A stretch of 64,000 nt of DNA, taken from the NCBI RefSeq assembly GCF_007115095.1, contig NZ_SULH01000006.1, positions 124,001 to 188,000 on the forward strand, read 5' to 3'. Under the pieces are notes generated by a model. That model was not told where the DNA came from. It saw only the letters and a program-made list of their open reading frames with translations, and did no database searches. This document shows, piece by piece, positions 1 to 64,000 of this stretch. The translations under genes and the position numbers were made by a program. Source of the stretch: Levilactobacillus enshiensis (GTDB lineage: Bacteria; Bacillota; Bacilli; Lactobacillales; Lactobacillaceae). The stretch's first letter is position 1, and each line of letters begins with the position of its first letter.

Positions 1-1207
1 TCGACACGACCGCTAACGGCATCAAATGTTGCAAGGTTCCGACCATTTCCGTAATCAGCAGAATTGCCGTAAATGGCGCCTTCGAAATTCCGGCAAAGTA
101 GCCGGCCATCGCGTAAATCATGAAATTAGCAACGAATATTCTCGGCAACCAGCCAAGTTCAACAAAACTCCGTGCCCCGATTGCCCCTAACAAGGCCCCC
201 AACGTCAGAATCGGCAAAAAGATACCTCCAGGCAATCCCGAACCGTAACTAATCGTTGAAAAAATGAAGCGGAGAATAAAGTAACCAATCAGTGGTAGCA
301 ATAGCGGGGTGTGCTGCGCGAACCCAACAATCATTTGGTTCCCACCACCCAGCGTCTCAGGCCACAATAACCCAATTGGAATCACTAGTAAAAATGGGAC
401 GACGCCGTTCAGCCACTGCGGAAGCACCTTTAGTTTAGCATACCAATCCCCACTATGTAACGTTGCCCACTGATAACCAAAACCCAGTAGCCCCAAACCA
501 ATCCCTAAGATAAGGAGAAGTCCATAATATTTCAATGGCAAGGCCTGCTGAAAATTGATATGTAGGACTGGGGTGAGCCCAAAAATCTCATTCGACACAA
601 AATTAGCGACTACCGCACTCGTTAGTGCCGTCAACCATACGAGTGTTGAAAAATTATGATAGACCTCTTCTAAAATGAATAGCGTCGAGGCAATGGGGGC
701 ATTAAACGCGGCTGAAAGCCCTGCTGCCGCCCCACCAGCAATCATTAAGCGCCGCCGAGATCCTGTGAAATTTAGTCGTTCCGCGACCCCTTGCGCAACG
801 GTCCCACCAAGTTGAATGGAAGGCCCCTCACGCCCCAGAAAGAGGCCTGAACCAATACCCAAAATGCCACTAACAAACTTTTTCCAAAGAGCAGGCCACC
901 ATGCATAATCCAGTTCACCAGCCAGTTGCCCCTCAATCTGTGGAATCCCAGACCCTTTGATCATTGGTGTCTGCTTTGTCCAGCGACCGACAATGATAGC
1001 TAGAACTAACATGAAGAGTGCCCAAGGAATGAGCCACAGTGAATGCTGACCAAGCCACCCGTAACATCCTTGCACTAAGATCAGGAAGTGCTCAATGGCC
1101 AAGCGAAACACACTCACGACTGCTCCAGCTAATAACCCGACTAAACTTCCAAAGGCAATGGCGTTTAGTCGGGTCAGGTCGTGTTGTGTTGGTTGTTTCT
1201 GTTTCAT
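1..1207 (-). CDS. ClC-family chloride channel / H+-Cl- antiporter (3' end outside window)
   Basis: Polytopic membrane protein of the voltage-gated chloride channel family, moving Cl- (usually in exchange for H+) across the cytoplasmic membrane. 402 codons are visible from an ATG at 1205-1207 preceded by a GGGGGGA ribosome site; the C-terminus runs off the left edge. Visible ClC signatures are GSGIPQ (residues 85-90), GREGPS (125-130, with the gating Glu at 127) and GGIFLP (327-332). FILEE (177-181) carries a glutamate at the place of the internal proton glutamate, so an antiporter is more likely than a channel (inference). A perfect palindrome lies just upstream (see 1226-1245). A C-terminal TrkA-C or CBS domain may follow outside the window but cannot be seen. 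Confidence 0.93.
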   Translation of the reverse strand, partial: MKQKQPTQHDLTRLNAIAFGSLVGLLAGAVVSVFRLAIEHFLILVQGCYGWLGQHSLWLIPWALFMLVLAIIVGRWTKQTPMIKGSGIPQIEGQLAGELDYAWWPALWKKFVSGILGIGSGLFLGREGPSIQLGGTVAQGVAERLNFTGSRRRLMIAGGAAAGLSAAFNAPIASTLFILEEVYHNFSTLVWLTALTSAVVANFVSNEIFGLTPVLHINFQQALPLKYYGLLLILGIGLGLLGFGYQWATLHSGDWYAKLKVLPQWLNGVVPFLLVIPIGLLWPETLGGGNQMIVGFAQHTPLLLPLIGYFILRFIFSTISYGSGLPGGIFLPILTLGALLGAIGARSFVELGWLPRIFVANFMIYAMAGYFAGISKAPFTAILLITEMVGTLQHLMPLAVVS

Positions 1208-1225
1208 CCGTAAGTCCCCCCACCA

Positions 1226-1245
1226 GTAAATAAATGTCTATTTAC
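1226..1245. promoter_or_regulatory. palindrome GTAAATA-N6-TATTTAC before the ClC gene
   Basis: A perfect 7-bp inverted repeat with a 6-bp spacer sits 19 nt before the ClC start codon. It overlaps a TGGTAAAT extended -10-like sequence on the minus strand. The position suggests an operator for a dimeric repressor, but no regulator family is recognised from the motif. Confidence 0.4.
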
Positions 1246-1275
1246 CAGTCTATCCTATCACAGTTGACGGAACGT

Positions 1276-2625
1276 TTAACGGACAAATCGTCGATAGAGC
1301 CATCCAGCAACCAAACTAAGCAGTAAGCCTAGTCCCATCACTTGTGTCGCGGACCGAGAGTCGTTAGTCTGTGGTAACGTTTTATCAGCCCTAGCAGTGT
1401 TAGAGCTAGTTGTTGTTTTTGTTGCGCCTGCAAGTCGTTTTTGCTTTTCGTTGTGTTTCTGCTTTCTTTGTGGTTTATCGCTATCGGAGACTGAATCTCC
1501 CAGATCTTCTGCGGCCGCTTGACTACTGGGCTTCGCTAATGGTTCAGATACTGGCTTAGGTGCTGACAACGTCGATCCTTGCGCCGATGCAGTATGACGA
1601 TCATTAGCATTCAAAACTGAAGTTTTACTTGGCAGATTTGCCGAATGATGTGCACCCTGTAGGTTCGTGCTAGTATCTGGTGTTGGTGTTGGTGTTGGTG
1701 TTGGTGTTGGTGTTGGTGTTGGTGTTGGTGTTGGTGTTGGTGTTGGTGTTGGTGTTGGTGTTGGCTCTGGTTTGGGCTCTGGTTTGGGCTCTGGTTCTGG
1801 TTTGGGTTTTGGCTCTGGTTTTGGCTCTGGTTTTGGCTCTGGTTTTGGCTCTGGTTTTGGCTCTGGTTTTGGCTCTGGTTGTGGTGCCGGTTCCGGTTTG
1901 GGTTGTGGTTGTGGTTGTGGTTCTGGTTCTGGTTGTGGTTGTGGTTCTGGCTCCGGTTTGGGTTGTGGTTCTGGTTGTAGTTCTGGCTTCGGTTTGGGTT
2001 GTGGTTCTGGTTGTGGTTCTGGCTCCGGTTTGGGCTCCGGTTTGGGCTCCGGTTTGGGCTTCGGTTTGGGCTTCGGTTCTGGCTTCGGCACCAGCTGATT
2101 CATTGGTGGTACCGTTACCGTCACTGGTTGGACCTGTACTTGCCAAGTATCAACTGGCTTAAACGCCCGTCGTGTCGTCTCAGCCGTTGTCAGTCGATAT
2201 CCTTCTGGTGCGACCAACTGTACAAGTCCGCCCATCATCAACGCAGCATGGGTCTTATAACGCCCAACCCGTTTGCCAGCTTCGTCCAAATAGTTCACAG
2301 CAACTGCCGCTTTGGACTCTGCAAAATAGACTGCATTAATTGGAAGCGCCTGATTCTGTTCCAATGCATATTTTGCTGCCATACGGAACCCCGGCACCAT
2401 CAATGTAGGATGGCCAGGAACTATCTTCCCCGGCGTCACGATCTGCGTCAACTTATCGAAAACAGTAGTCGTTTTACTCCCGTCATCATTTGTTGTTGCC
2501 AGCTTATACGTAATCTCCCACGGATAACTGGTTGCTGCTGCCAGAGTTAAGTTGTCGCCACCTCCAAGAGTCACCCCTATCGCTACTAAACTCATCAAGC
2601 CAATTGCACGTTGCCATATTTTCAT
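1276..2625 (-). CDS. LPXTG-anchored surface protein with long Pro-rich stalk
   Basis: Cell-wall protein of 449 aa. An N-terminal signal peptide (about residues 1-31, hydrophobic core then AAA) is followed by a folded region of about 140 aa. Part of this ([10 protein letters not shown] to APEGYRL) resembles MucBP-type mucin-binding repeats. Then comes a stalk of about 140 residues of PKPEP/PQPEP repeats ending in 14 consecutive Thr-Pro dipeptides, a Ser/Thr/Lys-rich linker, and a C-terminal sorting signal LPQTN, hydrophobic segment and RRFVR tail for sortase A. The stalk should span the peptidoglycan. The exact ligand is unknown. The start has a GGGGGA ribosome site. The upstream region shares an unusual motif with comFA (see 2650-2679). 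The repeat DNA creates long open frames on both strands that are artefacts. Confidence 0.85.
1679..1762. repeat. perfect hexanucleotide tandem repeat (GGTGTT)14
   Basis: Fourteen uninterrupted copies of GGTGTT (plus strand) encode the 14 Thr-Pro dipeptides of the wall protein. Copy-number change by slippage would lengthen or shorten the stalk in steps of two residues without a frameshift. Less regular GGTTTTGGCTCT and GGTTGT type repeats continue to about 2090. Confidence 0.95.
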
Positions 2626-2649
2626 TACGCTATTCCCCCTTCGTTATAG

Positions 2650-2679
2650 TTAACTCCGTAGAAATAGGTTGAAAATTTT
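2650..2679 (-). promoter_or_regulatory. upstream element of the LPXTG gene shared with comFA
   Basis: On the minus strand the order is AAAATTTT (2672-2679), 11 nt, then TACGGAGTTAA (2650-2660), 24 nt before the ATG. The same two blocks, 10 nt apart, precede comFA at 45536-45564. A TATAAC follows directly and could be a -10. The layout resembles promoters read by an alternative sigma factor, but this is inference. Confidence 0.45.
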
Positions 2680-2697
2680 TCTGTTTTACAATTTTTT

Positions 2698-2740
2698 CAA
2701 AAAAAATGAGGCAAGCCCATTTCTGGACTTACCTCACATT
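2698..2740 (-). terminator. terminator after eno
   Basis: Inverted repeat 2707-2736 (GAGGYAAGYCC arms) followed on the minus strand by a run of eight Ts. It ends the glycolytic operon. Confidence 0.85.
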
Positions 2741-2756
2741 TTTGTTCACTTTAACT

Positions 2757-4142
<1,386 letters not shown>

Positions 4143-4184
4143 CTATAAGTTTAACTTTGAACTTTCAATCACATTTTGACCGTT

Positions 4185-4943
4185 TTACAAATTTTGGTAG
4201 TTTGCCAGCTTAATGAAAGAGCTTTCATCCAAACTAGAACCACCTGCGAGGACGCCATCGACATTATCGCGGCCCATAATTCCCGCAATATTGTCTGGTT
4301 TGACGCTCCCACCATATAAAACGCGAACGCCATTTGCCAAATCATCAGAATAAATATCAGCTAATGTTTGACGAATGAGGTAGCAACCCTCTTCAGCTTG
4401 GTCGGTAGATGCGGTCGTGCCACTGCCGATTGCCCAACTTGGCTCGTAAGCGATGACGATCTTCGCTGCGTCTTCGGCACTAACACCCTTTAACGCCGCT
4501 GAAACTTGGTTGACCACCCAGTGGATTTTCTCACCAGATTCACGTCGCCCCATAGTTTCGTCACAGCAGACGATTGGCGTCATGCCATTGCGAAAGACAG
4601 CTTGGACCTTTCGGTTGATAACGTCGTCCGTCTCGTTAAAGTACCGGCGACGTTCGGAATGGCCAACGATGGTGTACGGGATTCCCATCTCGTGCAATGC
4701 CTTAGGGCTAGTTTCCCCGGTGTAGGCACCTTCATCTTCGTAGTAGCAAGCTTCTGCAGCGACCCGCAAGACGTTATCGGTGTTAGCCTCTAACATTGTC
4801 TGTAAAAATAGTGCTGGTGCCGCAACGGCTGTCTCAACTTGGTCTGCGGCGGGCAATTTTCCCTGCACAGCAGTGATAAATTGCTTCGCCTCAGCCACCG
4901 ACTTATTCATTTTCCAGTTTCCTGCAATGAGTGGTATCCGCAA
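4185..4943 (-). CDS. tpiA: triosephosphate isomerase
   Basis: Interconverts dihydroxyacetone phosphate and glyceraldehyde 3-phosphate. The 252-aa TIM barrel shows the N-terminal GNWKMN with catalytic Lys11, GHSERR with His95, and [11 protein letters not shown] with the catalytic base Glu167; the phosphate-binding LYGGSV is near residue 230. Translation starts at TTG (4941-4943), since the sequence enters directly at RIPLIAGNW and an AAAGG-type ribosome site lies upstream. It sits between pgk and eno in the glycolytic operon. A long hairpin lies between pgk and this gene at 5050-5082. Confidence 0.99.
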
Positions 4944-5049
4944 CCTTATCCACCCTTTCCTAAAAATAAATTGACTACGCTCATCATCTTACCCAATTCA
5001 AGGCAGATTAGCCAGCGAAGACCCTTCACTAGCGAGCAATCATCATAGC

Positions 5050-5082
5050 AAAGAGCCGTGATGGTTACCACCACAGCTCTTT
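5050..5082. terminator. hairpin between pgk and tpiA
   Basis: Near-perfect inverted repeat with AAAGAGC/GCTCTTT at its base and TGGT/ACCA near the loop. On the minus strand it has only CTCTTTG after it rather than a clean T-run, so it may be a weak terminator or an mRNA-stabilising/processing hairpin within the operon. Confidence 0.5.
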
Positions 5083-5090
5083 ATATTTAT

Positions 5091-6293
5091 TTATTTTTCA
5101 GAAATTGCAGCAATTCCTGGTAAGGTCTTACCTTCGAGGTATTCAAGGGAAGCACCACCACCAGTGGAGATGTGAGAAAGCTTGTCAGCAACACCAAGTT
5201 GTTGAACAGCGGCAGTTGAGTCACCACCACCAACAATCGTCTTAGCATTCGTCAAAGTTCCCAAGAACTTCCCGATTTCCAAAGTACCTTCTGCATAATT
5301 ACTCATTTCGAAGACACCCATTGGGCCGTTCCAGACAACCGTCTTAGCATCCTTCAAAACATCTTCGAATTCAGCAACGGACTTAGGTCCGATATCAAGT
5401 GCCATGTAACCATCAGGAATGTCACCATCAACGGTCTTGTGGGCAGCATCGTTGTCGAACTTTTCAGCAACAACGGAGTCAGTTGGGAGAACTAACTTGT
5501 CACCGGCCTTGTCCAAGATTTCCTTGGCTAAGTCGATCTTGTCAGTTTCAACCAATGAGTTCCCAATCTTCATACCCTTAGCAGCGTAGAACGTGTAAGT
5601 CATCCCACCACCGATAAGAATCTTGTCAGCTTTGGCTAACAGGTTATCGATAACACCGATCTTGTCAGAAACCTTGGCACCACCCAAGATAGCAACGAAT
5701 GGGTGTTCAGGATTGTCCACAGCACCACCAATAAAGGTGATTTCCTTTTCCATTAAGAAACCAGCAGCGGTTTGTGCCATGTTCGAAGCGATACCCACGT
5801 TGGAAGCGTGTGAACGGTGAGCCGTCCCAAAGGCATCGTTAACAAAGACGTCACCCAATGAAGCCCAGTACTTGCCCAATTCAGGGTCGTTGCCGGATTC
5901 ACGTTTAACATTTTTGCCGTCTTTAACATCTTCGTAACGGGTGTTTTCCATAACTAAGACGTCACCGTCGTTCAAGCCATCAATGGCATCTTCAAGCTGC
6001 TTACCTTCAGTGGTTGGAACAAAGGTAACTGGCTTGTTTAACAGGTTGGACAGACGTTCTGCAACTGGGCGCATGGACAATGCTGGCTTGTCTTCTTCCT
6101 TCTTGATCCGACCTAAGTGGGATAAGAGGATGGCCTTGCCACCATGTTCGATAACGTACTTAATTGTTGGTAATGCGGCAACGATCCGGTTATCGTTACC
6201 AATGACGCCGTCTTTGATCGGGACGTTAAAGTCGACCCGCATCAGGACTTTTTTGCCCTTTAAGTCTAAATCAGAAACTGTTAATTTAGCCAA
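5091..6293 (-). CDS. pgk: phosphoglycerate kinase
   Basis: Transfers the acyl phosphate of 1,3-bisphosphoglycerate to ADP. The 400-aa protein has the N-terminal substrate-binding [11 protein letters not shown] and [33 protein letters not shown], and the C-terminal nucleotide-binding [10 protein letters not shown] and GGGDSTAAV. The start is TTG at 6291-6293 with AAGGAGGG upstream. It follows gapA after about 180 nt that contain a T-tailed hairpin, so expression relative to gapA may be lowered by partial termination. Confidence 0.99.
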
Positions 6294-6397
6294 TTTAGAA
6301 AACCCTCCTTGAGTAATATCTTTTAAAAGATTACTTTCACAATATACAGCACTTACCTTCGAAATTCAAAGGACTTATGCAATTTTTTAGCGACTTA

Positions 6398-6435
6398 CAA
6401 AAAACGCAGCGAGGAAATTCCACCCCCCGCCGCGT
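6398..6435 (-). terminator. intra-operon terminator after gapA
   Basis: GC-rich inverted repeat (ACGCAGCGAGG against CCGCCGCGT-type arm) followed on the minus strand by TTTTTT. Its place between gapA and pgk suggests attenuation of the downstream genes or a cggR-gapA transcript end. Confidence 0.65.
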
Positions 6436-6472
6436 CTGTGAGTCTATTTTAAGCTAATTTACAACGGTCGGA

Positions 6473-7483
6473 TTAGAGAGTTGCGAAGTGCAATAAAGTC
6501 CGAACCATGTTGCAAGTGAAGCCCCATTCGTTGTCGTACCAAGCAACAGTCTTAACTAATTGGGTGTCACCAGCGGTAGTAACTTCCGTTTGGGTTGGGT
6601 CAAAGACAGAACCATGGTCATCATCGATGATATCAGTAGAAACGATTTCATCAGCGTTGTAACCAAAGGCGTCGTTGTTAACCGTGTGCTTCTTGATAGC
6701 TTCGTTAACTTGGTCAGCAGTAACCGTCTTGTCCAAGACAGTAACTAATTCAGTCAATGAGCCGTCAACAACACCAACACGTTGTGCATGGCCTTGTAAC
6801 TTACCCTTCAATTCTGGGATAACTAAGCCGATAGCCTTAGCAGCACCAGTTGAGTGAGGAATAGTGTTAATGCTTGCAGTACGGTTGTTACGCATCTTCT
6901 TGCCACGAGGGCCATCCAAGATTTGTTGGGTAGCAGTGAAGGCATGAATAGTCGTCATCGTACCAGCCTTGATCCCGAATTCTTCATTCAAGAAGTAAGC
7001 CATTGGTGCTAAACAGTTGGTCGTGCAAGAACCAGCAGAAACGATGATATCGTCCTTGCTCAAGACGTCCAAGTTAACACCAGGTACAACAGTCGTAACA
7101 GCACCGGCTGGAGCAGATACTAATACCCGCTTAACGCCAGCTTCGATGTGGGCGTGAGCCTTTTCTTCGGAAGTGTAGAAACCGGTACATTCGAGGACGA
7201 AGTCAACACCGTCATTCTTAACCCAAGGAATGTTTTGTGCCTTTGGTTCAGCATAAACAGGGTATTCCTTACCGTCAACCACGATGCCAGTGTCCGTAGC
7301 GGAAACTTCGCCAGGGAAACGGCCATGAGTTGAGTCATACTTCAACAAGTAAGCCAACATTGAAGGTGTCGTCAAATCGTTGATGGCAACTACTTCGATG
7401 TCACTTGAGTGGAGTTCGTGAATCCGCTTGAAAGCCAAACGGCCGATACGTCCGAAACCATTAATACCAATCTTTACAGTCAT
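6473..7483 (-). CDS. gapA: glyceraldehyde-3-phosphate dehydrogenase (type I, NAD)
   Basis: Oxidises glyceraldehyde 3-phosphate to 1,3-bisphosphoglycerate with NAD+. The 336-aa protein starts [18 protein letters not shown] (Rossmann nucleotide site), has an Asp after the second beta strand in AINDL as in NAD enzymes, the catalytic Cys153 in SCTTNCLAP, and the C-terminal [11 protein letters not shown]. The start at 7483 is set by AAGGAGGAAATC just upstream; nine extra codons further upstream lack a ribosome site. It directly follows cggR, the usual arrangement in Firmicutes. Confidence 0.99.
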
Positions 7484-7551
7484 ACTGTGATTTCCTCCTT
7501 CAGGAAGCAAACAAAGATAATTTTTTTAAAAAGCAGTACAGGTTAAGTGTA

Positions 7552-8580
7552 TCACTTTTTTAAAACAAAGTCAGCAGCACCTTCATCAGTTATTAACCAA
7601 GTCTGTGCTGGCGCTAAACGCATGTATGCCGCAATTGCAGCACCCTTTTCGGCACCACCGGCAACGGCAATGACCAATTGTTTAGCGGCTAAATCCGCAA
7701 TGTCTAAACCAATGCGGGGAAATTTACTAACCACGTGGCCGTCAGCATCAAAGAAATAGCCAAAAGCTTCACCTACGGCATGTGCCGCCGTCAGATCAGC
7801 AATCACGTGTGGCGTCATCTGCCGCCGCTTGGCCATGACGAGTGCCTGGCCAATCCCGTGAATGACCACATTGCTCTGTGCAATCAATTGCAAAACCTCA
7901 TGAATGGCCGGTTCCGCAAAAAGTGGTTTATAAGTTGCGGTCGTTAACTGTTCGGGCACATATAGCGACCGAAAATCGCTGTTGGTCCGTTGAGCCATGC
8001 GGGCACTGACCGCATTCGCTTGAATCGCTGGGGACTCACCAACACCCCCACGGGCGGGAACGAAAAGCAAATCACGATTCATTGCCAACGTTGGCGTCAG
8101 TGATTCGGCCACGTTAGCCAAGGTGTGACCACCCATAACCGCCACGATGCTTTTTCCGGCCGGTAGCTGATCTGCCAACACCTGACTAGCAGCTTGCGCT
8201 AAACCAGACAGATTACCATTGGCTGCCGTACTATCACCGGGAACGATGGTGCAATGCGCAATATTCAAACGTTGCGCCAGCTCCAGTTCTCGTTGCTGTC
8301 GGCCGGCCAGCTCATCCATAATGGGAATTAATCCCTGCAGAACGCGCTGTCCAGCCGTGGTCACCTGCATCCCCTTAACCGACATTTGGATGAATCCCAA
8401 ATCAGCTAAGGCATCTGTTGTGGTGCGCACGGTTCGTTCGGAACAGTCTAGGCTAGTTGCCAAGGTGCGCCGGCCGACAGGTTGTAGACTCGCAATCCCT
8501 TGTAGCATTCGAAACCGGCTGGTTAATTTTGCAACCATACGCGGCATGATTGCTTCCACCCATTGCCAATCCTCACGCAT
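7552..8580 (-). CDS. cggR: central glycolytic genes regulator CggR (SorC/DeoR family)
   Basis: Repressor of its own operon; in Bacillus the family is relieved by fructose-1,6-bisphosphate. The 342-aa protein has an N-terminal winged-helix region (about residues 15-85, including TLATSLDCSERTVRTTTDAL as recognition segment) and a C-terminal SorC sugar-binding domain (about 90-340) with GGHTLANVAES and VAVAGGAEKGAAI. The ATG has AGGAGG upstream. First gene of the operon with gapA 69 nt after it. Promoter at 8683-8711; a large inverted repeat in the leader is the best operator candidate. Confidence 0.95.
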   Translation of the reverse strand: MREDWQWVEAIMPRMVAKLTSRFRMLQGIASLQPVGRRTLATSLDCSERTVRTTTDALADLGFIQMSVKGMQVTTAGQRVLQGLIPIMDELAGRQQRELELAQRLNIAHCTIVPGDSTAANGNLSGLAQAASQVLADQLPAGKSIVAVMGGHTLANVAESLTPTLAMNRDLLFVPARGGVGESPAIQANAVSARMAQRTNSDFRSLYVPEQLTTATYKPLFAEPAIHEVLQLIAQSNVVIHGIGQALVMAKRRQMTPHVIADLTAAHAVGEAFGYFFDADGHVVSKFPRIGLDIADLAAKQLVIAVAGGAEKGAAIAAYMRLAPAQTWLITDEGAADFVLKK

Positions 8581-8608
8581 CCGACTACCTCCTAGTGGGA
8601 CAATAACC

Positions 8609-8642
8609 GACCAGCGGTGGCTAATTAACGCCCACCCTGGTC
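8609..8642. promoter_or_regulatory. inverted repeat in the cggR leader, possible CggR operator
   Basis: GACCAGCGGTGG (8609-8620) is nearly complementary to CCACCCTGGTC (8632-8642), with one bulged base. It lies between the cggR promoter and start codon, where CggR binds in Bacillus. The sequence does not match the Bacillus GGGAC-N6-TGTC operator well, so assignment is inferred from position. Confidence 0.4.
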
Positions 8643-8682
8643 AAAAAATTGAAGGCCAACCAGAGCTAACCTTTACTGTGTA

Positions 8683-8711
8683 AGTATAAGCCCCTCCTCC
8701 CACTTTAGCAA
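8683..8711 (-). promoter_or_regulatory. cggR operon promoter
   Basis: TTGCTA (8706-8711), 17-bp spacer, TATACT (8683-8688), about 100 nt before the cggR ATG. Confidence 0.7.
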
Positions 8712-8778
8712 GTCATTCATACCGTTAAATAATGAAAACCCTTACATAAATTGTTTTCAAAAAAGCTGTAAGCACTAC

Positions 8779-8807
8779 TTGAATTTATATTCAGCTTCGG
8801 GTATAGT
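8779..8807 (+). promoter_or_regulatory. promoter of first tRNA-Arg
   Basis: TTGAAT (8779-8784), 17-bp spacer, TATAGT (8802-8807), 31 nt before the tRNA 5' end. Confidence 0.75.
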
Positions 8808-8838
8808 AGTTAAGTGCTCTTGAAGTACAACGCTTTAT

Positions 8839-8910
8839 GCGCCCGTAGTGTAATGGATCGCACGTAAGATTCCGGTTCTTGAAATGGGGGTTCGATTCCC
8901 TCCGGGCGCA
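8839..8910 (+). tRNA. tRNA-Arg (CCG)
   Basis: 72-nt cloverleaf: acceptor GCGCCCG/CGGGCGC, D stem GTGT/GCAC, anticodon stem TAAGA/TCTTG enclosing TTCCGGT with anticodon CCG after T33, T arm GGGGG-TTCGATT-CCCTC, discriminator A. It decodes CGG. CCA is not encoded. An identical copy lies at 9838-9909. Confidence 0.96.
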
Positions 8911-8926
8911 TTAGAAGTAGTCGATT

Positions 8927-8958
8927 AGCCACGTTCAGTAATGGACGTGGCTTTTTTG
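8927..8958 (+). terminator. terminator after first tRNA-Arg
   Basis: AGCCACGT / ACGTGGCT stem followed by TTTTTTG. Confidence 0.85.
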
Positions 8959-9051
8959 TTGCCAATTAATTATGGCCTAAACCCGATATTGGACACGCCA
9001 GCATTTCCACTGGGGCAACGTCCCGGCCGCTATTTGGTGTCACTATCATAA

Positions 9052-9101
9052 CAAAAAACGAGCCCTGATTTTCCTAAACCATCGTGGAAAGTCAGACTCG
9101 T
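9052..9101 (-). terminator. terminator after the ECF S-component gene
   Basis: Long stem (ACGAG and CTGATTTTCC with their complements, 9058-9101) followed by TTTTTTG on the minus strand. Confidence 0.8.
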
Positions 9102-9107
9102 CTAACG

Positions 9108-9710
9108 TTAATGCTGATTTAATTGGTCCCATCGCCGACGCAAGGGCTGCGCAATCAAGGGGGCCACTACCATATCCAAGATGAATTCAGGAATACCATT
9201 GGTAACCAACGAAATCATCAGGACATAACCCAATGTTTGATTCCCTTTTGCGCCAAAAGCGGCCGCCACAGTTGGATTTTGATAAAAGAGAAAAACTAGA
9301 CCGAGGACTAAGACCGTGTTGACCAGAGCCGCACATCCCGCCGCAATCGCCATCGACCGGTGCATCGACCACTGCCGCTTACGCCCCCACAGGTAAAGAC
9401 CACCAGCGGCCAATCCCATTAGAAATCGTGGCAAAATGGAGATTAAAGGGTTGGTAAAAATCAACGGAGCCACCGGACTAGATGGCCAGGTGAACGCCCG
9501 GACGAAGGTGATCAAGCCCCAAAAACCACCAATCAGCATGCCATCCTTCGGTCCCAAAGCGGTTCCGGCAACAATAACCGTTAGACCAATTAAGGTCATA
9601 CTAAAGGGGCCTAATGGAATGTACCCCAGAAATGGTAAGATATTTTGTAAGAGAACAATCGCCATCAGTAATGAATCCACAACCAGGCGAAAAGTCTTGT
9701 GTCGCGTCAT
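9108..9710 (-). CDS. ECF transporter substrate-binding (S) component, possibly pantothenate-type
   Basis: Integral membrane S component of an energy-coupling factor vitamin transporter, which would share the EcfA1A2T module encoded elsewhere. The 200-aa protein has about six hydrophobic segments and ends with a basic tail. It shows the small-residue-rich first helix and the Pro/Gly segments (GGFWGLITFVRAFTWPSS, FTNPLISILPRFLMG) of the PanT-like/PF12822 group. Substrate is inferred only from overall resemblance; another vitamin is possible. It has its own extended -10 promoter and terminator and lies alone between two identical tRNA-Arg genes, which are direct repeats. Confidence 0.8.
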   Translation of the reverse strand: MTRHKTFRLVVDSLLMAIVLLQNILPFLGYIPLGPFSMTLIGLTVIVAGTALGPKDGMLIGGFWGLITFVRAFTWPSSPVAPLIFTNPLISILPRFLMGLAAGGLYLWGRKRQWSMHRSMAIAAGCAALVNTVLVLGLVFLFYQNPTVAAAFGAKGNQTLGYVLMISLVTNGIPEFILDMVVAPLIAQPLRRRWDQLNQH

Positions 9711-9742
9711 TTACCGAACCTCCACTTAAAGTTAATGCCGTT

Positions 9743-9751
9743 ATTATAGCA
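9743..9751 (-). promoter_or_regulatory. extended -10 promoter of the ECF S-component gene
   Basis: TGCTATAAT on the minus strand, about 32 nt before the ATG. No clear -35. Confidence 0.55.
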
Positions 9752-9781
9752 TGCTTTCCCTCCTGAAAAATAGAAAGTCCC

Positions 9782-9810
9782 TTGTATTTTTATCCAAAAT
9801 CAGTTATCAT
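9782..9810 (+). promoter_or_regulatory. promoter of second tRNA-Arg
   Basis: TTGTAT (9782-9787), 17-bp spacer, TATCAT (9805-9810), 27 nt before the tRNA. The spacer differs from that of the first copy. Confidence 0.7.
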
Positions 9811-9837
9811 AATTGGTGTTGTTTATTAACGTTTTAT

Positions 9838-9909
9838 GCGCCCGTAGTGTAATGGATCGCACGTAAGATTCCGGTTCTTGAAATGGGGGTTCGATTCCCT
9901 CCGGGCGCA
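9838..9909 (+). tRNA. tRNA-Arg (CCG), second identical copy
   Basis: Same 72-nt sequence as 8839-8910, with about 10 nt of 5' flank also conserved (one mismatch). Same strand, 999 nt apart, each with its own promoter and terminator. Confidence 0.96.
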
Positions 9910-9926
9910 TCACAATTAATCGGTTG

Positions 9927-9958
9927 ACCACACTCGTTTGTTCGAGTGTGGTTTTTTT
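9927..9958 (+). terminator. terminator after second tRNA-Arg
   Basis: ACCACACTCG / CGAGTGTGGT stem with seven Ts. Confidence 0.85.
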
Positions 9959-9960
9959 AT

Positions 9961-9997
9961 AAAAAAGAGTCCGGGAGTTTTATCCTGGACTCTTTTT
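9961..9997. terminator. second, bidirectional terminator hairpin
   Basis: AGAGTCC / GGACTCT outer stem with A and T runs on either side, immediately after the tRNA terminator. Confidence 0.7.
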
Positions 9998-10056
9998 GCG
10001 CTCCGAACGTCTATGGCTGAAACGTGGAATCAAAGGCAGTCAACTCCGCTTAACCC

Positions 10057-10097
10057 CGATAGACAAACAATCCCAGCCCGGGATTATTCGTCTATCG
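10057..10097. repeat. two-part inverted repeat in a gene-free stretch
   Basis: CGATAGAC / GTCTATCG enclose AATCCC / GGGATT; no T-run follows. It lies in about 190 nt without a gene between the tRNA terminators and the LiaF-like gene. Function unknown. Confidence 0.6.
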
Positions 10098-10190
10098 AAA
10101 CATCGTTCATGCTCATTGACTAACCGCCTCTTGTCCCACTCTCATTTTTTAGACACCCGCCATTTCCAGTCGAATGAGCGTCTAACTACC

Positions 10191-10928
10191 TTAAACGTAA
10201 ATCACGCTCAACCCGCCAAAGGAAATATCGCCCTGAATCGTCACTAGCGGTCCATTTTCATTGTTTTCTTGAGTGCCCTTTTCTTCGACAGTCCCAAAGC
10301 TCGTGTTCACATCTGGCTTAACGTTCCAGGTCCGCGGTAAGTACAACTCGATGCCGCTGAAGGATCCGTCAACGACAATGGTTGCGCCCGCTTCATTTAA
10401 AATGACGTTGTCAAAGTAAACCTTTGCGTTTCCCATGGACACCTTAATAACTGCTTGCTTAAAATCATTTGACTGCAGATAACGAATGCTACCACTCATA
10501 TTAACGTCAACAATGACTTCAGATTCGTCAACGTTCTTAATGTTGTCGAAACCATGGTGAAAGTCTTTGTGCCACCCATGGTGCTGATGATAACCATTAA
10601 CAAACGTCATGTTGCGCCGCCACTGCCAGCGCGGCTTAATAATGATCGACAGTCCGATTGACAATAACAGTGCGGCACCAAGAATCGTCCATGGTACCAG
10701 TGCCACGATTCCCAGTGGTTTGGCAAAGATAATCGCCAAGAATGCCAGTGAAAATACCATTCCGCTAACACTGACCTGAACTAGACTTCCCACAAAGGCT
10801 GCCACCAAGAACATGGCAATTAGTAACGTCCAAAATCCAATATGATAGCTCAAAATACCAAGCCGACTTGTGATGAGGATGCCCGCGCTTAAGACGAAGA
10901 AGATCCCCCAAAACCAATTTCTATGCAT
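10191..10928 (-). CDS. LiaF-like membrane protein
   Basis: 245-aa protein with about four N-terminal membrane helices (residues 5-95) followed by a cytoplasmic beta-rich domain of the LiaF/cell-wall-active antibiotics response type (about 125-245), ending GDISFGGLSVIYV. In Bacillus LiaF inhibits the LiaRS envelope-stress system; here no LiaRS kinase is near. The gene follows a LytTR regulator after 6 nt and has AAAGGGG before the ATG, so the two form an operon. The pairing of a LytTR protein with a LiaF-type membrane protein is common in lactobacilli, and the membrane protein probably controls the regulator (inference). Confidence 0.8.
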   Translation of the reverse strand: MHRNWFWGIFFVLSAGILITSRLGILSYHIGFWTLLIAMFLVAAFVGSLVQVSVSGMVFSLAFLAIIFAKPLGIVALVPWTILGAALLLSIGLSIIIKPRWQWRRNMTFVNGYHQHHGWHKDFHHGFDNIKNVDESEVIVDVNMSGSIRYLQSNDFKQAVIKVSMGNAKVYFDNVILNEAGATIVVDGSFSGIELYLPRTWNVKPDVNTSFGTVEEKGTQENNENGPLVTIQGDISFGGLSVIYV

Positions 10929-10934
10929 TTAGAT

Positions 10935-11381
10935 TTACCCCTTTCGCTCCAACGTTTCCTTCAGGCCCTTATAAAAGCGCCGTGAGACGTAGAGCTGCTT
11001 ATGCGAATTTTGAAATTTAACGAGATTACCTGTGACGGACTTCGTCAACGAAAAAATTTGATCACAGTTTAGGATGGCCGACTTGGAGACCCGGCGAAAG
11101 TTGACCGGTAAGATTGCTTCAAGTTCATACAACCGCTGGCGGGTCAAAAAAATATCAGTTGCCGTATGCACCATCACCTGATGATCCGCCGCTTCGAAGA
11201 ATAAAATGTCCTGCAAGTTAACCTGATAGTTTTGCCCTCGTTGGCTGAACGTCATCCGAGTGGCCGTTGCCTCGGCATCTGCAATGGCTTTTACCAGCTG
11301 GTCCACATCCACAGCTGCCGGCGTTCGAATCGTCACTTCCGGTTCTTGCAATTGATTGTCAACTTCCACACGAATCTTCAA
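10935..11381 (-). CDS. LytTR-domain transcriptional regulator
   Basis: 148-aa DNA-binding protein. The C-terminal LytTR domain (about residues 45-145) shows DILFFEAADHQV, LEAILPVNFRRVSKSAILN and VSRRFYKGLK. There is no receiver domain, so it is not a classical response regulator. The start is TTG at 11379-11381 preceded by GGGGGGAG; the nearby ATG is out of frame. It is the first gene of a two-gene operon with the LiaF-like protein. Direct repeats 21 bp apart at 11453-11486 are placed where an autoregulatory LytTR site would be. Confidence 0.87.
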   Translation of the reverse strand: MKIRVEVDNQLQEPEVTIRTPAAVDVDQLVKAIADAEATATRMTFSQRGQNYQVNLQDILFFEAADHQVMVHTATDIFLTRQRLYELEAILPVNFRRVSKSAILNCDQIFSLTKSVTGNLVKFQNSHKQLYVSRRFYKGLKETLERKG

Positions 11382-11452
11382 GCACGCTCCCCCCTTTCAT
11401 TAATCTTAGTAAACCATATCATGCGGTGAAATAAAATAAGATCACCGTAACC

Positions 11453-11486
11453 GGTCATGTTAGCGCCATAAGTGGTCAGTTTAGCG
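11453..11486. promoter_or_regulatory. candidate LytTR binding site (direct repeat, 21-bp period)
   Basis: GGTCATGTTAGCG (11453-11465) and GGTCAGTTTAGCG (11474-11486) match at 11 of 13 positions and start exactly 21 bp apart, the spacing typical of LytTR-family sites. They lie about 70-105 nt before the LytTR start. The sequence itself differs from known consensus motifs. Confidence 0.4.
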
Positions 11487-11644
11487 GAGAATCAAGAGCC
11501 CACCTGCACAGCCAAGTTCTAATCGTGGTAGCTGACCAATCTATCCCAACCGGACAAAAGATGTGACAGAATACGTGACGTTTAGCTAAACTCTGGTATG
11601 ATAGTTCTAGTCAAATGGTTGTGGGAATTAACAGAGTCTAATTG

Positions 11645-11674
11645 TTTGACCTGTTTTGACCTTAGCGGTACACT
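11645..11674 (+). promoter_or_regulatory. clpP promoter with CtsR operator on the -35
   Basis: TTTGACCTGTTTTGACCT (11645-11662) is a perfect CtsR heptad repeat. Its first heptad contains the -35 TTGACC (11646-11651); after a 17-bp spacer the -10 is TACACT (11669-11674). CtsR binding would block RNA polymerase directly. Confidence 0.92.
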
Positions 11675-11731
11675 AGCATCATGTTAGCGAATCGCTAGCC
11701 ATACAATTGTTAATAAGGAGGCTATCTTGTC

Positions 11732-12328
11732 ATGAATTTAGTACCAACAGTTATTGAACAATCATCCCGCGGCGAACGGGCTTATGATATCTATTCACGA
11801 CTATTAAAAGACCGGATCATCATGTTATCTGGCCCAATCGAAGATGACATGGCAAATGCCATCATTGCGCAATTGCTCTTCTTGGACGCCCAAGACTCCA
11901 CTAAGGACATTTCGCTTTACATCAACTCACCAGGTGGGGTCGTTTCTTCCGGCCTGGCCATCTACGATACCATGAACTTCATCCAATCTGACGTCCAAAC
12001 CATTACGTTAGGGATGGCAGCTTCCATGGCCAGTGTCTTGGCTTCATCCGGGACTAAGGGGAAGCGTTTTGCTTTGCCTCACGCCCAAGTGATGATTCAC
12101 CAACCTTCTGGTGGTGCTCAAGGTCAACAAACGGAAATTGAAATTGCCGCTCGTGAAATTTTGAAGACCCGTCAATTGATCAACCAAATCTTGGCTGACA
12201 ATTCCGGTCAACCTGTTGAGCGTCTGAACCAAGACACTGAACGGGATAATTACTTGAGTGCACAAGAAGCCGTTGATTATGGTTTAATCGACCACATCAT
12301 GACGAATAGCAGTGAACAAAAGAAGTAA
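11732..12328 (+). CDS. clpP: ATP-dependent Clp protease proteolytic subunit
   Basis: Serine peptidase that forms the two-ring 14-mer degradation chamber and works with ClpX/ClpC/ClpE ATPases. The 198-aa protein has the full catalytic triad: Ser98 in GMAASMAS, His123 in [10 protein letters not shown] and Asp172. Starts at ATG 11732 with AAGGAGG upstream. It is monocistronic, with a CtsR operator overlapping the -35 and a strong terminator shared with the convergent GNAT gene. Heat and proteotoxic stress should induce it through loss of CtsR. Confidence 0.99.
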
Positions 12329-12338
12329 TCAGCTTCCT

Positions 12339-12372
12339 AAAAAAGCATCGGCCATTTGGTCGATGCTTTTTT
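12339..12372. terminator. bidirectional terminator between clpP and GNAT gene
   Basis: AAAAAAGCATCG / CGATGCTTTTTT stem; serves both convergent genes. Confidence 0.9.
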
Positions 12373-12385
12373 CTTACAAATTTTT

Positions 12386-12949
12386 TTACAGTTCTAGGCC
12401 CATGTGCTGGTACGGGTGGATACCAATCATCAATCGACCGTCTGGTTTAAATCCTTGCCGGTGATAGAGCTTAGCTGCCCCAGGATTACCGTCGTCGACA
12501 TTTAAACTGATTTTATGCTTGCCCAGCTTTTCAACAAACTGTGGTAAAGCATTCAACAGATGACTGCCGATTCCTTGACCTTGCGCTTGTGGTGCCACTG
12601 CCAACATGCTCAAGTACCACTCACCTGCCCGGCTTTCTCCACCGAGTTCTAATGGTGCCGTAAAACCACTCTGGTTTGCCGACACCTTTTTCAAAATCTG
12701 ATTCACAGCCACTTCATTTTCGGCTGGATGACCAAAGGCCACACCCAAGACACGGTCCTTTTCGGTAGCGACCAACGTCTGGGCCAGACCACTCAGGTTC
12801 TCTGGCATGGAATACAACGTCGTTAACATTGAGATCAATGCCGATTCCGTGACCTCTTTTAATACGGGCATCTCCATGTCACGATAGATCATCGCAATCA
12901 GCGGGGCAATCTGCGCACCATCTTGCGGTTGTGCTTGCCGAATTTGCAT
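12386..12949 (-). CDS. GNAT-family N-acetyltransferase
   Basis: 187-aa acetyltransferase with the acetyl-CoA binding motif A in LAVAPQAQGQGIGSHLLNAL (about residues 118-137) and the C-terminal GNAT strand region DDGNPGAAKLYHRQGFKP. Substrate is unknown. The start at 12949 is supported by TAGGAGG; the longer upstream frame has no ribosome site. The gene is convergent with clpP. There is no gene between its start and whiA. Confidence 0.85.
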   Translation of the reverse strand: MQIRQAQPQDGAQIAPLIAMIYRDMEMPVLKEVTESALISMLTTLYSMPENLSGLAQTLVATEKDRVLGVAFGHPAENEVAVNQILKKVSANQSGFTAPLELGGESRAGEWYLSMLAVAPQAQGQGIGSHLLNALPQFVEKLGKHKISLNVDDGNPGAAKLYHRQGFKPDGRLMIGIHPYQHMGLEL

Positions 12950-13355
12950 GTAAAACCAGCCTCCTAGCTTAGAAATGAGTTTACGATTGACGGGCGTTAT
13001 CCGTTTAGTTCGGTACACCCCATCGTTGAGAGTTAATTTACCAACCACCTTAACAGATAACGCCTCGTATCGTCAAATCTTCTGTCTACTCAGAAGTTGG
13101 GGTGCTGGACGACTTGCCTGGGATTCCACCTGCTGTTGGAAATCTTCAGACTGGAAGAACACCAGTCTTCTAGACTTAATTTCGCTATTGTTGTTAGAAC
13201 AAGTATGGCTGCCGCCTTGAACCTCTCAATCTTTAGGTTCTACATAAAAAGGACTACGACGATTGTCATAGCCCCTAGCTTACTAAATTTAACTAGTAAT
13301 AGTGCGCCACCAAGAGCAATCGGTCTAAAAAAACCGCCCCTGGTCGTCCGCTTTT
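12950..13355. other. gene-free stretch between whiA and GNAT gene
   Basis: About 405 nt. It contains a perfect hairpin AGACTGG-N7-CCAGTCT (13148-13168), an A/T-tract region after whiA without a clean terminator, and a minus-strand hydrophobic reading frame (about 30 codons ending near 13238) without a start or ribosome site. I recognise no gene. Confidence 0.5.
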
Positions 13356-14294
13356 TTACGCCGTTGCTTCTTCACGTAACTGTTTAGCGTAATCGTTGAT
13401 TTTCCGCAATCGGTGATTGATTCCTGATTTCGAAATCGGCCCGCCCGGAACCAAGTCACCCAGTTCCTTTAGACTAACTTCTTGGTGTGCCAATCGTGTT
13501 TCTGCGACCTCACGCAGTTTCGTCGGCAATTGGCCCAAGCCCACAGTCGAATCGATAAACTGAATGTTGTCGATCTGCCGGGTTGAGGCATTGGCGACCT
13601 TATCCAAGTTGGCATTTTCGCAATTGACCAACCGGTTAACGGAGTTCCGCATATCACGCATGATTCGCACATCTTCGAACCGCAACATGGCAGTTGTCGC
13701 ACCAATCAGTGACAGAAAATCGGCGATCTTTTCAGCACCCTTCAAGTAGGTAATGTAGCCACTTCGCCGCTCGATGGTTCGCGCATTCAAGTCGTAACGG
13801 TTCATCATGTCCGCAATCATCCGGTTATGTTCTTCATACAATGAGTAAATTTCCAGATGGTAACGACTGGTTTCAGGGTTGTTGACTGATCCACCTGCTA
13901 AGAACGCCCCCCGTAAGTAGGAACGAACACGCATATCATCATTCAAGATCTCATCCGGGACGGACTCCAAGAGCTGCATCCCATCAAAGATCCCCAGATC
14001 AGATAAGACCTCAGTTGCCCCGGTCTTGACCCGCACGATGTACAGGTTATTTTTCTTTAATTTCATTTTACGCCGCACTAACAATTCACTTTCCAAATCG
14101 TAAAATTGTTTGAGCAATTGGTACATCCGCCGCGCAATGGCGGGGTTTTCGGTTTGAACGTTCAACACGAAGCGGTGATTTGCCAAACCTAACGCGCCGT
14201 TCATCCGAATCAGCGCGACCAGCTCGGCCTTCGCATTTTCCCGATGAACATCGAGCGTGGTTAATTCCTTTTTGACTTCACTGGCATAAGACAT
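13356..14294 (-). CDS. whiA: WhiA, DNA-binding protein of the LAGLIDADG-derived family
   Basis: 312-aa protein with an N-terminal degenerate homing-endonuclease fold (about residues 1-200) and a C-terminal helix-turn-helix (about 220-310, [26 protein letters not shown]). In actinobacteria it activates sporulation septation genes; in Firmicutes it binds the nucleoid and affects division and chromosome segregation. The catalytic endonuclease residues are not kept in this family. It is the third gene of the rapZ-yvcK-whiA operon, 2 nt after yvcK. Confidence 0.96.
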
Positions 14295-14296
14295 CG

Positions 14297-15310
14297 TTAA
14301 GACCTCCGTTCCTTTTGGGGGCGCGGTTGACCAATCAGATTCAAGAGTTCGCGTACGACCTCTTGCCCGTTATGAAAGGCCCCATTATCCCGTAGCATTA
14401 AAAAGTCCGTGGAGATGACCCGGCACCCCTGATCGCGGAGTCCCTGGAAATCGTGACGAACCGGTTGTGACATTTCGTCCCACCGTTGATAATCGATATA
14501 CCGGTCGGGTACCTTCCGGGTATTGACCAAAACGGTATCGATAAAGTTAGCTTGTAAATGTTCATTTAACACGCGAACGTGGTCAGCATCGGTAAAGTTT
14601 TCCGTTTCGCCCTTCTGCGTCATGATATTGCAGATGTAAACGACCTCAGCAGAACTGTCCCGCACAGCCTGACCAACACTGTCGATCATCAGGTTTGGCA
14701 GGATGCTGGTAAATAGGCTTCCTGGCCCCAAGACAATCTGATCCGCATTCATAATGGCATCAATCACAGGTTGCACGGCTTGTGGCTGCTGATGGTGGTC
14801 ACTGGTTTCGACCCACACCCGCTTGATCAGTTTGTGGGCTGCCGTAATCTCAGCTTCTCCGCTAAGTTTACTGCCATCCGCAAACTGCGCGTGTAGCTCC
14901 AAAGGTTCATTGGCGGCCGGATAGATGTGACCGTTGACCCGCATCAATTGTGACAATTCCTGCACCGCATCAAAAATACCGCCCTTCATTTCCGACAAGG
15001 CGGCAATGATCAAGTTTCCAATGGCGTGACCAGCAAAGAAGTCATCACTCGTTTCGAACCGGTACTGGAATAAGTCTTTATAAATATCTGGAACCTCCGC
15101 CAACGCCACCATGACGTTACGAATATCTCCAGGCGGCACCACGTTCACGTAATGTCGAATGATACCAGAAGAACCGCCATCATCGGCGACCGTCACCACC
15201 GCAGTGATGTCGACGTCTTGATCGCGTAAATTACTGAGGATAACGGGTAATCCCGTTCCCCCACCGATGACCACAATCTTAGGCCGTCGGGTGCGCATTG
15301 GATCTCTCAT
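14297..15310 (-). CDS. yvcK: YvcK / gluconeogenesis factor (CofD-like)
   Basis: 337-aa UDP-sugar-binding protein of the CofD/MgfK family. The N-terminal glycine-rich [13 protein letters not shown] (about residues 11-23) and [13 protein letters not shown] form the nucleotide-binding site; [13 protein letters not shown] follows. In Bacillus it is needed for growth on gluconeogenic carbon and for cell shape and wall synthesis. Its ATG overlaps the rapZ stop (ATGA), indicating translational coupling; whiA follows after 2 nt. Confidence 0.96.
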
Positions 15311-16191
15311 GAGCGATTAGCAGACTCCTTTCGCTTCTCAATATCCCGGTGAGTCACGTGCACGGGGTAAGCATCCCCCAGTGCCTGACCAATTCGTTGG
15401 GCCAAAGCGACGGAGCGGTGTTGGCCACCCGTACAACCGATGGCGATAGTGAGATTAGATTTACCTTCTTTTTGATACCCGGGGACGATTGCCGTCAATA
15501 AGCTCAAGAACCGCTGGTAAAACTCCTCGGTCTGAGGCTGTTGCATGACATAGTCGTAGACGGGTTCATCCAGCCCCGTTTGTTCGCGCAATGCGGGCAA
15601 GTAGTAAGGGTTGGGCAGGAAACGAACGTCCATCACGATGTCGGCGTCAATGGGCAACCCATACTTGAACCCAAAGGACATGACTTCGATGTGGAACAAT
15701 TGCACGTTCGTCGTCTCGTAGTTATGAAAAATTTCTTCCCGTAATTTTCGCGGGCTTAATTTCGTCGTATCAATCACCAGCTGGGCCGCCTGCCGAATTG
15801 GTTCCAGGAGACTACGCTCACGCTGAATGCCCTCCATGACCCGACCATTACGTGCCAGTGGATGGGAACGGCGGGTCTCCTTATAGCGGGAAACCAGCTC
15901 TTCATCGGAAGCATCTAGAAACAAGACCTGCGCGTTCATCGTGCCATGAACGGCAACATCGTTTAGCATCCGAACAATTTCGTCGTAAAATGCCCGGGAT
16001 CGTAAGTCGATGACCAGGGCAATTTTAGATAGCTTCCCCGATTCGCGTACGAGATCCCAGAACTTAGGTAATAACGATGGCGGCATGTTGTCGATGCAGA
16101 AATAGCCTAAATCTTCAAAGCTTTGCATGGCCACCGTTTTACCAGCGCCACTCATCCCAGTAATAATAACCAGGCGAATATCTTCAGTCAT
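15307..16191 (-). CDS. rapZ: RapZ-family RNase adaptor / nucleotide-binding protein (YvcJ)
   Basis: 294-aa P-loop protein. Walker A is GMSGAGKT at residues 12-19; a C-terminal domain (about 160-285) contains [19 protein letters not shown] and [16 protein letters not shown]. In E. coli RapZ controls GlmS through RNase E; in Bacillus YvcJ binds GTP and affects competence. The start at 16191 is fixed by GGAGG; a longer upstream frame has no ribosome site. First gene of rapZ-yvcK-whiA. Its promoter carries a perfect 15-bp palindrome next to the -10. Confidence 0.96.
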
Positions 16192-16232
16192 GGCTTTTCC
16201 TCCAGCTTCCTTTTCAAAAACAATCTTTAAGC

Positions 16233-16253
16233 AGTATAACACACCGGGTGTGT
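16233..16253 (-). promoter_or_regulatory. rapZ promoter with abutting palindrome
   Basis: TGTTATACT extended -10 (TATACT at 16233-16238) is directly preceded by the perfect palindrome ACACACCGGGTGTGT (16239-16253), which fills most of the -35/-10 spacer. No good -35 is seen. The arrangement fits repression or spacer-binding activation by an unknown regulator. Confidence 0.55.
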
Positions 16254-16480
16254 CTTTTCCTAACAATTCCTTTAAATTATCAACAAATAGCGACGAAAAT
16301 CATAACTATTTCGCTAAATTTTGACCGGAACACGCGGTTTCGCCCGGATACGACTTTCCATTTTCGTAATCCGCGTCAAAACCAAGCTAGCCAGTAATCG
16401 TGACCACCCCACAATCTGTGCCCTTTATACACCATTCGTCCGTAGCCCACACTCAGGCAGTCGTCATCAATCACCGGTGT

Positions 16481-16520
16481 ACAAAAAAAGTTTCTTCCCG
16501 ACTACTTCAGAAGAAACTTC
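16481..16520 (-). terminator. terminator downstream of DUF308 gene
   Basis: Perfect 10-bp stem AAGTTTCTTC / GAAGAAACTT (16488-16519) followed on the minus strand by a T-run. Confidence 0.8.
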
Positions 16521-16617
16521 CCTTTACGTTCACAAATATCAAATTACTTGTGGCCCGCAACGATCATTGCCGGTTCTTCCAACAACCTGTAGCGGCCTAA
16601 CCCATTTTCTTAACTGC

Positions 16618-17163
16618 TTATGAGCGGCTACGCGCAATCGCAATCCAGATGGCGTTAACACCAAAGACGATGAAGAACATGGCGATCAACCAGTTCAGCG
16701 ACAGTGCAGCAGCAATTGGATGAATAAACAACATAATGCCCAAGGCTAAACTGATAACATCTAAAATCAATGACAACCAGAAGAAGGCCCCACCAAAGTC
16801 GCGCAAATGACTGGCAACTAATAACCGCTCAACCGAATCAAAGATGAACCAGAGTGCGAACAGGTAGCCCAATGTCACGATGGCGCTATTCATATCAAAG
16901 AAGAACACCACGGCAATCAAGATATCCAGAATTCCAAAAACTAACGCAAAGTTGGCACGGATTCCGGTAACATCATGTAACTTTTTGTAACCCGCAATGG
17001 TGGTCAGCCCACTTAGTAAAGCCATGAAAGCAAAGATAATAGCTAAGCCCGTCAAACCGATCTTGGGTGACCGCAATAAGCCCACCGCAGCAACGATAAA
17101 TAAAATGCCGAGGATGAACTCACCCCAGTCAAAACCCCAACGAGTACGACTCATATTAAACAT
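16618..17163 (-). CDS. HdeD-like DUF308 membrane protein
   Basis: 181-aa protein built almost entirely of hydrophobic segments (about six helices), with the repeated three-helix pattern of the HdeD/DUF308 family (FILGILFIVAAVGLL, VFGILDILIAVVFFF, LILDVISLALGIMLF). HdeD in E. coli is linked to acid resistance; the role in lactobacilli is unknown. The start at 17163 (MFNMSRTRWG) is favoured by GAGGAGATG upstream; MSRTRWG three codons later is possible. Monocistronic, with a terminator about 100 nt downstream. Confidence 0.8.
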   Translation of the reverse strand: MFNMSRTRWGFDWGEFILGILFIVAAVGLLRSPKIGLTGLAIIFAFMALLSGLTTIAGYKKLHDVTGIRANFALVFGILDILIAVVFFFDMNSAIVTLGYLFALWFIFDSVERLLVASHLRDFGGAFFWLSLILDVISLALGIMLFIHPIAAALSLNWLIAMFFIVFGVNAIWIAIARSRS

Positions 17164-17256
17164 AAACCGACATCTCCTCACAACTCCGGCCAAGTGCCGA
17201 CCGGCTTTTCAACTATTGTACTGGTTTTCGCCAGTTCTCACAAGTTAACTTCAAAC

Positions 17257-17294
17257 AAAAAAGGCATCAAACCGCGTGATAGCAGCTTGATACC
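17257..17294 (-). terminator. terminator after uvrA
   Basis: GGYATCAA / TTGATACC stem followed on the minus strand by TTTTTT. Confidence 0.85.
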
Positions 17295-17327
17295 TCCTTT
17301 ATGACGTTTTGATGACTAGTTAAATCA

Positions 17328-20183
17328 CTACTTCTTCTGGTCGGCTTCCGTGCGTGCGCGATCCCGTTCCAAGACCGGCTTGAGGTACTGCCCCGTGTAG
17401 CTCGCCTTTACTTCAGCCAATTCTTCCGGCGTTCCGGTCGCCACAACGTTGCCGCCGGCTTCGCCACCTTCAGGACCCAAGTCGATCAAATGATCCGCCG
17501 TCTTGATGACATCTAAGTTATGTTCGATAACCAAGACCGTATTCCCCTTGTCGACTAGGCGATGCAAGACGACCAACAAGCGCTTGATATCGTCCGCATG
17601 GAGCCCCGTGGTTGGTTCATCAAGGATATAAAAGTTCTTCCCGTTCTGTTGCTTGTGCAATTCAGAAGCCAACTTCATCCGTTGCGCTTCCCCACCAGAT
17701 AAGGTGGTCGCAGGTTGGCCTAACTTCACGTAGCCCAAACCGACATCTTGAATCGTTTGGAGCTTCCGCGTAATCTTCGGAATGGCCTCAAAGAACTTCA
17801 GCGCTTCGCTGACAGTCATATCCAGCACGTCAGCAATATTCTTTCCCTTGTATTCAACTTCCAACGTTTCTGAGTTGTAACGCGTCCCATGACAAACTTC
17901 ACAAGGCACGTAAACGTCGGGTAAAAAGTTCATTTCGATCTTTAAGATTCCATCCCCATGGCAAGCCTCACAACGACCACCCTTGGTGTTGAAACTAAAC
18001 CGGCCCTTTTGATAACCACGTAACTTGGCGTCGTTTGTCTGAGCAAATAAGGTCCGGACATCGTCAAAGACCCCCGTATACGTGGCTGGGTTACTCCGTG
18101 GCGTCCGCCCAATTGGACTTTGGTCAATATCAACCAAGCGCTCAATGTTCGTTACGCCGGCAATACTCTGATATTTCCCGGGTTTTTCCGAATTGTGATT
18201 CAGTTTCTGGGCCAACGCGCGTTTCAGAATCGTATTGACCAACGTCGACTTCCCAGAGCCTGAGACGCCGGTGACCACCACAAACTCGCCCAGCGGAAAA
18301 TCAACCGTAATATCCTTTAAGTTGTTTTCGGCTGCACCAGTCACTCGAATTTCTTTGCCATTTCCCTGACGCCGTTGCAGTGGGACTGGAATGTATTGTT
18401 TACCAGACAGGTACTGGCCAGTCAATGACTTTCGCGAGCGCATGACTTGCTTAGGTGTCCCCGCAGCCATCACGTGGCCACCGTTTTCACCCGCACCCGG
18501 ACCAATATCCACAATGTAATCAGCGGCCCGCATGGTGTCCTCATCGTGTTCCACAACGATCAGCGTGTTACCCAAATCACGCATCTGCTTCAAGGATGCA
18601 ATCAAGCGGTCATTATCCCGTTGATGCAGCCCGATTGAAGGTTCATCTAAAATGTAGAGCACCCCAGATAGATTGGACCCAATTTGCGTGGCCAACCGAA
18701 TCCGTTGGGCCTCCCCACCAGATAATGTCCGGGCCGAACGACTGAGCGTCAGGTAGTCCAAGCCCACGTTTCGTAAGAAGGTCAGTCGGTCACGAATTTC
18801 CTTCAAAATCGGTTGCGCGATGACTTGATCCTGTTCACCAAAATGCAAGTCATTAAAGAAGCTCAGCTCCTTGTCGACAGGCAAGTTGGAGACCTCACCG
18901 ATGTGTTGGTGATTGATCTTCACACTCAGCGCTTGCCGGTTCAACCGAAAACCATGACACGTCTGACAGGTCAATTCAGTCATGTACTTCCGCATCACAT
19001 CACGCGTAAAATCACTGTTCGTTTCATGGTAACGCCGATCAATGTTGGGAATAACCCCTTCAAAGGCCACGTCAACATCACGGACACCACCAAAATCATT
19101 TTCATAGTGGAAATGGAATTCCTTGCCCTGTGAGCCATACAATACGACGGCTTGGTCGTTCTTGGACAGGTCCTTAAAGGGCGTATCCATATCAATGTTA
19201 AAGGCCGCGCAAGCTTGTTCCAGCAACGCTGGATAGTACTGCGAGCTGATTGGATTCCAAGGCTCTAAAGCGCCTTCGCGCAACGTTTTCGTTGCATCTG
19301 GAACCACTAAATCTAGGTCAACTTCCAACTTGACCCCTAATCCATCACAATCGGGGCAAGCACCAAATGGCGCGTTAAAGGAGAAGAGCCGGGGTTCTAA
19401 TTCGCCCACGGTAAATCCACAGACAGGACAAGCATAATGCTCAGAGAAGATCATGGGATCACCGTCGATCAGGTCGGCGATTGCATAACCACCACTCAAA
19501 CGTAACGCCGCTTCAAAGGAATCGAATAGGCGGGACCGAATACCCTTTTTCACAACGACCCGATCGATAACGATGGCGATATCATGGCTCTGATTCTTAT
19601 TCAGTTCGGGCACGTTGTCGATGTCTAAGATCTCACCGTCGACCCGGACCCGCACAAAACCCTCACGCTGGATTTTTTCAAAGATTTTTTTGTGTTGACC
19701 CTTTTTCGCGCGAACGATGGGCGATAAAACCTGCAGTTTCGTCCGTTCCGGCAAAGCTAGCACCTGATCGACCATCTGCTCCACACTCTGGCTCGTGATC
19801 TTAGTACCATCGTTGGGACAGATCGGTGTTCCGACCCGCGCCCACAGCAGTCGCAGATAATCATTGATTTCCGTGACGGTTCCGACCGTGGACCGTGGGT
19901 TCTTCGAGGTCGTCTTTTGGTCGATTGAAATGGCTGGACTTAGGCCATCAATTGAATCAACATCTGGCTTATCCATTTGCCCTAAAAATTGTCGTGCATA
20001 GGACGACAAGCTCTCCACATAACGACGTTGGCCCTCTGCATACAGCGTATCAAAGGCCAAAGAACTCTTCCCAGAACCAGACAGGCCACTGATGACCACC
20101 AATTTGTTCTTGGGAATCGTTACGTCGATATCTTTCAAGTTGTGGGCCCGCGCCCCGTGAATCACGATTTTATCGTTTACCAA
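17328..20183 (-). CDS. uvrA: UvrABC excinuclease subunit A
   Basis: Damage-recognition ATPase of nucleotide excision repair. The 951-aa protein has two ABC ATPase modules: Walker [10 protein letters not shown] near residue 33 and GVSGSGKST near 640, and two LSGGEAQR signatures, plus the Cys pairs CPVC/CPDC (about 253-280) and [16 protein letters not shown] (about 738-765) of the zinc modules. The start is TTG at 20181-20183 with TAGGAG upstream; the nearby ATG is in another frame. It lies 20 nt after uvrB, forming a uvrB-uvrA operon under the LexA box at 22495-22508. Confidence 0.99.
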
Positions 20184-20203
20184 TTGGCATTCTCCTAACT
20201 AAC

Positions 20204-22210
20204 CTAGTCCCCGATTTCAGTCTTCATATCCATAATTGTATCCCGCAAGGACGCCGCCTGTTCGAAGTCCAGCTTCTTAGCCGCTGCGCGCATTTCGTCT
20301 TCCAACCGGGAAATTAATTTCTCTTGGTCTTCCTTCGTCATATCTTCAAAGTCGCTTGCAACAAAGTCATCTTTTTCATCACTATCGTCGTTCTTCTTCG
20401 TAACGGCGATCAAGTCACGAATTGGCTTAATAATCGTCGTTGGCGTGATTCCATGTTTCTTGTTGTAAGCCATCTGGACTTGACGCCGCCGGGCCGTCTC
20501 GTCAATCGCGGCTTGCATGGATTCCGTCACAGAATCAGCATACATGATGACGGCCCCGTGAGAGTTTCGTGCTGCCCGACCAATAGTTTGAATCAACGAC
20601 CGTTCGTTACGCAGGAAGCCTTCCTTATCGGCATCCAAAATAGCCACTAGTGATACTTCAGGAATATCAATTCCTTCCCGCAACAGGTTGATGCCGACCA
20701 AAACATCATACTTCCCTAAACGTAGGTCACGCATGATCTCAGTACGTTCCAGGGTTTTAATGTCCGAGTGCAAGTAGGCCACTTTGATGCCGAGATCCTT
20801 CAAGTAGTCCGTTAAATCTTCCGCCATTTTTTTGGTCAACGTTGTGACAAATGTCCGCTCGTTCTTGTCGACCCGCGCATTGATTTCTCCCACCAAGTCA
20901 TCCATTTGGCCCATGATTGGCCGAACCTCAATTGTGGGATCCAACAACCCAGTTGGTCGAATGATCTGTTGGACAACGTGATCCGTTTGTTCAGACTCAT
21001 AGGGGCCTGGCGTCGCTGACATGTAAATGACTTGGTTGATGTGCTGTTCAACTTCATTGAGTTTCAATGGTCGGTTATCCAGTGCGCTTGGCAGTCGGAA
21101 ACCATAATCGACTAGCTGTTGCTTCCGCGCACGGTCACCATTGTACATGCCCCGAACTTGCGGCATCGTCACGTGTGATTCATCGACGACTAACAAAAAG
21201 TCTTTCGGGAAGAAATCGAGCAACGTATAAGGTGGTTCACCGGCTTTACGCCCGTCCATCCACCGCGAATAGTTTTCAATACCGCTGGTGTAGCCCATTT
21301 CGCGCATCATTTCCAGGTCATAGGTGGTCCGCTGCTTGAGCCGTTGCGCTTCCAGCAGCTTGCCTGCGCCTTCCAGTTCGGCGACACGTGACTTCAGCTC
21401 ACCCTCAATCCCATTCGTGGCTTTGGCCATGACATCATCATTAGTCATAAAGTGTGTTGCCGGGAAAATAGCCACGTGTTCGCGATCGCCGACGATTTCA
21501 CCAGTCAGGGAATCTACTTCCCGAATCCGGTCAATCTCGTCGCCAAAGAATTCGACCCGCAGTGCACGGTCGTCCCGCGATGCTGGGAAAATTTCGACCA
21601 CATCGCCGTGAACCCGAAAGCGGCCCCGCTGAAAGTCATAGTCATTCCGTTCAAATTGAATGTTGACTAACTTACGTAACAGCGCGTCCCGCTCGATTTC
21701 TTGCCCAACACGGAGGGAGACCACGTGATTTTTATATTCAGTGGGGTCCCCTAAACCAAAGATGGAGGACACGGAGGCTACGACAATGACGTCGTTTCTT
21801 TCCAACAATGAACTCGTCGCCGAGTGCCGTAACTTATCGATCTCATCGTTGATTGAGGAATCCTTTTCAATGTAAGTATCGCTCGAGGGCACATAAGCTT
21901 CCGGTTGGTAATAATCGTAGTAACTCACAAAATACTCCACCGCATTGTTCGGAAAGAATTGCTTGAACTCCCCGTAAAGTTGCCCTGCCAGGGTCTTGTT
22001 ATGAGAAAGCACCAGCGTGGGTTTGTTGACATTCTTAATCACGTTTGAAATGGTAAATGTCTTCCCAGTCCCGGTCGCTCCCAGCAAGATCTGTGCCTTT
22101 TCGCCATCATTCAGCCCCTTAGTCAGCTGTGAAATGGCATTCGGTTGGTCCCCAGTTGGCTGATAATCTGACACGAGGTCAAATTTACGGTCTGTTTGTC
22201 GATCAATCAT
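20204..22210 (-). CDS. uvrB: UvrABC excinuclease subunit B
   Basis: DNA helicase-like damage-verification subunit of nucleotide excision repair. The 668-aa protein has Walker [11 protein letters not shown] (about residues 44-53), the beta-hairpin [30 protein letters not shown], helicase motifs V and VI ([19 protein letters not shown]) and the C-terminal UVR coiled coil ([22 protein letters not shown]) that contacts UvrC. It is the first gene of uvrBA. Its leader is about 270 nt long, with an SOS box in the promoter and a palindrome shortly after. Confidence 0.99.
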
Positions 22211-22521
22211 AGTGGATAACCTCCTTACCCGTTTAAATAACTATCTATTTTGTCGTTTTTTCTTTTGCTTTAAAAGTTGACCTCGTGAGCTTCTAGCTTA
22301 AAGGTGCCGTCAAAGACTACCTTGAACCGCCCTGCTCACCGCGTTCCAGTCCAAAATTAACAACTGGTACGCCGTCACTTAGCTCGCACATTAAATCTGA
22401 AGTGTCAGCCAGTGTACGGTAAATTAACTTTTAATTTCAGCAGAAAAGTTGGGAAACGGATCGTTTCCCATCACGCTAAATTATTCTACCATACCGAACA
22501 TACTTTCGCTAGTTTGGCGTC
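22211..22521. other. uvrB leader and upstream region
   Basis: About 310 nt. It contains the promoter with the LexA box, a perfect hairpin GGGAAACG-GAT-CGTTTCCC at 22451-22469 just inside the transcribed leader (or the end of the upstream GNAT gene), and about 230 nt with no recognised feature. Confidence 0.6.
22483..22508 (-). promoter_or_regulatory. uvrB promoter with LexA (SOS) box
   Basis: CGAACATACTTTCG (22495-22508) matches the Gram-positive SOS box CGAAC-RNRY-GTTYG at all but one position. It lies in the spacer just upstream of the extended -10 TGGTAGAAT (TAGAAT at 22483-22488). Confidence 0.8.
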
Positions 22522-23049
22522 CTATCGATCAAACTTGTCCTGATAGATGGTCACATTAGCGACCCGTTCACCCCGAACTACCGTGGTCGTTTGGACAGCT
22601 GTTAACCCCAGGTTGTCCCAGAACTGTTTCATTTGTCGGTCACCCATGAAGACGCTGAGCTGTAATTGAACGGCGTCCGCTGCCCGCAATGTTTTGACTA
22701 GGCTCCAGTAATAAGCTGCTGATTGTTCTGTCGTCAGACGCTTGGCTGGCAGCCACATGCCCAACCAGACCAAGCTTGGGAGTGGATAGTCGATAATCAG
22801 ATCCACCAAGACGACAAGGTCATCCCCCTCAAAAACACCCAGGTAGGCCTTTTGGTCGGCTTGCGCGTTCAAAGGAATGTCCGTCACGTCTTGAATGGCC
22901 TCTTGCCGGGTTACAGGATGATCTTGGAAATGGTCGAAATATTCCGGATGGCTTGCCTGAAATTGATAGATCAGGTCGTCGTCTGCATGCGTCAACGGCC
23001 GTACCGTTGCCCCCGCTAAGTTCTGGTTCCACACCTCGGCTAACTTCAT
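22522..23049 (-). CDS. GNAT-like acetyltransferase family protein
   Basis: 175-aa protein with a weak GNAT pattern: an N-terminal VRPLTHADDDLIYQF, a central beta hairpin (KAYLGVFEGDDLVVLVDLII), and WDNLGLTAV near the C-terminus as in the last GNAT strands. The acetyl-CoA motif A is degenerate, so activity is uncertain. The ATG overlaps the stop of the upstream HD-domain gene (ATGA), so both are translated together. Confidence 0.6.
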   Translation of the reverse strand: MKLAEVWNQNLAGATVRPLTHADDDLIYQFQASHPEYFDHFQDHPVTRQEAIQDVTDIPLNAQADQKAYLGVFEGDDLVVLVDLIIDYPLPSLVWLGMWLPAKRLTTEQSAAYYWSLVKTLRAADAVQLQLSVFMGDRQMKQFWDNLGLTAVQTTTVVRGERVANVTIYQDKFDR

Positions 23050-23693
23050 GCTTGTGCCTCCTGCTGTTGTAAAAGTTCATCCGTTAGCTGTGCCAATTTT
23101 TGGCGATCACTAAAATCTGCCGCCAACATTTCTGGAAGCACCTCGGCCAGAAAGTACTTCACGCAATCCAGCTGCTTGAACGTCAAGATGGTGCTCAAGC
23201 TCTCCCGGTAGATCTCCGTATAAACGGGCTCCGGGTTCCCCTTTTGAATTTCACCAAATGATTCGTAGAGTAAGTCGACCTTATCGGCCACAGACAGGAT
23301 CTGCCCCTCCAAGGTGTCATCCTTGCCCTCACCTAACCGCCGTGTGTAGGCAGCTTGAAACTGTTTTGGAATTTCGTTTTCAATAAAGTTTGCAGTCAAC
23401 GACGTTTCGACATCGGCCAGCATATGCCGTAATTCTGGCGTTGCGTATTTAACCGGCGTCTTGATATCCCCGATAAATCGCTCCGTATAGTCATGGTTCA
23501 ACGCCTTCTCGTAGACCAGTCGCCAATTAACTGCGTGCCCAGCTTGTTCCTCCACGTCGCCCAGGAACTGTGCGACCTCAGCAACCTTAAACGAATGGGC
23601 CGCCACGGAATGTTGCTCAAACTTGAAGTAGCCTGGTGCGCGATTGATTGTTTCCAAGTCACTCAAACTTTGTAAAAACTGATTCATCCCCAT
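23046..23693 (-). CDS. HD-domain phosphohydrolase, YfbR-like 5'-nucleotidase
   Basis: 215-aa protein of the HD superfamily. Metal-binding residues are visible in EQHSVAAHSFKVA (His near 28 and 33) and NHDYTE (His-Asp near 68-69), with a third Asp in LSVADKVDLLYE. YfbR enzymes dephosphorylate deoxyribonucleoside monophosphates, so a role in nucleotide pool control is likely. The start has AAGGGAG upstream. It is the first gene of a two-gene operon with the GNAT-like protein. Confidence 0.82.
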   Translation of the reverse strand: MGMNQFLQSLSDLETINRAPGYFKFEQHSVAAHSFKVAEVAQFLGDVEEQAGHAVNWRLVYEKALNHDYTERFIGDIKTPVKYATPELRHMLADVETSLTANFIENEIPKQFQAAYTRRLGEGKDDTLEGQILSVADKVDLLYESFGEIQKGNPEPVYTEIYRESLSTILTFKQLDCVKYFLAEVLPEMLAADFSDRQKLAQLTDELLQQQEAQA

Positions 23694-23823
23694 ACTTCTG
23701 CCAACTCCCTTGATTTTTTTGAATTCATTTCCGGTTAGCCGTTAGAATTCACGCTTAAAACGAAAATTGAATTTAACCAAAATTCATTTTAATACCAAAC
23801 ATTGTAGTCCCTTTTCGCGTAAC

Positions 23824-23860
23824 AAAAAAGCGGAAACATCCCTAAATGGTTGTCTCCGCT
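23824..23860 (-). terminator. terminator after trxB
   Basis: AGCGGA-type stem (AGCGGAAACA with TGTCTCCGCT) followed by TTTTTTG on the minus strand. It ends the pspC to trxB operon. Confidence 0.85.
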
Positions 23861-23871
23861 AAGTTTAACAT

Positions 23872-24813
23872 TTATTTTGCCGAAGCTGCTTGCGACTTCA
23901 AAGTTTCCAGGTAACTGAAAGCCTCTTGGCCAGCAATACCACCGTCACCGACAGCTGTTGTAATCTGGCGAAGCGTCTTTTCACGCACGTCACCGATTGC
24001 AAAGATGCCAGGAACAGACGTGTGCATCAGTTCGTTCGTTGGAATCCAACCAGCATCGTTCGTAATGCCGAGACCCTTGAAAGCAGCAGTCATTGGTAAG
24101 TTCCCCACGTAAATGAAGACCCCACTAACAGCCTTTTCGCCAGTCTCGCCGGTCACGTTGTTCTTAGTTGCCACACCGGTAACCTTCATGTCGTCACCCA
24201 ACACTTCAGTCACGCTCGTGTTCCAAACGAATTCAATCTTCTCATTAGCAAAGGCCCGGTCCTGAATCACCTTTTGTGCCCGGAGCTTATCGCGGCGAAC
24301 AAAAACGGTTACCTTGGAAGCTAAGCCCGCCAAGTAGATACTTTCTTCAACTGCGGAATCGCCACCACCAATGACGGCAACTTCACGGTTCTTAAAGAAG
24401 GCCCCATCGCAGACCGCGCAGTAAGAGACACCCCGGCCACCAAATTGATCCTCGCCAGGTACGCCCAGCTTCTTATATTCGGAACCGGTAGCCACGATAA
24501 CTGCCTTCGCAGAATAGTCGCCATCATCGGTCTTTACGATCTTATGATCGCCCTGATCTTCGATAGATTCTACACTACCATAGGCAAATTCGGCGCCAAA
24601 TTGTGTCGAGCCATCGTACATATCCTTGGCCAGGTCTGGTCCTAAGACGGACTTGAACCCCGGATAGTTCTCGATTGCTGCTGTGTTGTTCATTTGACCG
24701 CCATAGATTCCACGGTCCAACATCAAGACAGATAAGTTGGCCCGTGAGGCGTACAGTGCCCCGGTCATACCGCCAGGACCCGCACCAATCACAATGACAT
24801 CATAGTTTTTCAA
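23872..24813 (-). CDS. trxB: thioredoxin reductase
   Basis: FAD/NADPH-dependent reductase of thioredoxin. The 313-aa protein has the N-terminal FAD motif GAGPGGMTGALYASR, the redox-active CAVCDGAFF (about residues 133-141), the NADPH motif GGGDSAVEE and the C-terminal GIFAIGDVREK. The start is TTG at 24811-24813 with AAGGGAG upstream. Last gene of the operon that begins at pspC, 65 nt after galU. Confidence 0.97.
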   Translation of the reverse strand: MKNYDVIVIGAGPGGMTGALYASRANLSVLMLDRGIYGGQMNNTAAIENYPGFKSVLGPDLAKDMYDGSTQFGAEFAYGSVESIEDQGDHKIVKTDDGDYSAKAVIVATGSEYKKLGVPGEDQFGGRGVSYCAVCDGAFFKNREVAVIGGGDSAVEESIYLAGLASKVTVFVRRDKLRAQKVIQDRAFANEKIEFVWNTSVTEVLGDDMKVTGVATKNNVTGETGEKAVSGVFIYVGNLPMTAAFKGLGITNDAGWIPTNELMHTSVPGIFAIGDVREKTLRQITTAVGDGGIAGQEAFSYLETLKSQAASAK

Positions 24814-24878
24814 CGTTAACGCTCCCTTCTGCTCTTAAGCCATGGTGCTACTCTACTATTAAAAAGTAAGTTTGTCAC

Positions 24879-25790
24879 CTACTTTGACTTGGCTGGCTTC
24901 GATTGATCGTCTTCCTTGGCTAATCGCGTGTTTAATTCTTTAATGTAGGCGCGCAGTTGGTCTTTAGTTTCCGGATGGTTCAACCCATATTCAATATTGG
25001 TCTTGAGCCAACCAAACTTGTTCCCAACATCGAACCGCTTGCCCGTGTATTCATGAGCGAAGACCCGTTGCGTCTTGTTTAAGTTATCAATGGCATCGGT
25101 CAACTGAAGTTCATTGCCCAAGCCAATTGGTGTATTTTCCAAAGCTTCAAAAATTTCTGGTGTGAATAAGTACCGCCCGATAATGGCCAAATCACTAGGT
25201 GCTTCATCAGGTTGTGGCTTTTCAACGAAGTTAGTCACGTTGTACAGCCCTGGTGCAGTTTCTTCAGAAGGATTGATGACCCCATACTTGGCCGTATCCT
25301 TATGTGGTACCCGCATAACAGCTAACGTGGAGGCACCCGTTTCGTTATACCGGTCAATCAGTTGTTTGGTCAAAGGCACCTTACTATCGGTCATGTCGTC
25401 ACCCAACATCACAACGAAGGGTTCGTCACCGATAAAGGCTTTGGCCGTCAAAACGGCGTCACCCAAGCCACGCGGGTAAGGTTGCCGAATGAAGTACAAG
25501 TTCATCCCCGTCGTCTCTTGGACCTGACGGAGCATTTCATCCTTGTGCTTAGCCGCTAAGTTGGCTTCCAATTCAGGATTAGAATCGAAGTGATCTTCAA
25601 TGGACCGCTTGGACTTCCCATCAACAATAACAATGTCTTCGATGCCGGACTTACGTGCTTCTTCAACGATGAATTGAATCGTTGGCTTGTCCACGATCGG
25701 TAACATTTCCTTAGCTAAGGCTTTCGTAGCTGGCAAAAATCGGGTACCCAGACCCGCGGCTGGAATGACTGCTTTTCTGACTTTTCTCAT
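24879..25790 (-). CDS. galU: UTP-glucose-1-phosphate uridylyltransferase
   Basis: Makes UDP-glucose for glycolipids, teichoic acid glucosylation, exopolysaccharide and galactose use. The 303-aa protein has the nucleotidyltransferase motif [21 protein letters not shown] near the N-terminus, the VEEA and MLGDDMTD segments, FVEKP and [12 protein letters not shown]. It follows gpsA by 35 nt in the envelope-precursor operon. Confidence 0.98.
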
Positions 25791-25825
25791 AATATAAATA
25801 TCCTTTCCCGTATCCCCAGAGCTTG

Positions 25826-26839
25826 TTAGAATTCAGACCGACCTTCACGTTGCATCAGATCTGAGATAGCTTGACGAATATCCTTACCCTCATAAATCAC
25901 TTGGTAAATTGCTTCCGTAATTGGCATGGAAACGCCCCGTTCCTGAGACAATTCGTAGGCGGCCTTCGTCGTAGCCAACCCTTCGATCACCATTCCCATG
26001 TGGTTGATGACATCGTCTAAGGCCTCCCCACGGCCCAATTCGTCACCAGCACGCCAGTTACGTGAGTTCGAGCTGGTGGCCGTTACGATAACGTCCCCCA
26101 CCCCAGACAACCCAATAAAGGTCATTGGGTCGGCACCAAACGAGGTCCCTAACCGAGAAATTTCGGCTAACCCTCGCGTCATCAAGGCAGCTTTGGCGTT
26201 GTCACCGTAGCCTAACCCGTGTAAAGCACCGGCACCTAAAGCAATAATGTTCTTCAGTGCGGCACCAATTTCGACCCCGATAACGTCCGAGTTGGTGTAG
26301 ACCCGGAAGTAAGGCGTCATAAACAACTTTTGCGTGTACTTGGCAGCGTCTGGACTTTCACTAGCCGCCGTAATCAAGGTAATATCCTTACGCGCAACGT
26401 CCTCCGCATGGCTTGGCCCGGACAAAACGGTCACAGACTGTCGATTGGCTGCCGGAATCTCTTCTGCTAGAACTTGTGAGATTCGTTTGTAAGTCTTCTG
26501 TTCGATTCCCTTGCTGGCATGGATCAGTTGTGGCTGTAATCCCGTCTTTTGCAAGATTTCACTGACCTGTCCAGCAACGGAACGAACCGCCTTGGTTGGC
26601 ACAACGAATAAGATGGCGTCAACGTCAACTAACGCACTCGCTAAATCGGAGTAGGCCACTAACGAGGGAGAAAAGGTGAAATCCTTAATATAATGCGAAT
26701 TCGTGTGCTGCGTGTTGAGTTCCTCAACTTGCTTGGGATTGTACGACCACAACCGAACATCGTGACCATTTCCATCCAAGACATTCGCTAAGATTGATCC
26801 CCATGAACCGGCACCGAGTACTGCAATTTTCTCTGACAT
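25826..26839 (-). CDS. gpsA: glycerol-3-phosphate dehydrogenase [NAD(P)+]
   Basis: Reduces dihydroxyacetone phosphate to sn-glycerol 3-phosphate, the backbone for phospholipid and teichoic acid. The 337-aa protein has the N-terminal [18 protein letters not shown] dinucleotide site, [11 protein letters not shown], the catalytic Lys region [13 protein letters not shown] and [23 protein letters not shown] lies before the ATG. It follows lgt by 15 nt. Confidence 0.98.
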
Positions 26840-26854
26840 AGTAATGGATTCTCC

Positions 26855-27718
26855 TTATTTAGAAAGATTAGTTCGTTCTCGAAATGGGGTGCCATCCAGA
26901 TAGTCCGGTGGCGTAACGGTTGCCCGCCGCCGATAGATCCAAATGACCAACGCCCCAACAAACAAAACGACCGAAAGTAACTGCGAGATTCGAATGATGC
27001 CAAACAGCATCAAACTATCCGTCCGCATGCCCTCGATAAAGAAACGCCCCAGTGAATACCAGAGCACATAACTCAAGAAGACCTCGCCCTGCTTAAAGAG
27101 GCCCGGATAGTGTCGTAGACTCATCAAAACGATGAATCCCAACAGATCCCAAGTCGACTCATACAGGAACGTTGGCTGACGGTAAGCCCCATCAATAAGC
27201 ATCTGGTCGAGGATAAACTGTGGTAAGTGTAGCCCCTGTAAAAAGGCTAAGCTTGTAACGCGACCAAAGGCTTCTTGGTTCATAAAGTTTCCCCAGCGCC
27301 CAATGGCTTGTCCCAGAATAACCGTTGGTGCGGCAACATCTAGCATCAACCAAACCGGAATAAATCGTGATCGACAAAAGAAGAAGACGACCAACCCGGC
27401 ACCAATCAACGAGCCGTAGATTGCAATTCCCCCGTCCCAGATGGCGATGATTTCGCCCGGGTGATGCTGATAATACGACCATTGAAAGACCACATAGTAG
27501 AGTCGCGCCGCAATCAAAGCTGCTGGCAACGCCCACAAAATCATGTCGTAGATGTCATCGGGGTCAATTCCCCGTAGACGACCTTCGCGCACAGCCAAAG
27601 TGACTGCCAAAACAACGCCGGAAGCAATAATGATGCCATACCAGTGAACCGCGATGGGCCCTAAACGAAAGGCGATGGGATTCAACGCCGCAATGATTGG
27701 TGAGAAGATAACGCCCAT
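26855..27718 (-). CDS. lgt: prolipoprotein diacylglyceryl transferase
   Basis: Transfers diacylglycerol from phosphatidylglycerol to the lipobox cysteine of prelipoproteins at the outer face of the membrane. The 287-aa polytopic protein has the Lgt signature [17 protein letters not shown] (about residues 134-150) and [10 protein letters not shown] with a conserved His near the N-terminus. The ATG follows AGGAG with almost no spacing, just after the hprK stop, so initiation is probably coupled to hprK translation. The neighbouring gpsA and galU supply lipid and envelope precursors. Confidence 0.97.
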
Positions 27719-27721
27719 CTC

Positions 27722-28657
27722 CTATTCTTTTTTCGAGTTTTGCTTGATTAGACGATTCAAATTATCATCGAAGACTTTCGTGGCATCGTACCCCATGGAG
27801 CGGGCCCGGAAGTTCATCGCCGCTGCTTCAATAATAATTGCTAAGTTACGACCTGTCTTTACCGGAATCGTAATCTTAGGCACCACCACATCAAAGAACC
27901 GTTGAGACTCCGTGTTGTTGCCGAGACGATCGAAGTGGTTATCATCGTGCCAAAGTTCAAGGTGAACAATGAGATCGATATCCGTTTCGCTACGGACCGC
28001 ACCAGCCCCAAACAAGTTCATAACATCAATAATACCGATTCCGCGGATTTCTAGCAAGTGGCTTAGAATAGCTGGTGCAGCACCAACTAAAGTCTGCTCA
28101 TCTTGTTGATAGACCTCCACGCGGTCATCGGCAATCAATCGGTGACCCCGTTTAACCAATTCTAGAGCGGTTTCACTTTTACCCACGCCAGAATCTCCGG
28201 TGATCATGACCCCGACCCCGTAGATATCGACTAGGACGCCATGAACAGACTGGCGTTCAGCTAGTTTACCTTCGAGAAAGTTAGTCATGTTACTGAGGAC
28301 CCGTGACGTGGTCAACTTTGTTCCTAAGATTGGAATCCCCGCCTCTTGCGCGGACTGCTTCAATTCTTCTGGTGGATCAAGTTGGGTGGACACCACAAAA
28401 GCCGGCGTTTCTGGCTGACACATTTTGCGCATAACGTCGAGCAATTGGTCATGGGACATGCCCTTAGCAAAGGAAGTTTCCGTGATTCCTAAGAGTTGAA
28501 TCCGTTTTGCTGGATAATAGTTAAAATACCCGGTTAATTCCAAACCAGGTCGTGATATATCGCTAGTTGTAATCTTGCGTTCCAAGTCATCTTCGCCGGA
28601 GTAGACATCTAACCGGTTAGCTTTGACAAGTTCGGCCACTGTGACGCTTTCTGGCAT
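27722..28657 (-). CDS. hprK: HPr kinase/phosphorylase
   Basis: Phosphorylates HPr of the sugar phosphotransferase system on Ser46 and reverses it, setting carbon catabolite control with CcpA. The 311-aa protein has an N-terminal domain (1-130), Walker A GDSGVGKSE (about 154-162), and the HPrK signature LEIRGIGIIDVMNLFGAGAV (about 205-224). The start at 28657 has AAGGAGG upstream; a longer upstream frame lacks one. It precedes lgt by 3 nt, the standard Firmicute order. Confidence 0.98.
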   Translation of the reverse strand: MPESVTVAELVKANRLDVYSGEDDLERKITTSDISRPGLELTGYFNYYPAKRIQLLGITETSFAKGMSHDQLLDVMRKMCQPETPAFVVSTQLDPPEELKQSAQEAGIPILGTKLTTSRVLSNMTNFLEGKLAERQSVHGVLVDIYGVGVMITGDSGVGKSETALELVKRGHRLIADDRVEVYQQDEQTLVGAAPAILSHLLEIRGIGIIDVMNLFGAGAVRSETDIDLIVHLELWHDDNHFDRLGNNTESQRFFDVVVPKITIPVKTGRNLAIIIEAAAMNFRARSMGYDATKVFDDNLNRLIKQNSKKE

Positions 28658-28748
28658 TGGGCGCTCCTCCTTACTACATCGTAAAACTACCCTTAATTTT
28701 AGCACTTTAGCGGGGGAACTCCTACCAAATTCCCTTTGAGTTCACCAG

Positions 28749-29120
28749 TTAATCGTGCGCATAGTGATCACTGATAATCGCATTAAAAATTGACATGACG
28801 ATGGCAATAATCAGAGTGGTTCCAAACGAGGTGAACGTGAAGCTACTCCCCACAAACCAAGACGTCAATTCCAGCATAATGGCATTGATCACCACGCTGA
28901 ATAACCCGAGGGTCAGAATGGTAATTGGCAGTGACAAGACGAATAGGATTGGTTTGACAACGGCGTTTAACAGGGCCAGCACGAAACTCGCCAGTAACGC
29001 GATGCCCACGCTTGAGACATAAAATGAATGTTGAAATGAGCCGGCCAATGAACTCTGGAAGAACCCAGCCAACGCCAGAAAAATCACTGCGTTTACTAAA
29101 ATTCGGCTCCAAAAGCGCAT
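28749..29120 (-). CDS. YvlD-like membrane protein (phage holin family 4 type)
   Basis: 123-aa protein with four hydrophobic segments (LVNAVIFLALAGFF, GIALLASFVLALLN, ITILTLGLFSVVINAIML, LIIAIVMSIFNAII), matching the PF04020/YvlD family. It is chromosomal and next to pspC, as in Bacillus yvlC-yvlD, so an envelope-stress role is more likely than phage lysis. The ATG at 29120 is chosen because AAGGA is at correct spacing; a GTG three codons upstream is too close to that site. The pspC stop lies 1 nt before. Confidence 0.82.
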   Translation of the reverse strand: MRFWSRILVNAVIFLALAGFFQSSLAGSFQHSFYVSSVGIALLASFVLALLNAVVKPILFVLSLPITILTLGLFSVVINAIMLELTSWFVGSSFTFTSFGTTLIIAIVMSIFNAIISDHYAHD

Positions 29121-29121
29121 G

Positions 29122-29469
29122 CTACTCACCGTCCTTGTGTTGATCCTTCACGTCTTGTTCCGTGACGTCATGAATCACCTTACGACCTGAATTCTGAGAT
29201 TCGGACGACCCCCCGTTGCGGAAAAGATCACCCAGATTGCCGAGGTTGGGCCCTGCTGGCCGAGAATCATCTAGCGGCATAAACGACATCACGATGACGT
29301 AGAGCAAGAGCCCCAACACTCCGTGCGTTGGTAGCGCCAACGAGATCAAGACGTAGATGAGTCGTAAGAGGTTGGCGTTCCAACCAAAATATTCAGCAAT
29401 ACCGCCCAACACCCCACCGACTAAACGGTTAGTGCGGGAACGGACAAAACGTTTTTTGTTACCTGCCAT
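29122..29469 (-). CDS. pspC: PspC-domain protein
   Basis: 115-aa protein with the PspC domain at its N-terminus: FVRSRTNRLVGGVLGGIAEYFGWNANLLRLIYVLISL, then a membrane segment VLGLLLYVIVMSF, and a hydrophilic acidic tail. PspC proteins sense or relay envelope stress. The start at 29469 is fixed by AAGGAGTG; a longer upstream frame is not supported. It is the first gene of the pspC-yvlD-hprK-lgt-gpsA-galU-trxB run; promoter at 29637-29666. Confidence 0.85.
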   Translation of the reverse strand: MAGNKKRFVRSRTNRLVGGVLGGIAEYFGWNANLLRLIYVLISLALPTHGVLGLLLYVIVMSFMPLDDSRPAGPNLGNLGDLFRNGGSSESQNSGRKVIHDVTEQDVKDQHKDGE

Positions 29470-29636
29470 CAGCGGACACTCCTTTTTTAAGACAGTTGTT
29501 TTGCGTAAATTTTGAATCAGTGGTGGTAGAACGCGGTCGCACTGCGGCTGCCAGAGAGGCGCCATGTAAAACTCAGCCGCGTCGTTTCAGCCATATTACC
29601 GACTGGTCAGGCGACACTACCCACCCTGTATCAGTT

Positions 29637-29666
29637 ATTATATACGACACTAGTTAACCTTGTCAT
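29637..29666 (-). promoter_or_regulatory. pspC operon promoter
   Basis: ATGACA (29661-29666), 18-bp spacer, TATAAT (29637-29642); leader of about 160 nt. Confidence 0.6.
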
Positions 29667-29722
29667 TTAATATCACGGTTCTCCCTGACGATCCCCTGAT
29701 TGACTGGCTTATGGCAAGAATA

Positions 29723-29766
29723 GCGAAGACGGCCACTGAAAGCAAGTCTCCAGTGGCCGTCTTCGC
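29723..29766 (-). terminator. strong hairpin ending the pst-phoU operon
   Basis: Perfect 16-bp stem from GCGAAGACGGCCACTG and its complement, loop of 12 nt. The T-run after it on the minus strand is broken (TATTCTT). Confidence 0.75.
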
Positions 29767-29789
29767 AAATCTTCAGTTTAGATTAACGT

Positions 29790-30467
29790 TTAGCCTTCGC
29801 CATCTTGACTGGCTGAGTTCAGTTCGATAATTTGCCCCGACTTCAGATAAACGATCCATTCACAGACGTTCGTCACGTAATCACCAATCCGACTGAGGTC
29901 TTGCGCAACGTTGAGGTAGATGGAAGCTCCCGTTTCAAAAGCAGGGTCCAAGCGCATTTGTTCATAACTATCTGCCCGCACTTGGTGGTTCAACTGATCC
30001 AGCTTTCGGTCAACCGCTGCCAGTTCACGCGCTTCATCCTCATCCTTGTTCACGTATGCCGTCAAGACGTCTTTAACCATTTGCGTCGTTAACAGCCCCA
30101 TCTGGCCTAACAATTGCTCGAGTACCGGAATCTTTTGCTTGCTGCCAAATTTAATTGTCGCATGCGCAATGTTCCGTGCGTGGTCACCCGCCCGTTCTAA
30201 TTCCGAAACGGCCTTTAAGATGGTGACGATTTCGCGGAGATCGGTCGTCACGGGTTGGTATAACGCAATCATTTCAAACGTCTTTTTCTCTAATGCAATT
30301 TCTCGTTCGTTGATCTGGTGGTCCTGATCAATGATCTGTTGTGCAGCCACCGCATCGCGATTCGTAAAGGAATCCACGGCCTGCTGAATGACCTCGCTGA
30401 CCAACATTCCCATTTCGGTGAAATCTGCATCCAATTCTGCTAATTCATCATCAAATAATCTTCTCAT
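29790..30467 (-). CDS. phoU: phosphate transport system regulatory protein PhoU
   Basis: 225-aa all-helical protein with two PhoU repeats (about residues 15-105 and 120-210). The metal-binding signatures EREIALEKKTFEMIALYQPVT-like and ELERAGDHARNIA in repeat 1 and DLSRIGDYVTNVCEW in repeat 2 are visible. It links PstSCAB status to the PhoR kinase and restrains phosphate uptake. Last gene of the pst operon, 11 nt after pstB1. Confidence 0.96.
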   Translation of the reverse strand: MRRLFDDELAELDADFTEMGMLVSEVIQQAVDSFTNRDAVAAQQIIDQDHQINEREIALEKKTFEMIALYQPVTTDLREIVTILKAVSELERAGDHARNIAHATIKFGSKQKIPVLEQLLGQMGLLTTQMVKDVLTAYVNKDEDEARELAAVDRKLDQLNHQVRADSYEQMRLDPAFETGASIYLNVAQDLSRIGDYVTNVCEWIVYLKSGQIIELNSASQDGEG

Positions 30468-30478
30468 AGCCTGCCTCC

Positions 30479-31237
30479 TTACCCAAATCGACCACTAATG
30501 TAGTCTTCCGTCTGTTTCTTCGCTGGATTCATGAAAATATTCTTGGTTTGGTCCACTTCCACCAGCTCGCCATTCATAAAGAAGGCGGTCCGATCCGCAA
30601 TTCGCGAAGCCTGCTGGAGGTTATGGGTCACAATAATAATCGTATAATCGTGGCGTAAATTCAAGAGGGTTGCTTCAATTTGGCTACTAGACACCGGATC
30701 CAGGGCACTTGTGGGTTCATCTAAGAGAATAATTTCTGGTGAAACCGCAAGCACCCGCGCAATACAGACCCGTTGTTGTTGCCCACCGGACAAGGCCAAT
30801 GCGCTTTCATGCAGGTGATCCTTAACTTCGTCCCACACGGCTGCTTGCCGCAATGACTTTTCAACCACCGCATCCAACTTTTCTTTGTCCTTTTCGCCAG
30901 CAATTCGCAGACCGTAGATGACGTTATCATAGATGGAAAATGGGAACGGGTTAGGTTGTTGGAAAACCATGCCGATCTCCTTACGAATTTCCACCGTGTC
31001 CGCGTTAGGCGCGTACAAGTTTTCCCCTTTAAACTTAATCGTCCCCGTAATCGTCACATTGGGAATCAAATCGTTCATTCGGTTTAGCGTCCGTAAGTAC
31101 GTCGACTTGCCGCAACCGGACGGTCCAATCAATGCCGTGATTCCCTTAGCATCAAAGTTCAAGTTGATGCCCTTCAAGGCTTCCTTTTCCCCATAGTACA
31201 GATGGAGATCCTGGGTCGTTAAAATTTCCTCACTCAT
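30479..31237 (-). CDS. pstB: phosphate ABC transporter ATP-binding protein (distal copy)
   Basis: 252-aa ATPase with Walker [10 protein letters not shown] (about residues 37-45), Q-loop [17 protein letters not shown], signature LSGGQQQR and Walker [14 protein letters not shown], ending SGRFG. It energises the PstCA channel. It is the second of two adjacent pstB genes; the two proteins share the family pattern but differ in many residues, so both are probably functional paralogues, as in several lactobacilli and streptococci. Confidence 0.97.
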
Positions 31238-31254
31238 TTGTTTTCTTCCTCCTC

Positions 31255-32079
31255 TTAGCCGAAGTTCCCCGAAACGTAATCACTTGTGACCTGCACCTGC
31301 GGATTCGTAAATATTTGGCTCGTGGTGTCATACTCTAACACCCGTCCCTGATTGAAAAATGCCGTGTATTCACTGATTCGCGCGGCCTGTTGCATGTTGT
31401 GGGTCACAATGATAATCGTGTAATGCTGCTTGAGATCCAACAAAGTATCTTCTAACTGACTGGTCGACACGGGGTCTAACGCACTCGCCGGTTCATCCAA
31501 CAATAAAATATCGGGTTTCACGGCGATTGCCCTAGCAATACACAACCGTTGCGCCTGTCCCCCAGACAAGGCTAACGCACTCTTGTTCAGGTCGTCTTTG
31601 ACCTGATCCCAGAGGGCTGCTTGCTTGAGTGACGTTTCTACAATTTCATCCAATTCGTGTTTGTCTGTGGTTCCCCGTAACCGCAACGCAAACGCGATAT
31701 TGTCGTAGATGGATTTGGCGAACGGATTGGGCCGTTGAAAGACCATGCCCACCCGCCGCCGCATCTCGTAGACATCAATGGCGGGCTGGTTAATGTCCAC
31801 GCCCCGGTACATGATTTTCCCAGTCACGGTAGCAATACGATCATTCATTCGATTCAACGACCGCAAGTACGTGGACTTTCCCGAACCAGAGGGGCCGATC
31901 AACGCGGTAATCTGGTTGCTCCCAAACTGGAGGTCACCTTCGAACAACGCCTCTTTTTTGCCATAGAAGACGTGTAGACCTTCCGTTGACAGAATGATTG
32001 GGTGGCCCGCATCGTTCGGTTGGACCACGTGGCGCTCTTGCATAGCTGTTGCTCTCGTCACATCATTGTTGATAAACAT
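31255..32079 (-). CDS. pstB: phosphate ABC transporter ATP-binding protein (proximal copy)
   Basis: 274-aa ATPase with a 22-residue N-terminal extension, Walker [11 protein letters not shown]-loop [17 protein letters not shown], signature LSGGQAQR and Walker [14 protein letters not shown], ending SGNFG. The ATG at 32077-32079 has AAGGAGGGG upstream. It lies between pstA and the second pstB. The signature and Walker B differ slightly from the distal copy (A for Q, A for T). Confidence 0.97.
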
Positions 32080-32091
32080 AGCACCCCTCCT

Positions 32092-32976
32092 TTACGCCGA
32101 CGTTAGACGTTTGTATAGTCGTTTGCCCACGTAACGGGCAGCAAAGTTAAACAGCAAGATGGCAATGATCAGGACCGCTGACGAACCAGAAGAAATGGCC
32201 TTGGCGTCCGGCATAATGCCCTCAGAGTTAATTTTCCAAATGTGAACGGCCAACGTTTCTGCGGGCCGCATCGGATTCAACGGGCTAGAGATATTAAATG
32301 GATTCCAGTCCGCAAAGTTCAAGGCGGGGGCACTCTGACCGGCCGTGTAGATCAAGGCGGCAGCTTCCCCGAAGACCCGACCGGCACTCAAGATAACACC
32401 AGTCAAGATACTTGGAACGGCAGCGGGGAGGATAACACGCGTAATCGTCTCCCATCGAGACAAACCCAATGCCAGGCCTCCCTCGCGTTGTTCAAGATCA
32501 ATCGTTCGCAGTGAATCCTCAATGCTCCGCGTCAACAATGGAAGATTGAAGAAGGTCAGTGCAAATGCTCCTGAAAGAATGGAAAAGCCTAATCGCAACT
32601 TGACCACGAAGAACAGGAAACCGAACAGTCCTACCACCACAGAAGGTAGCGAACTCAGAATTTCGATGGCCGTGCGAATCGTCGTGGTGATCCAGTTATC
32701 ACGAGCGTATTCATACAGGTAGATGGCTGCACCTAACGCAATGGGAAAGGAAATCGCCATTGCCAAAATCAGTAGATAAAATGAGTTGAAGAGCTGTACC
32801 CCAACCCCACCACCTTTAAGAAAGGCTTTAGCGGGGGCCGTCAAGAAATGCCAGCTGAGTTGGGGCAAGCCACTCGCCAGAATGTAACCGAGTAAGGCTA
32901 ATAAGATAAGCACGACTAGCCCGGCGATACCATATAAGGTGCCAATCGCAATTTTATTTTGTTTTTTAGAGTCCAT
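32092..32976 (-). CDS. pstA: phosphate ABC transporter permease PstA
   Basis: 294-aa inner-membrane permease with about six helices and the ABC permease EAA loop EREGGLALGLSRWETITRVILPAAVPSIL (in several shorter conserved blocks, about residues 170-200). Pairs with PstC to form the phosphate channel. Its ATG shares one base with the pstC stop (TAATG), indicating coupled translation. Confidence 0.96.
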   Translation of the reverse strand: MDSKKQNKIAIGTLYGIAGLVVLILLALLGYILASGLPQLSWHFLTAPAKAFLKGGGVGVQLFNSFYLLILAMAISFPIALGAAIYLYEYARDNWITTTIRTAIEILSSLPSVVVGLFGFLFFVVKLRLGFSILSGAFALTFFNLPLLTRSIEDSLRTIDLEQREGGLALGLSRWETITRVILPAAVPSILTGVILSAGRVFGEAAALIYTAGQSAPALNFADWNPFNISSPLNPMRPAETLAVHIWKINSEGIMPDAKAISSGSSAVLIIAILLFNFAARYVGKRLYKRLTSA

Positions 32977-33911
32977 TACTGTAACCGCCCCTTCCGACCA
33001 ATCAACCGGATAATCAAGTTAAAGACTAAGGACATCAGCAGTAAGACGAGTGCTAATGACCAGAGCGCGTTATTTTGCAACGAGCCCATCACCGTATTTC
33101 CGATACCCGTGGTCAGGACAGACGTTAGCGTTGAGGATGGTGATACCAAACTATTCGGCATCAAAGCGGCGTTCCCAATTACCATTTGGACAGCCAAAGC
33201 TTCCCCAAACGCGCGTGCCATTCCGAAAACGACCGCCGTCATTAATCCCGGCGTTGCTGCCCGTAGCACCACTTTATAAATCGTCTGCCACTGCGTCGCA
33301 CCCAAGGCTAGTGAGGCTTCACGGTAGTAACGCGGTACGGACTTTAAGGCATCCGCACTCATTGAGGTGACCGTGGGCAAGATCATCACGAACAGGACAC
33401 AGGTTCCGGACAAGATTCCAAACCCACTACCGCCAAAGATAGCCCGGGTCGTCGGGACCACCACGGACAGGCCGATAAACCCATAGACGACTGACGGAAT
33501 CCCGACCAATAACTCGGTCACGGGTTGAAGAATCTTGGCGCCTTTGTTGGGTGAAATTTCATTCATAAATACTGCCGTGCCAATCGCAAACGGTGTCGCC
33601 ACGATAGCCGACAGAATCGTAATCAAAAAGGACCCCACAATCATCGGGAGTGCCCCGACTTCCGGTTTGCCATTGGCATCCGTGATGTTGGGATTCCAAC
33701 TTTTACCGGTCAAGAAATCTCCCAGATTGACGTGGTTACTGGTAAACGTGGCGATTCCCTTTGACGCCACAAACCCAATGATGGCCACCACAACGGCTAC
33801 GATCAAGAGCAGGGCCGTCAAACTGATGGTCCGCCCCCAAATTTCTAATTTGGCAGCCTTGGAATGACGCTTCAATTGTTGCTCGAGTTGCTGCGTGGTC
33901 TTGGTCTTCAT
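32976..33911 (-). CDS. pstC: phosphate ABC transporter permease PstC
   Basis: 311-aa permease with about six membrane helices, the PstC segment FLTGKSWNP near residue 66, and an EAA loop (REASLALGATQWQTIYKVVL, about 203-222). Forms the channel with PstA. It begins immediately after pstS and overlaps pstA by one base. Confidence 0.96.
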   Translation of the reverse strand: MKTKTTQQLEQQLKRHSKAAKLEIWGRTISLTALLLIVAVVVAIIGFVASKGIATFTSNHVNLGDFLTGKSWNPNITDANGKPEVGALPMIVGSFLITILSAIVATPFAIGTAVFMNEISPNKGAKILQPVTELLVGIPSVVYGFIGLSVVVPTTRAIFGGSGFGILSGTCVLFVMILPTVTSMSADALKSVPRYYREASLALGATQWQTIYKVVLRAATPGLMTAVVFGMARAFGEALAVQMVIGNAALMPNSLVSPSSTLTSVLTTGIGNTVMGSLQNNALWSLALVLLLMSLVFNLIIRLIGRKGRLQ

Positions 33912-34793
33912 CTAGGCGCCTCCCATTGGGGTAATTTTACCAGCCGCGTCCCGTTCGACCATCATCTGGCTGGGAGATAGGTAACCCAACTGCCGGACCA
34001 ACGTTTTCTGGACTGCTGGTGATTCAACGTACGCAATAAATTTCTTGGTTAAGCCCGTTGGCTGGCCCTTCGTGTACAAATGCTCGTACGACCAAATTTT
34101 CCAACGGTTTGTGGTCACGTTGTCCTCGGTTGGCGACACGTGATCTAAGGAAAGATCCTGCACCGTCTTATCCACGTAAGAAAATGCCACGTAGCTAATT
34201 GCCCCCGGCGTTGTGGCAACGATAGACCGAACCATTCCCGAGGAATCTTGTTCCTGCGCTGTCTTGGAACGGTGCTTGGCAAGACCAAACTGTTCAAACG
34301 TTGCTCGGGTCCCACTACCTTGCGCCCGGTTAATCAAAACGACCGGCAAGTCCGCGCCACCAACCTGTTTCCAGTTGGTGACCTTACCCGTGAACACCCG
34401 AATCAATTGGGCCGTTGATAAGTTGGTCACGCCGACTTTTCGGTTGACGATCGGCGTAATGCCCACGACCGCCACTCGGTGATCAACTAAGTCAGCCGCC
34501 TGAATCCCTTTTTGTTCGCCAGCGAATAAGTCGGAATTTCCAATCTGGACAGCCCCCTCTTGAATTTGACTGAGACCCGTTCCGGTTCCACCACCCTGCA
34601 CGTTAATAAACGTCCCCAGGTGCTCTCCGGTATACTGTTCTCCAGCCGCTTCCACTAAGGGCTGTAACGCTGTTGAACCAACCGCCGTGATTGATTCGCC
34701 AGCATGACTGACCTGTCGCGTCTGGTAGGCATACACGCCCAGTACCACCACAATCAGCAAGCCTAGACCTTGCCACCAGCGTTTCTTCGACAT
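33912..34793 (-). CDS. pstS: phosphate-binding protein PstS (no lipobox)
   Basis: 293-aa extracytoplasmic phosphate-binding protein. Phosphate ligand motifs are visible: AVGSTALQPLVEAAGEQY near residue 37, GGGTGTGLSQIQEG (about 67-80), and NRAQGSGTRATFEQF (about 154-168). The N-terminus has a hydrophobic stretch (GLGLLIVVVLGVYAYQ) but no cysteine, so it cannot be lipidated and is probably kept as an N-terminally anchored or secreted protein. First gene of the pst operon; an 11-bp-phased Pho box with its own -10 lies upstream. Confidence 0.95.
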   Translation of the reverse strand: MSKKRWWQGLGLLIVVVLGVYAYQTRQVSHAGESITAVGSTALQPLVEAAGEQYTGEHLGTFINVQGGGTGTGLSQIQEGAVQIGNSDLFAGEQKGIQAADLVDHRVAVVGITPIVNRKVGVTNLSTAQLIRVFTGKVTNWKQVGGADLPVVLINRAQGSGTRATFEQFGLAKHRSKTAQEQDSSGMVRSIVATTPGAISYVAFSYVDKTVQDLSLDHVSPTEDNVTTNRWKIWSYEHLYTKGQPTGLTKKFIAYVESPAVQKTLVRQLGYLSPSQMMVERDAAGKITPMGGA

Positions 34794-34843
34794 ACCGCTA
34801 ACCTCCTAATAGTCGCGCGTCACGCCCGACCTTTTCAAAAGTT

Positions 34844-34902
34844 AGTATAGCGAACGAATGTAAACATCATGTAGACGTATTGTAAAGGTTATGTAAATGT
34901 AA
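34844..34902 (-). promoter_or_regulatory. pst promoter with PhoP (Pho) box
   Basis: On the plus strand ATGTAA, ATGTAG, TTGTAA and ATGTAA start at 34858, 34869, 34880 and 34891, an exact 11-bp period, with one more ATGTAA at 34897. On the transcribed strand these are TTACAT-type hexamers ahead of the -10 TATACT (34844-34849). There is no -35, as expected for an activator-dependent promoter. Confidence 0.88.
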
Positions 34903-34988
34903 CCCGATACTGATAATTTAACCGTTAAATCTATGTCCTGCTGGCAATAACAGTGAGAGGTCGTCACCATCTACGCCACATTGGGGCC

Positions 34989-35024
34989 AAAAAAAGAAGG
35001 CGCCTGAGACTTTTGTCTCAGACC
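34989..35024 (-). terminator. terminator after phoR
   Basis: CTGAGAC-TTTT-GTCTCAG stem followed downstream on the minus strand by a run of Ts. Confidence 0.75.
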
Positions 35025-35212
35025 CCCTCACTATTTATTCAATTTGATAACTAAAGACATGTTGACAGATAAAGTTCAGATCTCAGCTCAGTACTAGTAA
35101 GCAATCGCACCGATTCAGCTCATATCTGCCGGCCGGTAAGGCGACCAGACCACCAAGTTGCCTAGGTTTAGCCCAACTATTGAAACAGAAATGCGTGCTC
35201 CTCCAGTTGACA

Positions 35213-36574
35213 CTAGCCTTGGGGAAAGTCCTTTGGGAAGGTCATGGTGACGCGCGTTCCCACATCCAATGTGCTTTGCAAGTCAATTTTACCGTTCAGT
35301 GACTGGACGAGTTCTCGTACAATGGCCAACCCCAGCCCGCTACCACTCACTAACTGGTTAGAATGCGAAATCTCTGCGCGATAGAAACGTTCGAAAACCC
35401 GCAGTTGGTCCTGTGGCGAGATGCCGACTCCCGTATCCGCAATTGTCAGCGACCATTCAGGACCCATCTCTCTGGTCGTCAGAGTCACACTTCCCTGTGG
35501 CCGATTATATTTAATCGCGTTACTTAAGACGTTCTTCAACACCTGATCAAATTTTCGTTGATCAGTCACAGCCATCAAGTCCGTGGGCACCTGGTTATCC
35601 AACGTTACCTGATTGACCGCCGCGAGTGGTGTCAGTAAGTGAACCTGATTGGCGATTACTTGCCCGACTGGCACCTCGCTGACCTCGACTGAATTCCCCG
35701 ACTCGATGTGTGAAATCGTCAACACGTCGTTGATCAATTCAACTAGTCGTTCACTCTGCTGGTCAATAATTTCTAAGAACTCGACCAACTTCTCTGGATC
35801 ATCCTTGGCGCCGGCCAATAAGGTCTTGGCGAATCCAGAAATAGCCGTCACCGGCGTCTTTAACTCGTGTGAGGCATTGGAGACAAAGTCCATTTGCATC
35901 TGCTCGACCGCGTAAACTTCAGTCACATCGTAGAGTAGGACCAACACCTGAAAATAATCTTGCGACGTCGCCGTATAAATTGCCCGTGCATCAACCGTGC
36001 GCTCATTAGGCGAACCAGGTAATTTCAAGGTATGATGTTGGGTCTGACGTTCATTTAGTGCCGAGTTGATCAGGCTGGCCAATTCGAATTGCCGGACGTC
36101 TTGCGTAAACGGGTGCCGGCGCGGCGAAATCCGGTGCTGCAAAAACTGTTCCATTGCTGGATTCGCTAATTCCACCTTGCGATAGCGGTCAATCACCATG
36201 ACCCCAATCGGTAAGTAGTCCAACAACGTTGCAAATTCCTGATTTTGACCCGCCATTTGCCGTTGGACCTTGCGTTGATGCGTCTGCAGATAGTTAATTT
36301 GTAGGGCCAACTGGTAGAACGGATCATGGGGTGACAGCAAGACGTGGGCCGGCGTTTCTTCGTGCCGGATGCCTTCAACCTTGTTGGTCAAAATGCTGAT
36401 GCGTTGATTGGCCCAATGAAACAGTAGACTGACGCCAGCAGCCTCGACCAACGCCCACGACCACGCGATAAGGGTCGCCAAGGCCAAATGTTGCGGCCGG
36501 ACGACCCATGCAAGCACTGTATTACTCACGCCAATCACCAACCAAGCAACCGCCGCCCGGCGAAGCGCGGTCAT
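35213..36574 (-). CDS. phoR: PhoR/PnpS-type sensor histidine kinase
   Basis: 453-aa kinase with two N-terminal membrane helices (about residues 5-55) and almost no extracellular loop, a PAS region (about 110-215, LLDYLPIGVMVIDRYRKV), the HisKA phospho-acceptor FVSNASHELKTPV (about 229-241), and an HATPase_c domain with N box NVLSNAIKYNRP, G1 DTGVGIS and G2 SGSGLGLAIV. The short loop suggests signal input through the PstSCAB-PhoU complex. The ATG overlaps the phoP stop by 4 nt. Confidence 0.93.
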   Translation of the reverse strand: MTALRRAAVAWLVIGVSNTVLAWVVRPQHLALATLIAWSWALVEAAGVSLLFHWANQRISILTNKVEGIRHEETPAHVLLSPHDPFYQLALQINYLQTHQRKVQRQMAGQNQEFATLLDYLPIGVMVIDRYRKVELANPAMEQFLQHRISPRRHPFTQDVRQFELASLINSALNERQTQHHTLKLPGSPNERTVDARAIYTATSQDYFQVLVLLYDVTEVYAVEQMQMDFVSNASHELKTPVTAISGFAKTLLAGAKDDPEKLVEFLEIIDQQSERLVELINDVLTISHIESGNSVEVSEVPVGQVIANQVHLLTPLAAVNQVTLDNQVPTDLMAVTDQRKFDQVLKNVLSNAIKYNRPQGSVTLTTREMGPEWSLTIADTGVGISPQDQLRVFERFYRAEISHSNQLVSGSGLGLAIVRELVQSLNGKIDLQSTLDVGTRVTMTFPKDFPQG

Positions 36575-37278
36575 GGTTGCCCCTCAAAGGTGTACCCAAA
36601 GCCCCTTACCGTCTTTAATAGCACGGGATGCTTCGGATCCAACTCGATTTTTTCGCGTAAATGGGACACGTGGATATCCACCATCCGGGTCTGACCACTG
36701 TAATCAAATCCCCAGACCCCCTCTAGCAGTTGTTCACGGCTCCACACCTTGCCTGGTCGCTTGGCAAAAAAGAGTAATAATTCAAATTCCTTAGGCGTCA
36801 AATCAATCGACTGACTGCCACGTTTCACTTGAAACTTATCCTGATCGATCGTCAAATCGGCCACCTGTAAGCGGTGATCCATCTTAGCCGCCATGCTTGT
36901 AGGCCCATCATCTTCGTGATACCGCCGCATGACAGCCTTCATGCGGGCAATAACCTCCCGTGGACTGAATGGTTTGGTAATGTAATCATCCGCGCCAAGT
37001 TCTAATCCAAAGACCGTGTCAAACTCACTCGTTTTCGCGGTGATCATAATAATTGGCGTACTGATTTTTTCCTGGCGTAGTCGTTTTGTGACTTCAACAC
37101 CGTCCATTTTAGGCAACATTAAATCTAATAAAATGACATCAAATTTCTCATGCAGGGCCAAATTCAGTGCCTGCTCACCATCGATTGCCGTCACAACTTG
37201 GTAATCCGCTTGCTCCAAGTTGTACTGCAGTAAGGTAACGATGGCCGGTTCATCGTCGACGACTAGGACTCTACTCAT
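36571..37278 (-). CDS. phoP: PhoP/PnpR-type response regulator (OmpR family)
   Basis: 235-aa regulator with an N-terminal receiver (about 1-120; acidic pocket DDEP, phospho-acceptor Asp in VILLDLMLPKMDG, and Lys in DYITKPFSPRE) and a C-terminal winged helix (about 135-235; LTPKEFELLLFFAKRPGKVWSR and RMVDIHVSHLREKIE in separate blocks). The start at 37278 is set by AGGAGGGG. It likely binds the 11-bp repeats upstream of pstS. It starts 4 nt after the PDZ membrane gene, so kinase, regulator and that protein appear co-transcribed. Confidence 0.94.
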   Translation of the reverse strand: MSRVLVVDDEPAIVTLLQYNLEQADYQVVTAIDGEQALNLALHEKFDVILLDLMLPKMDGVEVTKRLRQEKISTPIIMITAKTSEFDTVFGLELGADDYITKPFSPREVIARMKAVMRRYHEDDGPTSMAAKMDHRLQVADLTIDQDKFQVKRGSQSIDLTPKEFELLLFFAKRPGKVWSREQLLEGVWGFDYSGQTRMVDIHVSHLREKIELDPKHPVLLKTVRGFGYTFEGQP

Positions 37279-37282
37279 AGGT

Positions 37283-38437
37283 TTACCCCTCCTGATCTCT
37301 GAATAGAACGATACCAATTTCGTGTGGCGCCCCGGAATAAATGGCCGTTTCGGTAACTTTCAATTCACCTAACATGTTCCGCACTCGTAAATGACAATAC
37401 GTGGGATTGGCCAGTAAGGCTTCATAGAAGGCCGTTTCACTATTCACAGCTTGATGATTGCACTCTAAAATAATATCACCAGCATTCAAATCCAACTTAA
37501 CCGCTGGCGTCCGGGGCCGAATCCCCAAAACACGGACCCCGTCATCTACCTGAGAATACCAGAATTGTTGCCGATCATCATAACGTTTTGCTCGCCAAAG
37601 GATAAACCCATAACCAACTAACAGAACGATTAATCCGACTGGTAAAATTTGTGGTTGCGCCGTTGACCATCCCAAGAAGGCCATAGCAATCACGGCCAAC
37701 CAGATCATTTGCTTGCCTAACCGTTGATAAACCTCGCGTGGGACTTGCCGGAAGACGGTAAATCGTAGGCCCACTAATAATGGAACTACTAGGACGGCAA
37801 AGCTTTGGCCGTGAATGCTGAAAACTGGCCAAAAAGCCAAGTGACTGGTAAACCAGTCGCCGGGAACCAACGTCACCATGGGCAACACTAAAAATTCTCG
37901 CCACGGGTATCCCGCAATTCGTTTGCCCCGTTGTTTCGCATAAATCTTAGGACTCACGAATCGGCCCCCGTAATTGGCTAGCCAGTGGCCGAGCAGTAGG
38001 AAAAACATGGCTGCTAACCAGAAATAATTTTGAACCGGCACACTCCCCCAATGGAGTCCCGTCATCGCTAGGTCTGGCTTATCCGTTATGTAAGAACCAC
38101 CTAAAACTGTAATCAAGCTGGTCACGACGATCAAGAGCATTGGGAGCACCGTGGTCGGAATCAAGAGAAGCGTTGCAAACGCCAAAGCCTCGTAGACCAT
38201 GATCCACAGCAAGGGCAAACTAAAGCCCATCAGTAGGTTTACTAAGGATAGCCCTAATCCCAAAACAACGCCCTGGGTCAGTAAATGACGTAATTCAAAA
38301 TGGTCGCTAAAGACCGCACTGCCAAAATCATGCCGTTCCCCTTTAATTCGAGAACGACTGGTTAGCCAGATTCGCAAAACAGCTAGCCAAACTAATGGTT
38401 GCAGTAAGAAACTACCACAAGCAATAAAAGTCCGCAT
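37283..38437 (-). CDS. PDZ-domain polytopic membrane protein, MinJ-like
   Basis: 384-aa protein with about eight or more membrane helices (residues 1-280) and a C-terminal PDZ domain (about 290-384; VLGIRPRTPAVKLDLNAGDIILECNHQ). The layout is that of Bacillus MinJ, which bridges DivIVA and MinD to place the division septum, and Bacillus minJ also lies near prfB and secA. Function by analogy only. The start at 38437 is chosen from AGGAAAGG upstream. It has its own promoter after the prfB terminator and leads into phoPR. Confidence 0.75.
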   Translation of the reverse strand: MRTFIACGSFLLQPLVWLAVLRIWLTSRSRIKGERHDFGSAVFSDHFELRHLLTQGVVLGLGLSLVNLLMGFSLPLLWIMVYEALAFATLLLIPTTVLPMLLIVVTSLITVLGGSYITDKPDLAMTGLHWGSVPVQNYFWLAAMFFLLLGHWLANYGGRFVSPKIYAKQRGKRIAGYPWREFLVLPMVTLVPGDWFTSHLAFWPVFSIHGQSFAVLVVPLLVGLRFTVFRQVPREVYQRLGKQMIWLAVIAMAFLGWSTAQPQILPVGLIVLLVGYGFILWRAKRYDDRQQFWYSQVDDGVRVLGIRPRTPAVKLDLNAGDIILECNHQAVNSETAFYEALLANPTYCHLRVRNMLGELKVTETAIYSGAPHEIGIVLFRDQEG

Positions 38438-38473
38438 GTCATCGACACCTTTCCTGAAAAGATAGTTGTCCTC

Positions 38474-38482
38474 AGTATAGCA
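38474..38482 (-). promoter_or_regulatory. promoter of the MinJ-like gene and phoPR
   Basis: Extended -10 TGCTATACT immediately after the prfB terminator; -35 poor. Confidence 0.55.
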
Positions 38483-38487
38483 TGAAA

Positions 38488-38521
38488 CAAAAAAGGGCAA
38501 CACGACATTCGTGTTACCCTT
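38488..38521 (-). terminator. terminator after prfB
   Basis: AGGGTAACACGA / TCGTGTTGCCCT stem followed by TTTTTTG on the minus strand. Confidence 0.9.
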
Positions 38522-38552
38522 GCAATCATTCGACTGTTAAACCGGTCACTTT

Positions 38553-39669
38553 TTAATCCGGATTCTTTTGGCTGAGTTGCCACTGCAGATAAGCATCGAT
38601 AAATGGATCGAGATCCCCATCCATCACAGCTTGACCATTTCCAGTCTCATAGTTGGTCCGGTGATCTTTGACCATCGTGTAGGGATGGAAAACGTAGGAC
38701 CGAATCTGTGAGCCCCAACCAATATCCATCTGGTCACCTTCAAGTTTGGCCTTCTCAGCCGCCTTTTTCTCCTCTTCACGCTCGTACAATTTTGCTCGCA
38801 ACATGCCCATTGCCGTCTGCCGGTTCTGGAGTTGTGACCGTTGGGCCTGACTTTGCGTCACGATGCCCGTTGGTAAGTGGGTGATTCGCACGGCTGATGA
38901 CGTCTTGTTAACGTGCTGGCCACCGGCACCGGAAGCGCGATAGACATCAACCTTCAAGTCTGCTGGATTAATCTCAACGTCAACGGAATCATCCAGTTCA
39001 GGCAAAACATCGACTGACGCAAATGACGTGTGCCGCCGTCCAGCTGAATCGAATGGCGAGATTCGAACTAGCCGATGAACACCCTTTTCAGAACGCAAAT
39101 ACCCATATGCATTGTGTCCCGCAATCAGCAGCGTTGCACTGCTTAACCCAGCAACATCCCCGGGTTGATAGTCCAATACGGTCACCTTAAAATCGTGTTG
39201 TTCCGCCCAACGTGTGTACATCCGCATCAACATGTCACCCCAGTCTTGGGATTCCGTTCCCCCAGCGCCAGGATGAATTTCTAAGATAGCGTTGTTGTGA
39301 TCGTACCGTTGATTCAGTAACATGTTCAGGCTGTACTGGCGTAACGCTGCTTGAGCCGTTGTAAAGTTTTGTTCAAACTCTGCCTGCATGTCCGCATCCG
39401 GCTCCTCCTGTAGCAATTCGACGGCGACCTCCAGGTCATCCACTTGTCCTGCCAGGTGTTTAAATTCATCCACCTTTTTCTTCATTTCGTTAGTTTCATC
39501 AATTAACTTCTGTGCCGCTTGCGCGTTGTCCCAAAAATCCGGTTGGGCCATTTGGGCCTCATTGACACTGATGCTTTCGTTCAGGGCATCAAAGTCAAAG
39601 CGACCCCCTAAAGCCGGTTAGTTGTTCACGCATGGTCGCAATTTCGCGTTTTGCATCGCTTAATTCCAT
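38553..39669 (-). CDS. prfB: peptide chain release factor 2, programmed +1 frameshift
   Basis: RF2 reads UAA and UGA stop codons. The gene starts at ATG 39667-39669 (AAAGGAG upstream) and runs 24 codons to an in-frame TGA at 39595-39597 within AGGGGGTCGCTTTGAC: an internal Shine-Dalgarno-like AGGGGG, then CTT TGA C. A +1 slip at CTT continues as D-F-D-A-L-N-E for 347 more residues, giving 371 aa. This is the classical RF2 autoregulatory frameshift. The main frame shows the codon-recognition tripeptide SPF (RISPFDSAGRRHTSF) and the catalytic GGQ (SGAGGQHVNKTSSAVR). Not a pseudogene. Confidence 0.98.
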
Positions 39670-39927
39670 GTTGATTGGCTCCTTTTAAGTTATTTCCCTT
39701 AATATATTTTCAATTGTCGTTGACTCAGCAACCATGATAGCACTAAATTTAGGCGGCTTGCTGGTGGCCGATTCAAAGTGAACTTAAAGGGCTGGCTCAA
39801 ATTGGGGAACCGGTAAAGCAGTAGCTTGCTTACCATCAGGGATTGCTGTGTTTCTCTAAATTTTAGTCAGTCGGCCCTTTAAGCAAAAACGAGGCCGGAA
39901 TAATCTCCCGCCTCGTCTGCTCACCCA
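39670..39927. other. prfB upstream region with structured element
   Basis: Between the secA terminator and prfB lies a stretch (39781-39882) closed by CTTAAAGGGC and its complement GCCCTTTAAG. It contains an inner hairpin GGTAAAGCA-GTAGC-TTGCTTACC and a palindrome CTAAATTTTAG. A possible extended -10 TGCTATCAT lies between it and prfB (about 39731-39739). Confidence 0.5.
39885..39917 (-). terminator. terminator after secA
   Basis: ACGAGGCCGG / CCGCCTCGT stem followed by TTTTTGC on the minus strand. Confidence 0.8.
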
Positions 39928-42291
39928 CTAACGGGTAATGTTTTGTCGAATTTCAGACTTCATGAACAACCGTGTGGTGTCATAGTCGATATCTGAAATC
40001 ATTTCTTCAAACATCCGGAATCCATCTTGTTGATATTCAACCAGTGGATTCAATTGGCCATACCCACGTAATCCAATGGATTGACGTAATTGGTCCATAG
40101 TGTCGATATGATCGGTCCAGTGGGAGTCAACGACCCGCAAGAGGACAACCTTTTCGAATTCCAACATTTGTGCTGGATCGTAGAGTTGCTTTTGCTTTTC
40201 TTCGTAGACGTTCGTTGCCAAGTCCATGAAGTAAGCCTTGATCTCATCACTAGTCTTATCCTTCAGATCACTCAGACTGATCTTATCTGGCGAAACCATC
40301 GCGGAAATCCCAAAGTCGAGTAACGTATCCAAATCCCAGTCGGCTTGATCGCCCTGCGTGTGTAAGTTAACCACCCGGTCGACAGTCCGCTTGATCATTG
40401 GCATTAAGACCCACTTCAAAGACTTATCTTGGTTGATGATTTGGTTACGTTCACCGTAGATAACGTCCCGTTGTTGACGCATAACGTCATCATATTGCAG
40501 CACGTTCTTCCGGGAATCATAGTTGTTCCCTTCAACCCGCTTTTGCGCGGATTCCACTTGCTTCGTAATCATTCGGCTCCGGATAACAGCATCCTCGCCG
40601 TCCACGTTCATCCGTTCCAAGAAAGCTTTAACTCGGTCGGAACCGAATCGCCGCATCAAGTCGTCTTCAAGGGACAGGTAGAACTGTGTCATACCAGGAT
40701 CCCCTTGACGACCAGAACGTCCACGAAGCTGATTATCGATCCGCCGTGATTCGTGACGTTCAGTCCCGATAACGGCTAACCCACCAATTTCAACCACGCC
40801 AGGTCCCAATTTGATATCGGTCCCCCGCCCAGCCATGTTGGTGGCAATGGTAACTGCTCCGCGTTGACCAGCGTTTTGAATGATGTCAGCTTCCTTCGCA
40901 TGGTTCTTGGCGTTCAAGACCACGTGCGGAATCTTTTCATCATCCAAACGTTGAGACAGGTATTCAGAAGTTTCCACGGCAACGGTCCCAATTAACATGG
41001 GTTGACCCTTTTCGTGCAACATCTTAATTTCCTTAACAACGGCGTTAAATTTGGATTCCAGAGTTGGGTACAACAGGTCAGGTTCATCGACCCGGACAAC
41101 CGGCTTGTTGGTTGGCACGGAGATAACTTCCATGTTGTAGATTTCTCGGAATTCTTCAGCTTCGGTCTTCGCCGTCCCCGTCATCCCGGCTAACTTGGTA
41201 TACATCCGGAATAAGTTTTGGTAGGTGATGTTGGCCATCGTCTTAGTTTCTTCTTGAATCTCGACGCCTTCCTTAGCTTCAATGGCTTGGTGCAGGCCGT
41301 CAGAGTAACGCCGACCGTCCATAACCCGACCAGTAAAGGAGTCAACGATCAAGACTTCACCATCTTGAACCACGTAATCTTTATCCCGGAGCATGATGAA
41401 GTTTGCCCGCAATGCTTGATCCATATGGTGGGTCAAAGCCGTGTTATCAGTGTCGTACAAGTTCTTCAAGTTGAAGTACTTTTCTGCCTTTTCAATCCCA
41501 GTATCGGTCAATGCAACCGTCTTGGATTCCAGGTCGATCTTAAAGTCTTCCTTTTCGTGCAAGGTCTTAGCAAACCGATCCACTCGTTGGTACAGGGCAC
41601 TCGTGCCTTCAGACTGACCAGAAATGATCAATGGCGTCCGGGCTTCATCAATCAAGATGGAGTCAACTTCATCGACAATCGCGAAGTTCAAGGGACGTTG
41701 TACCATATCTTCTTTGTAAACAACCATGTTATCACGCAGATAATCGAACCCGATTTCCCCGTTGGTTGAGTACGTAATGTCAGCCTGGTAAGCTTCCCGC
41801 TTTTCTTCGGGAGACTTGGCAGCTGAGTTCAACCCAACTGATAAGCCCATCCAGTTGTAGAGCTCACCCATTTCAGTGGCATCACGGGCGGACAAGTATT
41901 CGTTGACCGTAACCACGTGCACCCCTTCGCCAGAGATGGCATTTAAATAAACCGGCATCGTTGCGGTCAAGGTCTTCCCTTCACCGGTCTTCATTTCGGC
42001 AATATTACCTTCATGAAGCACAATTCCCCCCATGATTTGAACATGGAATGGATAGAGGCCGAGAACCCGCTTAGCACCTTCACGAATAGCGGCGAAAGCT
42101 TCTGGCAATAAATCGTCCAGGGTTTCGCCGTTTTGGTAACGTTGCTTAAATTCTGGCGTTTTAGCCTTCAGGTCTTCATCTGAAAGTTTTCCGTATTCAT
42201 CAGCGTAAGCGCCAACTTCATCCGCTAATTTACTGAGGCGTCGTAAAGTTCTTCGATCACTTTCGACCCATCGTTTCAAAATATTTGCCAT
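39928..42291 (-). CDS. secA: preprotein translocase motor ATPase SecA
   Basis: Drives Sec-dependent export through SecYEG. The 787-aa protein has Walker [10 protein letters not shown] (about residues 101-109), [19 protein letters not shown], the preprotein cross-linking domain, second nucleotide domain with [14 protein letters not shown] and [20 protein letters not shown], then the helical scaffold and wing domains. It stops at [11 protein letters not shown], without the C-terminal zinc (Cys-x-Cys) tail found in many SecA proteins, so SecB-type binding is not expected. It lies between hpf and prfB as in most Firmicutes. Confidence 0.99.
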
Positions 42292-42363
42292 GTGAGAATT
42301 CCCTTCAGTACATTTAATAAGTCTATTTAAAGTTACCCATTTATTTGCGATAAATCAACCTAC

Positions 42364-42369
42364 ATTTTA
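42364..42369 (-). promoter_or_regulatory. secA proximal promoter -10
   Basis: TGGTAAAAT extended -10, about 73 nt before the secA ATG, with a weak TTTCAT -35 at 17 bp. Confidence 0.45.
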
Positions 42370-42600
42370 CCACTATCCAGGTTAAGATGAAACTTTTACC
42401 CTAAGTCCGGTCAGTTTAAAGCGTTTTCCGGTTTTAAAAGTAATCAGTCTGTAACCTGTTACGACAACCTGCGATTCCCGCCTATCGTCTTTATTTTAAA
42501 TGGCAAACCTAAAACTCGCCACTTTCCGGCACCGTGCAAGACGTTGAAACGTCATTTCGATTAAATCGTTGTTAAACTAACTTAACAGACGTGATTCGTC

Positions 42601-42606
42601 ATTATA
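42601..42606 (-). promoter_or_regulatory. secA distal promoter -10
   Basis: TGGTATAAT extended -10 about 310 nt before secA; it would give a long leader. Confidence 0.5.
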
Positions 42607-42784
42607 CCATACCTACTTAACGATTAGAAAATTATCGTAACTAGTCGCAAGATGACTTAATGGCTAATCGGTTCGCGGCGAAGTTGATTTTGCAAAACAG
42701 GTCCCGACGGTCGCAGCGTGACTACTATATTTTAACTCAATGGATTGGTGGCTCACATCCTAAGAATCTAAAAAAGGCCAAACT

Positions 42785-42812
42785 AAAAAGCACCACGGCA
42801 TCGCAGTGCTTT
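42785..42812 (-). terminator. terminator after hpf
   Basis: AAAGCAC / GTGCTTT outer stem with TTTTTAG after it on the minus strand. Confidence 0.75.
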
Positions 42813-42828
42813 ATTAGCTTAGTTAACA

Positions 42829-43383
42829 TTAGTCTTCGTCGGCTTCGATCAAACCATACCGACCGTCATTCCGGCGGTAGACGATGCTGATACCATTGGT
42901 TTCGGCATCTTCGTAGATAAAGAAGTCATGGCCTAACATGTCCATTTGCAGAACGGCCTCTTCATTATCCATTGGCTTTAATGAAACCCGCTTAGTCCGG
43001 ACAACCTCTAATTCGCTACCTTCATTCGACTCTGGTTCCGCTGATTCAGGTGCGAAGTCGAGGTTCTTGTAACCTTTCTCCCGTGACTTACGGTTGACCT
43101 TAGTCTTGTACTTGCGAATTTGACGTTCCAGCTTGTCCGTAACTAAGTCAACACTTGCATATAAGTCTGGAGAGGTTTCCTCTGCCCGTAATGTCAAGTA
43201 TGGGAGTGGGATTGTTACTTCAACCTTCGACGTCTTGTTTTGGTAGACCTTCAGGTTGATATGCGCAATTGCCTCAACTTTGTTGTCGAAATATTTCTCC
43301 AACTTGCTGATACGCTTTTCAACGTAATCCCGTATTGCGTCAGTAACTTCGATGTTTTCACCACGAATATTAAATGTGAGCAT
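42829..43383 (-). CDS. hpf: long-form ribosome hibernation promoting factor
   Basis: 184-aa protein that dimerises 70S ribosomes into inactive 100S particles in stationary phase. The N-terminal S30AE domain (about 1-110; MLTFNIRGENIEVTDAIRDY) binds the decoding region; the C-terminal domain (about 125-184; LKPMDNEEAVLQMDMLGHDFFIYED) mediates dimerisation. The length marks the long form of Firmicutes. It is monocistronic, with a strong promoter at 43469-43497 and a perfect hairpin in its leader. Confidence 0.97.
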   Translation of the reverse strand: MLTFNIRGENIEVTDAIRDYVEKRISKLEKYFDNKVEAIAHINLKVYQNKTSKVEVTIPLPYLTLRAEETSPDLYASVDLVTDKLERQIRKYKTKVNRKSREKGYKNLDFAPESAEPESNEGSELEVVRTKRVSLKPMDNEEAVLQMDMLGHDFFIYEDAETNGISIVYRRNDGRYGLIEADED

Positions 43384-43428
43384 AAAACTTCTCTCCCTTC
43401 AACCAAGAAATTGCTTGGCTTGCTTAGC

Positions 43429-43451
43429 ATTAGAAGGACCACTCTTCTAAT
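43429..43451 (-). other. hairpin in the hpf 5' leader
   Basis: Perfect 8-bp stem ATTAGAAG-N7-CTTCTAAT located about 20 nt after the expected transcription start and 45 nt before the start codon. Possible mRNA-stabilising or regulatory structure. Confidence 0.5.
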
Positions 43452-43468
43452 ATGCTTTGCTTACTAAT

Positions 43469-43497
43469 ATTATAATAGAAAGCCCTGTCATAAACAA
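43469..43497 (-). promoter_or_regulatory. hpf promoter
   Basis: TTGTTT (43492-43497), 17-bp spacer, TATAAT (43469-43474). Confidence 0.75.
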
Positions 43498-43523
43498 TTA
43501 ATCTACGTGATTTTAAGTGGGCT

Positions 43524-44201
43524 TTAACGCGCTAAAGTCAGGCTAGTAACCGCTTTCGCACCTCCTAAATAAATTTGCGTTGCCGCATGGCGTAGCGTCC
43601 GTCCAGTCGTATAAACGTCATCGAGCAGTAAAATTTGCTTTCCCGCTAATACCCTTGCCGCATTGGGGGCCAAGGAAAAGGGTTGTTGCGTGAGCAGTCG
43701 TTGTTGCCGGGTCTTGGCCGACTGTGGCTGTTCCTTATGATCAGCCGTCACCAACAGCACCTGCTGAAATGGCTGATTTCGTAACCATCCCGTCACTTGA
43801 TTGAAGCCCCGTGCCTGCCAAGTTTCTTGATTGACTGGAATCGGCACTAACACGTCATACGTTTCTCGCATCAGCGCTTGCTGCAAGGGAGCCATCATCA
43901 CCTGCCGCAGCGCATAATCCCCCTGAAATTTGTACTGTTGCATGTAGGCTTTCATCGCCTCGTTATAGGTATATACCGCGTGATTCTGTAAACGTTGGTC
44001 CCCCCACCGATCACAATCATGGCATACCGTCATCTTTGTTTGTTGGCGGCCACACTGTGGACAGTGAGTGGCCGAAATCCGGTCAAACTGTTGGATACAT
44101 CGCTGACACACAACTGGCACGGGCAAGGGCTGCCAGCACCAGAATTGAGCCAACGTCATTGGGGGCCGGAGCGGCTGGTGACAGAGCAAACACTTGCTCA
44201 T
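43524..44201 (-). CDS. comFC: competence protein ComFC (phosphoribosyltransferase-like)
   Basis: 225-aa protein of the late competence comF operon, needed for DNA uptake. N-terminal zinc-binding cysteines (CLLCHQPL, CQRC, CPQCGRQQ, CHDC; about residues 4-65) are followed by a phosphoribosyltransferase domain with the PRPP-loop LLLDDVYTTGRTLR (about 190-203). Its ATG overlaps the comFA stop by 4 nt. Exact biochemical role is unsettled in the family. Confidence 0.93.
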   Translation of the reverse strand: MSKCLLCHQPLRPPMTLAQFWCWQPLPVPVVCQRCIQQFDRISATHCPQCGRQQTKMTVCHDCDRWGDQRLQNHAVYTYNEAMKAYMQQYKFQGDYALRQVMMAPLQQALMRETYDVLVPIPVNQETWQARGFNQVTGWLRNQPFQQVLLVTADHKEQPQSAKTRQQRLLTQQPFSLAPNAARVLAGKQILLLDDVYTTGRTLRHAATQIYLGGAKAVTSLTLAR

Positions 44202-45514
44202 TGGCGCCGCCCCCCTAACCGTTTTCCCTGACGATTCAACTGGGCGATCATTCGCTGTGCCAGTCGCACGCGACGACTCTGGCTATGACAGTAGACTGTC
44301 ACCTCCCCCGTGGGAAAATCTTGGTGCCGGCCCACACGTCCTGCGATTTGAACCAGCGCTGCTGTCGAAAAGACGGCATCATCCCCACCCAAGACGACAA
44401 CGGCAATATCGGGAAAGGTCACACCACGTTCCAGAATCGTCGTTGTGATTAAAAAGGGAATCGTGCGGTCGCGCATCGCCTGGACCTTCGCCGCTCGCTC
44501 GCCGTCTGCGGCATGGACCGTAATCCCCCCCGTCACCCCCGCTCGCTGAAGCGCTTGGGCTACCGGCTTTAAGTCGAGCACGTGGGGCACGAATAACAAG
44601 AATCGTTGGCCCCGTTGCCGATAATCTTGGAGTTGCCTGATAAGTCTAGGTGCCAGCCGGCCCTTAGTTAGCCGTTCTCGCCACCGCCAAATCAAGCGAA
44701 CTTCAATCTGTGGTAAAAGGACGCCATGATAGCGCAACGGCAAATAGGTCACTGCCAACTTTTTTTGGCGGACCTGCCGTTGCAACTGCTCACCCGGCGT
44801 TGCGGTCAGATAAAGATGACTGCCCGTTGGCTTCTGTGCCGTTGCAATCGCCGTTTGTAGCAATGGACTCGTTGCGAGCGGAAAGGCATCGACCTCGTCC
44901 ACAATGATCCAGTCAAAAGCCGATTGAAACCGTAGCAGCTGATGTGTCGTGCAGAGCGTCAACTGACGGTAGTGGTACGGCCGCGTTTGCTTGCCATGTA
45001 AGAGGGCTTGCGGCACGTGACAAAAGGCCTGTTGTAATCGTGGCGCCAGCTCCAAGCAAACGTCTACGCGAGGAGAGACCCAGGCGACCCGCCAATGCTG
45101 TGCCAGTGCCCAGGCGAGCGCCGGATACACGATTTCCGTTTTCCCCGCCCCGGTAACTGCCCAGAGTAACTGGTGCCGTTGTTGCCGCACCAAGTCCAAG
45201 ATGCCGGTCGCCGCGGTTCCCTGCATCGGACTTAACTTGCCCAGCCAGGTCAGAATTGGGGCCGCTACTGGGGCAAACCGATTCGGTTCTGGAATAGTGT
45301 ATAATTTATGGTGAGACGTTAACCGTCCAAGTTGTAAACACTGCCGACAATACCAGGCCTGATTAGGCAGGCAATCCGTCGGTAAAAGCCACTGCTGACA
45401 CCGTTGACACCGTCGCCGCCGACCAATCGTTACGATTGCTGGCCGCACCCGACTGTTGGCCGGGCCATTTGTTAACGGCAATTGGCGTCCAAATAGATCC
45501 TGTTCATCACACAT
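44198..45514 (-). CDS. comFA: competence helicase ComFA
   Basis: 438-aa DEAD-box-like ATPase that helps pull single-stranded DNA into the cell. N-terminal zinc motif (CQRCQQ and CRQCLQ, about residues 35-85), Walker A AVTGAGKTE (about 118-126), DEVDAFP (about 206-212), LTATPGEQL, and motif VI QIAGRVGR. First gene of comFA-comFC. Upstream, TACGGAGTTAA with an AT-rich block replaces a normal promoter, fitting control by an alternative competence sigma factor (inference). Confidence 0.95.
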   Translation of the reverse strand: MCDEQDLFGRQLPLTNGPANSRVRPAIVTIGRRRRCQRCQQWLLPTDCLPNQAWYCRQCLQLGRLTSHHKLYTIPEPNRFAPVAAPILTWLGKLSPMQGTAATGILDLVRQQRHQLLWAVTGAGKTEIVYPALAWALAQHWRVAWVSPRVDVCLELAPRLQQAFCHVPQALLHGKQTRPYHYRQLTLCTTHQLLRFQSAFDWIIVDEVDAFPLATSPLLQTAIATAQKPTGSHLYLTATPGEQLQRQVRQKKLAVTYLPLRYHGVLLPQIEVRLIWRWRERLTKGRLAPRLIRQLQDYRQRGQRFLLFVPHVLDLKPVAQALQRAGVTGGITVHAADGERAAKVQAMRDRTIPFLITTTILERGVTFPDIAVVVLGGDDAVFSTAALVQIAGRVGRHQDFPTGEVTVYCHSQSRRVRLAQRMIAQLNRQGKRLGGRRQ

Positions 45515-45535
45515 TTCACGTCCCCCCTATACAAC

Positions 45536-45564
45536 TTAACTCCGTAAAAACTAACAAAAATTTT
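45536..45564 (-). promoter_or_regulatory. comFA upstream element, candidate competence promoter
   Basis: TACGGAGTTAA (minus strand, 45536-45546) preceded by AAAATTTT (45557-45564), 21 nt before the comFA ATG. No sigma-A promoter is seen. The same blocks lie before the LPXTG gene at 2650-2679. TACGGAG resembles, but does not equal, the streptococcal com-box TACGAATA. Confidence 0.5.
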
Positions 45565-45583
45565 GTGGGAAAGGTGCTTTTTT

Positions 45584-46243
45584 ATGGAAACAGATTATCT
45601 TACCATTCAACAAGCCGGCCACCATGAGCTTGAAATCAAGAAGTCCCGTTTCATTGCCGACCTGGGTCGCGTCACGACCGAAGAAGAGGCTAAAGCGTTT
45701 ATCGCTGCCATCACTGCTCGAGAACCCAAGGCCAACCATCACTGCTGGGCCTACGTTCTCGGCGAACACGATGAGATTCAACGGGAGAGCGACAACGGTG
45801 AACCTTCAGGAACGGCCGGTGTTCCCATCCTGACCGTCCTGCAACGTAACCAGCTCCACAATACGATTGCTGTGGTTACACGGTACTTCGGCGGCATCAA
45901 ATTAGGTGCCGGTGGCCTGATTCGTGCTTATAGTAACGCCACTTCGACGGGAATTGAGGCAGTCGGTGTGGTCAAACGGGTCCGGCAGCGGGCACTCGAA
46001 CTGACTGTCGACTACGCTAACTATGATAAGCTCAGCCACTACCTGACGGAAAATGGCATCAGTGTGCTCGACACCGCCTACACTACGGCCGTTGTCGTAA
46101 CGATTGCCGTGGACCTCGATGCTGTGGCAACCACCCAACAAGCCATTGTCGATCTCTTAAGTAATCAGTTGACTGTAAAACCGGGTGACGTTGATTACCA
46201 CGAGGTCCCCGTCGAGATTCATGCCAGTACGCGTGAAGACTAG
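45584..46243 (+). CDS. YigZ/IMPACT family protein
   Basis: 219-aa protein with the N-terminal UPF0029/IMPACT domain (about 1-120; KKSRFIADLGRV, HHCWAYVLGE, DNGEPSGTAG, RYFGGIKLGAGGLIRAYSNA) and a C-terminal DUF1949 ferredoxin-like domain (about 140-205). Homologues are linked to translation or cell-wall metabolism, but the reaction is unknown. The ATG at 45584 follows GGGAAAGG. It is divergent from comFA and convergent with tagO, with a shared terminator. Confidence 0.9.
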   Translation: METDYLTIQQAGHHELEIKKSRFIADLGRVTTEEEAKAFIAAITAREPKANHHCWAYVLGEHDEIQRESDNGEPSGTAGVPILTVLQRNQLHNTIAVVTRYFGGIKLGAGGLIRAYSNATSTGIEAVGVVKRVRQRALELTVDYANYDKLSHYLTENGISVLDTAYTTAVVVTIAVDLDAVATTQQAIVDLLSNQLTVKPGDVDYHEVPVEIHASTRED

Positions 46244-46314
46244 AACCAGCTTAAATCAGCCACTAAAGCTCCCTTAGCTGCCTCAGTGTCCAAAACGTTT
46301 CACTAAATTTGTGC

Positions 46315-46349
46315 AAAAAAGTTCCGCGGCAGCCACCGCGGAACTTTTT
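46315..46349. terminator. bidirectional terminator between yigZ-like gene and tagO
   Basis: AAAAAGTTCCGCGG / CCGCGGAACTTTTT stem; works on both strands. Confidence 0.92.
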
Positions 46350-46356
46350 AATCTAA

Positions 46357-47451
46357 TTAATCTGAATTTTTCGATGTTAATTTTTTAACGATGTGATTAA
46401 TCCAATGCAATAGTGGCTGTCGGTCCGAGCCGACTAGTCCGATGGCCTCAACGAAGAGTTCGAGTCCAATCAGGATGGCAATGGTCAGTAAGACCGATCC
46501 CCAAATCGTCGACAACGGATACAGCAGTGAAATGAATGAGAAGATCAGCGCAATGCCGTAGATGACCAGCACCGTTTGGCGGTGAGTCAATCCCAGTTGC
46601 ATTAACCGGTGATGCAAATGGTGCTTGTCAGCATGTGAAATCGGTTGTTTGTTTAAAATTCGCCGAATCATGGCATAAACGGTATCCGTAATTGGCACCC
46701 CTAAGATGATCACGGGGATGATCACGGAAATAAACGTCACGTTCTTCAAACCGTATAGTGAGAAGCAGGCAATCATAAACCCAATGAATTGCGCACCCGT
46801 GTCCCCCAGATAGATTCGTGCCGGGAAGAAATTATACGGTAAGAACCCGACCATCGCAGCAACCAACGCAAAAATCATGATGGCGACCCAGGTGTTGGCG
46901 ACATTTAAGAAGAACAACCCGGTAATCCCAGTCGTGGTCAACGCAATGATCGAGACCCCCGTCGCTAAGCCGTCCAACCCATCAATCAGGTTGATAGCAT
47001 TAACGATGGCAACGATCCACAACAACGTGATCGGTAATGACAGCCAACCAAAATGCCAGACGCCGAAGAAGGGTAATGTCAGATAACGCATGCGGACGCC
47101 CGCCACGAAATAAACTTCCAGCGCTGCTAGCAATTGGCCTAAGACTTTTTGCTTGGGACTTAATTCAAAAATATCATCGATCATCCCTTCAGCAATAATG
47201 ATACATTCGCCCCCAAACAGTCCCCACAACTGTTGCGTTGGCATTTGATCTCTTAAAAGGAACATGGTTGAAAATGTAAAAGCAATGAAGATGGCTAGGC
47301 CACCAATAGTCGGCATGGGCACTTTATTGACCCGCCGCTGATTAGGTTTATCCACCGCACCAATTTGAAACGCAAAGCGGCGCACAAACGGGGTTAGGAC
47401 TGCGGAGATAATCATGGTAGCAAACAAGCTAACAATAATCTCAAATTTCAT
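46357..47451 (-). CDS. tagO: undecaprenyl-phosphate GlcNAc-1-phosphate transferase (TagO/WecA family)
   Basis: Starts wall teichoic acid or surface polysaccharide synthesis by loading GlcNAc-1-P on undecaprenyl phosphate. The 364-aa protein has about eleven membrane helices, DDIFELSPKQK (about residues 92-102), NLIDGLDGLATG (about 153-164), GDTGAQFIGF and the cytosolic histidine loop HADKHHLHHRL (about 275-285). MAAEMTHR-type MraY motifs are absent, separating it from MraY. Good sigma-A promoter at 47490-47518. Confidence 0.95.
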   Translation of the reverse strand: MKFEIIVSLFATMIISAVLTPFVRRFAFQIGAVDKPNQRRVNKVPMPTIGGLAIFIAFTFSTMFLLRDQMPTQQLWGLFGGECIIIAEGMIDDIFELSPKQKVLGQLLAALEVYFVAGVRMRYLTLPFFGVWHFGWLSLPITLLWIVAIVNAINLIDGLDGLATGVSIIALTTTGITGLFFLNVANTWVAIMIFALVAAMVGFLPYNFFPARIYLGDTGAQFIGFMIACFSLYGLKNVTFISVIIPVIILGVPITDTVYAMIRRILNKQPISHADKHHLHHRLMQLGLTHRQTVLVIYGIALIFSFISLLYPLSTIWGSVLLTIAILIGLELFVEAIGLVGSDRQPLLHWINHIVKKLTSKNSD

Positions 47452-47489
47452 TAAAGAGTCCTCTTTCTTTTCTATTGGTTCTTTTGCTA

Positions 47490-47518
47490 ATTATACAAAT
47501 CTCCTAATTCAAACACAA
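47490..47518 (-). promoter_or_regulatory. tagO promoter
   Basis: TTGTGT (47513-47518), 17-bp spacer, TATAAT (47490-47495). Confidence 0.75.
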
Positions 47519-47708
47519 CCGCGATTTATTTTTTGACTTAAATCTTAAGGGTTAGTTTGTTGACCTTTATAAGTTCACAAAGTCCAGCTGGTTAATATTG
47601 TGAATTAAATTCTATCGACAATCGTTTAAGCAACCGCTTTCATCGACATTTCAAATTAGTTTAGGTGCACAATCATACATGCAAATGCCCAAATAAAGGA
47701 GATTTAAC

Positions 47709-47737
47709 TTGTGCAAATCAACTAAAAGCCATATAAT
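47709..47737 (+). promoter_or_regulatory. lrgAB promoter
   Basis: TTGTGC (47709-47714), 17-bp spacer, TATAAT (47732-47737); leader of about 115 nt. Confidence 0.7.
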
Positions 47738-47860
47738 TATATTGTGCTATTGAGAAGGGTTTCACATTTATTTTTGTACCTGCTATCTATCCCAATTCCT
47801 TGTGAAATTTTTCTAGTTGTTCGTTACTCAGCGCTTGTTTTTTGAAAGGAGATTTTTCTA

Positions 47861-48301
47861 TTGGCTGCTAATGATAAGGTTAATAAAGCAGAAACAGCTA
47901 AGGAAGAACCAGCGTCACCAATCCTAATTCAAATGGGAATCTTCGCTGCGATTCTGTTTGTTTCAAGTTTGATTTCGCCGCTGTTTCCCGCTAGTTTTCC
48001 AGTACCAACACCCGTGATTGGTCTGGTTATTCTGTATGTCTTGCTAGCAACGCACATCGTCAAGCTACGAAATGTTGAGAAATTCGGTGACTTTATGATC
48101 AGTCTGATTGCCTTCCTGTTCGTTCCTTCTGGAATTCAACTGGCGGCAAGTTTGGATATCTTAAAGGCCCAAGGGATTCAAATCGTTATCGTTGTGCTGA
48201 TTGCAACGATTGTCTTACTGGTTGTCGTGGCCTACACAACTGCCGGCTTCATCTGGATCCGAAAGAACGTCTTCCATCGAGACGTCAATGTCGACGACTA
48301 G
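47861..48301 (+). CDS. lrgA: LrgA/CidA-family holin-like protein
   Basis: 146-aa membrane protein with about four helices and a short charged N-terminus, matching the CidA/LrgA family (PTPVIGLVILYVLL, SLIAFLFVPSGIQL). In staphylococci LrgAB opposes murein hydrolase export and lysis; in other species the pair affects pyruvate uptake. The start is TTG at 47861 with AAAGGAG upstream. lrgB follows after 45 nt. No LytSR two-component genes are adjacent. Confidence 0.88.
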   Translation: MAANDKVNKAETAKEEPASPILIQMGIFAAILFVSSLISPLFPASFPVPTPVIGLVILYVLLATHIVKLRNVEKFGDFMISLIAFLFVPSGIQLAASLDILKAQGIQIVIVVLIATIVLLVVVAYTTAGFIWIRKNVFHRDVNVDD

Positions 48302-48346
48302 ATTCGCGCAAGTGCGCGCTACTTTCACAGAAAAGGATGAAAACTT

Positions 48347-49153
48347 ATGATTATTCTAACTGGAACCGCCCATATGGCAGTTTGGGGCAAGTGGCTCGGT
48401 GATGCTTTAGGCACCAACGCCGCTGGGGCCTCTGCCGGTAACGCTTTGTTTGGTATTTTCCTTTCACTCATGGTTTACCTGATTGGCCAATGGTTGTTCA
48501 AGATTGGCAAGGGCTTCTTCTTATTTCAGCCCCTCTTCGTCGGGATGGTCTTGGGGATCTTTATCCTCTACCTCATGGCCAAGGCCTTCGGAACGGACAC
48601 TGCGACCTTCTACAAGTCAGCTTACCTGCCCGGAGGAAACATTATCTTCTGGTTCTTAAACCCAGCAACGATTGCGTTTGCTATTCCACTGTATCGTCGG
48701 AACGACGTGGTTAAAAAGTTCTGGCTGGAAATCTTGTTATCACTGATCGTTGGGTTATTCGTTTCCCTCTTCGTAATCTACTTTGCAGCTAAGCTGATTG
48801 GTTTGGACAAAATCGGTATCGCCTCAATGCTGCCACAAGCCGCCACGACCGCGATCGCCATGCCAATCGCCACAGCTATTGGTGGGAACTCTGCCGTGAC
48901 TGCGATGGCCTGCATCCTGAACGCCGTCATTATCTACGCGTTAGGTGACTGGCTGGTTAAGTTCTTCCGGATCAACAACGATCCTGTTGGTGCTGGACTT
49001 GGTTTAGGAACTGCCGGCCACACAGTTGGTTCTGCTAAGGCCGTTCAACTTGGTTCCATTCAAGGATCCATGGCCTCCATCGCCGTCGTCGTCATCTCCA
49101 TTGTCGTCGACATCGTAGTTCCTTCATTCGCGAAATTAATGGGACTCATGTAA
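48347..49153 (+). CDS. lrgB: LrgB-family membrane protein
   Basis: 268-aa polytopic protein with about seven helices. Family signatures: FWLNPATIAFAIPLYR, SMLPQAATTAIAMPIA and GTAGHTVGSAKAVQLG near the C-terminus. Partner of LrgA. Start ATG with AAAAGGA upstream. Ends before a T-tailed terminator. Confidence 0.93.
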   Translation: MIILTGTAHMAVWGKWLGDALGTNAAGASAGNALFGIFLSLMVYLIGQWLFKIGKGFFLFQPLFVGMVLGIFILYLMAKAFGTDTATFYKSAYLPGGNIIFWFLNPATIAFAIPLYRRNDVVKKFWLEILLSLIVGLFVSLFVIYFAAKLIGLDKIGIASMLPQAATTAIAMPIATAIGGNSAVTAMACILNAVIIYALGDWLVKFFRINNDPVGAGLGLGTAGHTVGSAKAVQLGSIQGSMASIAVVVISIVVDIVVPSFAKLMGLM

Positions 49154-49247
49154 GTTAACTACTGGCCTTTGCATTTTGCGGCTCGACCAGCCGCGAACAT
49201 AGCGTCAAGTCACTTACGGGCTTCACCACATAGTTGCGTTTTCTACG

Positions 49248-49277
49248 GACCGCATCCACTTTGGATGCGGTCTGTTT
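49248..49277 (+). terminator. terminator after lrgB
   Basis: GACCGCATCC / GGATGCGGTC stem followed by TGTTTTGT. A second perfect hairpin GCGGCT-N5-AGCCGC lies at 49178-49194, nearer the stop. Confidence 0.8.
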
Positions 49278-49328
49278 TGTTGTGCAGATCAACCTCAGCG
49301 GTGCCACCGTGGGTCTCCCTTTCAATTT

Positions 49329-49362
49329 AAAAAAAGCCCCCTCGTCAATCGACAAGGAGGCT
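49329..49362 (-). terminator. terminator after kimA
   Basis: AGCCTCCTTGTC / GACGAGGGGGCT stem with TTTTTTT after it on the minus strand. Confidence 0.85.
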
Positions 49363-49369
49363 AATGACA

Positions 49370-51205
49370 CTACTCTTTCAAATGATAATTATAAGTGGAA
49401 ACGATGATGTTTTCTCGTGAGTTCAGGATGGTCCGTAACCGTAACGCCGTTTGGTTATGCAAGACATTTTGCCAAGGGTGCCGTGGTACGAACTGCGGTA
49501 CCAAGACCGTTGTCGTAAAGTTTCGTTCAGCCGCCCGCTTCGCAATCACATCACAGAAACGTAAAGTTGGCGTGGCGATTGACCGGTAAGACGAGTGAAT
49601 ATCCACGAACCGAATGTCCGGGAATTCCTCTTTGAACTCCTGCGCCGTCTTGTGTTCCTTCTCCGGGTTCTCATCGAAGGAAACGTGCATTGCAATCACG
49701 TAGTCCCCAATGGACCGCGCGTAGTTAATGGCCCCAGACGTCACACGGGTGATATTGCTGACCAGCACGATTACGGTCGCCCCATCATACTCATGGATGT
49801 CCGCGCGTTCCTTTTCCGCGACCCGTAGCTGCTTAGCTACGTTATGGTAGTGACCATTAATCCGGTAAAACAGCAACAGAATCAATGGCATGATAATCAG
49901 GTATGGCCAAACGTTACTCAACCGGCTGACCAGTAAGATAATGACCAAGCCCAGTGAAATCAGGGTCCCCAATAAGTTAATCAGGGATTTCCCAATCCAC
50001 CAGCCCTCACGTGTTCTGAACCAGTGAATGATCATTCCGGACTGTGACAGGACGAATGGGACGAAAACCCCGATGGCATAAAGTGGAATCAATCGGGTTG
50101 TTTGTCCATGGAAGATGATGATCAACACGATTGCGCCAACCGCTAACGAGATAATCCCGTTGGAATACCCTAACCGGTCCCCCCGATCAAGGTAAGCGTG
50201 AGGTAAGAATTTATCCTTAGCCAAGTTGTACGCCAAGATTGGAAAGGCCGAAAACCCAGTGTTTGCCGCCACCGCTAAAATCATCGCCGTCGACAGTTGG
50301 AAAATGTAATACAGCACACCGTGACCAAACACGCTCGTTCCGATTTGAGATAACACAGTTTGACTGCTCTGTGGCCGAATCCCCATGTAGTAGCTCAGAA
50401 ACGTAATCCCAGCGAAGAAGAAGGCCAGGATTCCGGCCATAATGGCCAGCGTTGCTGCCGCATTATGCCGCTTCGGTTCCTTGAAGTTTGGCACTGCATT
50501 ACTGATGGCTTCGACCCCAGTCAATGAAGACGACCCGGACGAGAACGCCCGGAAGAACAGTAACAGCGTCATTCCTTGTACGGAACCGCCAACGGGTGCC
50601 GCGGCGTGGTACGTAATCTGGCCGCTCATAATGTTATAAAGACCGACACCGATCATTACAAAGACCATGCCAATGAACAGGTAGACTGGCACCGTTAGAA
50701 ATGATGCTGACTCCTTCATCCCCCGCAAGTTCAAGAGCATGATCCCGATAACGATTAACACCGATATCAAAACTGAATAGGGATACAACGCCGGAATTGC
50801 CGACGTAATTGCTTCAGTCCCAGATGTCGTTGATACCGCCACGGTCAGCATGTAATCAACCAGTAAAGATCCCCCAGCGACTAATCCAGCCGACTGGTTC
50901 CAGTTGGTGCTGGCCACCACGTAGGCACCACCACCGGAGGGATAGGCGTGAATGATCTGCTGGTAAGAAAGCGTGATCGCAAATAACAGAACTAAGACCA
51001 GAGCAGCGACGTACAATTGATACATTAAGGCCGCTGCGGATAAGGTGATTAAAACTGTGGTAATTTGCTCAGTACCATAAGCCACGGAAGATAGCGCATC
51101 AGATGACAGCAAAGCCAATGCTTTAAACTTCGTTATCGCTTGACCGCCCTCGTCCATGGTCTTGAGGGGTTTCCCAATTAAAACCCGCTTTAAATAATGC
51201 CACAT
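49370..51205 (-). CDS. kimA: KimA-type potassium importer (APC family permease)
   Basis: 611-aa transporter with twelve membrane helices and a C-terminal cytosolic domain (about 455-611). The sequence follows Bacillus KimA closely from memory: N-terminal IGKPLKTMDEGGQAITKFKA-like segment, ALLSSDALSSVAYGTEQI, YPSGGGAYVVA, GGSLLVDYMLTVAVS, AFSSGSSSLTGVEAISNAVP and VHVSFDENPEKEHK. KimA is a high-affinity K+/H+ symporter whose protein and mRNA are controlled by c-di-AMP in Bacillus. Here the leader is long and structured, but a ydaO riboswitch could not be confirmed by eye. An amino-acid permease is the alternative reading. Confidence 0.85.
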   Translation of the reverse strand: MWHYLKRVLIGKPLKTMDEGGQAITKFKALALLSSDALSSVAYGTEQITTVLITLSAAALMYQLYVAALVLVLLFAITLSYQQIIHAYPSGGGAYVVASTNWNQSAGLVAGGSLLVDYMLTVAVSTTSGTEAITSAIPALYPYSVLISVLIVIGIMLLNLRGMKESASFLTVPVYLFIGMVFVMIGVGLYNIMSGQITYHAAAPVGGSVQGMTLLLFFRAFSSGSSSLTGVEAISNAVPNFKEPKRHNAAATLAIMAGILAFFFAGITFLSYYMGIRPQSSQTVLSQIGTSVFGHGVLYYIFQLSTAMILAVAANTGFSAFPILAYNLAKDKFLPHAYLDRGDRLGYSNGIISLAVGAIVLIIIFHGQTTRLIPLYAIGVFVPFVLSQSGMIIHWFRTREGWWIGKSLINLLGTLISLGLVIILLVSRLSNVWPYLIIMPLILLLFYRINGHYHNVAKQLRVAEKERADIHEYDGATVIVLVSNITRVTSGAINYARSIGDYVIAMHVSFDENPEKEHKTAQEFKEEFPDIRFVDIHSSYRSIATPTLRFCDVIAKRAAERNFTTTVLVPQFVPRHPWQNVLHNQTALRLRTILNSRENIIVSTYNYHLKE

Positions 51206-51947
51206 GACTAGTTACTCCTTATCTCCATAAATAATGAAGACGGGCCGAGGCCCGCCGTAATAGTTGCTTGATTTAATTCAAGTTTAAGTGCAGACGTAAT
51301 TCTACTACAACTAGTTAAACATTACCACAATTACAGCAGTTAGCAACCGCGAAATAGTAAACGCCGAACTTCCCCATTATCCGGCAAAGGTTGGGCTAAA
51401 TAAAGCCTTGATTTTCAAATTATTCTGTTGCTACCCTCCCATGCCTACATGGCTTGCACTTTCTTAACCACAGCCTGTTCGGTGTCTACCCAATTTCCCC
51501 AGGGTCAGCTAAAATTAGTCATAACGTTAAGTATAGCTGCCTGACTCAATTTGTTTTCAAGTCCCCGACACCTCTATCTTCCTCTTAATGGTTAAAATTC
51601 CCACCAAATTAGTCACAAAAAATTCAACTTGATGTTCCTAACATCCGGTAAGTGATTTATACTATTCGTGTATCGTATGAAATAGCTGTAAGTAAAAATT
51701 GTGTTGGGGTTAACTCAGAAATGCGTTTATTTGGGGCCCAGAATTATGACTAGCTAATCATCGCCAGGTTGCCATCACACCCCCACTAAGGGTGTGGTTA
51801 TATTAAGTGCAATCAGAGCTAGAGACGATATTCTGCTTCAGCCAGCTTGACCAAATGAGTAACTTTCGGAGCACGTCATCTTTGTAGCTTCAATTGAAGT
51901 TAGCCTGCGTTCCACCTCTAGAACACAACCAAAAATGGAGTGATACT
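51206..51947. other. long divergent non-coding region, kimA leader and acetyltransferase leader
   Basis: About 740 nt without a gene. The kimA side (51206-51523) contains successive hairpins: GACGGGCC-GA-GGCCCGCC (51239-51258), CTTGATTTAATTCAAG (51270-51285), GCAGTT-AGC-AACCGC, GCCGAA-N-TTCCGGC type, and GGCT/AGCC. The right side has a plus-strand TATACT near 51659 and a hairpin CACACCC-N7-GGGTGTG (51776-51796). Confidence 0.6.
51530..51560 (-). promoter_or_regulatory. candidate kimA promoter
   Basis: TTGAAA (51555-51560), 19-bp spacer, TATACT (51530-51535), giving a leader of about 315 nt. Confidence 0.45.
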
Positions 51948-52838
51948 ATGCCTATCAAAATTAACGGGGTAACTTTCTTTCAAGATAACTTAGTAGCGAC
52001 CCGTTCACACCAGAACCGTTTATTAACTTTCAATGAAAACTTTGCTGACTTGCTGACGAATCAGCACGTTTACATGGTAGCACGTCAAAATAAAGCCAAT
52101 CGAATTCCGTTTGGCTCACTCGTTCGTGCCCCCATTGACCTTCAAATTGAGGCCTACAGCATGTTTCTCGTAGGTCGGCAGTTCTTTACCATGGGCGCCT
52201 TTAGTTCCTCTAACAGTGCGTTACCTGTAAATAGTATCGTTGGGCGCTATTCTTCAATTGCTAATAAAGTAACCCGGATGCAGGGCAGTCACCCGATGGA
52301 TCGTTTCACAACGTCCATGTTAACCTATGATTTTCGGGTCAGTGCCTTCAATGATTACCTTGACGCCACCGGCAACACCTTTGAACACGTCCCTAATCCC
52401 ATTCCCAACGGAGGCCCTATCGTCATCGGTAACGATGTTTGGGTTGGCCATGACGTACGCTTTGCCCCCACTGGTATTACCGTCGGGGATGGTGCCGTTA
52501 TTGCTGGTGGTGCCCTGGTTACCAAGGATGTCCCCCCCTACGCTGTGGTAGGAGGCGTCCCCGCACAAATTATTAAATTTCGGTTCCCTCATGATATCAT
52601 CGAAGAACTAATGAAGTTACGCTGGTGGCAATACGGTTTTGGTGACTTTCATGGTGTCGCTCCTGATGACGACATTGAGACCTTTATTGATAAGGTCGGT
52701 AATCTCGTTGCCACTGGTGAGCTTAAGCCATTCACCCCAGCAAGAACAACCTTTGACATGCTAGCTAAAGCTAGTGAACAGAAGGGTAAGCCTGGGGATG
52801 AAGATTTTGATTCCAACTTGGACCCTGATGCTCTCTAA
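51948..52838 (+). CDS. left-handed beta-helix acetyltransferase (CatB/Vat-like)
   Basis: 296-aa hexapeptide-repeat acyltransferase. Imperfect LbH hexads run through about residues 110-215 (IVGRYSSIANKV, then IVIGNDVWVGHD, ITVGDGAVIAGGALVTKDVPPYAVVGGVPA); His in GSHP (about 116) is placed like the catalytic His of the xenobiotic acetyltransferase group. The N-terminal 100 residues and acidic C-terminal tail are not recognised. Polysaccharide O-acetylation or antibiotic acetylation are both possible. ATG 51948 has GGAGTG upstream. A longer upstream frame is not supported. Confidence 0.8.
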   Translation: MPIKINGVTFFQDNLVATRSHQNRLLTFNENFADLLTNQHVYMVARQNKANRIPFGSLVRAPIDLQIEAYSMFLVGRQFFTMGAFSSSNSALPVNSIVGRYSSIANKVTRMQGSHPMDRFTTSMLTYDFRVSAFNDYLDATGNTFEHVPNPIPNGGPIVIGNDVWVGHDVRFAPTGITVGDGAVIAGGALVTKDVPPYAVVGGVPAQIIKFRFPHDIIEELMKLRWWQYGFGDFHGVAPDDDIETFIDKVGNLVATGELKPFTPARTTFDMLAKASEQKGKPGDEDFDSNLDPDAL

Positions 52839-52921
52839 GGACTTTTTAAATAACAGGTAGACCAGGTAGCCTTAAACTGAGTCAATGACCTATTTTCATA
52901 ATATAAATCGGTACACGAATA

Positions 52922-52952
52922 AGAGGTCGGGACTTCAATGTCCCGACCTCTT
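52922..52952. terminator. bidirectional terminator between acetyltransferase gene and groEL
   Basis: AGAGGTCGGGAC / GTCCCGACCTCT stem; serves both convergent genes. Confidence 0.88.
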
Positions 52953-52991
52953 ATTCATTTGACGCTAGCTAAACTCGCTAACGGTTAAGTT

Positions 52992-54620
<1,629 letters not shown>

Positions 54621-54675
54621 TTAAATTCACCTCATACTAAAATTTTTATATTCAATCGTATTAGTGGGAAAGTCA

Positions 54676-54960
54676 CTAGTCAATAACTGCGACTAAATCC
54701 TTTTCGTGTAAAACAAGATACGTCTTACCATCGTACTTAACTTCAGTACCGGCATACTTATCAAACAATACCTTGTCGCCAACCTTAACAGCTGGGGCTA
54801 CCTTGTCGCCATTGTCTAACACACGACCATCGCTAACTGCAACGACGTTGGCCGTTGAAGGCTTTTCTTGGGCATTACTTGCTAAAACAATGCCGCCAAC
54901 CGTGGTTTCTTCTTCTTCTGGTTGATCTAAAATGACGCGGTCTCCTAATGGTTTTAACAC
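54676..54960 (-). CDS. groES: co-chaperonin GroES (Hsp10)
   Basis: 94-aa lid of the GroEL chamber. It starts at GTG 54958-54960 ([17 protein letters not shown]) with GGAGGG upstream; a longer upstream frame crosses the CIRCE operator and promoter and is not real. The mobile loop ([19 protein letters not shown]) and C-terminal [13 protein letters not shown] are visible. First gene of groESL. Confidence 0.98.
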
Positions 54961-54986
54961 TTGAATCCCTCCAATAAACTTACTTT

Positions 54987-55022
54987 TTAGCACTGTTAGC
55001 ACTTGACTAACATAAGTGCTAA
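54987..55022. promoter_or_regulatory. CIRCE (HrcA operator) plus extra half site
   Basis: TTAGCACTT-N9-AAGTGCTAA (54996-55022) is a perfect CIRCE-type palindrome. A further TTAGCACT half site lies immediately next to it at 54987-54994. Confidence 0.93.
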
Positions 55023-55033
55023 TCACAATATCT

Positions 55034-55062
55034 AATATATGGTTTTTCGTTTTAAAAATCAA
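55034..55062 (-). promoter_or_regulatory. groESL promoter
   Basis: TTGATT (55057-55062), 17-bp spacer, TATATT (55034-55039); CIRCE covers the transcription start region. Confidence 0.85.
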
Positions 55063-55210
55063 GGAATTTGACAAACTATTTCGGCGACGATGCGCTTAGG
55101 GGTTGGGCGCCATAGGTTCGCACGTATTCAAGTTGATTGAACGGTGGTTTCCCCGACTCAAAATAAGGTCAAAGTGCGTGTGACATCAGGCGATTAGTTT
55201 GCGAGCATTT

Positions 55211-55256
55211 ACGTGAGAACAGGGGGATGGTCTTGGCATAATTTCTGTTCTCACGT
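55211..55256. repeat. perfect 12-bp inverted repeat
   Basis: ACGTGAGAACAG (55211-55222) and CTGTTCTCACGT (55245-55256) with a 22-nt loop. The loop plus flank TCTTGGCATAATTT (55231-55244) is complementary to AAATTATGCCCAGA at 55347-55360, so two foldings compete. Confidence 0.7.
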
Positions 55257-55305
55257 TAAGCGCAACTCCCCCGTGGCGCACATTTCGGCACGGTAATGGC
55301 CAAAA

Positions 55306-55346
55306 AAATCAGTTTTTTCAGAAGACTTCTGAAAAAGCTGATTTTT
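55306..55346. terminator. rsgA terminator
   Basis: Long stem (AAATCAG, TTTTTCAGAAG and complements, one G-T pair) with A/T runs on both sides; usable on either strand. Confidence 0.85.
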
Positions 55347-55365
55347 AAATTATGCCCAGACTCAT

Positions 55366-56439
55366 TTACCGGCGCCGAATCCTTTGCACGTGATCCATGG
55401 TCCGCTTCATTTCCTTCTTACTTCCAAAAAAACGTTGAATCTTGGCATTTTCCCGTTCACGAGCGCTCATATCACTGTAACTGAGTTCGAGTTGGAGCTT
55501 GTGGTAGCTTGCCAGCCGACTCGCGTCTAACTCCCCTGCCGCAATAGCCGCTTGGACTGCACACCCCGGTTCCGTTTGATGCGTACAGTTACGAAATTTA
55601 CACTGATCGGCCAGCGTCGTAATGTCGGTAAATGCCTTGGTCAAATCACCGCCCTGAACCTGAAGCTCACGCATGCCTGGGGTGTCGATGACCACTCCGC
55701 CAGTTGGCAGTCGCAGGAGTTCTCGCGACGTGGTCGTGTGTCGTCCTTTGTCATCATCAGTACGAATCGCTTGCGTGTCCAGCACATCATGCCCGAGTAG
55801 CCCATTGATCAACGTCGACTTGCCAACACCGGACGACCCAATAAAGGAAACGGTCTGATTTCCAGTCACGTAAGCTTTAAGCGCATCAATACCAGTACCG
55901 GTCTGTGCCGAACAGGTGACCACGTCCACGCCCAGCGTCACGGTGGCCAGCTCATCTAATTTTGTGGAGACATCGGCACACAGGTCGGCCTTGGTCAGCA
56001 CCACGACGGGCACGGCGCCACTGTCCCACGCCATGGTCAAGTAGCGTTCGATGCGATGCACGTTAAAGTTGGCATTAAGCGACATACAGATGAAGATCGT
56101 ATCCACGTTGGCCGCAATGATCTGACCAGCCCCCGTCTTACCAACCGCTGCTCTTTCCAACACACTTTGCCGGGGCAAAACGCGTTGAATCAAGGCGAGC
56201 TGGTGATCCGGGGAAATCGTGACCAACACCCAATCGCCAACGGCTGGAAAGTCAGTCGCCACGGTCAACTCATGGCGTAGCTTACCGACAACTTCTGCTG
56301 GCAACACCCCACTTGCACTGATGACTTGGTAAGCCTCACGATGCTGTTCGGTCACGCGAGCTAACGCCAACTGGGGTGTTGCCGCGGCAAGTTGTTCTAG
56401 GTGTTCGGTGAGACCATATTGCTTTAAATTGATTTTCAA
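55366..56439 (-). CDS. rsgA: ribosome small subunit-dependent GTPase RsgA
   Basis: 357-aa circularly permuted GTPase that helps mature the 30S subunit. An N-terminal OB-like region (about 30-95) is followed by G motifs in permuted order: TKADLC (G4, about 149-154), GSSGVGKST (G1, about 201-209), then DTPG (G3), and a C-terminal zinc motif (CKFRNCTHQTEPGC, about 285-298). The start is TTG at 56437-56439 with AAAGGA upstream; a TTG seven codons earlier has no ribosome site. That Shine-Dalgarno lies in a hairpin arm, and the upstream leader has overlapping antiterminator/terminator hairpins. The family often has a second copy elsewhere. Confidence 0.93.
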   Translation of the reverse strand: MKINLKQYGLTEHLEQLAAATPQLALARVTEQHREAYQVISASGVLPAEVVGKLRHELTVATDFPAVGDWVLVTISPDHQLALIQRVLPRQSVLERAAVGKTGAGQIIAANVDTIFICMSLNANFNVHRIERYLTMAWDSGAVPVVVLTKADLCADVSTKLDELATVTLGVDVVTCSAQTGTGIDALKAYVTGNQTVSFIGSSGVGKSTLINGLLGHDVLDTQAIRTDDDKGRHTTTSRELLRLPTGGVVIDTPGMRELQVQGGDLTKAFTDITTLADQCKFRNCTHQTEPGCAVQAAIAAGELDASRLASYHKLQLELSYSDMSARERENAKIQRFFGSKKEMKRTMDHVQRIRRR

Positions 56440-56450
56440 TCTCGATAATT

Positions 56451-56478
56451 CCTTTCGCAAACGGTGGTACCCGAAAGG
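56451..56478 (-). promoter_or_regulatory. hairpin sequestering the rsgA Shine-Dalgarno
   Basis: CCTTTCG (minus strand, 56472-56478) pairs perfectly with CGAAAGG (56451-56457); the latter contains the AAAGG of the rsgA ribosome site. Loop of 14 nt. Confidence 0.6.
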
Positions 56479-56571
56479 CTAACGACGACAGATGACTGGC
56501 GCTACACTTAAATCTGGTCACTAAATAATCCCAGTTCGGACTGTTCGGTGTGTGGTCCTGCCATTTGCACC

Positions 56572-56624
56572 AAAAAAGGATGCAGTTGAGACTGCACCCC
56601 TGAACCAAGTTTTTTGTGGGTGCA
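56572..56624 (-). terminator. overlapping antiterminator and terminator before rsgA
   Basis: Terminator: GGGTGCAGT-CTCA-ACTGCATCC (56578-56599) then TTTTTT (56572-56577). Antiterminator: TGCACCC (56618-56624) with GGGTGCA (56593-56599), loop 18 nt. They share GGGTGCA and exclude each other. Confidence 0.65.
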
Positions 56625-56748
56625 GATGTCATTTTCGTTCAAGTCGTTACGGGTACACTAAAACTAGCAGGCAAATTGCCCACTTTTCAGCTTCCTGCGT
56701 AACTCCTATTGAACGACCGACATCCGGCAACCCTCCGATAATTTAATT
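56572..56748 (-). ncRNA. candidate structured leader RNA or small RNA upstream of rsgA
   Basis: A transcript of about 177 nt is expected from the promoter at 56755-56784 to the T-run at 56572. It contains a rod: GATGTC and TCGTTCAA (56709-56724) pair with TTGAACGA and GACATC (56625-56642), further in GTTACG pairs with CGTAAC, and GGCAATTTGCC forms the tip. It has no good coding frame; only a 5-codon ATG frame (56721-56723 down) after GGAGGG. It could be an attenuator leader of rsgA or an independent RNA of 6S-like size. Confidence 0.5.
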
Positions 56749-56754
56749 GCTGAT

Positions 56755-56784
56755 AGCATAGCATTATGCTTGAATCAGTGTCAA
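56755..56784 (-). promoter_or_regulatory. promoter of the rsgA leader
   Basis: TTGACA (56779-56784), 18-bp spacer, TGC-TATGCT extended -10 (56755-56760). Confidence 0.75.
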
Positions 56785-56821
56785 TCGTTAAGCCATCCCG
56801 CGACTAAACTAATTTAGACGC

Positions 56822-56856
56822 AAAAAACACCCCTTGGACTGAACCAAGTGGGTGTT
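56822..56856 (-). terminator. terminator after rex
   Basis: AAACACCCACTTGG / CCAAGGGGTGTTT stem followed by TTTTG on the minus strand. Confidence 0.88.
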
Positions 56857-56874
56857 TCTCATTAAAAATGAGAC

Positions 56875-57510
56875 TTAATCTTTATTGTAGTGTTCCAAGA
56901 AGTAGATCAACGTCTGCAGTTCATTCGTTAAGTCCACGTTTTGAACCCGAACATCCTTGGGCACCGTAATCCGTAGTGGCGTGAAGTTCAGGATTCCCTT
57001 CACCCCACCGGCAACGACTTCTTCCGTAACGGACTGGGCAACGTCAGATGGGACCGTCAGAATGGCGATTTGAATCTGTTGTTCTTCCAGCTGTGTCCGC
57101 AAGTCGGTCATTGGGTAGATGGGAACACCACTCTGAATCGTGTTCGCCATATCCTTGCTAACATCAAAGGCCGCACTGATTCGGACGTTACCATCCTGGT
57201 GGAAATTAAAGTTCAGTAGCGCATGCCCCAAGTTTCCGACCCCAATCAAGGCCACGTTCGTTAACCGGTCCTGATTTAAGATCTTCTTGAAGAACTTGAT
57301 GAGACTTTCAACGTCGTACCCGTAGCCCCGTTTACCGAGGGCCCCAAAGTAAGAGAAATCTCGACGAATGGTTGCTGAATCAACCTTAACGGCTTCAGAA
57401 AGTTCCGTCGAGGACACACGAGTTTTGTCCGCGTCCAGCAAGATGTTTAAGTAACGGTAGTAGATGGGGAGCCGTTTAGCTGTCGCGCGGGGAATCTTTT
57501 GATCTGTCAA
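56875..57510 (-). CDS. rex: redox-sensing transcriptional repressor Rex
   Basis: 211-aa repressor that senses the NADH/NAD+ ratio and controls fermentation and respiration genes. The N-terminal winged helix (about 1-80; [30 protein letters not shown]) is followed by a Rossmann domain with [15 protein letters not shown] (about 90-104) and a C-terminal swapped helix. The start is TTG at 57508-57510 with AGGAGG upstream. It is divergent from the ABC-F gene, with Rex-type sites between them, so autoregulation is likely. Confidence 0.97.
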
Positions 57511-57608
57511 AAAATGAGACCTCCTAATCAATAAATACTGGTCATCGCCAACCGACGGTGACACTTTCCCTAAATAGCTTTTTGATTGTGAAATTTGCTT
57601 TCTTACAG

Positions 57609-57614
57609 ATTATA
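57609..57614 (-). promoter_or_regulatory. rex promoter -10
   Basis: Extended -10 TGCTATAAT on the minus strand; the -35 region (TTTCAC, 57632-57637) overlaps the Rex-type sites. Confidence 0.65.
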
Positions 57615-57629
57615 GCATAACCGCCCGTC

Positions 57630-57660
57630 TTGTGAAAGAAATTGCAAATATTTTTCACAA
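57630..57660. promoter_or_regulatory. Rex operator(s)
   Basis: TTGCAAATATTTTTCACAA (57642-57660) fits the Rex palindrome TTGTGAA-N5-TTCACAA with changes in one arm. An overlapping TTGTGAAAGAAATTGCAA begins at 57630. It lies between the rex and ABC-F promoters and covers the rex -35. Confidence 0.75.
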
Positions 57661-57695
57661 TTTCTTCTATATTTCGGTCTATCCCGTAAATATGC

Positions 57696-57701
57696 TAGAA
57701 T
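57696..57701 (+). promoter_or_regulatory. ABC-F gene promoter -10
   Basis: Extended -10 TGCTAGAAT, about 46 nt before the GTG start. Confidence 0.55.
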
Positions 57702-57747
57702 AAGAACTATCAACTTATACGAAAAACGAAAAGGAGGTCCATTTACC

Positions 57748-59700
57748 GTGATTCTTTTACAAGTTCAACAAGTCACGCGACGCTTTGGCGCGACCGTACT
57801 CTTTGAAAACGTCAGTCTTGACGTTCCTGAACACGGCCGGGTGGCACTAGTGGGCCGCAACGGTGCCGGTAAGTCCACCCTACTTAAAATGATTGCTGGT
57901 GAAACCACGCCCGACGTTGGTCAGATTACAACGAAACGGGGGCTTACCATTGGCTACCAGGCGCAAAACGCCGGCCTGGCCTCATCTAAAACTGTCTGGA
58001 ACGAAATGCTCGATGTCTTTGCCAAGCTGCGGGCAATGGAAAAGCGGATGCACGAACTCGAACAGCAAATGAGTGACCCCGCCATTATTGCGGATCAGGA
58101 AGAGTTTACACAGGTCAGCAAGACCTACGATCAACTTCAACAAGACTTTAGCGACCAGAACGGGTACGGTTACCAGGCCGAAATTCGCGGTGTGCTGCAC
58201 GGATTTGAATTCGGCGAGGCGTACTATGACAAGCCGATCAATGAACTTTCCGGGGGACAACGAACTCAGTTGGCCTTAGCAAAACTGTTGCTGGAACGCC
58301 CCGACCTCTTAATCCTGGACGAACCCACAAACCATTTGGATGTTGAAACGTTAACTTGGTTGGAAGGCTACCTACAGGGCTACTCGGGCGCCATCCTGGT
58401 CGTGTCCCATGACCGGTATTTCCTCGATCACGTGGTCAACGACGTTTACGACATGGCCCACGGTGGCTTAGTTCACTATCCCGGCAACTACTCCCATTAC
58501 ATTGAGGCCAAGGCCGAACGACTACGGCGCGAGTGGAAGGAATACGACAAGCAACAGACCGAGATTGGTAAATTAGAAGACTTTGTGAACAAAAACATCG
58601 TCCGGGCGTCCACGACCAAACGGGCGCAGGCACGACGGAAGCAACTAGAGAAAATGGATAAGCTCGCTAAACCAGAGGGTGACGAAAAGGTTGCCCGCTT
58701 CACGTTTAGACCACATCGTCAAAGTGGCAATGTGGTCTTGGACGTGGTCAACGGTGCGGTTGGTTACGATCAACAGATTCTCTGTGCCCCGGTCAATCTC
58801 GATATCAAGAAACATCAGGCCGTGGCTATCGTCGGCCCCAACGGGATTGGAAAATCCACCCTACTAAAAACCATTCTAGGTCGGATCCCCGCCATTCAGG
58901 GGCAAATCATCTTCGGCACCGGCGTCGATATCGGCTACTATGATCAAGATCAAGCGACGCTGCACGAGAAGAAGAGTGTCTTACATGAACTGTGGGATGA
59001 TCATCCCACGACACCAGAAGGCGATATTCGTTCCATCCTCGGAAGCTTTCTGTTTACCGGCAGCGATGTCGATAAGAGTGTTCACAGCCTGAGTGGTGGT
59101 GAACGGGCCCGGTTACTGTTGACGAAACTGGCCCTGCGCCATGACAACTTCTTAATGCTGGACGAACCGACCAATCACTTGGATATCGATAGCCGTGAAG
59201 TCTTGGAAAACGCGTTAAATGAGTTCGATGGGACTATCCTGTTCGTTTCCCATGACCGGTACTTCATCAACCAAGTCGCCACGCAGGTCGTTGAATTGGC
59301 CCCCGCTGGCACCACGCGTTATCTGGGCGACTACGACTACTACGTGGCCAAGAAAGCCGAACAAGATGCCTATGCGGCCAAAGAAGCGGCTGAAGCCGAG
59401 GCAGCCAATCCGACGAGTGACGCACCGAAACAGACACAAGTCGATTACCAACAACAAAAAGAACAACAGAAGGCTAAGCGAAAACTTAGTCGGCAAGTGG
59501 ACGCGCTAGAAACCAAACTAGGCGACCTCGAAACACAAAAGTCAACGATTGAGACGGCCATGAGCTCACCAGAAAACTTCAATGACGCCGGAAAGTTGGC
59601 CGACCTGCAAGCTCAGCTGACGACGGTCACGAGCGACCTCGATGCCACCGAAGAGGAATGGACCGAGAAGAGTTTAGCACTAGAAGATTTTGAGGATTAA
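57748..59700 (+). CDS. ABC-F family ATPase (YdiF/Uup-like)
   Basis: 650-aa soluble protein with two ABC domains and no membrane region: Walker A GRNGAGKST (about 36-44) and GPNGIGKST (about 365-373), signatures LSGGQRTQLA and LSGGERARLL, and Walker B LILDEPTNHLD and LMLDEPTNHLD. The long interdomain linker and a C-terminal coiled coil (about 570-645) mark translation-acting ABC-F factors. Bacillus ydiF likewise lies near rex. Role probably in ribosome rescue or quality control, not transport. The start is GTG with AAGGAGG upstream. Confidence 0.93.
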   Translation: MILLQVQQVTRRFGATVLFENVSLDVPEHGRVALVGRNGAGKSTLLKMIAGETTPDVGQITTKRGLTIGYQAQNAGLASSKTVWNEMLDVFAKLRAMEKRMHELEQQMSDPAIIADQEEFTQVSKTYDQLQQDFSDQNGYGYQAEIRGVLHGFEFGEAYYDKPINELSGGQRTQLALAKLLLERPDLLILDEPTNHLDVETLTWLEGYLQGYSGAILVVSHDRYFLDHVVNDVYDMAHGGLVHYPGNYSHYIEAKAERLRREWKEYDKQQTEIGKLEDFVNKNIVRASTTKRAQARRKQLEKMDKLAKPEGDEKVARFTFRPHRQSGNVVLDVVNGAVGYDQQILCAPVNLDIKKHQAVAIVGPNGIGKSTLLKTILGRIPAIQGQIIFGTGVDIGYYDQDQATLHEKKSVLHELWDDHPTTPEGDIRSILGSFLFTGSDVDKSVHSLSGGERARLLLTKLALRHDNFLMLDEPTNHLDIDSREVLENALNEFDGTILFVSHDRYFINQVATQVVELAPAGTTRYLGDYDYYVAKKAEQDAYAAKEAAEAEAANPTSDAPKQTQVDYQQQKEQQKAKRKLSRQVDALETKLGDLETQKSTIETAMSSPENFNDAGKLADLQAQLTTVTSDLDATEEEWTEKSLALEDFED

Positions 59701-59705
59701 AAAAA

Positions 59706-59757
59706 TAAAGCTACTTGGTTAATGGCCCTGACGACCGTTAACCGGGTAGCTTTTTTG
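59706..59757 (+). terminator. terminator after ABC-F gene
   Basis: AAGCTAC and GGTTAA pair with TTAACC and GTAGCTT, followed by TTTTTTG. Confidence 0.85.
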
Positions 59758-59759
59758 TC

Positions 59760-59810
59760 TTATAGCGCCGTGTACCCGCCATCGACATTGATGGTTGCCC
59801 CGGTAACAAT
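59760..59810 (-). pseudogene. C-terminal remnant of a short-chain dehydrogenase/reductase gene
   Basis: The minus strand reads I-V-T-G-A-T-I-N-V-D-G-G-Y-T-A-L then TAA, which is the typical last 16 residues of SDR enzymes such as FabG-like reductases. Upstream the frame runs into the tsaD terminator hairpin, so all of the catalytic domain is missing. A gene has been deleted between the ABC-F gene and tsaD. It ends at the border of two terminators. Confidence 0.8.
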
Positions 59811-59811
59811 A

Positions 59812-59848
59812 GAAAAAGAGACGCAATTCGAAAGTGAATTGCGTCTCT
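59812..59848 (-). terminator. terminator downstream of tsaD
   Basis: Perfect 13-bp stem AGAGACGCAATTC and complement (59817-59848, loop 6) followed by TTTTCT on the minus strand. It lies about 80 nt after the tsaD stop. Confidence 0.85.
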
Positions 59849-59927
59849 CAAGAGCCCCCTCATCAGCACTCGCTGACAAAAAAACTTAATTTTAAGGGTA
59901 TCACGGCCACTTGACTAAGTTGTTTCA

Positions 59928-60971
59928 TTATTTCACTGGATCAGCGACCCAGTCGAATTCCAGACTAGGATCGGCGTTCAACGTGGCATCAGCGAAGACA
60001 CCGTGGCGGTAAGCTACCTCAGCAAATGCCCCGATCATGGCCGCGTTGTCCCCACATAACTTCAACGGTGCCTTGACCAGATGGGTCGTGGGGTTGCTGG
60101 ACAAGTCACGTTCCAACCGCTCCCGCAAACCCAAGTTGGCAGCCACCCCGCCGGCCAGAATCAACTGGTGGACCGGGTAATCAGCCAACGCCTTTTGCGT
60201 CTTTTCGGCCAACACATCGACCACTGCTTGTTGGAAGCTGGCGGCTAGGTCCTGTTTGCTGAGCGTTTCGCCAATTTGGTCGGCATGGTGGGTGGTGTTG
60301 ATGAAGGCACTCTTCAACCCACTGAAACTAAAGTCGAAGTTGTCGTCCTTTTCCATCGCACGGGGAAAATTGAACGTATCGTGGCCCTGATGCGCCCACT
60401 CATCAACAGTCTTACCAGCTGGATAGTTGACACCCATGACCCGGCCAACCTTATCGTAGGCTTCACCGGCAGCGTCATCCCGCGTTTCACCAATAATTTC
60501 AAATTGATTCTCGGCAGGCATATAAACCAATTCCGTATGTCCCCCAGAAACTAACAGCGCCATCGCTGGAAATTCAATAGGTTCTACGTAGCGCGCCGCA
60601 TAGATGTGACCCGCCATGTGATTCACAGGAATCAATGGTAAATTGTGGGCAAATGCCACCGTCTTCGCCGCAGTAACCCCAATCAACAGGGCACCGACTA
60701 AGCCCGGACCATACGTCACCGCCACAGCATCAAGGTCATCGTACCCTACTTTGGCCTCTGCTAAAGCATCTTTGATGCACAGTGTGACCTCTTCAATGTG
60801 GTGCCGACTGGCAACTTCGGGGACAACACCGCCAAATCGCTGATGACTCTTGATCTGAGTGGCAACGATGTTCGACAGAATTTTTTTGCCGTCTTCAATG
60901 ACCGCCACACTCGTCTCATCACAACTTGATTCAAACGCTAAGATTAAATTTCGCTTTTCCGTTGGACTCAC
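59928..60971 (-). CDS. tsaD: tRNA N6-adenosine threonylcarbamoyltransferase TsaD
   Basis: Transfers threonylcarbamoyl to A37 of ANN-decoding tRNAs (t6A) together with TsaB and TsaE. The 347-aa ASKHA-fold protein shows [13 protein letters not shown] (about residues 12-24), the metal-binding [10 protein letters not shown] (His near 115 and 119), LVSGGHTEL and [14 protein letters not shown]. The start is GTG at 60969-60971 with GAGGA upstream. It follows tsaB-rimI but a T-tailed hairpin lies in the 74-nt gap. Confidence 0.97.
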
Positions 60972-61011
60972 TCCTCTTCCTCACTCATGCTCTCATTCAC
61001 GTCTACTCACG

Positions 61012-61040
61012 AAAAAAACGAGTGGCCTAACGCCAACTCG
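61012..61040 (-). terminator. terminator between rimI and tsaD
   Basis: CGAGT and GGC arms (61019-61040) followed on the minus strand by TTTTTTTC. Located only about 40 nt before tsaD, so tsaD may depend on read-through. Confidence 0.65.
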
Positions 61041-61045
61041 CTTTT

Positions 61046-61633
61046 CTAGTCGGTTGCTTGCGGTTCTTCTTTTAAATATAAGACCATGTCAGCTGCATCT
61101 TCATGATCACCAAAGTAATACCCCCGCTTGATACCGGTCTGCTCAAAGTTCAAATCGCGGTAAAGCTTTTGGGCATTGTGATTGGACACCCGCACTTCCA
61201 AGCTAACGGACTTGTAATTCAACTGCTTGGCCTTTTTGATCATAATTCCCATTAAGAACCGGCCCAAGCCGCGACTCTGAAACTCAGGTAAGACAGCAAT
61301 GTTCGTGATATGCGCATCGCGTGTCCGTTCATCAAACGTACTCCCAATGAATGCCAGTAGCTTATCGTTCTTCCGAATAACCAGGTAAAGTCGGTCCTTT
61401 TCCCGGCGTAATTCATTGGCAAACGCCGTGGAATCCCACGGTGCCTGACCGGCGTAAACGGCTCGTTCAATTTCAATCATTTCTGGAATATCGGTAAACA
61501 GCGCCTTGGCGACAAAGTAAGTGACTTCATGAATCTCCACGCGGTGATTCTTAACATCCATGGTTTCTTCGCGCACCAGTTCCCGCCGACTGCCGAATAC
61601 ATTCTTATACCAGCTTTTAAATTTTTTCAACAT
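61046..61633 (-). CDS. rimI: RimI-type ribosomal protein N-acetyltransferase
   Basis: 195-aa GNAT enzyme that acetylates protein N-termini (S18 in E. coli). Acetyl-CoA motif IAVLPEFQSRGLGRFLM (about residues 114-130), LEVRVSNHNAQKLYRDLNFE and GIKRGYYFGDHEDAADMVLYL are standard RimI. It carries about 40 extra N-terminal residues, basic and probably real because AAAGGA precedes the ATG and the frame overlaps tsaB by 17 nt. The tsaB-rimI-tsaD order is conserved in bacteria. Confidence 0.94.
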   Translation of the reverse strand: MLKKFKSWYKNVFGSRRELVREETMDVKNHRVEIHEVTYFVAKALFTDIPEMIEIERAVYAGQAPWDSTAFANELRREKDRLYLVIRKNDKLLAFIGSTFDERTRDAHITNIAVLPEFQSRGLGRFLMGIMIKKAKQLNYKSVSLEVRVSNHNAQKLYRDLNFEQTGIKRGYYFGDHEDAADMVLYLKEEPQATD

Positions 61634-62339
61634 AGGATTCGGGTTCCTTTTCTGGATTCTTAGCTCGCCATTCTGCTTCGGCCTGCGTTAAACGAAGATA
61701 ATTAGGCACGAAACGGTCAACATCGGTCACTGGTGGTAAATCGCGACCCAGCAGGCCAATCGTTGCGACTTGGGGCAGATTTAACCAAGGACTCACGGCC
61801 GGTGTTGCGGCGGAAATCGTCGTATTAATCAGGTCAGTGAAGTGATCGGCGTCACCTAAGAACCAGACCGGTTCCGCGTACTCTTTGACCTCGGCCAAAA
61901 AATCAGCGACATTAGTATGGGCATCGTCAATCACGGCAACGGGACGGCCCTTTTGAATGCGGTACAGCCCCGCAAAAACGTTTTGGTTGCGGGCATCAAA
62001 CAGTGGCGCCACTAACGCCCCTTCGACCGGCACATTGGCGGCTAAAGTCGCCAGACTTGAAACGGCGACTAAATCAATATTTAACGTTGCGGCCAAGGTC
62101 TTAGCCGTAGTGACTGCAATCCGAATACCCGTATATGACCCCGGACCAGCGGCCACAACAACGCGTTCTAGGTCGGTAGGCTTCAGGTCAGCCATTGCCA
62201 ACAAACGTTCGATCTCTGGTAACAAATACTCCGCGTGTTTCTGATGAACCGTCACGGTGATGGCCGCGAGCACCGTTGTGTCGTCTAATACGGCGACACT
62301 CAGTGGACGATTCGATGTATCAATTGCTAAAATCTTCAT
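61617..62339 (-). CDS. tsaB: tRNA threonylcarbamoyladenosine biosynthesis protein TsaB
   Basis: 240-aa catalytically inactive TsaD paralogue that scaffolds the t6A complex. N-terminal ILAIDTSNRPLSVAV, VVAAGPGSYTGIRIAVTTAKTLA (about 65-87) and LVAPLFDARNQNVFAGLY are visible. First gene of the t6A cluster, with a good promoter at 62487-62515, and overlaps rimI. Confidence 0.96.
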   Translation of the reverse strand: MKILAIDTSNRPLSVAVLDDTTVLAAITVTVHQKHAEYLLPEIERLLAMADLKPTDLERVVVAAGPGSYTGIRIAVTTAKTLAATLNIDLVAVSSLATLAANVPVEGALVAPLFDARNQNVFAGLYRIQKGRPVAVIDDAHTNVADFLAEVKEYAEPVWFLGDADHFTDLINTTISAATPAVSPWLNLPQVATIGLLGRDLPPVTDVDRFVPNYLRLTQAEAEWRAKNPEKEPESYVEKI

Positions 62340-62486
62340 GATTACTTGGGGTCCCCTTTAATTTGTTTCGCCGCCACAGCTTGACCTGCTGCCAACCATT
62401 AAATGTGAAAAGCGGCGGCCATGACACTCCACCGCTTCATTTTAATAGTTCGGTTACTTTTTTCCGTTTACTGACTTTATCAGTTT

Positions 62487-62515
62487 ACTATACTACCACA
62501 AAGCAGGGGGAACAA
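62487..62515 (-). promoter_or_regulatory. tsaB promoter
   Basis: TTGTTC (62510-62515), 17-bp spacer, TATAGT (62487-62492). The -35 lies in the loop side of an imperfect hairpin AGCAGGG / CCCTGCT (62501-62528) that could also end the thioesterase transcript. Confidence 0.7.
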
Positions 62516-62590
62516 CACCTTCCCTGCTTACTTTTCCCAAAAGCTAAAGATTGACTGCTAGTCCATCGGCTGGCCAGCCAACCGAACACC

Positions 62591-63328
62591 TTAATCTGTC
62601 CATTGAACCGTGGCACGAACGGCCGTCGTTGTGCCGAAGCTGACCGTGTGCTGTGTCGTCGTAGACGCTGGTTGCGTGACCGTACTAGTCACCTGCTGGC
62701 CGTATTTGACTTCATTTTCAAACCGAATCCGAACGTCCGTTGCGTGATGGTGCCGCAAAAACTCTGCGGGCAAAGTGTCCAACATCCAGTCGAAGTAGTG
62801 GGCGTTATTCACATGACCATTGTGATCGATGTCGAAGTACCGAACCGTATAAGGCTTCACGTGGCTCGTTGCCGTAACATCATCCTTGTCTGGTCGTGGC
62901 AACCGCGGTAACCGGGTCACGGGGTCACTATGATAGGGCGCCATGATTTCGGCCGGGATCGTCGCAATCTTACGCGTCTCATAACTCATCGTCACCCAGA
63001 TACCCTCACCGTACGCCAGTTGTTTCCCCGTCGCATCGAGCAACCAATACTCGCGGTATGCAAAGTAGCGGTTATAAGCCGTGGCCCGGGTCTTAACGGT
63101 AACCGTCTCGCCCGTCCGGGGTAGCCGGTCAATTTGAACGTGGTACTGGGTGACGACCCAACCCACGCCCAAGCTTTGAATCTTTGCGGTCGTAATGCCG
63201 AGATCAGCGTTTTGATCTTCGGAGACCAAGACAAAGAGGTCAATGAGCTTCGCCAAGGTTAACTGGTCGGTGTCATCGGCCTCATAATAGACGATGCGAT
63301 GTTTTTCAGAAAATTCGTTTGCAGCCAC
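62591..63328 (-). CDS. acyl-ACP thioesterase (FatA/B-like)
   Basis: 245-aa enzyme that frees fatty acids from acyl carrier protein. Two hot-dog domains: N-terminal (about 5-130; YYEADDTDQLTLAKLIDLF, YNRYFAYREYW) and C-terminal with the catalytic-type FDIDHNGHVNNAHYFDWML (about 163-181). GTG start at 63326-63328 with GAGGAG upstream. It lies 5 nt after rsmI and is probably co-transcribed with it. Confidence 0.92.
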   Translation of the reverse strand: MAANEFSEKHRIVYYEADDTDQLTLAKLIDLFVLVSEDQNADLGITTAKIQSLGVGWVVTQYHVQIDRLPRTGETVTVKTRATAYNRYFAYREYWLLDATGKQLAYGEGIWVTMSYETRKIATIPAEIMAPYHSDPVTRLPRLPRPDKDDVTATSHVKPYTVRYFDIDHNGHVNNAHYFDWMLDTLPAEFLRHHHATDVRIRFENEVKYGQQVTSTVTQPASTTTQHTVSFGTTTAVRATVQWTD

Positions 63329-63333
63329 CTAGG

Positions 63334-64000
63334 TCACTCCTCGTCTAAATGATGATAGGTCCGGTAGACCTCTTGTTTCTTTAACCCACGCAGGTTAGCG
63401 ACCTCTTTGATGGCCGCATTCGGCTTGTCACCGGCAGCGATTAACCGATCGACTTGCACTTCAATGGGTTCACTCAGGTCAACGGCCGTCGTTGCAGTGG
63501 TCGTTGGTGCCGGGTTGCCCCCCACCAAGACCACGAATTCCCCTCGAACCGTGTCCGTTGCGGCCCACTCAGCCAGTTCGGCTAAGCTCCCGCGTAAGAA
63601 TTCTTCGTAACGTTTCGTCAACTCACGACAAAGTACCGCTGGCCGGTCATCGCCAAAACCATCTGCCAAATTTTGTAACGTCTTCTTCAACCGATGAGGG
63701 GCTTCATAGAAGATCAATGTTTCCGGCCGTTGCGCCAAACTGTCAATTTCTGAGCGTTGGTCCTTTGGCTTGCGGTCCAGGAAACCGTAGAAATAAAACG
63801 GCTGTGGTGCTAACCCAGATGCAATCAACGCGGTCAACCCAGCGTTGGCCCCAGGTAACGGCACGACTGGAATGTGCGCGTCGATACAAGCGTTAACCAA
63901 TTCGTGGCCAGGGTCGGAAATGGACGGCATACCGGCATCACTGACTTGAGCAATCTGCATCCCCGCTTGTAATTTCGCGACCAATTGCGGAATTCGTTCT
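63334..64000 (-). CDS. rsmI: 16S rRNA (cytidine-1402 2'-O) methyltransferase RsmI (5' end outside window)
   Basis: SAM-dependent tetrapyrrole-methylase-fold enzyme that 2'-O-methylates C1402 in the decoding centre. The C-terminal 221 codons are visible, open to the right edge: ERIPQL at the edge, then IAQVSDAGMPSISDPG, PLPGANAGLTALIASGL, FLDRKPKDQRSEI and a helical C-terminal domain. About 70 N-terminal residues lie outside the window. Followed after 5 nt by the thioesterase gene. Confidence 0.95.
   Translation of the reverse strand, partial: ERIPQLVAKLQAGMQIAQVSDAGMPSISDPGHELVNACIDAHIPVVPLPGANAGLTALIASGLAPQPFYFYGFLDRKPKDQRSEIDSLAQRPETLIFYEAPHRLKKTLQNLADGFGDDRPAVLCRELTKRYEEFLRGSLAELAEWAATDTVRGEFVVLVGGNPAPTTTATTAVDLSEPIEVQVDRLIAAGDKPNAAIKEVANLRGLKKQEVYRTYHHLDEE

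Follow-up and report, generated by a model that had tools for sequence, protein, structure and literature searches.

In a 64,000-nt stretch of the Levilactobacillus enshiensis genome (the window, meaning the whole stretch analyzed), the interval separating rex from rsgA appears to encode a short rod-like RNA on the minus strand. The question raised by this locus is whether that RNA is a small RNA in its own right or a leader controlling the gene behind it, and in the latter case what it would sense. A first-pass annotation of the sequence had proposed the layout of a conditional attenuator, and comparison with related loci supports this layout, as the element lies directly before a second rsgA gene (rsgA2) in all 11 Levilactobacillus genomes that carry it. 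We consider it probable that the element acts in cis as a ribosome-monitoring attenuator for an accessory RsgA paralog, resembling the leader of vmlR. A ribosome on a tiny upstream open reading frame (uORF) most likely serves as the sensor. The first-pass annotation had overlooked this frame and its Shine-Dalgarno (SD) sequence, both in the rod, as well as the hairpin holding the SD of rsgA2, the TTG start of that gene, and its being a second copy.

Leader architecture and distribution with rsgA2

The gene rsgA2 (55366–56439; all leader features described here are likewise on the minus strand) begins with TTG and encodes an N-extended RsgA GTPase of 357 amino acids, with matches to PF03193 (3e-55; 187.1 bits, cut-off 30) and TIGR00157 (166.3 bits, cut-off 100). 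The other RsgA of the genome (C12:139565) has the usual size, with a frame of 302 codons. A consensus scan located the promoter TTGACA-18-TATGCT where it had been described (10/12, with a TG before the -10 element); TTGACA starts at 56784 and TATGCT ends at 56755, and the -10 position suggests that transcription starts near 56748. The terminator (56572–56601) consists of a stem from 56601 to 56576 followed by six Ts, and the leader RNA between these signals is approximately 178 nt long. The previously noted rod-like shape is borne out by folding, as a 201-nt stretch of the minus strand reaches -75.5 kcal/mol compared to -51.7 ± 4.4 kcal/mol for shuffled sequences (z = -5.38), none of 200 of which was as stable.

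The uORF (56706–56723; ATG TCG GTC GTT CAA TAG, MSVVQ*) was read from the sequence and by comparison, and is preceded by a GGAGG (56732–56736) located 8 nt before the ATG. This five-codon frame sits in the 5′ strand of the rod (56618–56733), the proposed anti-antiterminator. The 3′ side of the rod carries a motif conserved in alignments (GTGTACCCG, 56650–56658) and the antiterminator strand CTGCACCC (56618–56625), which can form 8 bp with the 5′ arm of the terminator. Beyond the terminator, the SD of rsgA2 is held in a hairpin, CCTTTCG..CGAAAGG (56451–56478), and GUGUACCC on the 3′ side of the rod is complementary to a segment of this hairpin: the CGGGTAC in its 5′ arm and loop (56473–56467) complements GTACCCG. 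The motif GTGTACCCG has two alternative partners, namely the interior of the rod or the segment before the rsgA2 SD (pre-SD).

The tiny frame recurs in related loci. Protein similarity, with an identity of at least 56%, was the only criterion for selecting 24 Lactobacillaceae loci (11 Levilactobacillus, L020–L024, and L117–L124, some from the same or sister species). An SD-like box and a uORF of 4 or 5 codons are present in 23 of them, and the remaining locus, L121, lies at a contig end that leaves 229 nt upstream. A larger set of 34 leaders was made up of these 24 loci, ten matches (L107–L116) to a covariance model built from 12 leaders (R1), a Megasphaera locus (L025), and L143 from the same phylum, minus L121 and L024, the upstream region of which is identical to that of L023. 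A 4–5 codon frame is present in all 34, compared to 0.32 of 34 in dinucleotide shuffles, although these leaders are related, some were chosen after the frame had been seen, and they do not count as independent. The uORF stop is TAA in 18 leaders and TAG in 16, codons 4 and 5 are variable, and the peptide starts with MSV in 22/34 and with MS in 30/34. The SD-like box begins 11–14 nt before the uORF start in 26/26 loci, and a terminator hairpin is present in 26/26 leaders (three located by hand). A promoter-like pair lies upstream of the uORF in 29/34 leaders (shuffles: mean 0.9, maximum 4), and the aligned rsgA2 start is TTG in 32/34 and ATG in the other two (eight read by eye). The locus contains the leader uORF with an SD that characterizes attenuators of the vmlR/hflXr type, and translation of this uORF is predicted.

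A second RsgA is scattered within the genus. A search at E ≤ 1e-60 detected rsgA2 in 11 of the 35 Levilactobacillus genomes, and the remaining 24, one of which is 72% complete, have no match; rsgA2 is not present in every genome, as a housekeeping RsgA would be. Counting of RsgA domains in 26 genomes gave two in each of the 23 picked for rsgA2 and one in the other three. By blastn, the element occurs in 11 of the 35 genomes, which are exactly the rsgA2 carriers. Since rex adjoins the element in only 3 of the 11 loci (1.5 kb flanks, one shorter), the element travels with rsgA2 and not with rex. The model R1 matched 19 of 397 genomes of the family, belonging to Levilactobacillus and to Lactiplantibacillus, the genus of L022, and rsgA2 is directly downstream in 19/19. 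Among 43 rsgA-homolog loci, R1 matched four (L020, L022, L023, and L024; E ≤ 10) and missed L021 and the Megasphaera locus, both with a tiny uORF, and all Bacillus-like loci. Among plasmid records, 140 contain rsgA homologs, all below 60% identity, and therefore no close mobile copy.

Two repeats were also observed near the gene. Just downstream of rsgA2 lies a 161-bp element with inverted repeats (55205–55365), which has 55 full and partial matches in the same genome, some being the two arms of one copy, and is perhaps a MITE-like repeat family. An inverted repeat, TTAGCACT-N11-AGTGCTAA (54996–55022; none expected by chance), is located before groES/groEL, and we take it to resemble the CIRCE element.

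Pairings conserved among the leaders

RNAalifold gave weak support on 12 close sequences (-14.7 kcal/mol; both partners changed in 3 of 32 pairs), probably due to misalignment of L022 in the inner rod. Because of this weakness, and to avoid alignment artefacts, an alignment-free species-swap test was used, in which the pairing energy of strands from the same leader is compared to that of strands swapped between species, with permutations that ignore relatedness. This test, as well as the ribosome-footprint tests of contact and SD accessibility below, used 28 leaders (the 34 minus the near-duplicates L007, L008, L012, L020, L113, and L114), and the within-genus and antiterminator swap tests used 21 (26 minus L007, L008, L012, L113, and L114).

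The complementarity of the rod is kept among relatives despite sequence change, with -32.7 kcal/mol for native strands compared to -24.6 kcal/mol for swapped strands (0/50,000 permutations, kinship ignored); within single genera, swaps did as well in 0/20,000 permutations for Lactiplantibacillus and 225/20,000 for Levilactobacillus. By this test, the uORF strand is part of a potential anti-antiterminator stem. The uORFs of L021 and L123 have no 3′ pairing partner in one set of folds; in another set, L021 forms the rod. One pair of helix P3, just before the motif, occurs with all four Watson-Crick types (TA 10, GC 10, AT 4, CG 2; unpaired in 8/34). The SD hairpin also prefers its own strands (-9.6 compared to -8.1 kcal/mol swapped; 0/50,000 permutations).

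Pairing of the motif with the pre-SD segment reaches -12.6 kcal/mol in native leaders and -10.7 kcal/mol in swapped ones (0/50,000 permutations; 0/500 segment shuffles). Within a single genus the difference is not significant (1,352 of 20,000 for Lactiplantibacillus and 15,084 of 20,000 for Levilactobacillus), because the motif hardly varies there. Between species, both partners are exchanged together, from GUACCCG/CGGGUAC in the window to GUACCCUAA/UUAGGGUAC in L109, GUACCCUU/AAGGGUAC in L111, ACCCAAAU/AUUUGGGU in L120, and UGUACCCAC/GUGGGUACA in L122. In 8 of the 28 leaders the pairing is no better than that of the median chimera, and L118, L025, and L143 pair weakly (-5.8 to -6.9 kcal/mol).

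The mutually exclusive antiterminator and terminator that had been proposed from TGCACCC and GGGTGCA receive mixed support. The two segments are present and extend to CTGCACCC/GGGTGCAG with 8 bp, a length that shuffles of this single leader reach in 6/100 cases. Of the 11 Levilactobacillus leaders, 8 have an overlapping antiterminator of 8 bp or more (genus mean 8.0 bp, 0/100 shuffle sets), although it is not conserved in the L. brevis-like L010–L012. Among the 23 leaders from outside the genus, however, the mean is 5.9 bp and shuffles are equal in 97/100, and the swap test over 21 leaders fails (993/20,000); as a conserved core, the overlapping antiterminator was therefore rejected outside Levilactobacillus. 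Pairing of the motif with the 5′ arm of the terminator beats shuffles (0/300) and is only suggestive, because chimeras do equally well (11,351/20,000; 28 leaders).

The effect of a ribosome on the uORF was approximated in silico by equilibrium folding, which has little bearing on the race during transcription. Without a ribosome, the terminator probability, taken at the best base of the arm, is 1.00 in 26/26 leaders. Blocking the uORF footprint brings it under 0.5 in 12/26 for one of the two ribosome positions, whereas in the leader of the window it stays at 0.97–0.98 while single-base antiterminator pairing rises from 0.01 to 0.33 and 0.70. The contact between motif and pre-SD is 0.00 in 28/28 free leaders; when a ribosome occupies the stop codon, it is at least 0.8 in 19/28 and below this value in 9/28. 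Mean accessibility of the rsgA2 SD over the 28 leaders is 0.30 when free, 0.39 with a ribosome at the uORF start, and 0.50 with a ribosome at the stop. In the leader of the window, the values are 0.00, 0.00, and 0.55. Shifts greater than 0.1 are upward in 11 leaders and downward in 4 at the start position, and upward in 16 and downward in 5 at the stop. The proposed translational layer of control is better supported by comparison than the transcriptional layer, because the antiterminator fails against shuffles outside Levilactobacillus and in the swap test.

Proposed mechanism and competing readings

When ribosomes translate the uORF and depart promptly, the uORF strand would pair with its 3′ complement in the rod, which would occupy the antiterminator strand and the GUGUACCC motif and let the terminator form. 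In the few read-through mRNAs, the rsgA2 SD would be kept in its hairpin ahead of a weak UUG start. A ribosome held on the uORF, either at the start or on the last codon and stop, would block the rod. In Levilactobacillus, the terminator segment GGGUGCAG could then be engaged by CUGCACCC (and GUACCC), and the GUACCC motif, once released, could bind the 5′ arm and loop of the SD hairpin, so that the outcome would be more read-through and more RsgA2. By analogy to some antibiotic-resistance genes, a ribosome held on the tiny frame most likely switches rsgA2 on; the signal may be a ribosome-targeting antibiotic, as we suggest from the same analogy, and RsgA2 may help compromised ribosomes.

The closest known system is the vmlR leader of Bacillus subtilis, for which ribosome-mediated attenuation of both transcription and translation is described, with stalling and induction shown (PMC9226507). 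Common to both leaders are a tiny uORF in an anti-antiterminator stem, a terminator, and then an SD-sequestering hairpin, which in vmlR can be disrupted by base-pairing in the read-through RNA (PMC9226507), as proposed here. The vmlR uORF has three codons (MIN), and the rsgA2 uORFs, with 4–5 codons, are nearly as short; the vmlR leader controls an ABC-F resistance ATPase and the present one an RsgA GTPase (PMC9226507). A further difference is that the overlapping antiterminator of the rsgA2 leaders is clear in one genus only. The rli80-hflXr locus of Listeria similarly places a spare ribosome-associated GTPase behind a uORF leader and a conditional terminator (PMC6310831). As described there, HflX splits 70S ribosomes, and the hflXr uORF encodes 14 amino acids with an RLR motif that is absent in the rsgA2 uORF (PMC6310831). 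Antibiotic induction has been shown for rli80-hflXr in that source, whereas the rsgA2 leader is known here from sequence (PMC6310831).

The accessory ribosome factors HflXr and VmlR, which are under uORF attenuators, proved to be resistance or rescue factors, and a second RsgA under similar control predicts a role in translation stress for a GTPase of the 30S subunit. Harmless lactic acid bacteria offer a system in which the signal could be found, and Lactiplantibacillus plantarum WCFS1 is another strain with an rsgA2. Among the literature matches listed, none treats the rsgA2 leader. In one report, lp_1687, the rsgA2 of L. plantarum, is among the genes changed by hydroxytyrosol (PMC7278804). 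Induced RsgA2 could have another role, because E. coli RsgA is reported, per the title of the paper, to inhibit phage T4 by ribosome inactivation (PMC10475562).

An independent trans-acting RNA, 6S-like or otherwise, with its own terminator placed before rsgA2 by chance, would also account for the promoter, the terminator, and the rod-like transcript of about 178 nt, and 6S RNA (RF00013) is of similar length (about 180 nt) and is likewise rod-like with its own promoter. We regard this reading, raised in the first-pass annotation as the rival, as very unlikely. The Rfam covariance search yielded no match at gathering score at the locus, in line with the earlier remark that neither a T-box nor a known riboswitch could be recognized. 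The matches in the whole window are two tRNA genes elsewhere (8839–8910 and 9838–9909), which have equal Rfam scores and lie about 1 kb apart. At E ≤ 10, the region 56400–56900 gave only two weak matches, both over the rex terminator, and no 6S RNA, while contig C54 of the same genome has a 6S candidate (18282–18472; 42.4 bits, cut-off 46.4) that may be the true 6S gene. Identification of the leader as 6S RNA, a T-box, or another Rfam family was rejected on these results. Unlike 6S RNA, the leader contains a uORF and is tied to rsgA2, which it accompanies where rex is no neighbor, and a conserved uORF and pre-SD complementarity would not be expected for a separate RNA. The terminated leader could additionally act in trans.

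A ligand riboswitch, with the apical part (P3, its hairpin, and GUGUACCC) as the aptamer and the uORF as incidental or secondary, would explain why a UUU-N-GUGUA(C/U)CC stretch is strongly conserved from Lactobacillaceae to Megasphaera, which exceeds the need of one helix. This appears unlikely in light of the absence of an Rfam match, the two alternative partners of the motif, the exchange between TAA and TAG by which the uORF stop is kept, and the tendency toward a leader frame even among rsgA paralogs whose leaders are built differently (17/30, below). RsgA binds the 30S subunit, and together with the strict cis link to rsgA2 this is consistent with autoregulation, in which RsgA2 would bind the rod in the way that ribosomal proteins recognize mimics of rRNA in their own leaders. 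We find autoregulation quite improbable, and mimicry at the level of 16S rRNA sequence was rejected, as comparison of 10 of the 34 leaders to E. coli 16S rRNA gave scores at the level of shuffles (the best score was reached by 14/200); a 16S search of the assembly of the window gave no match.

Leaders of more distant rsgA homologs

Ribosome monitoring by a leader frame, as proposed for rsgA2, may extend to other rsgA paralogs. A scan covered 30 upstream regions from eight other Lactobacillaceae, other Lactobacillales, and other Bacillota (40 regions minus L121 and L138, which are short contig ends, and eight loci with the tiny uORF). An SD-led frame of 12–25 codons lies 75–235 nt before the gene in 17/30 (shuffles 1.6, maximum 6), and the order of a GGGAG-like box, a CCUCC-like box, and the gene SD occurs in 15/30 (shuffles 0.0, maximum 1), both patterns having been picked post hoc. 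Leader frames of 13–21 codons occur upstream of the more distant homologs (L125–L156), and in 15 of 30 an SD mimic is followed by an anti-SD box, which would be a second design of the same control. These patterns point to leader frames as a general means of controlling rsgA paralogs, by two or more RNA designs, and these paralogs seem to be wired to differing leader frames across Bacillota.

As a tentative joint reading, which we put forward as possible while holding it to be less than an even prospect, the second RsgA scattered across Bacillota would be an inducible ribosome-rescue or protection GTPase, a counterpart of HflXr, with leader peptides that report the state of the ribosome. One design within this reading would have 4–5 codons, mostly M-S-V-x-x-stop, with a rod and a kissing SD hairpin (Lactobacillaceae, Megasphaera, and L143). 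The other, in other Bacillota, would have a frame of 13–21 codons and an SD mimic, GGGAGG, competing for the anti-SD CCUCC. Recurring leader peptides include MSKNSTLEIVANREVDTK, MFKYRMAEIVVNWEVDNK, and MMQIVIFREEYSN, in which the GGGAGG box encodes RE or WE together with the V, E, or G that comes next.
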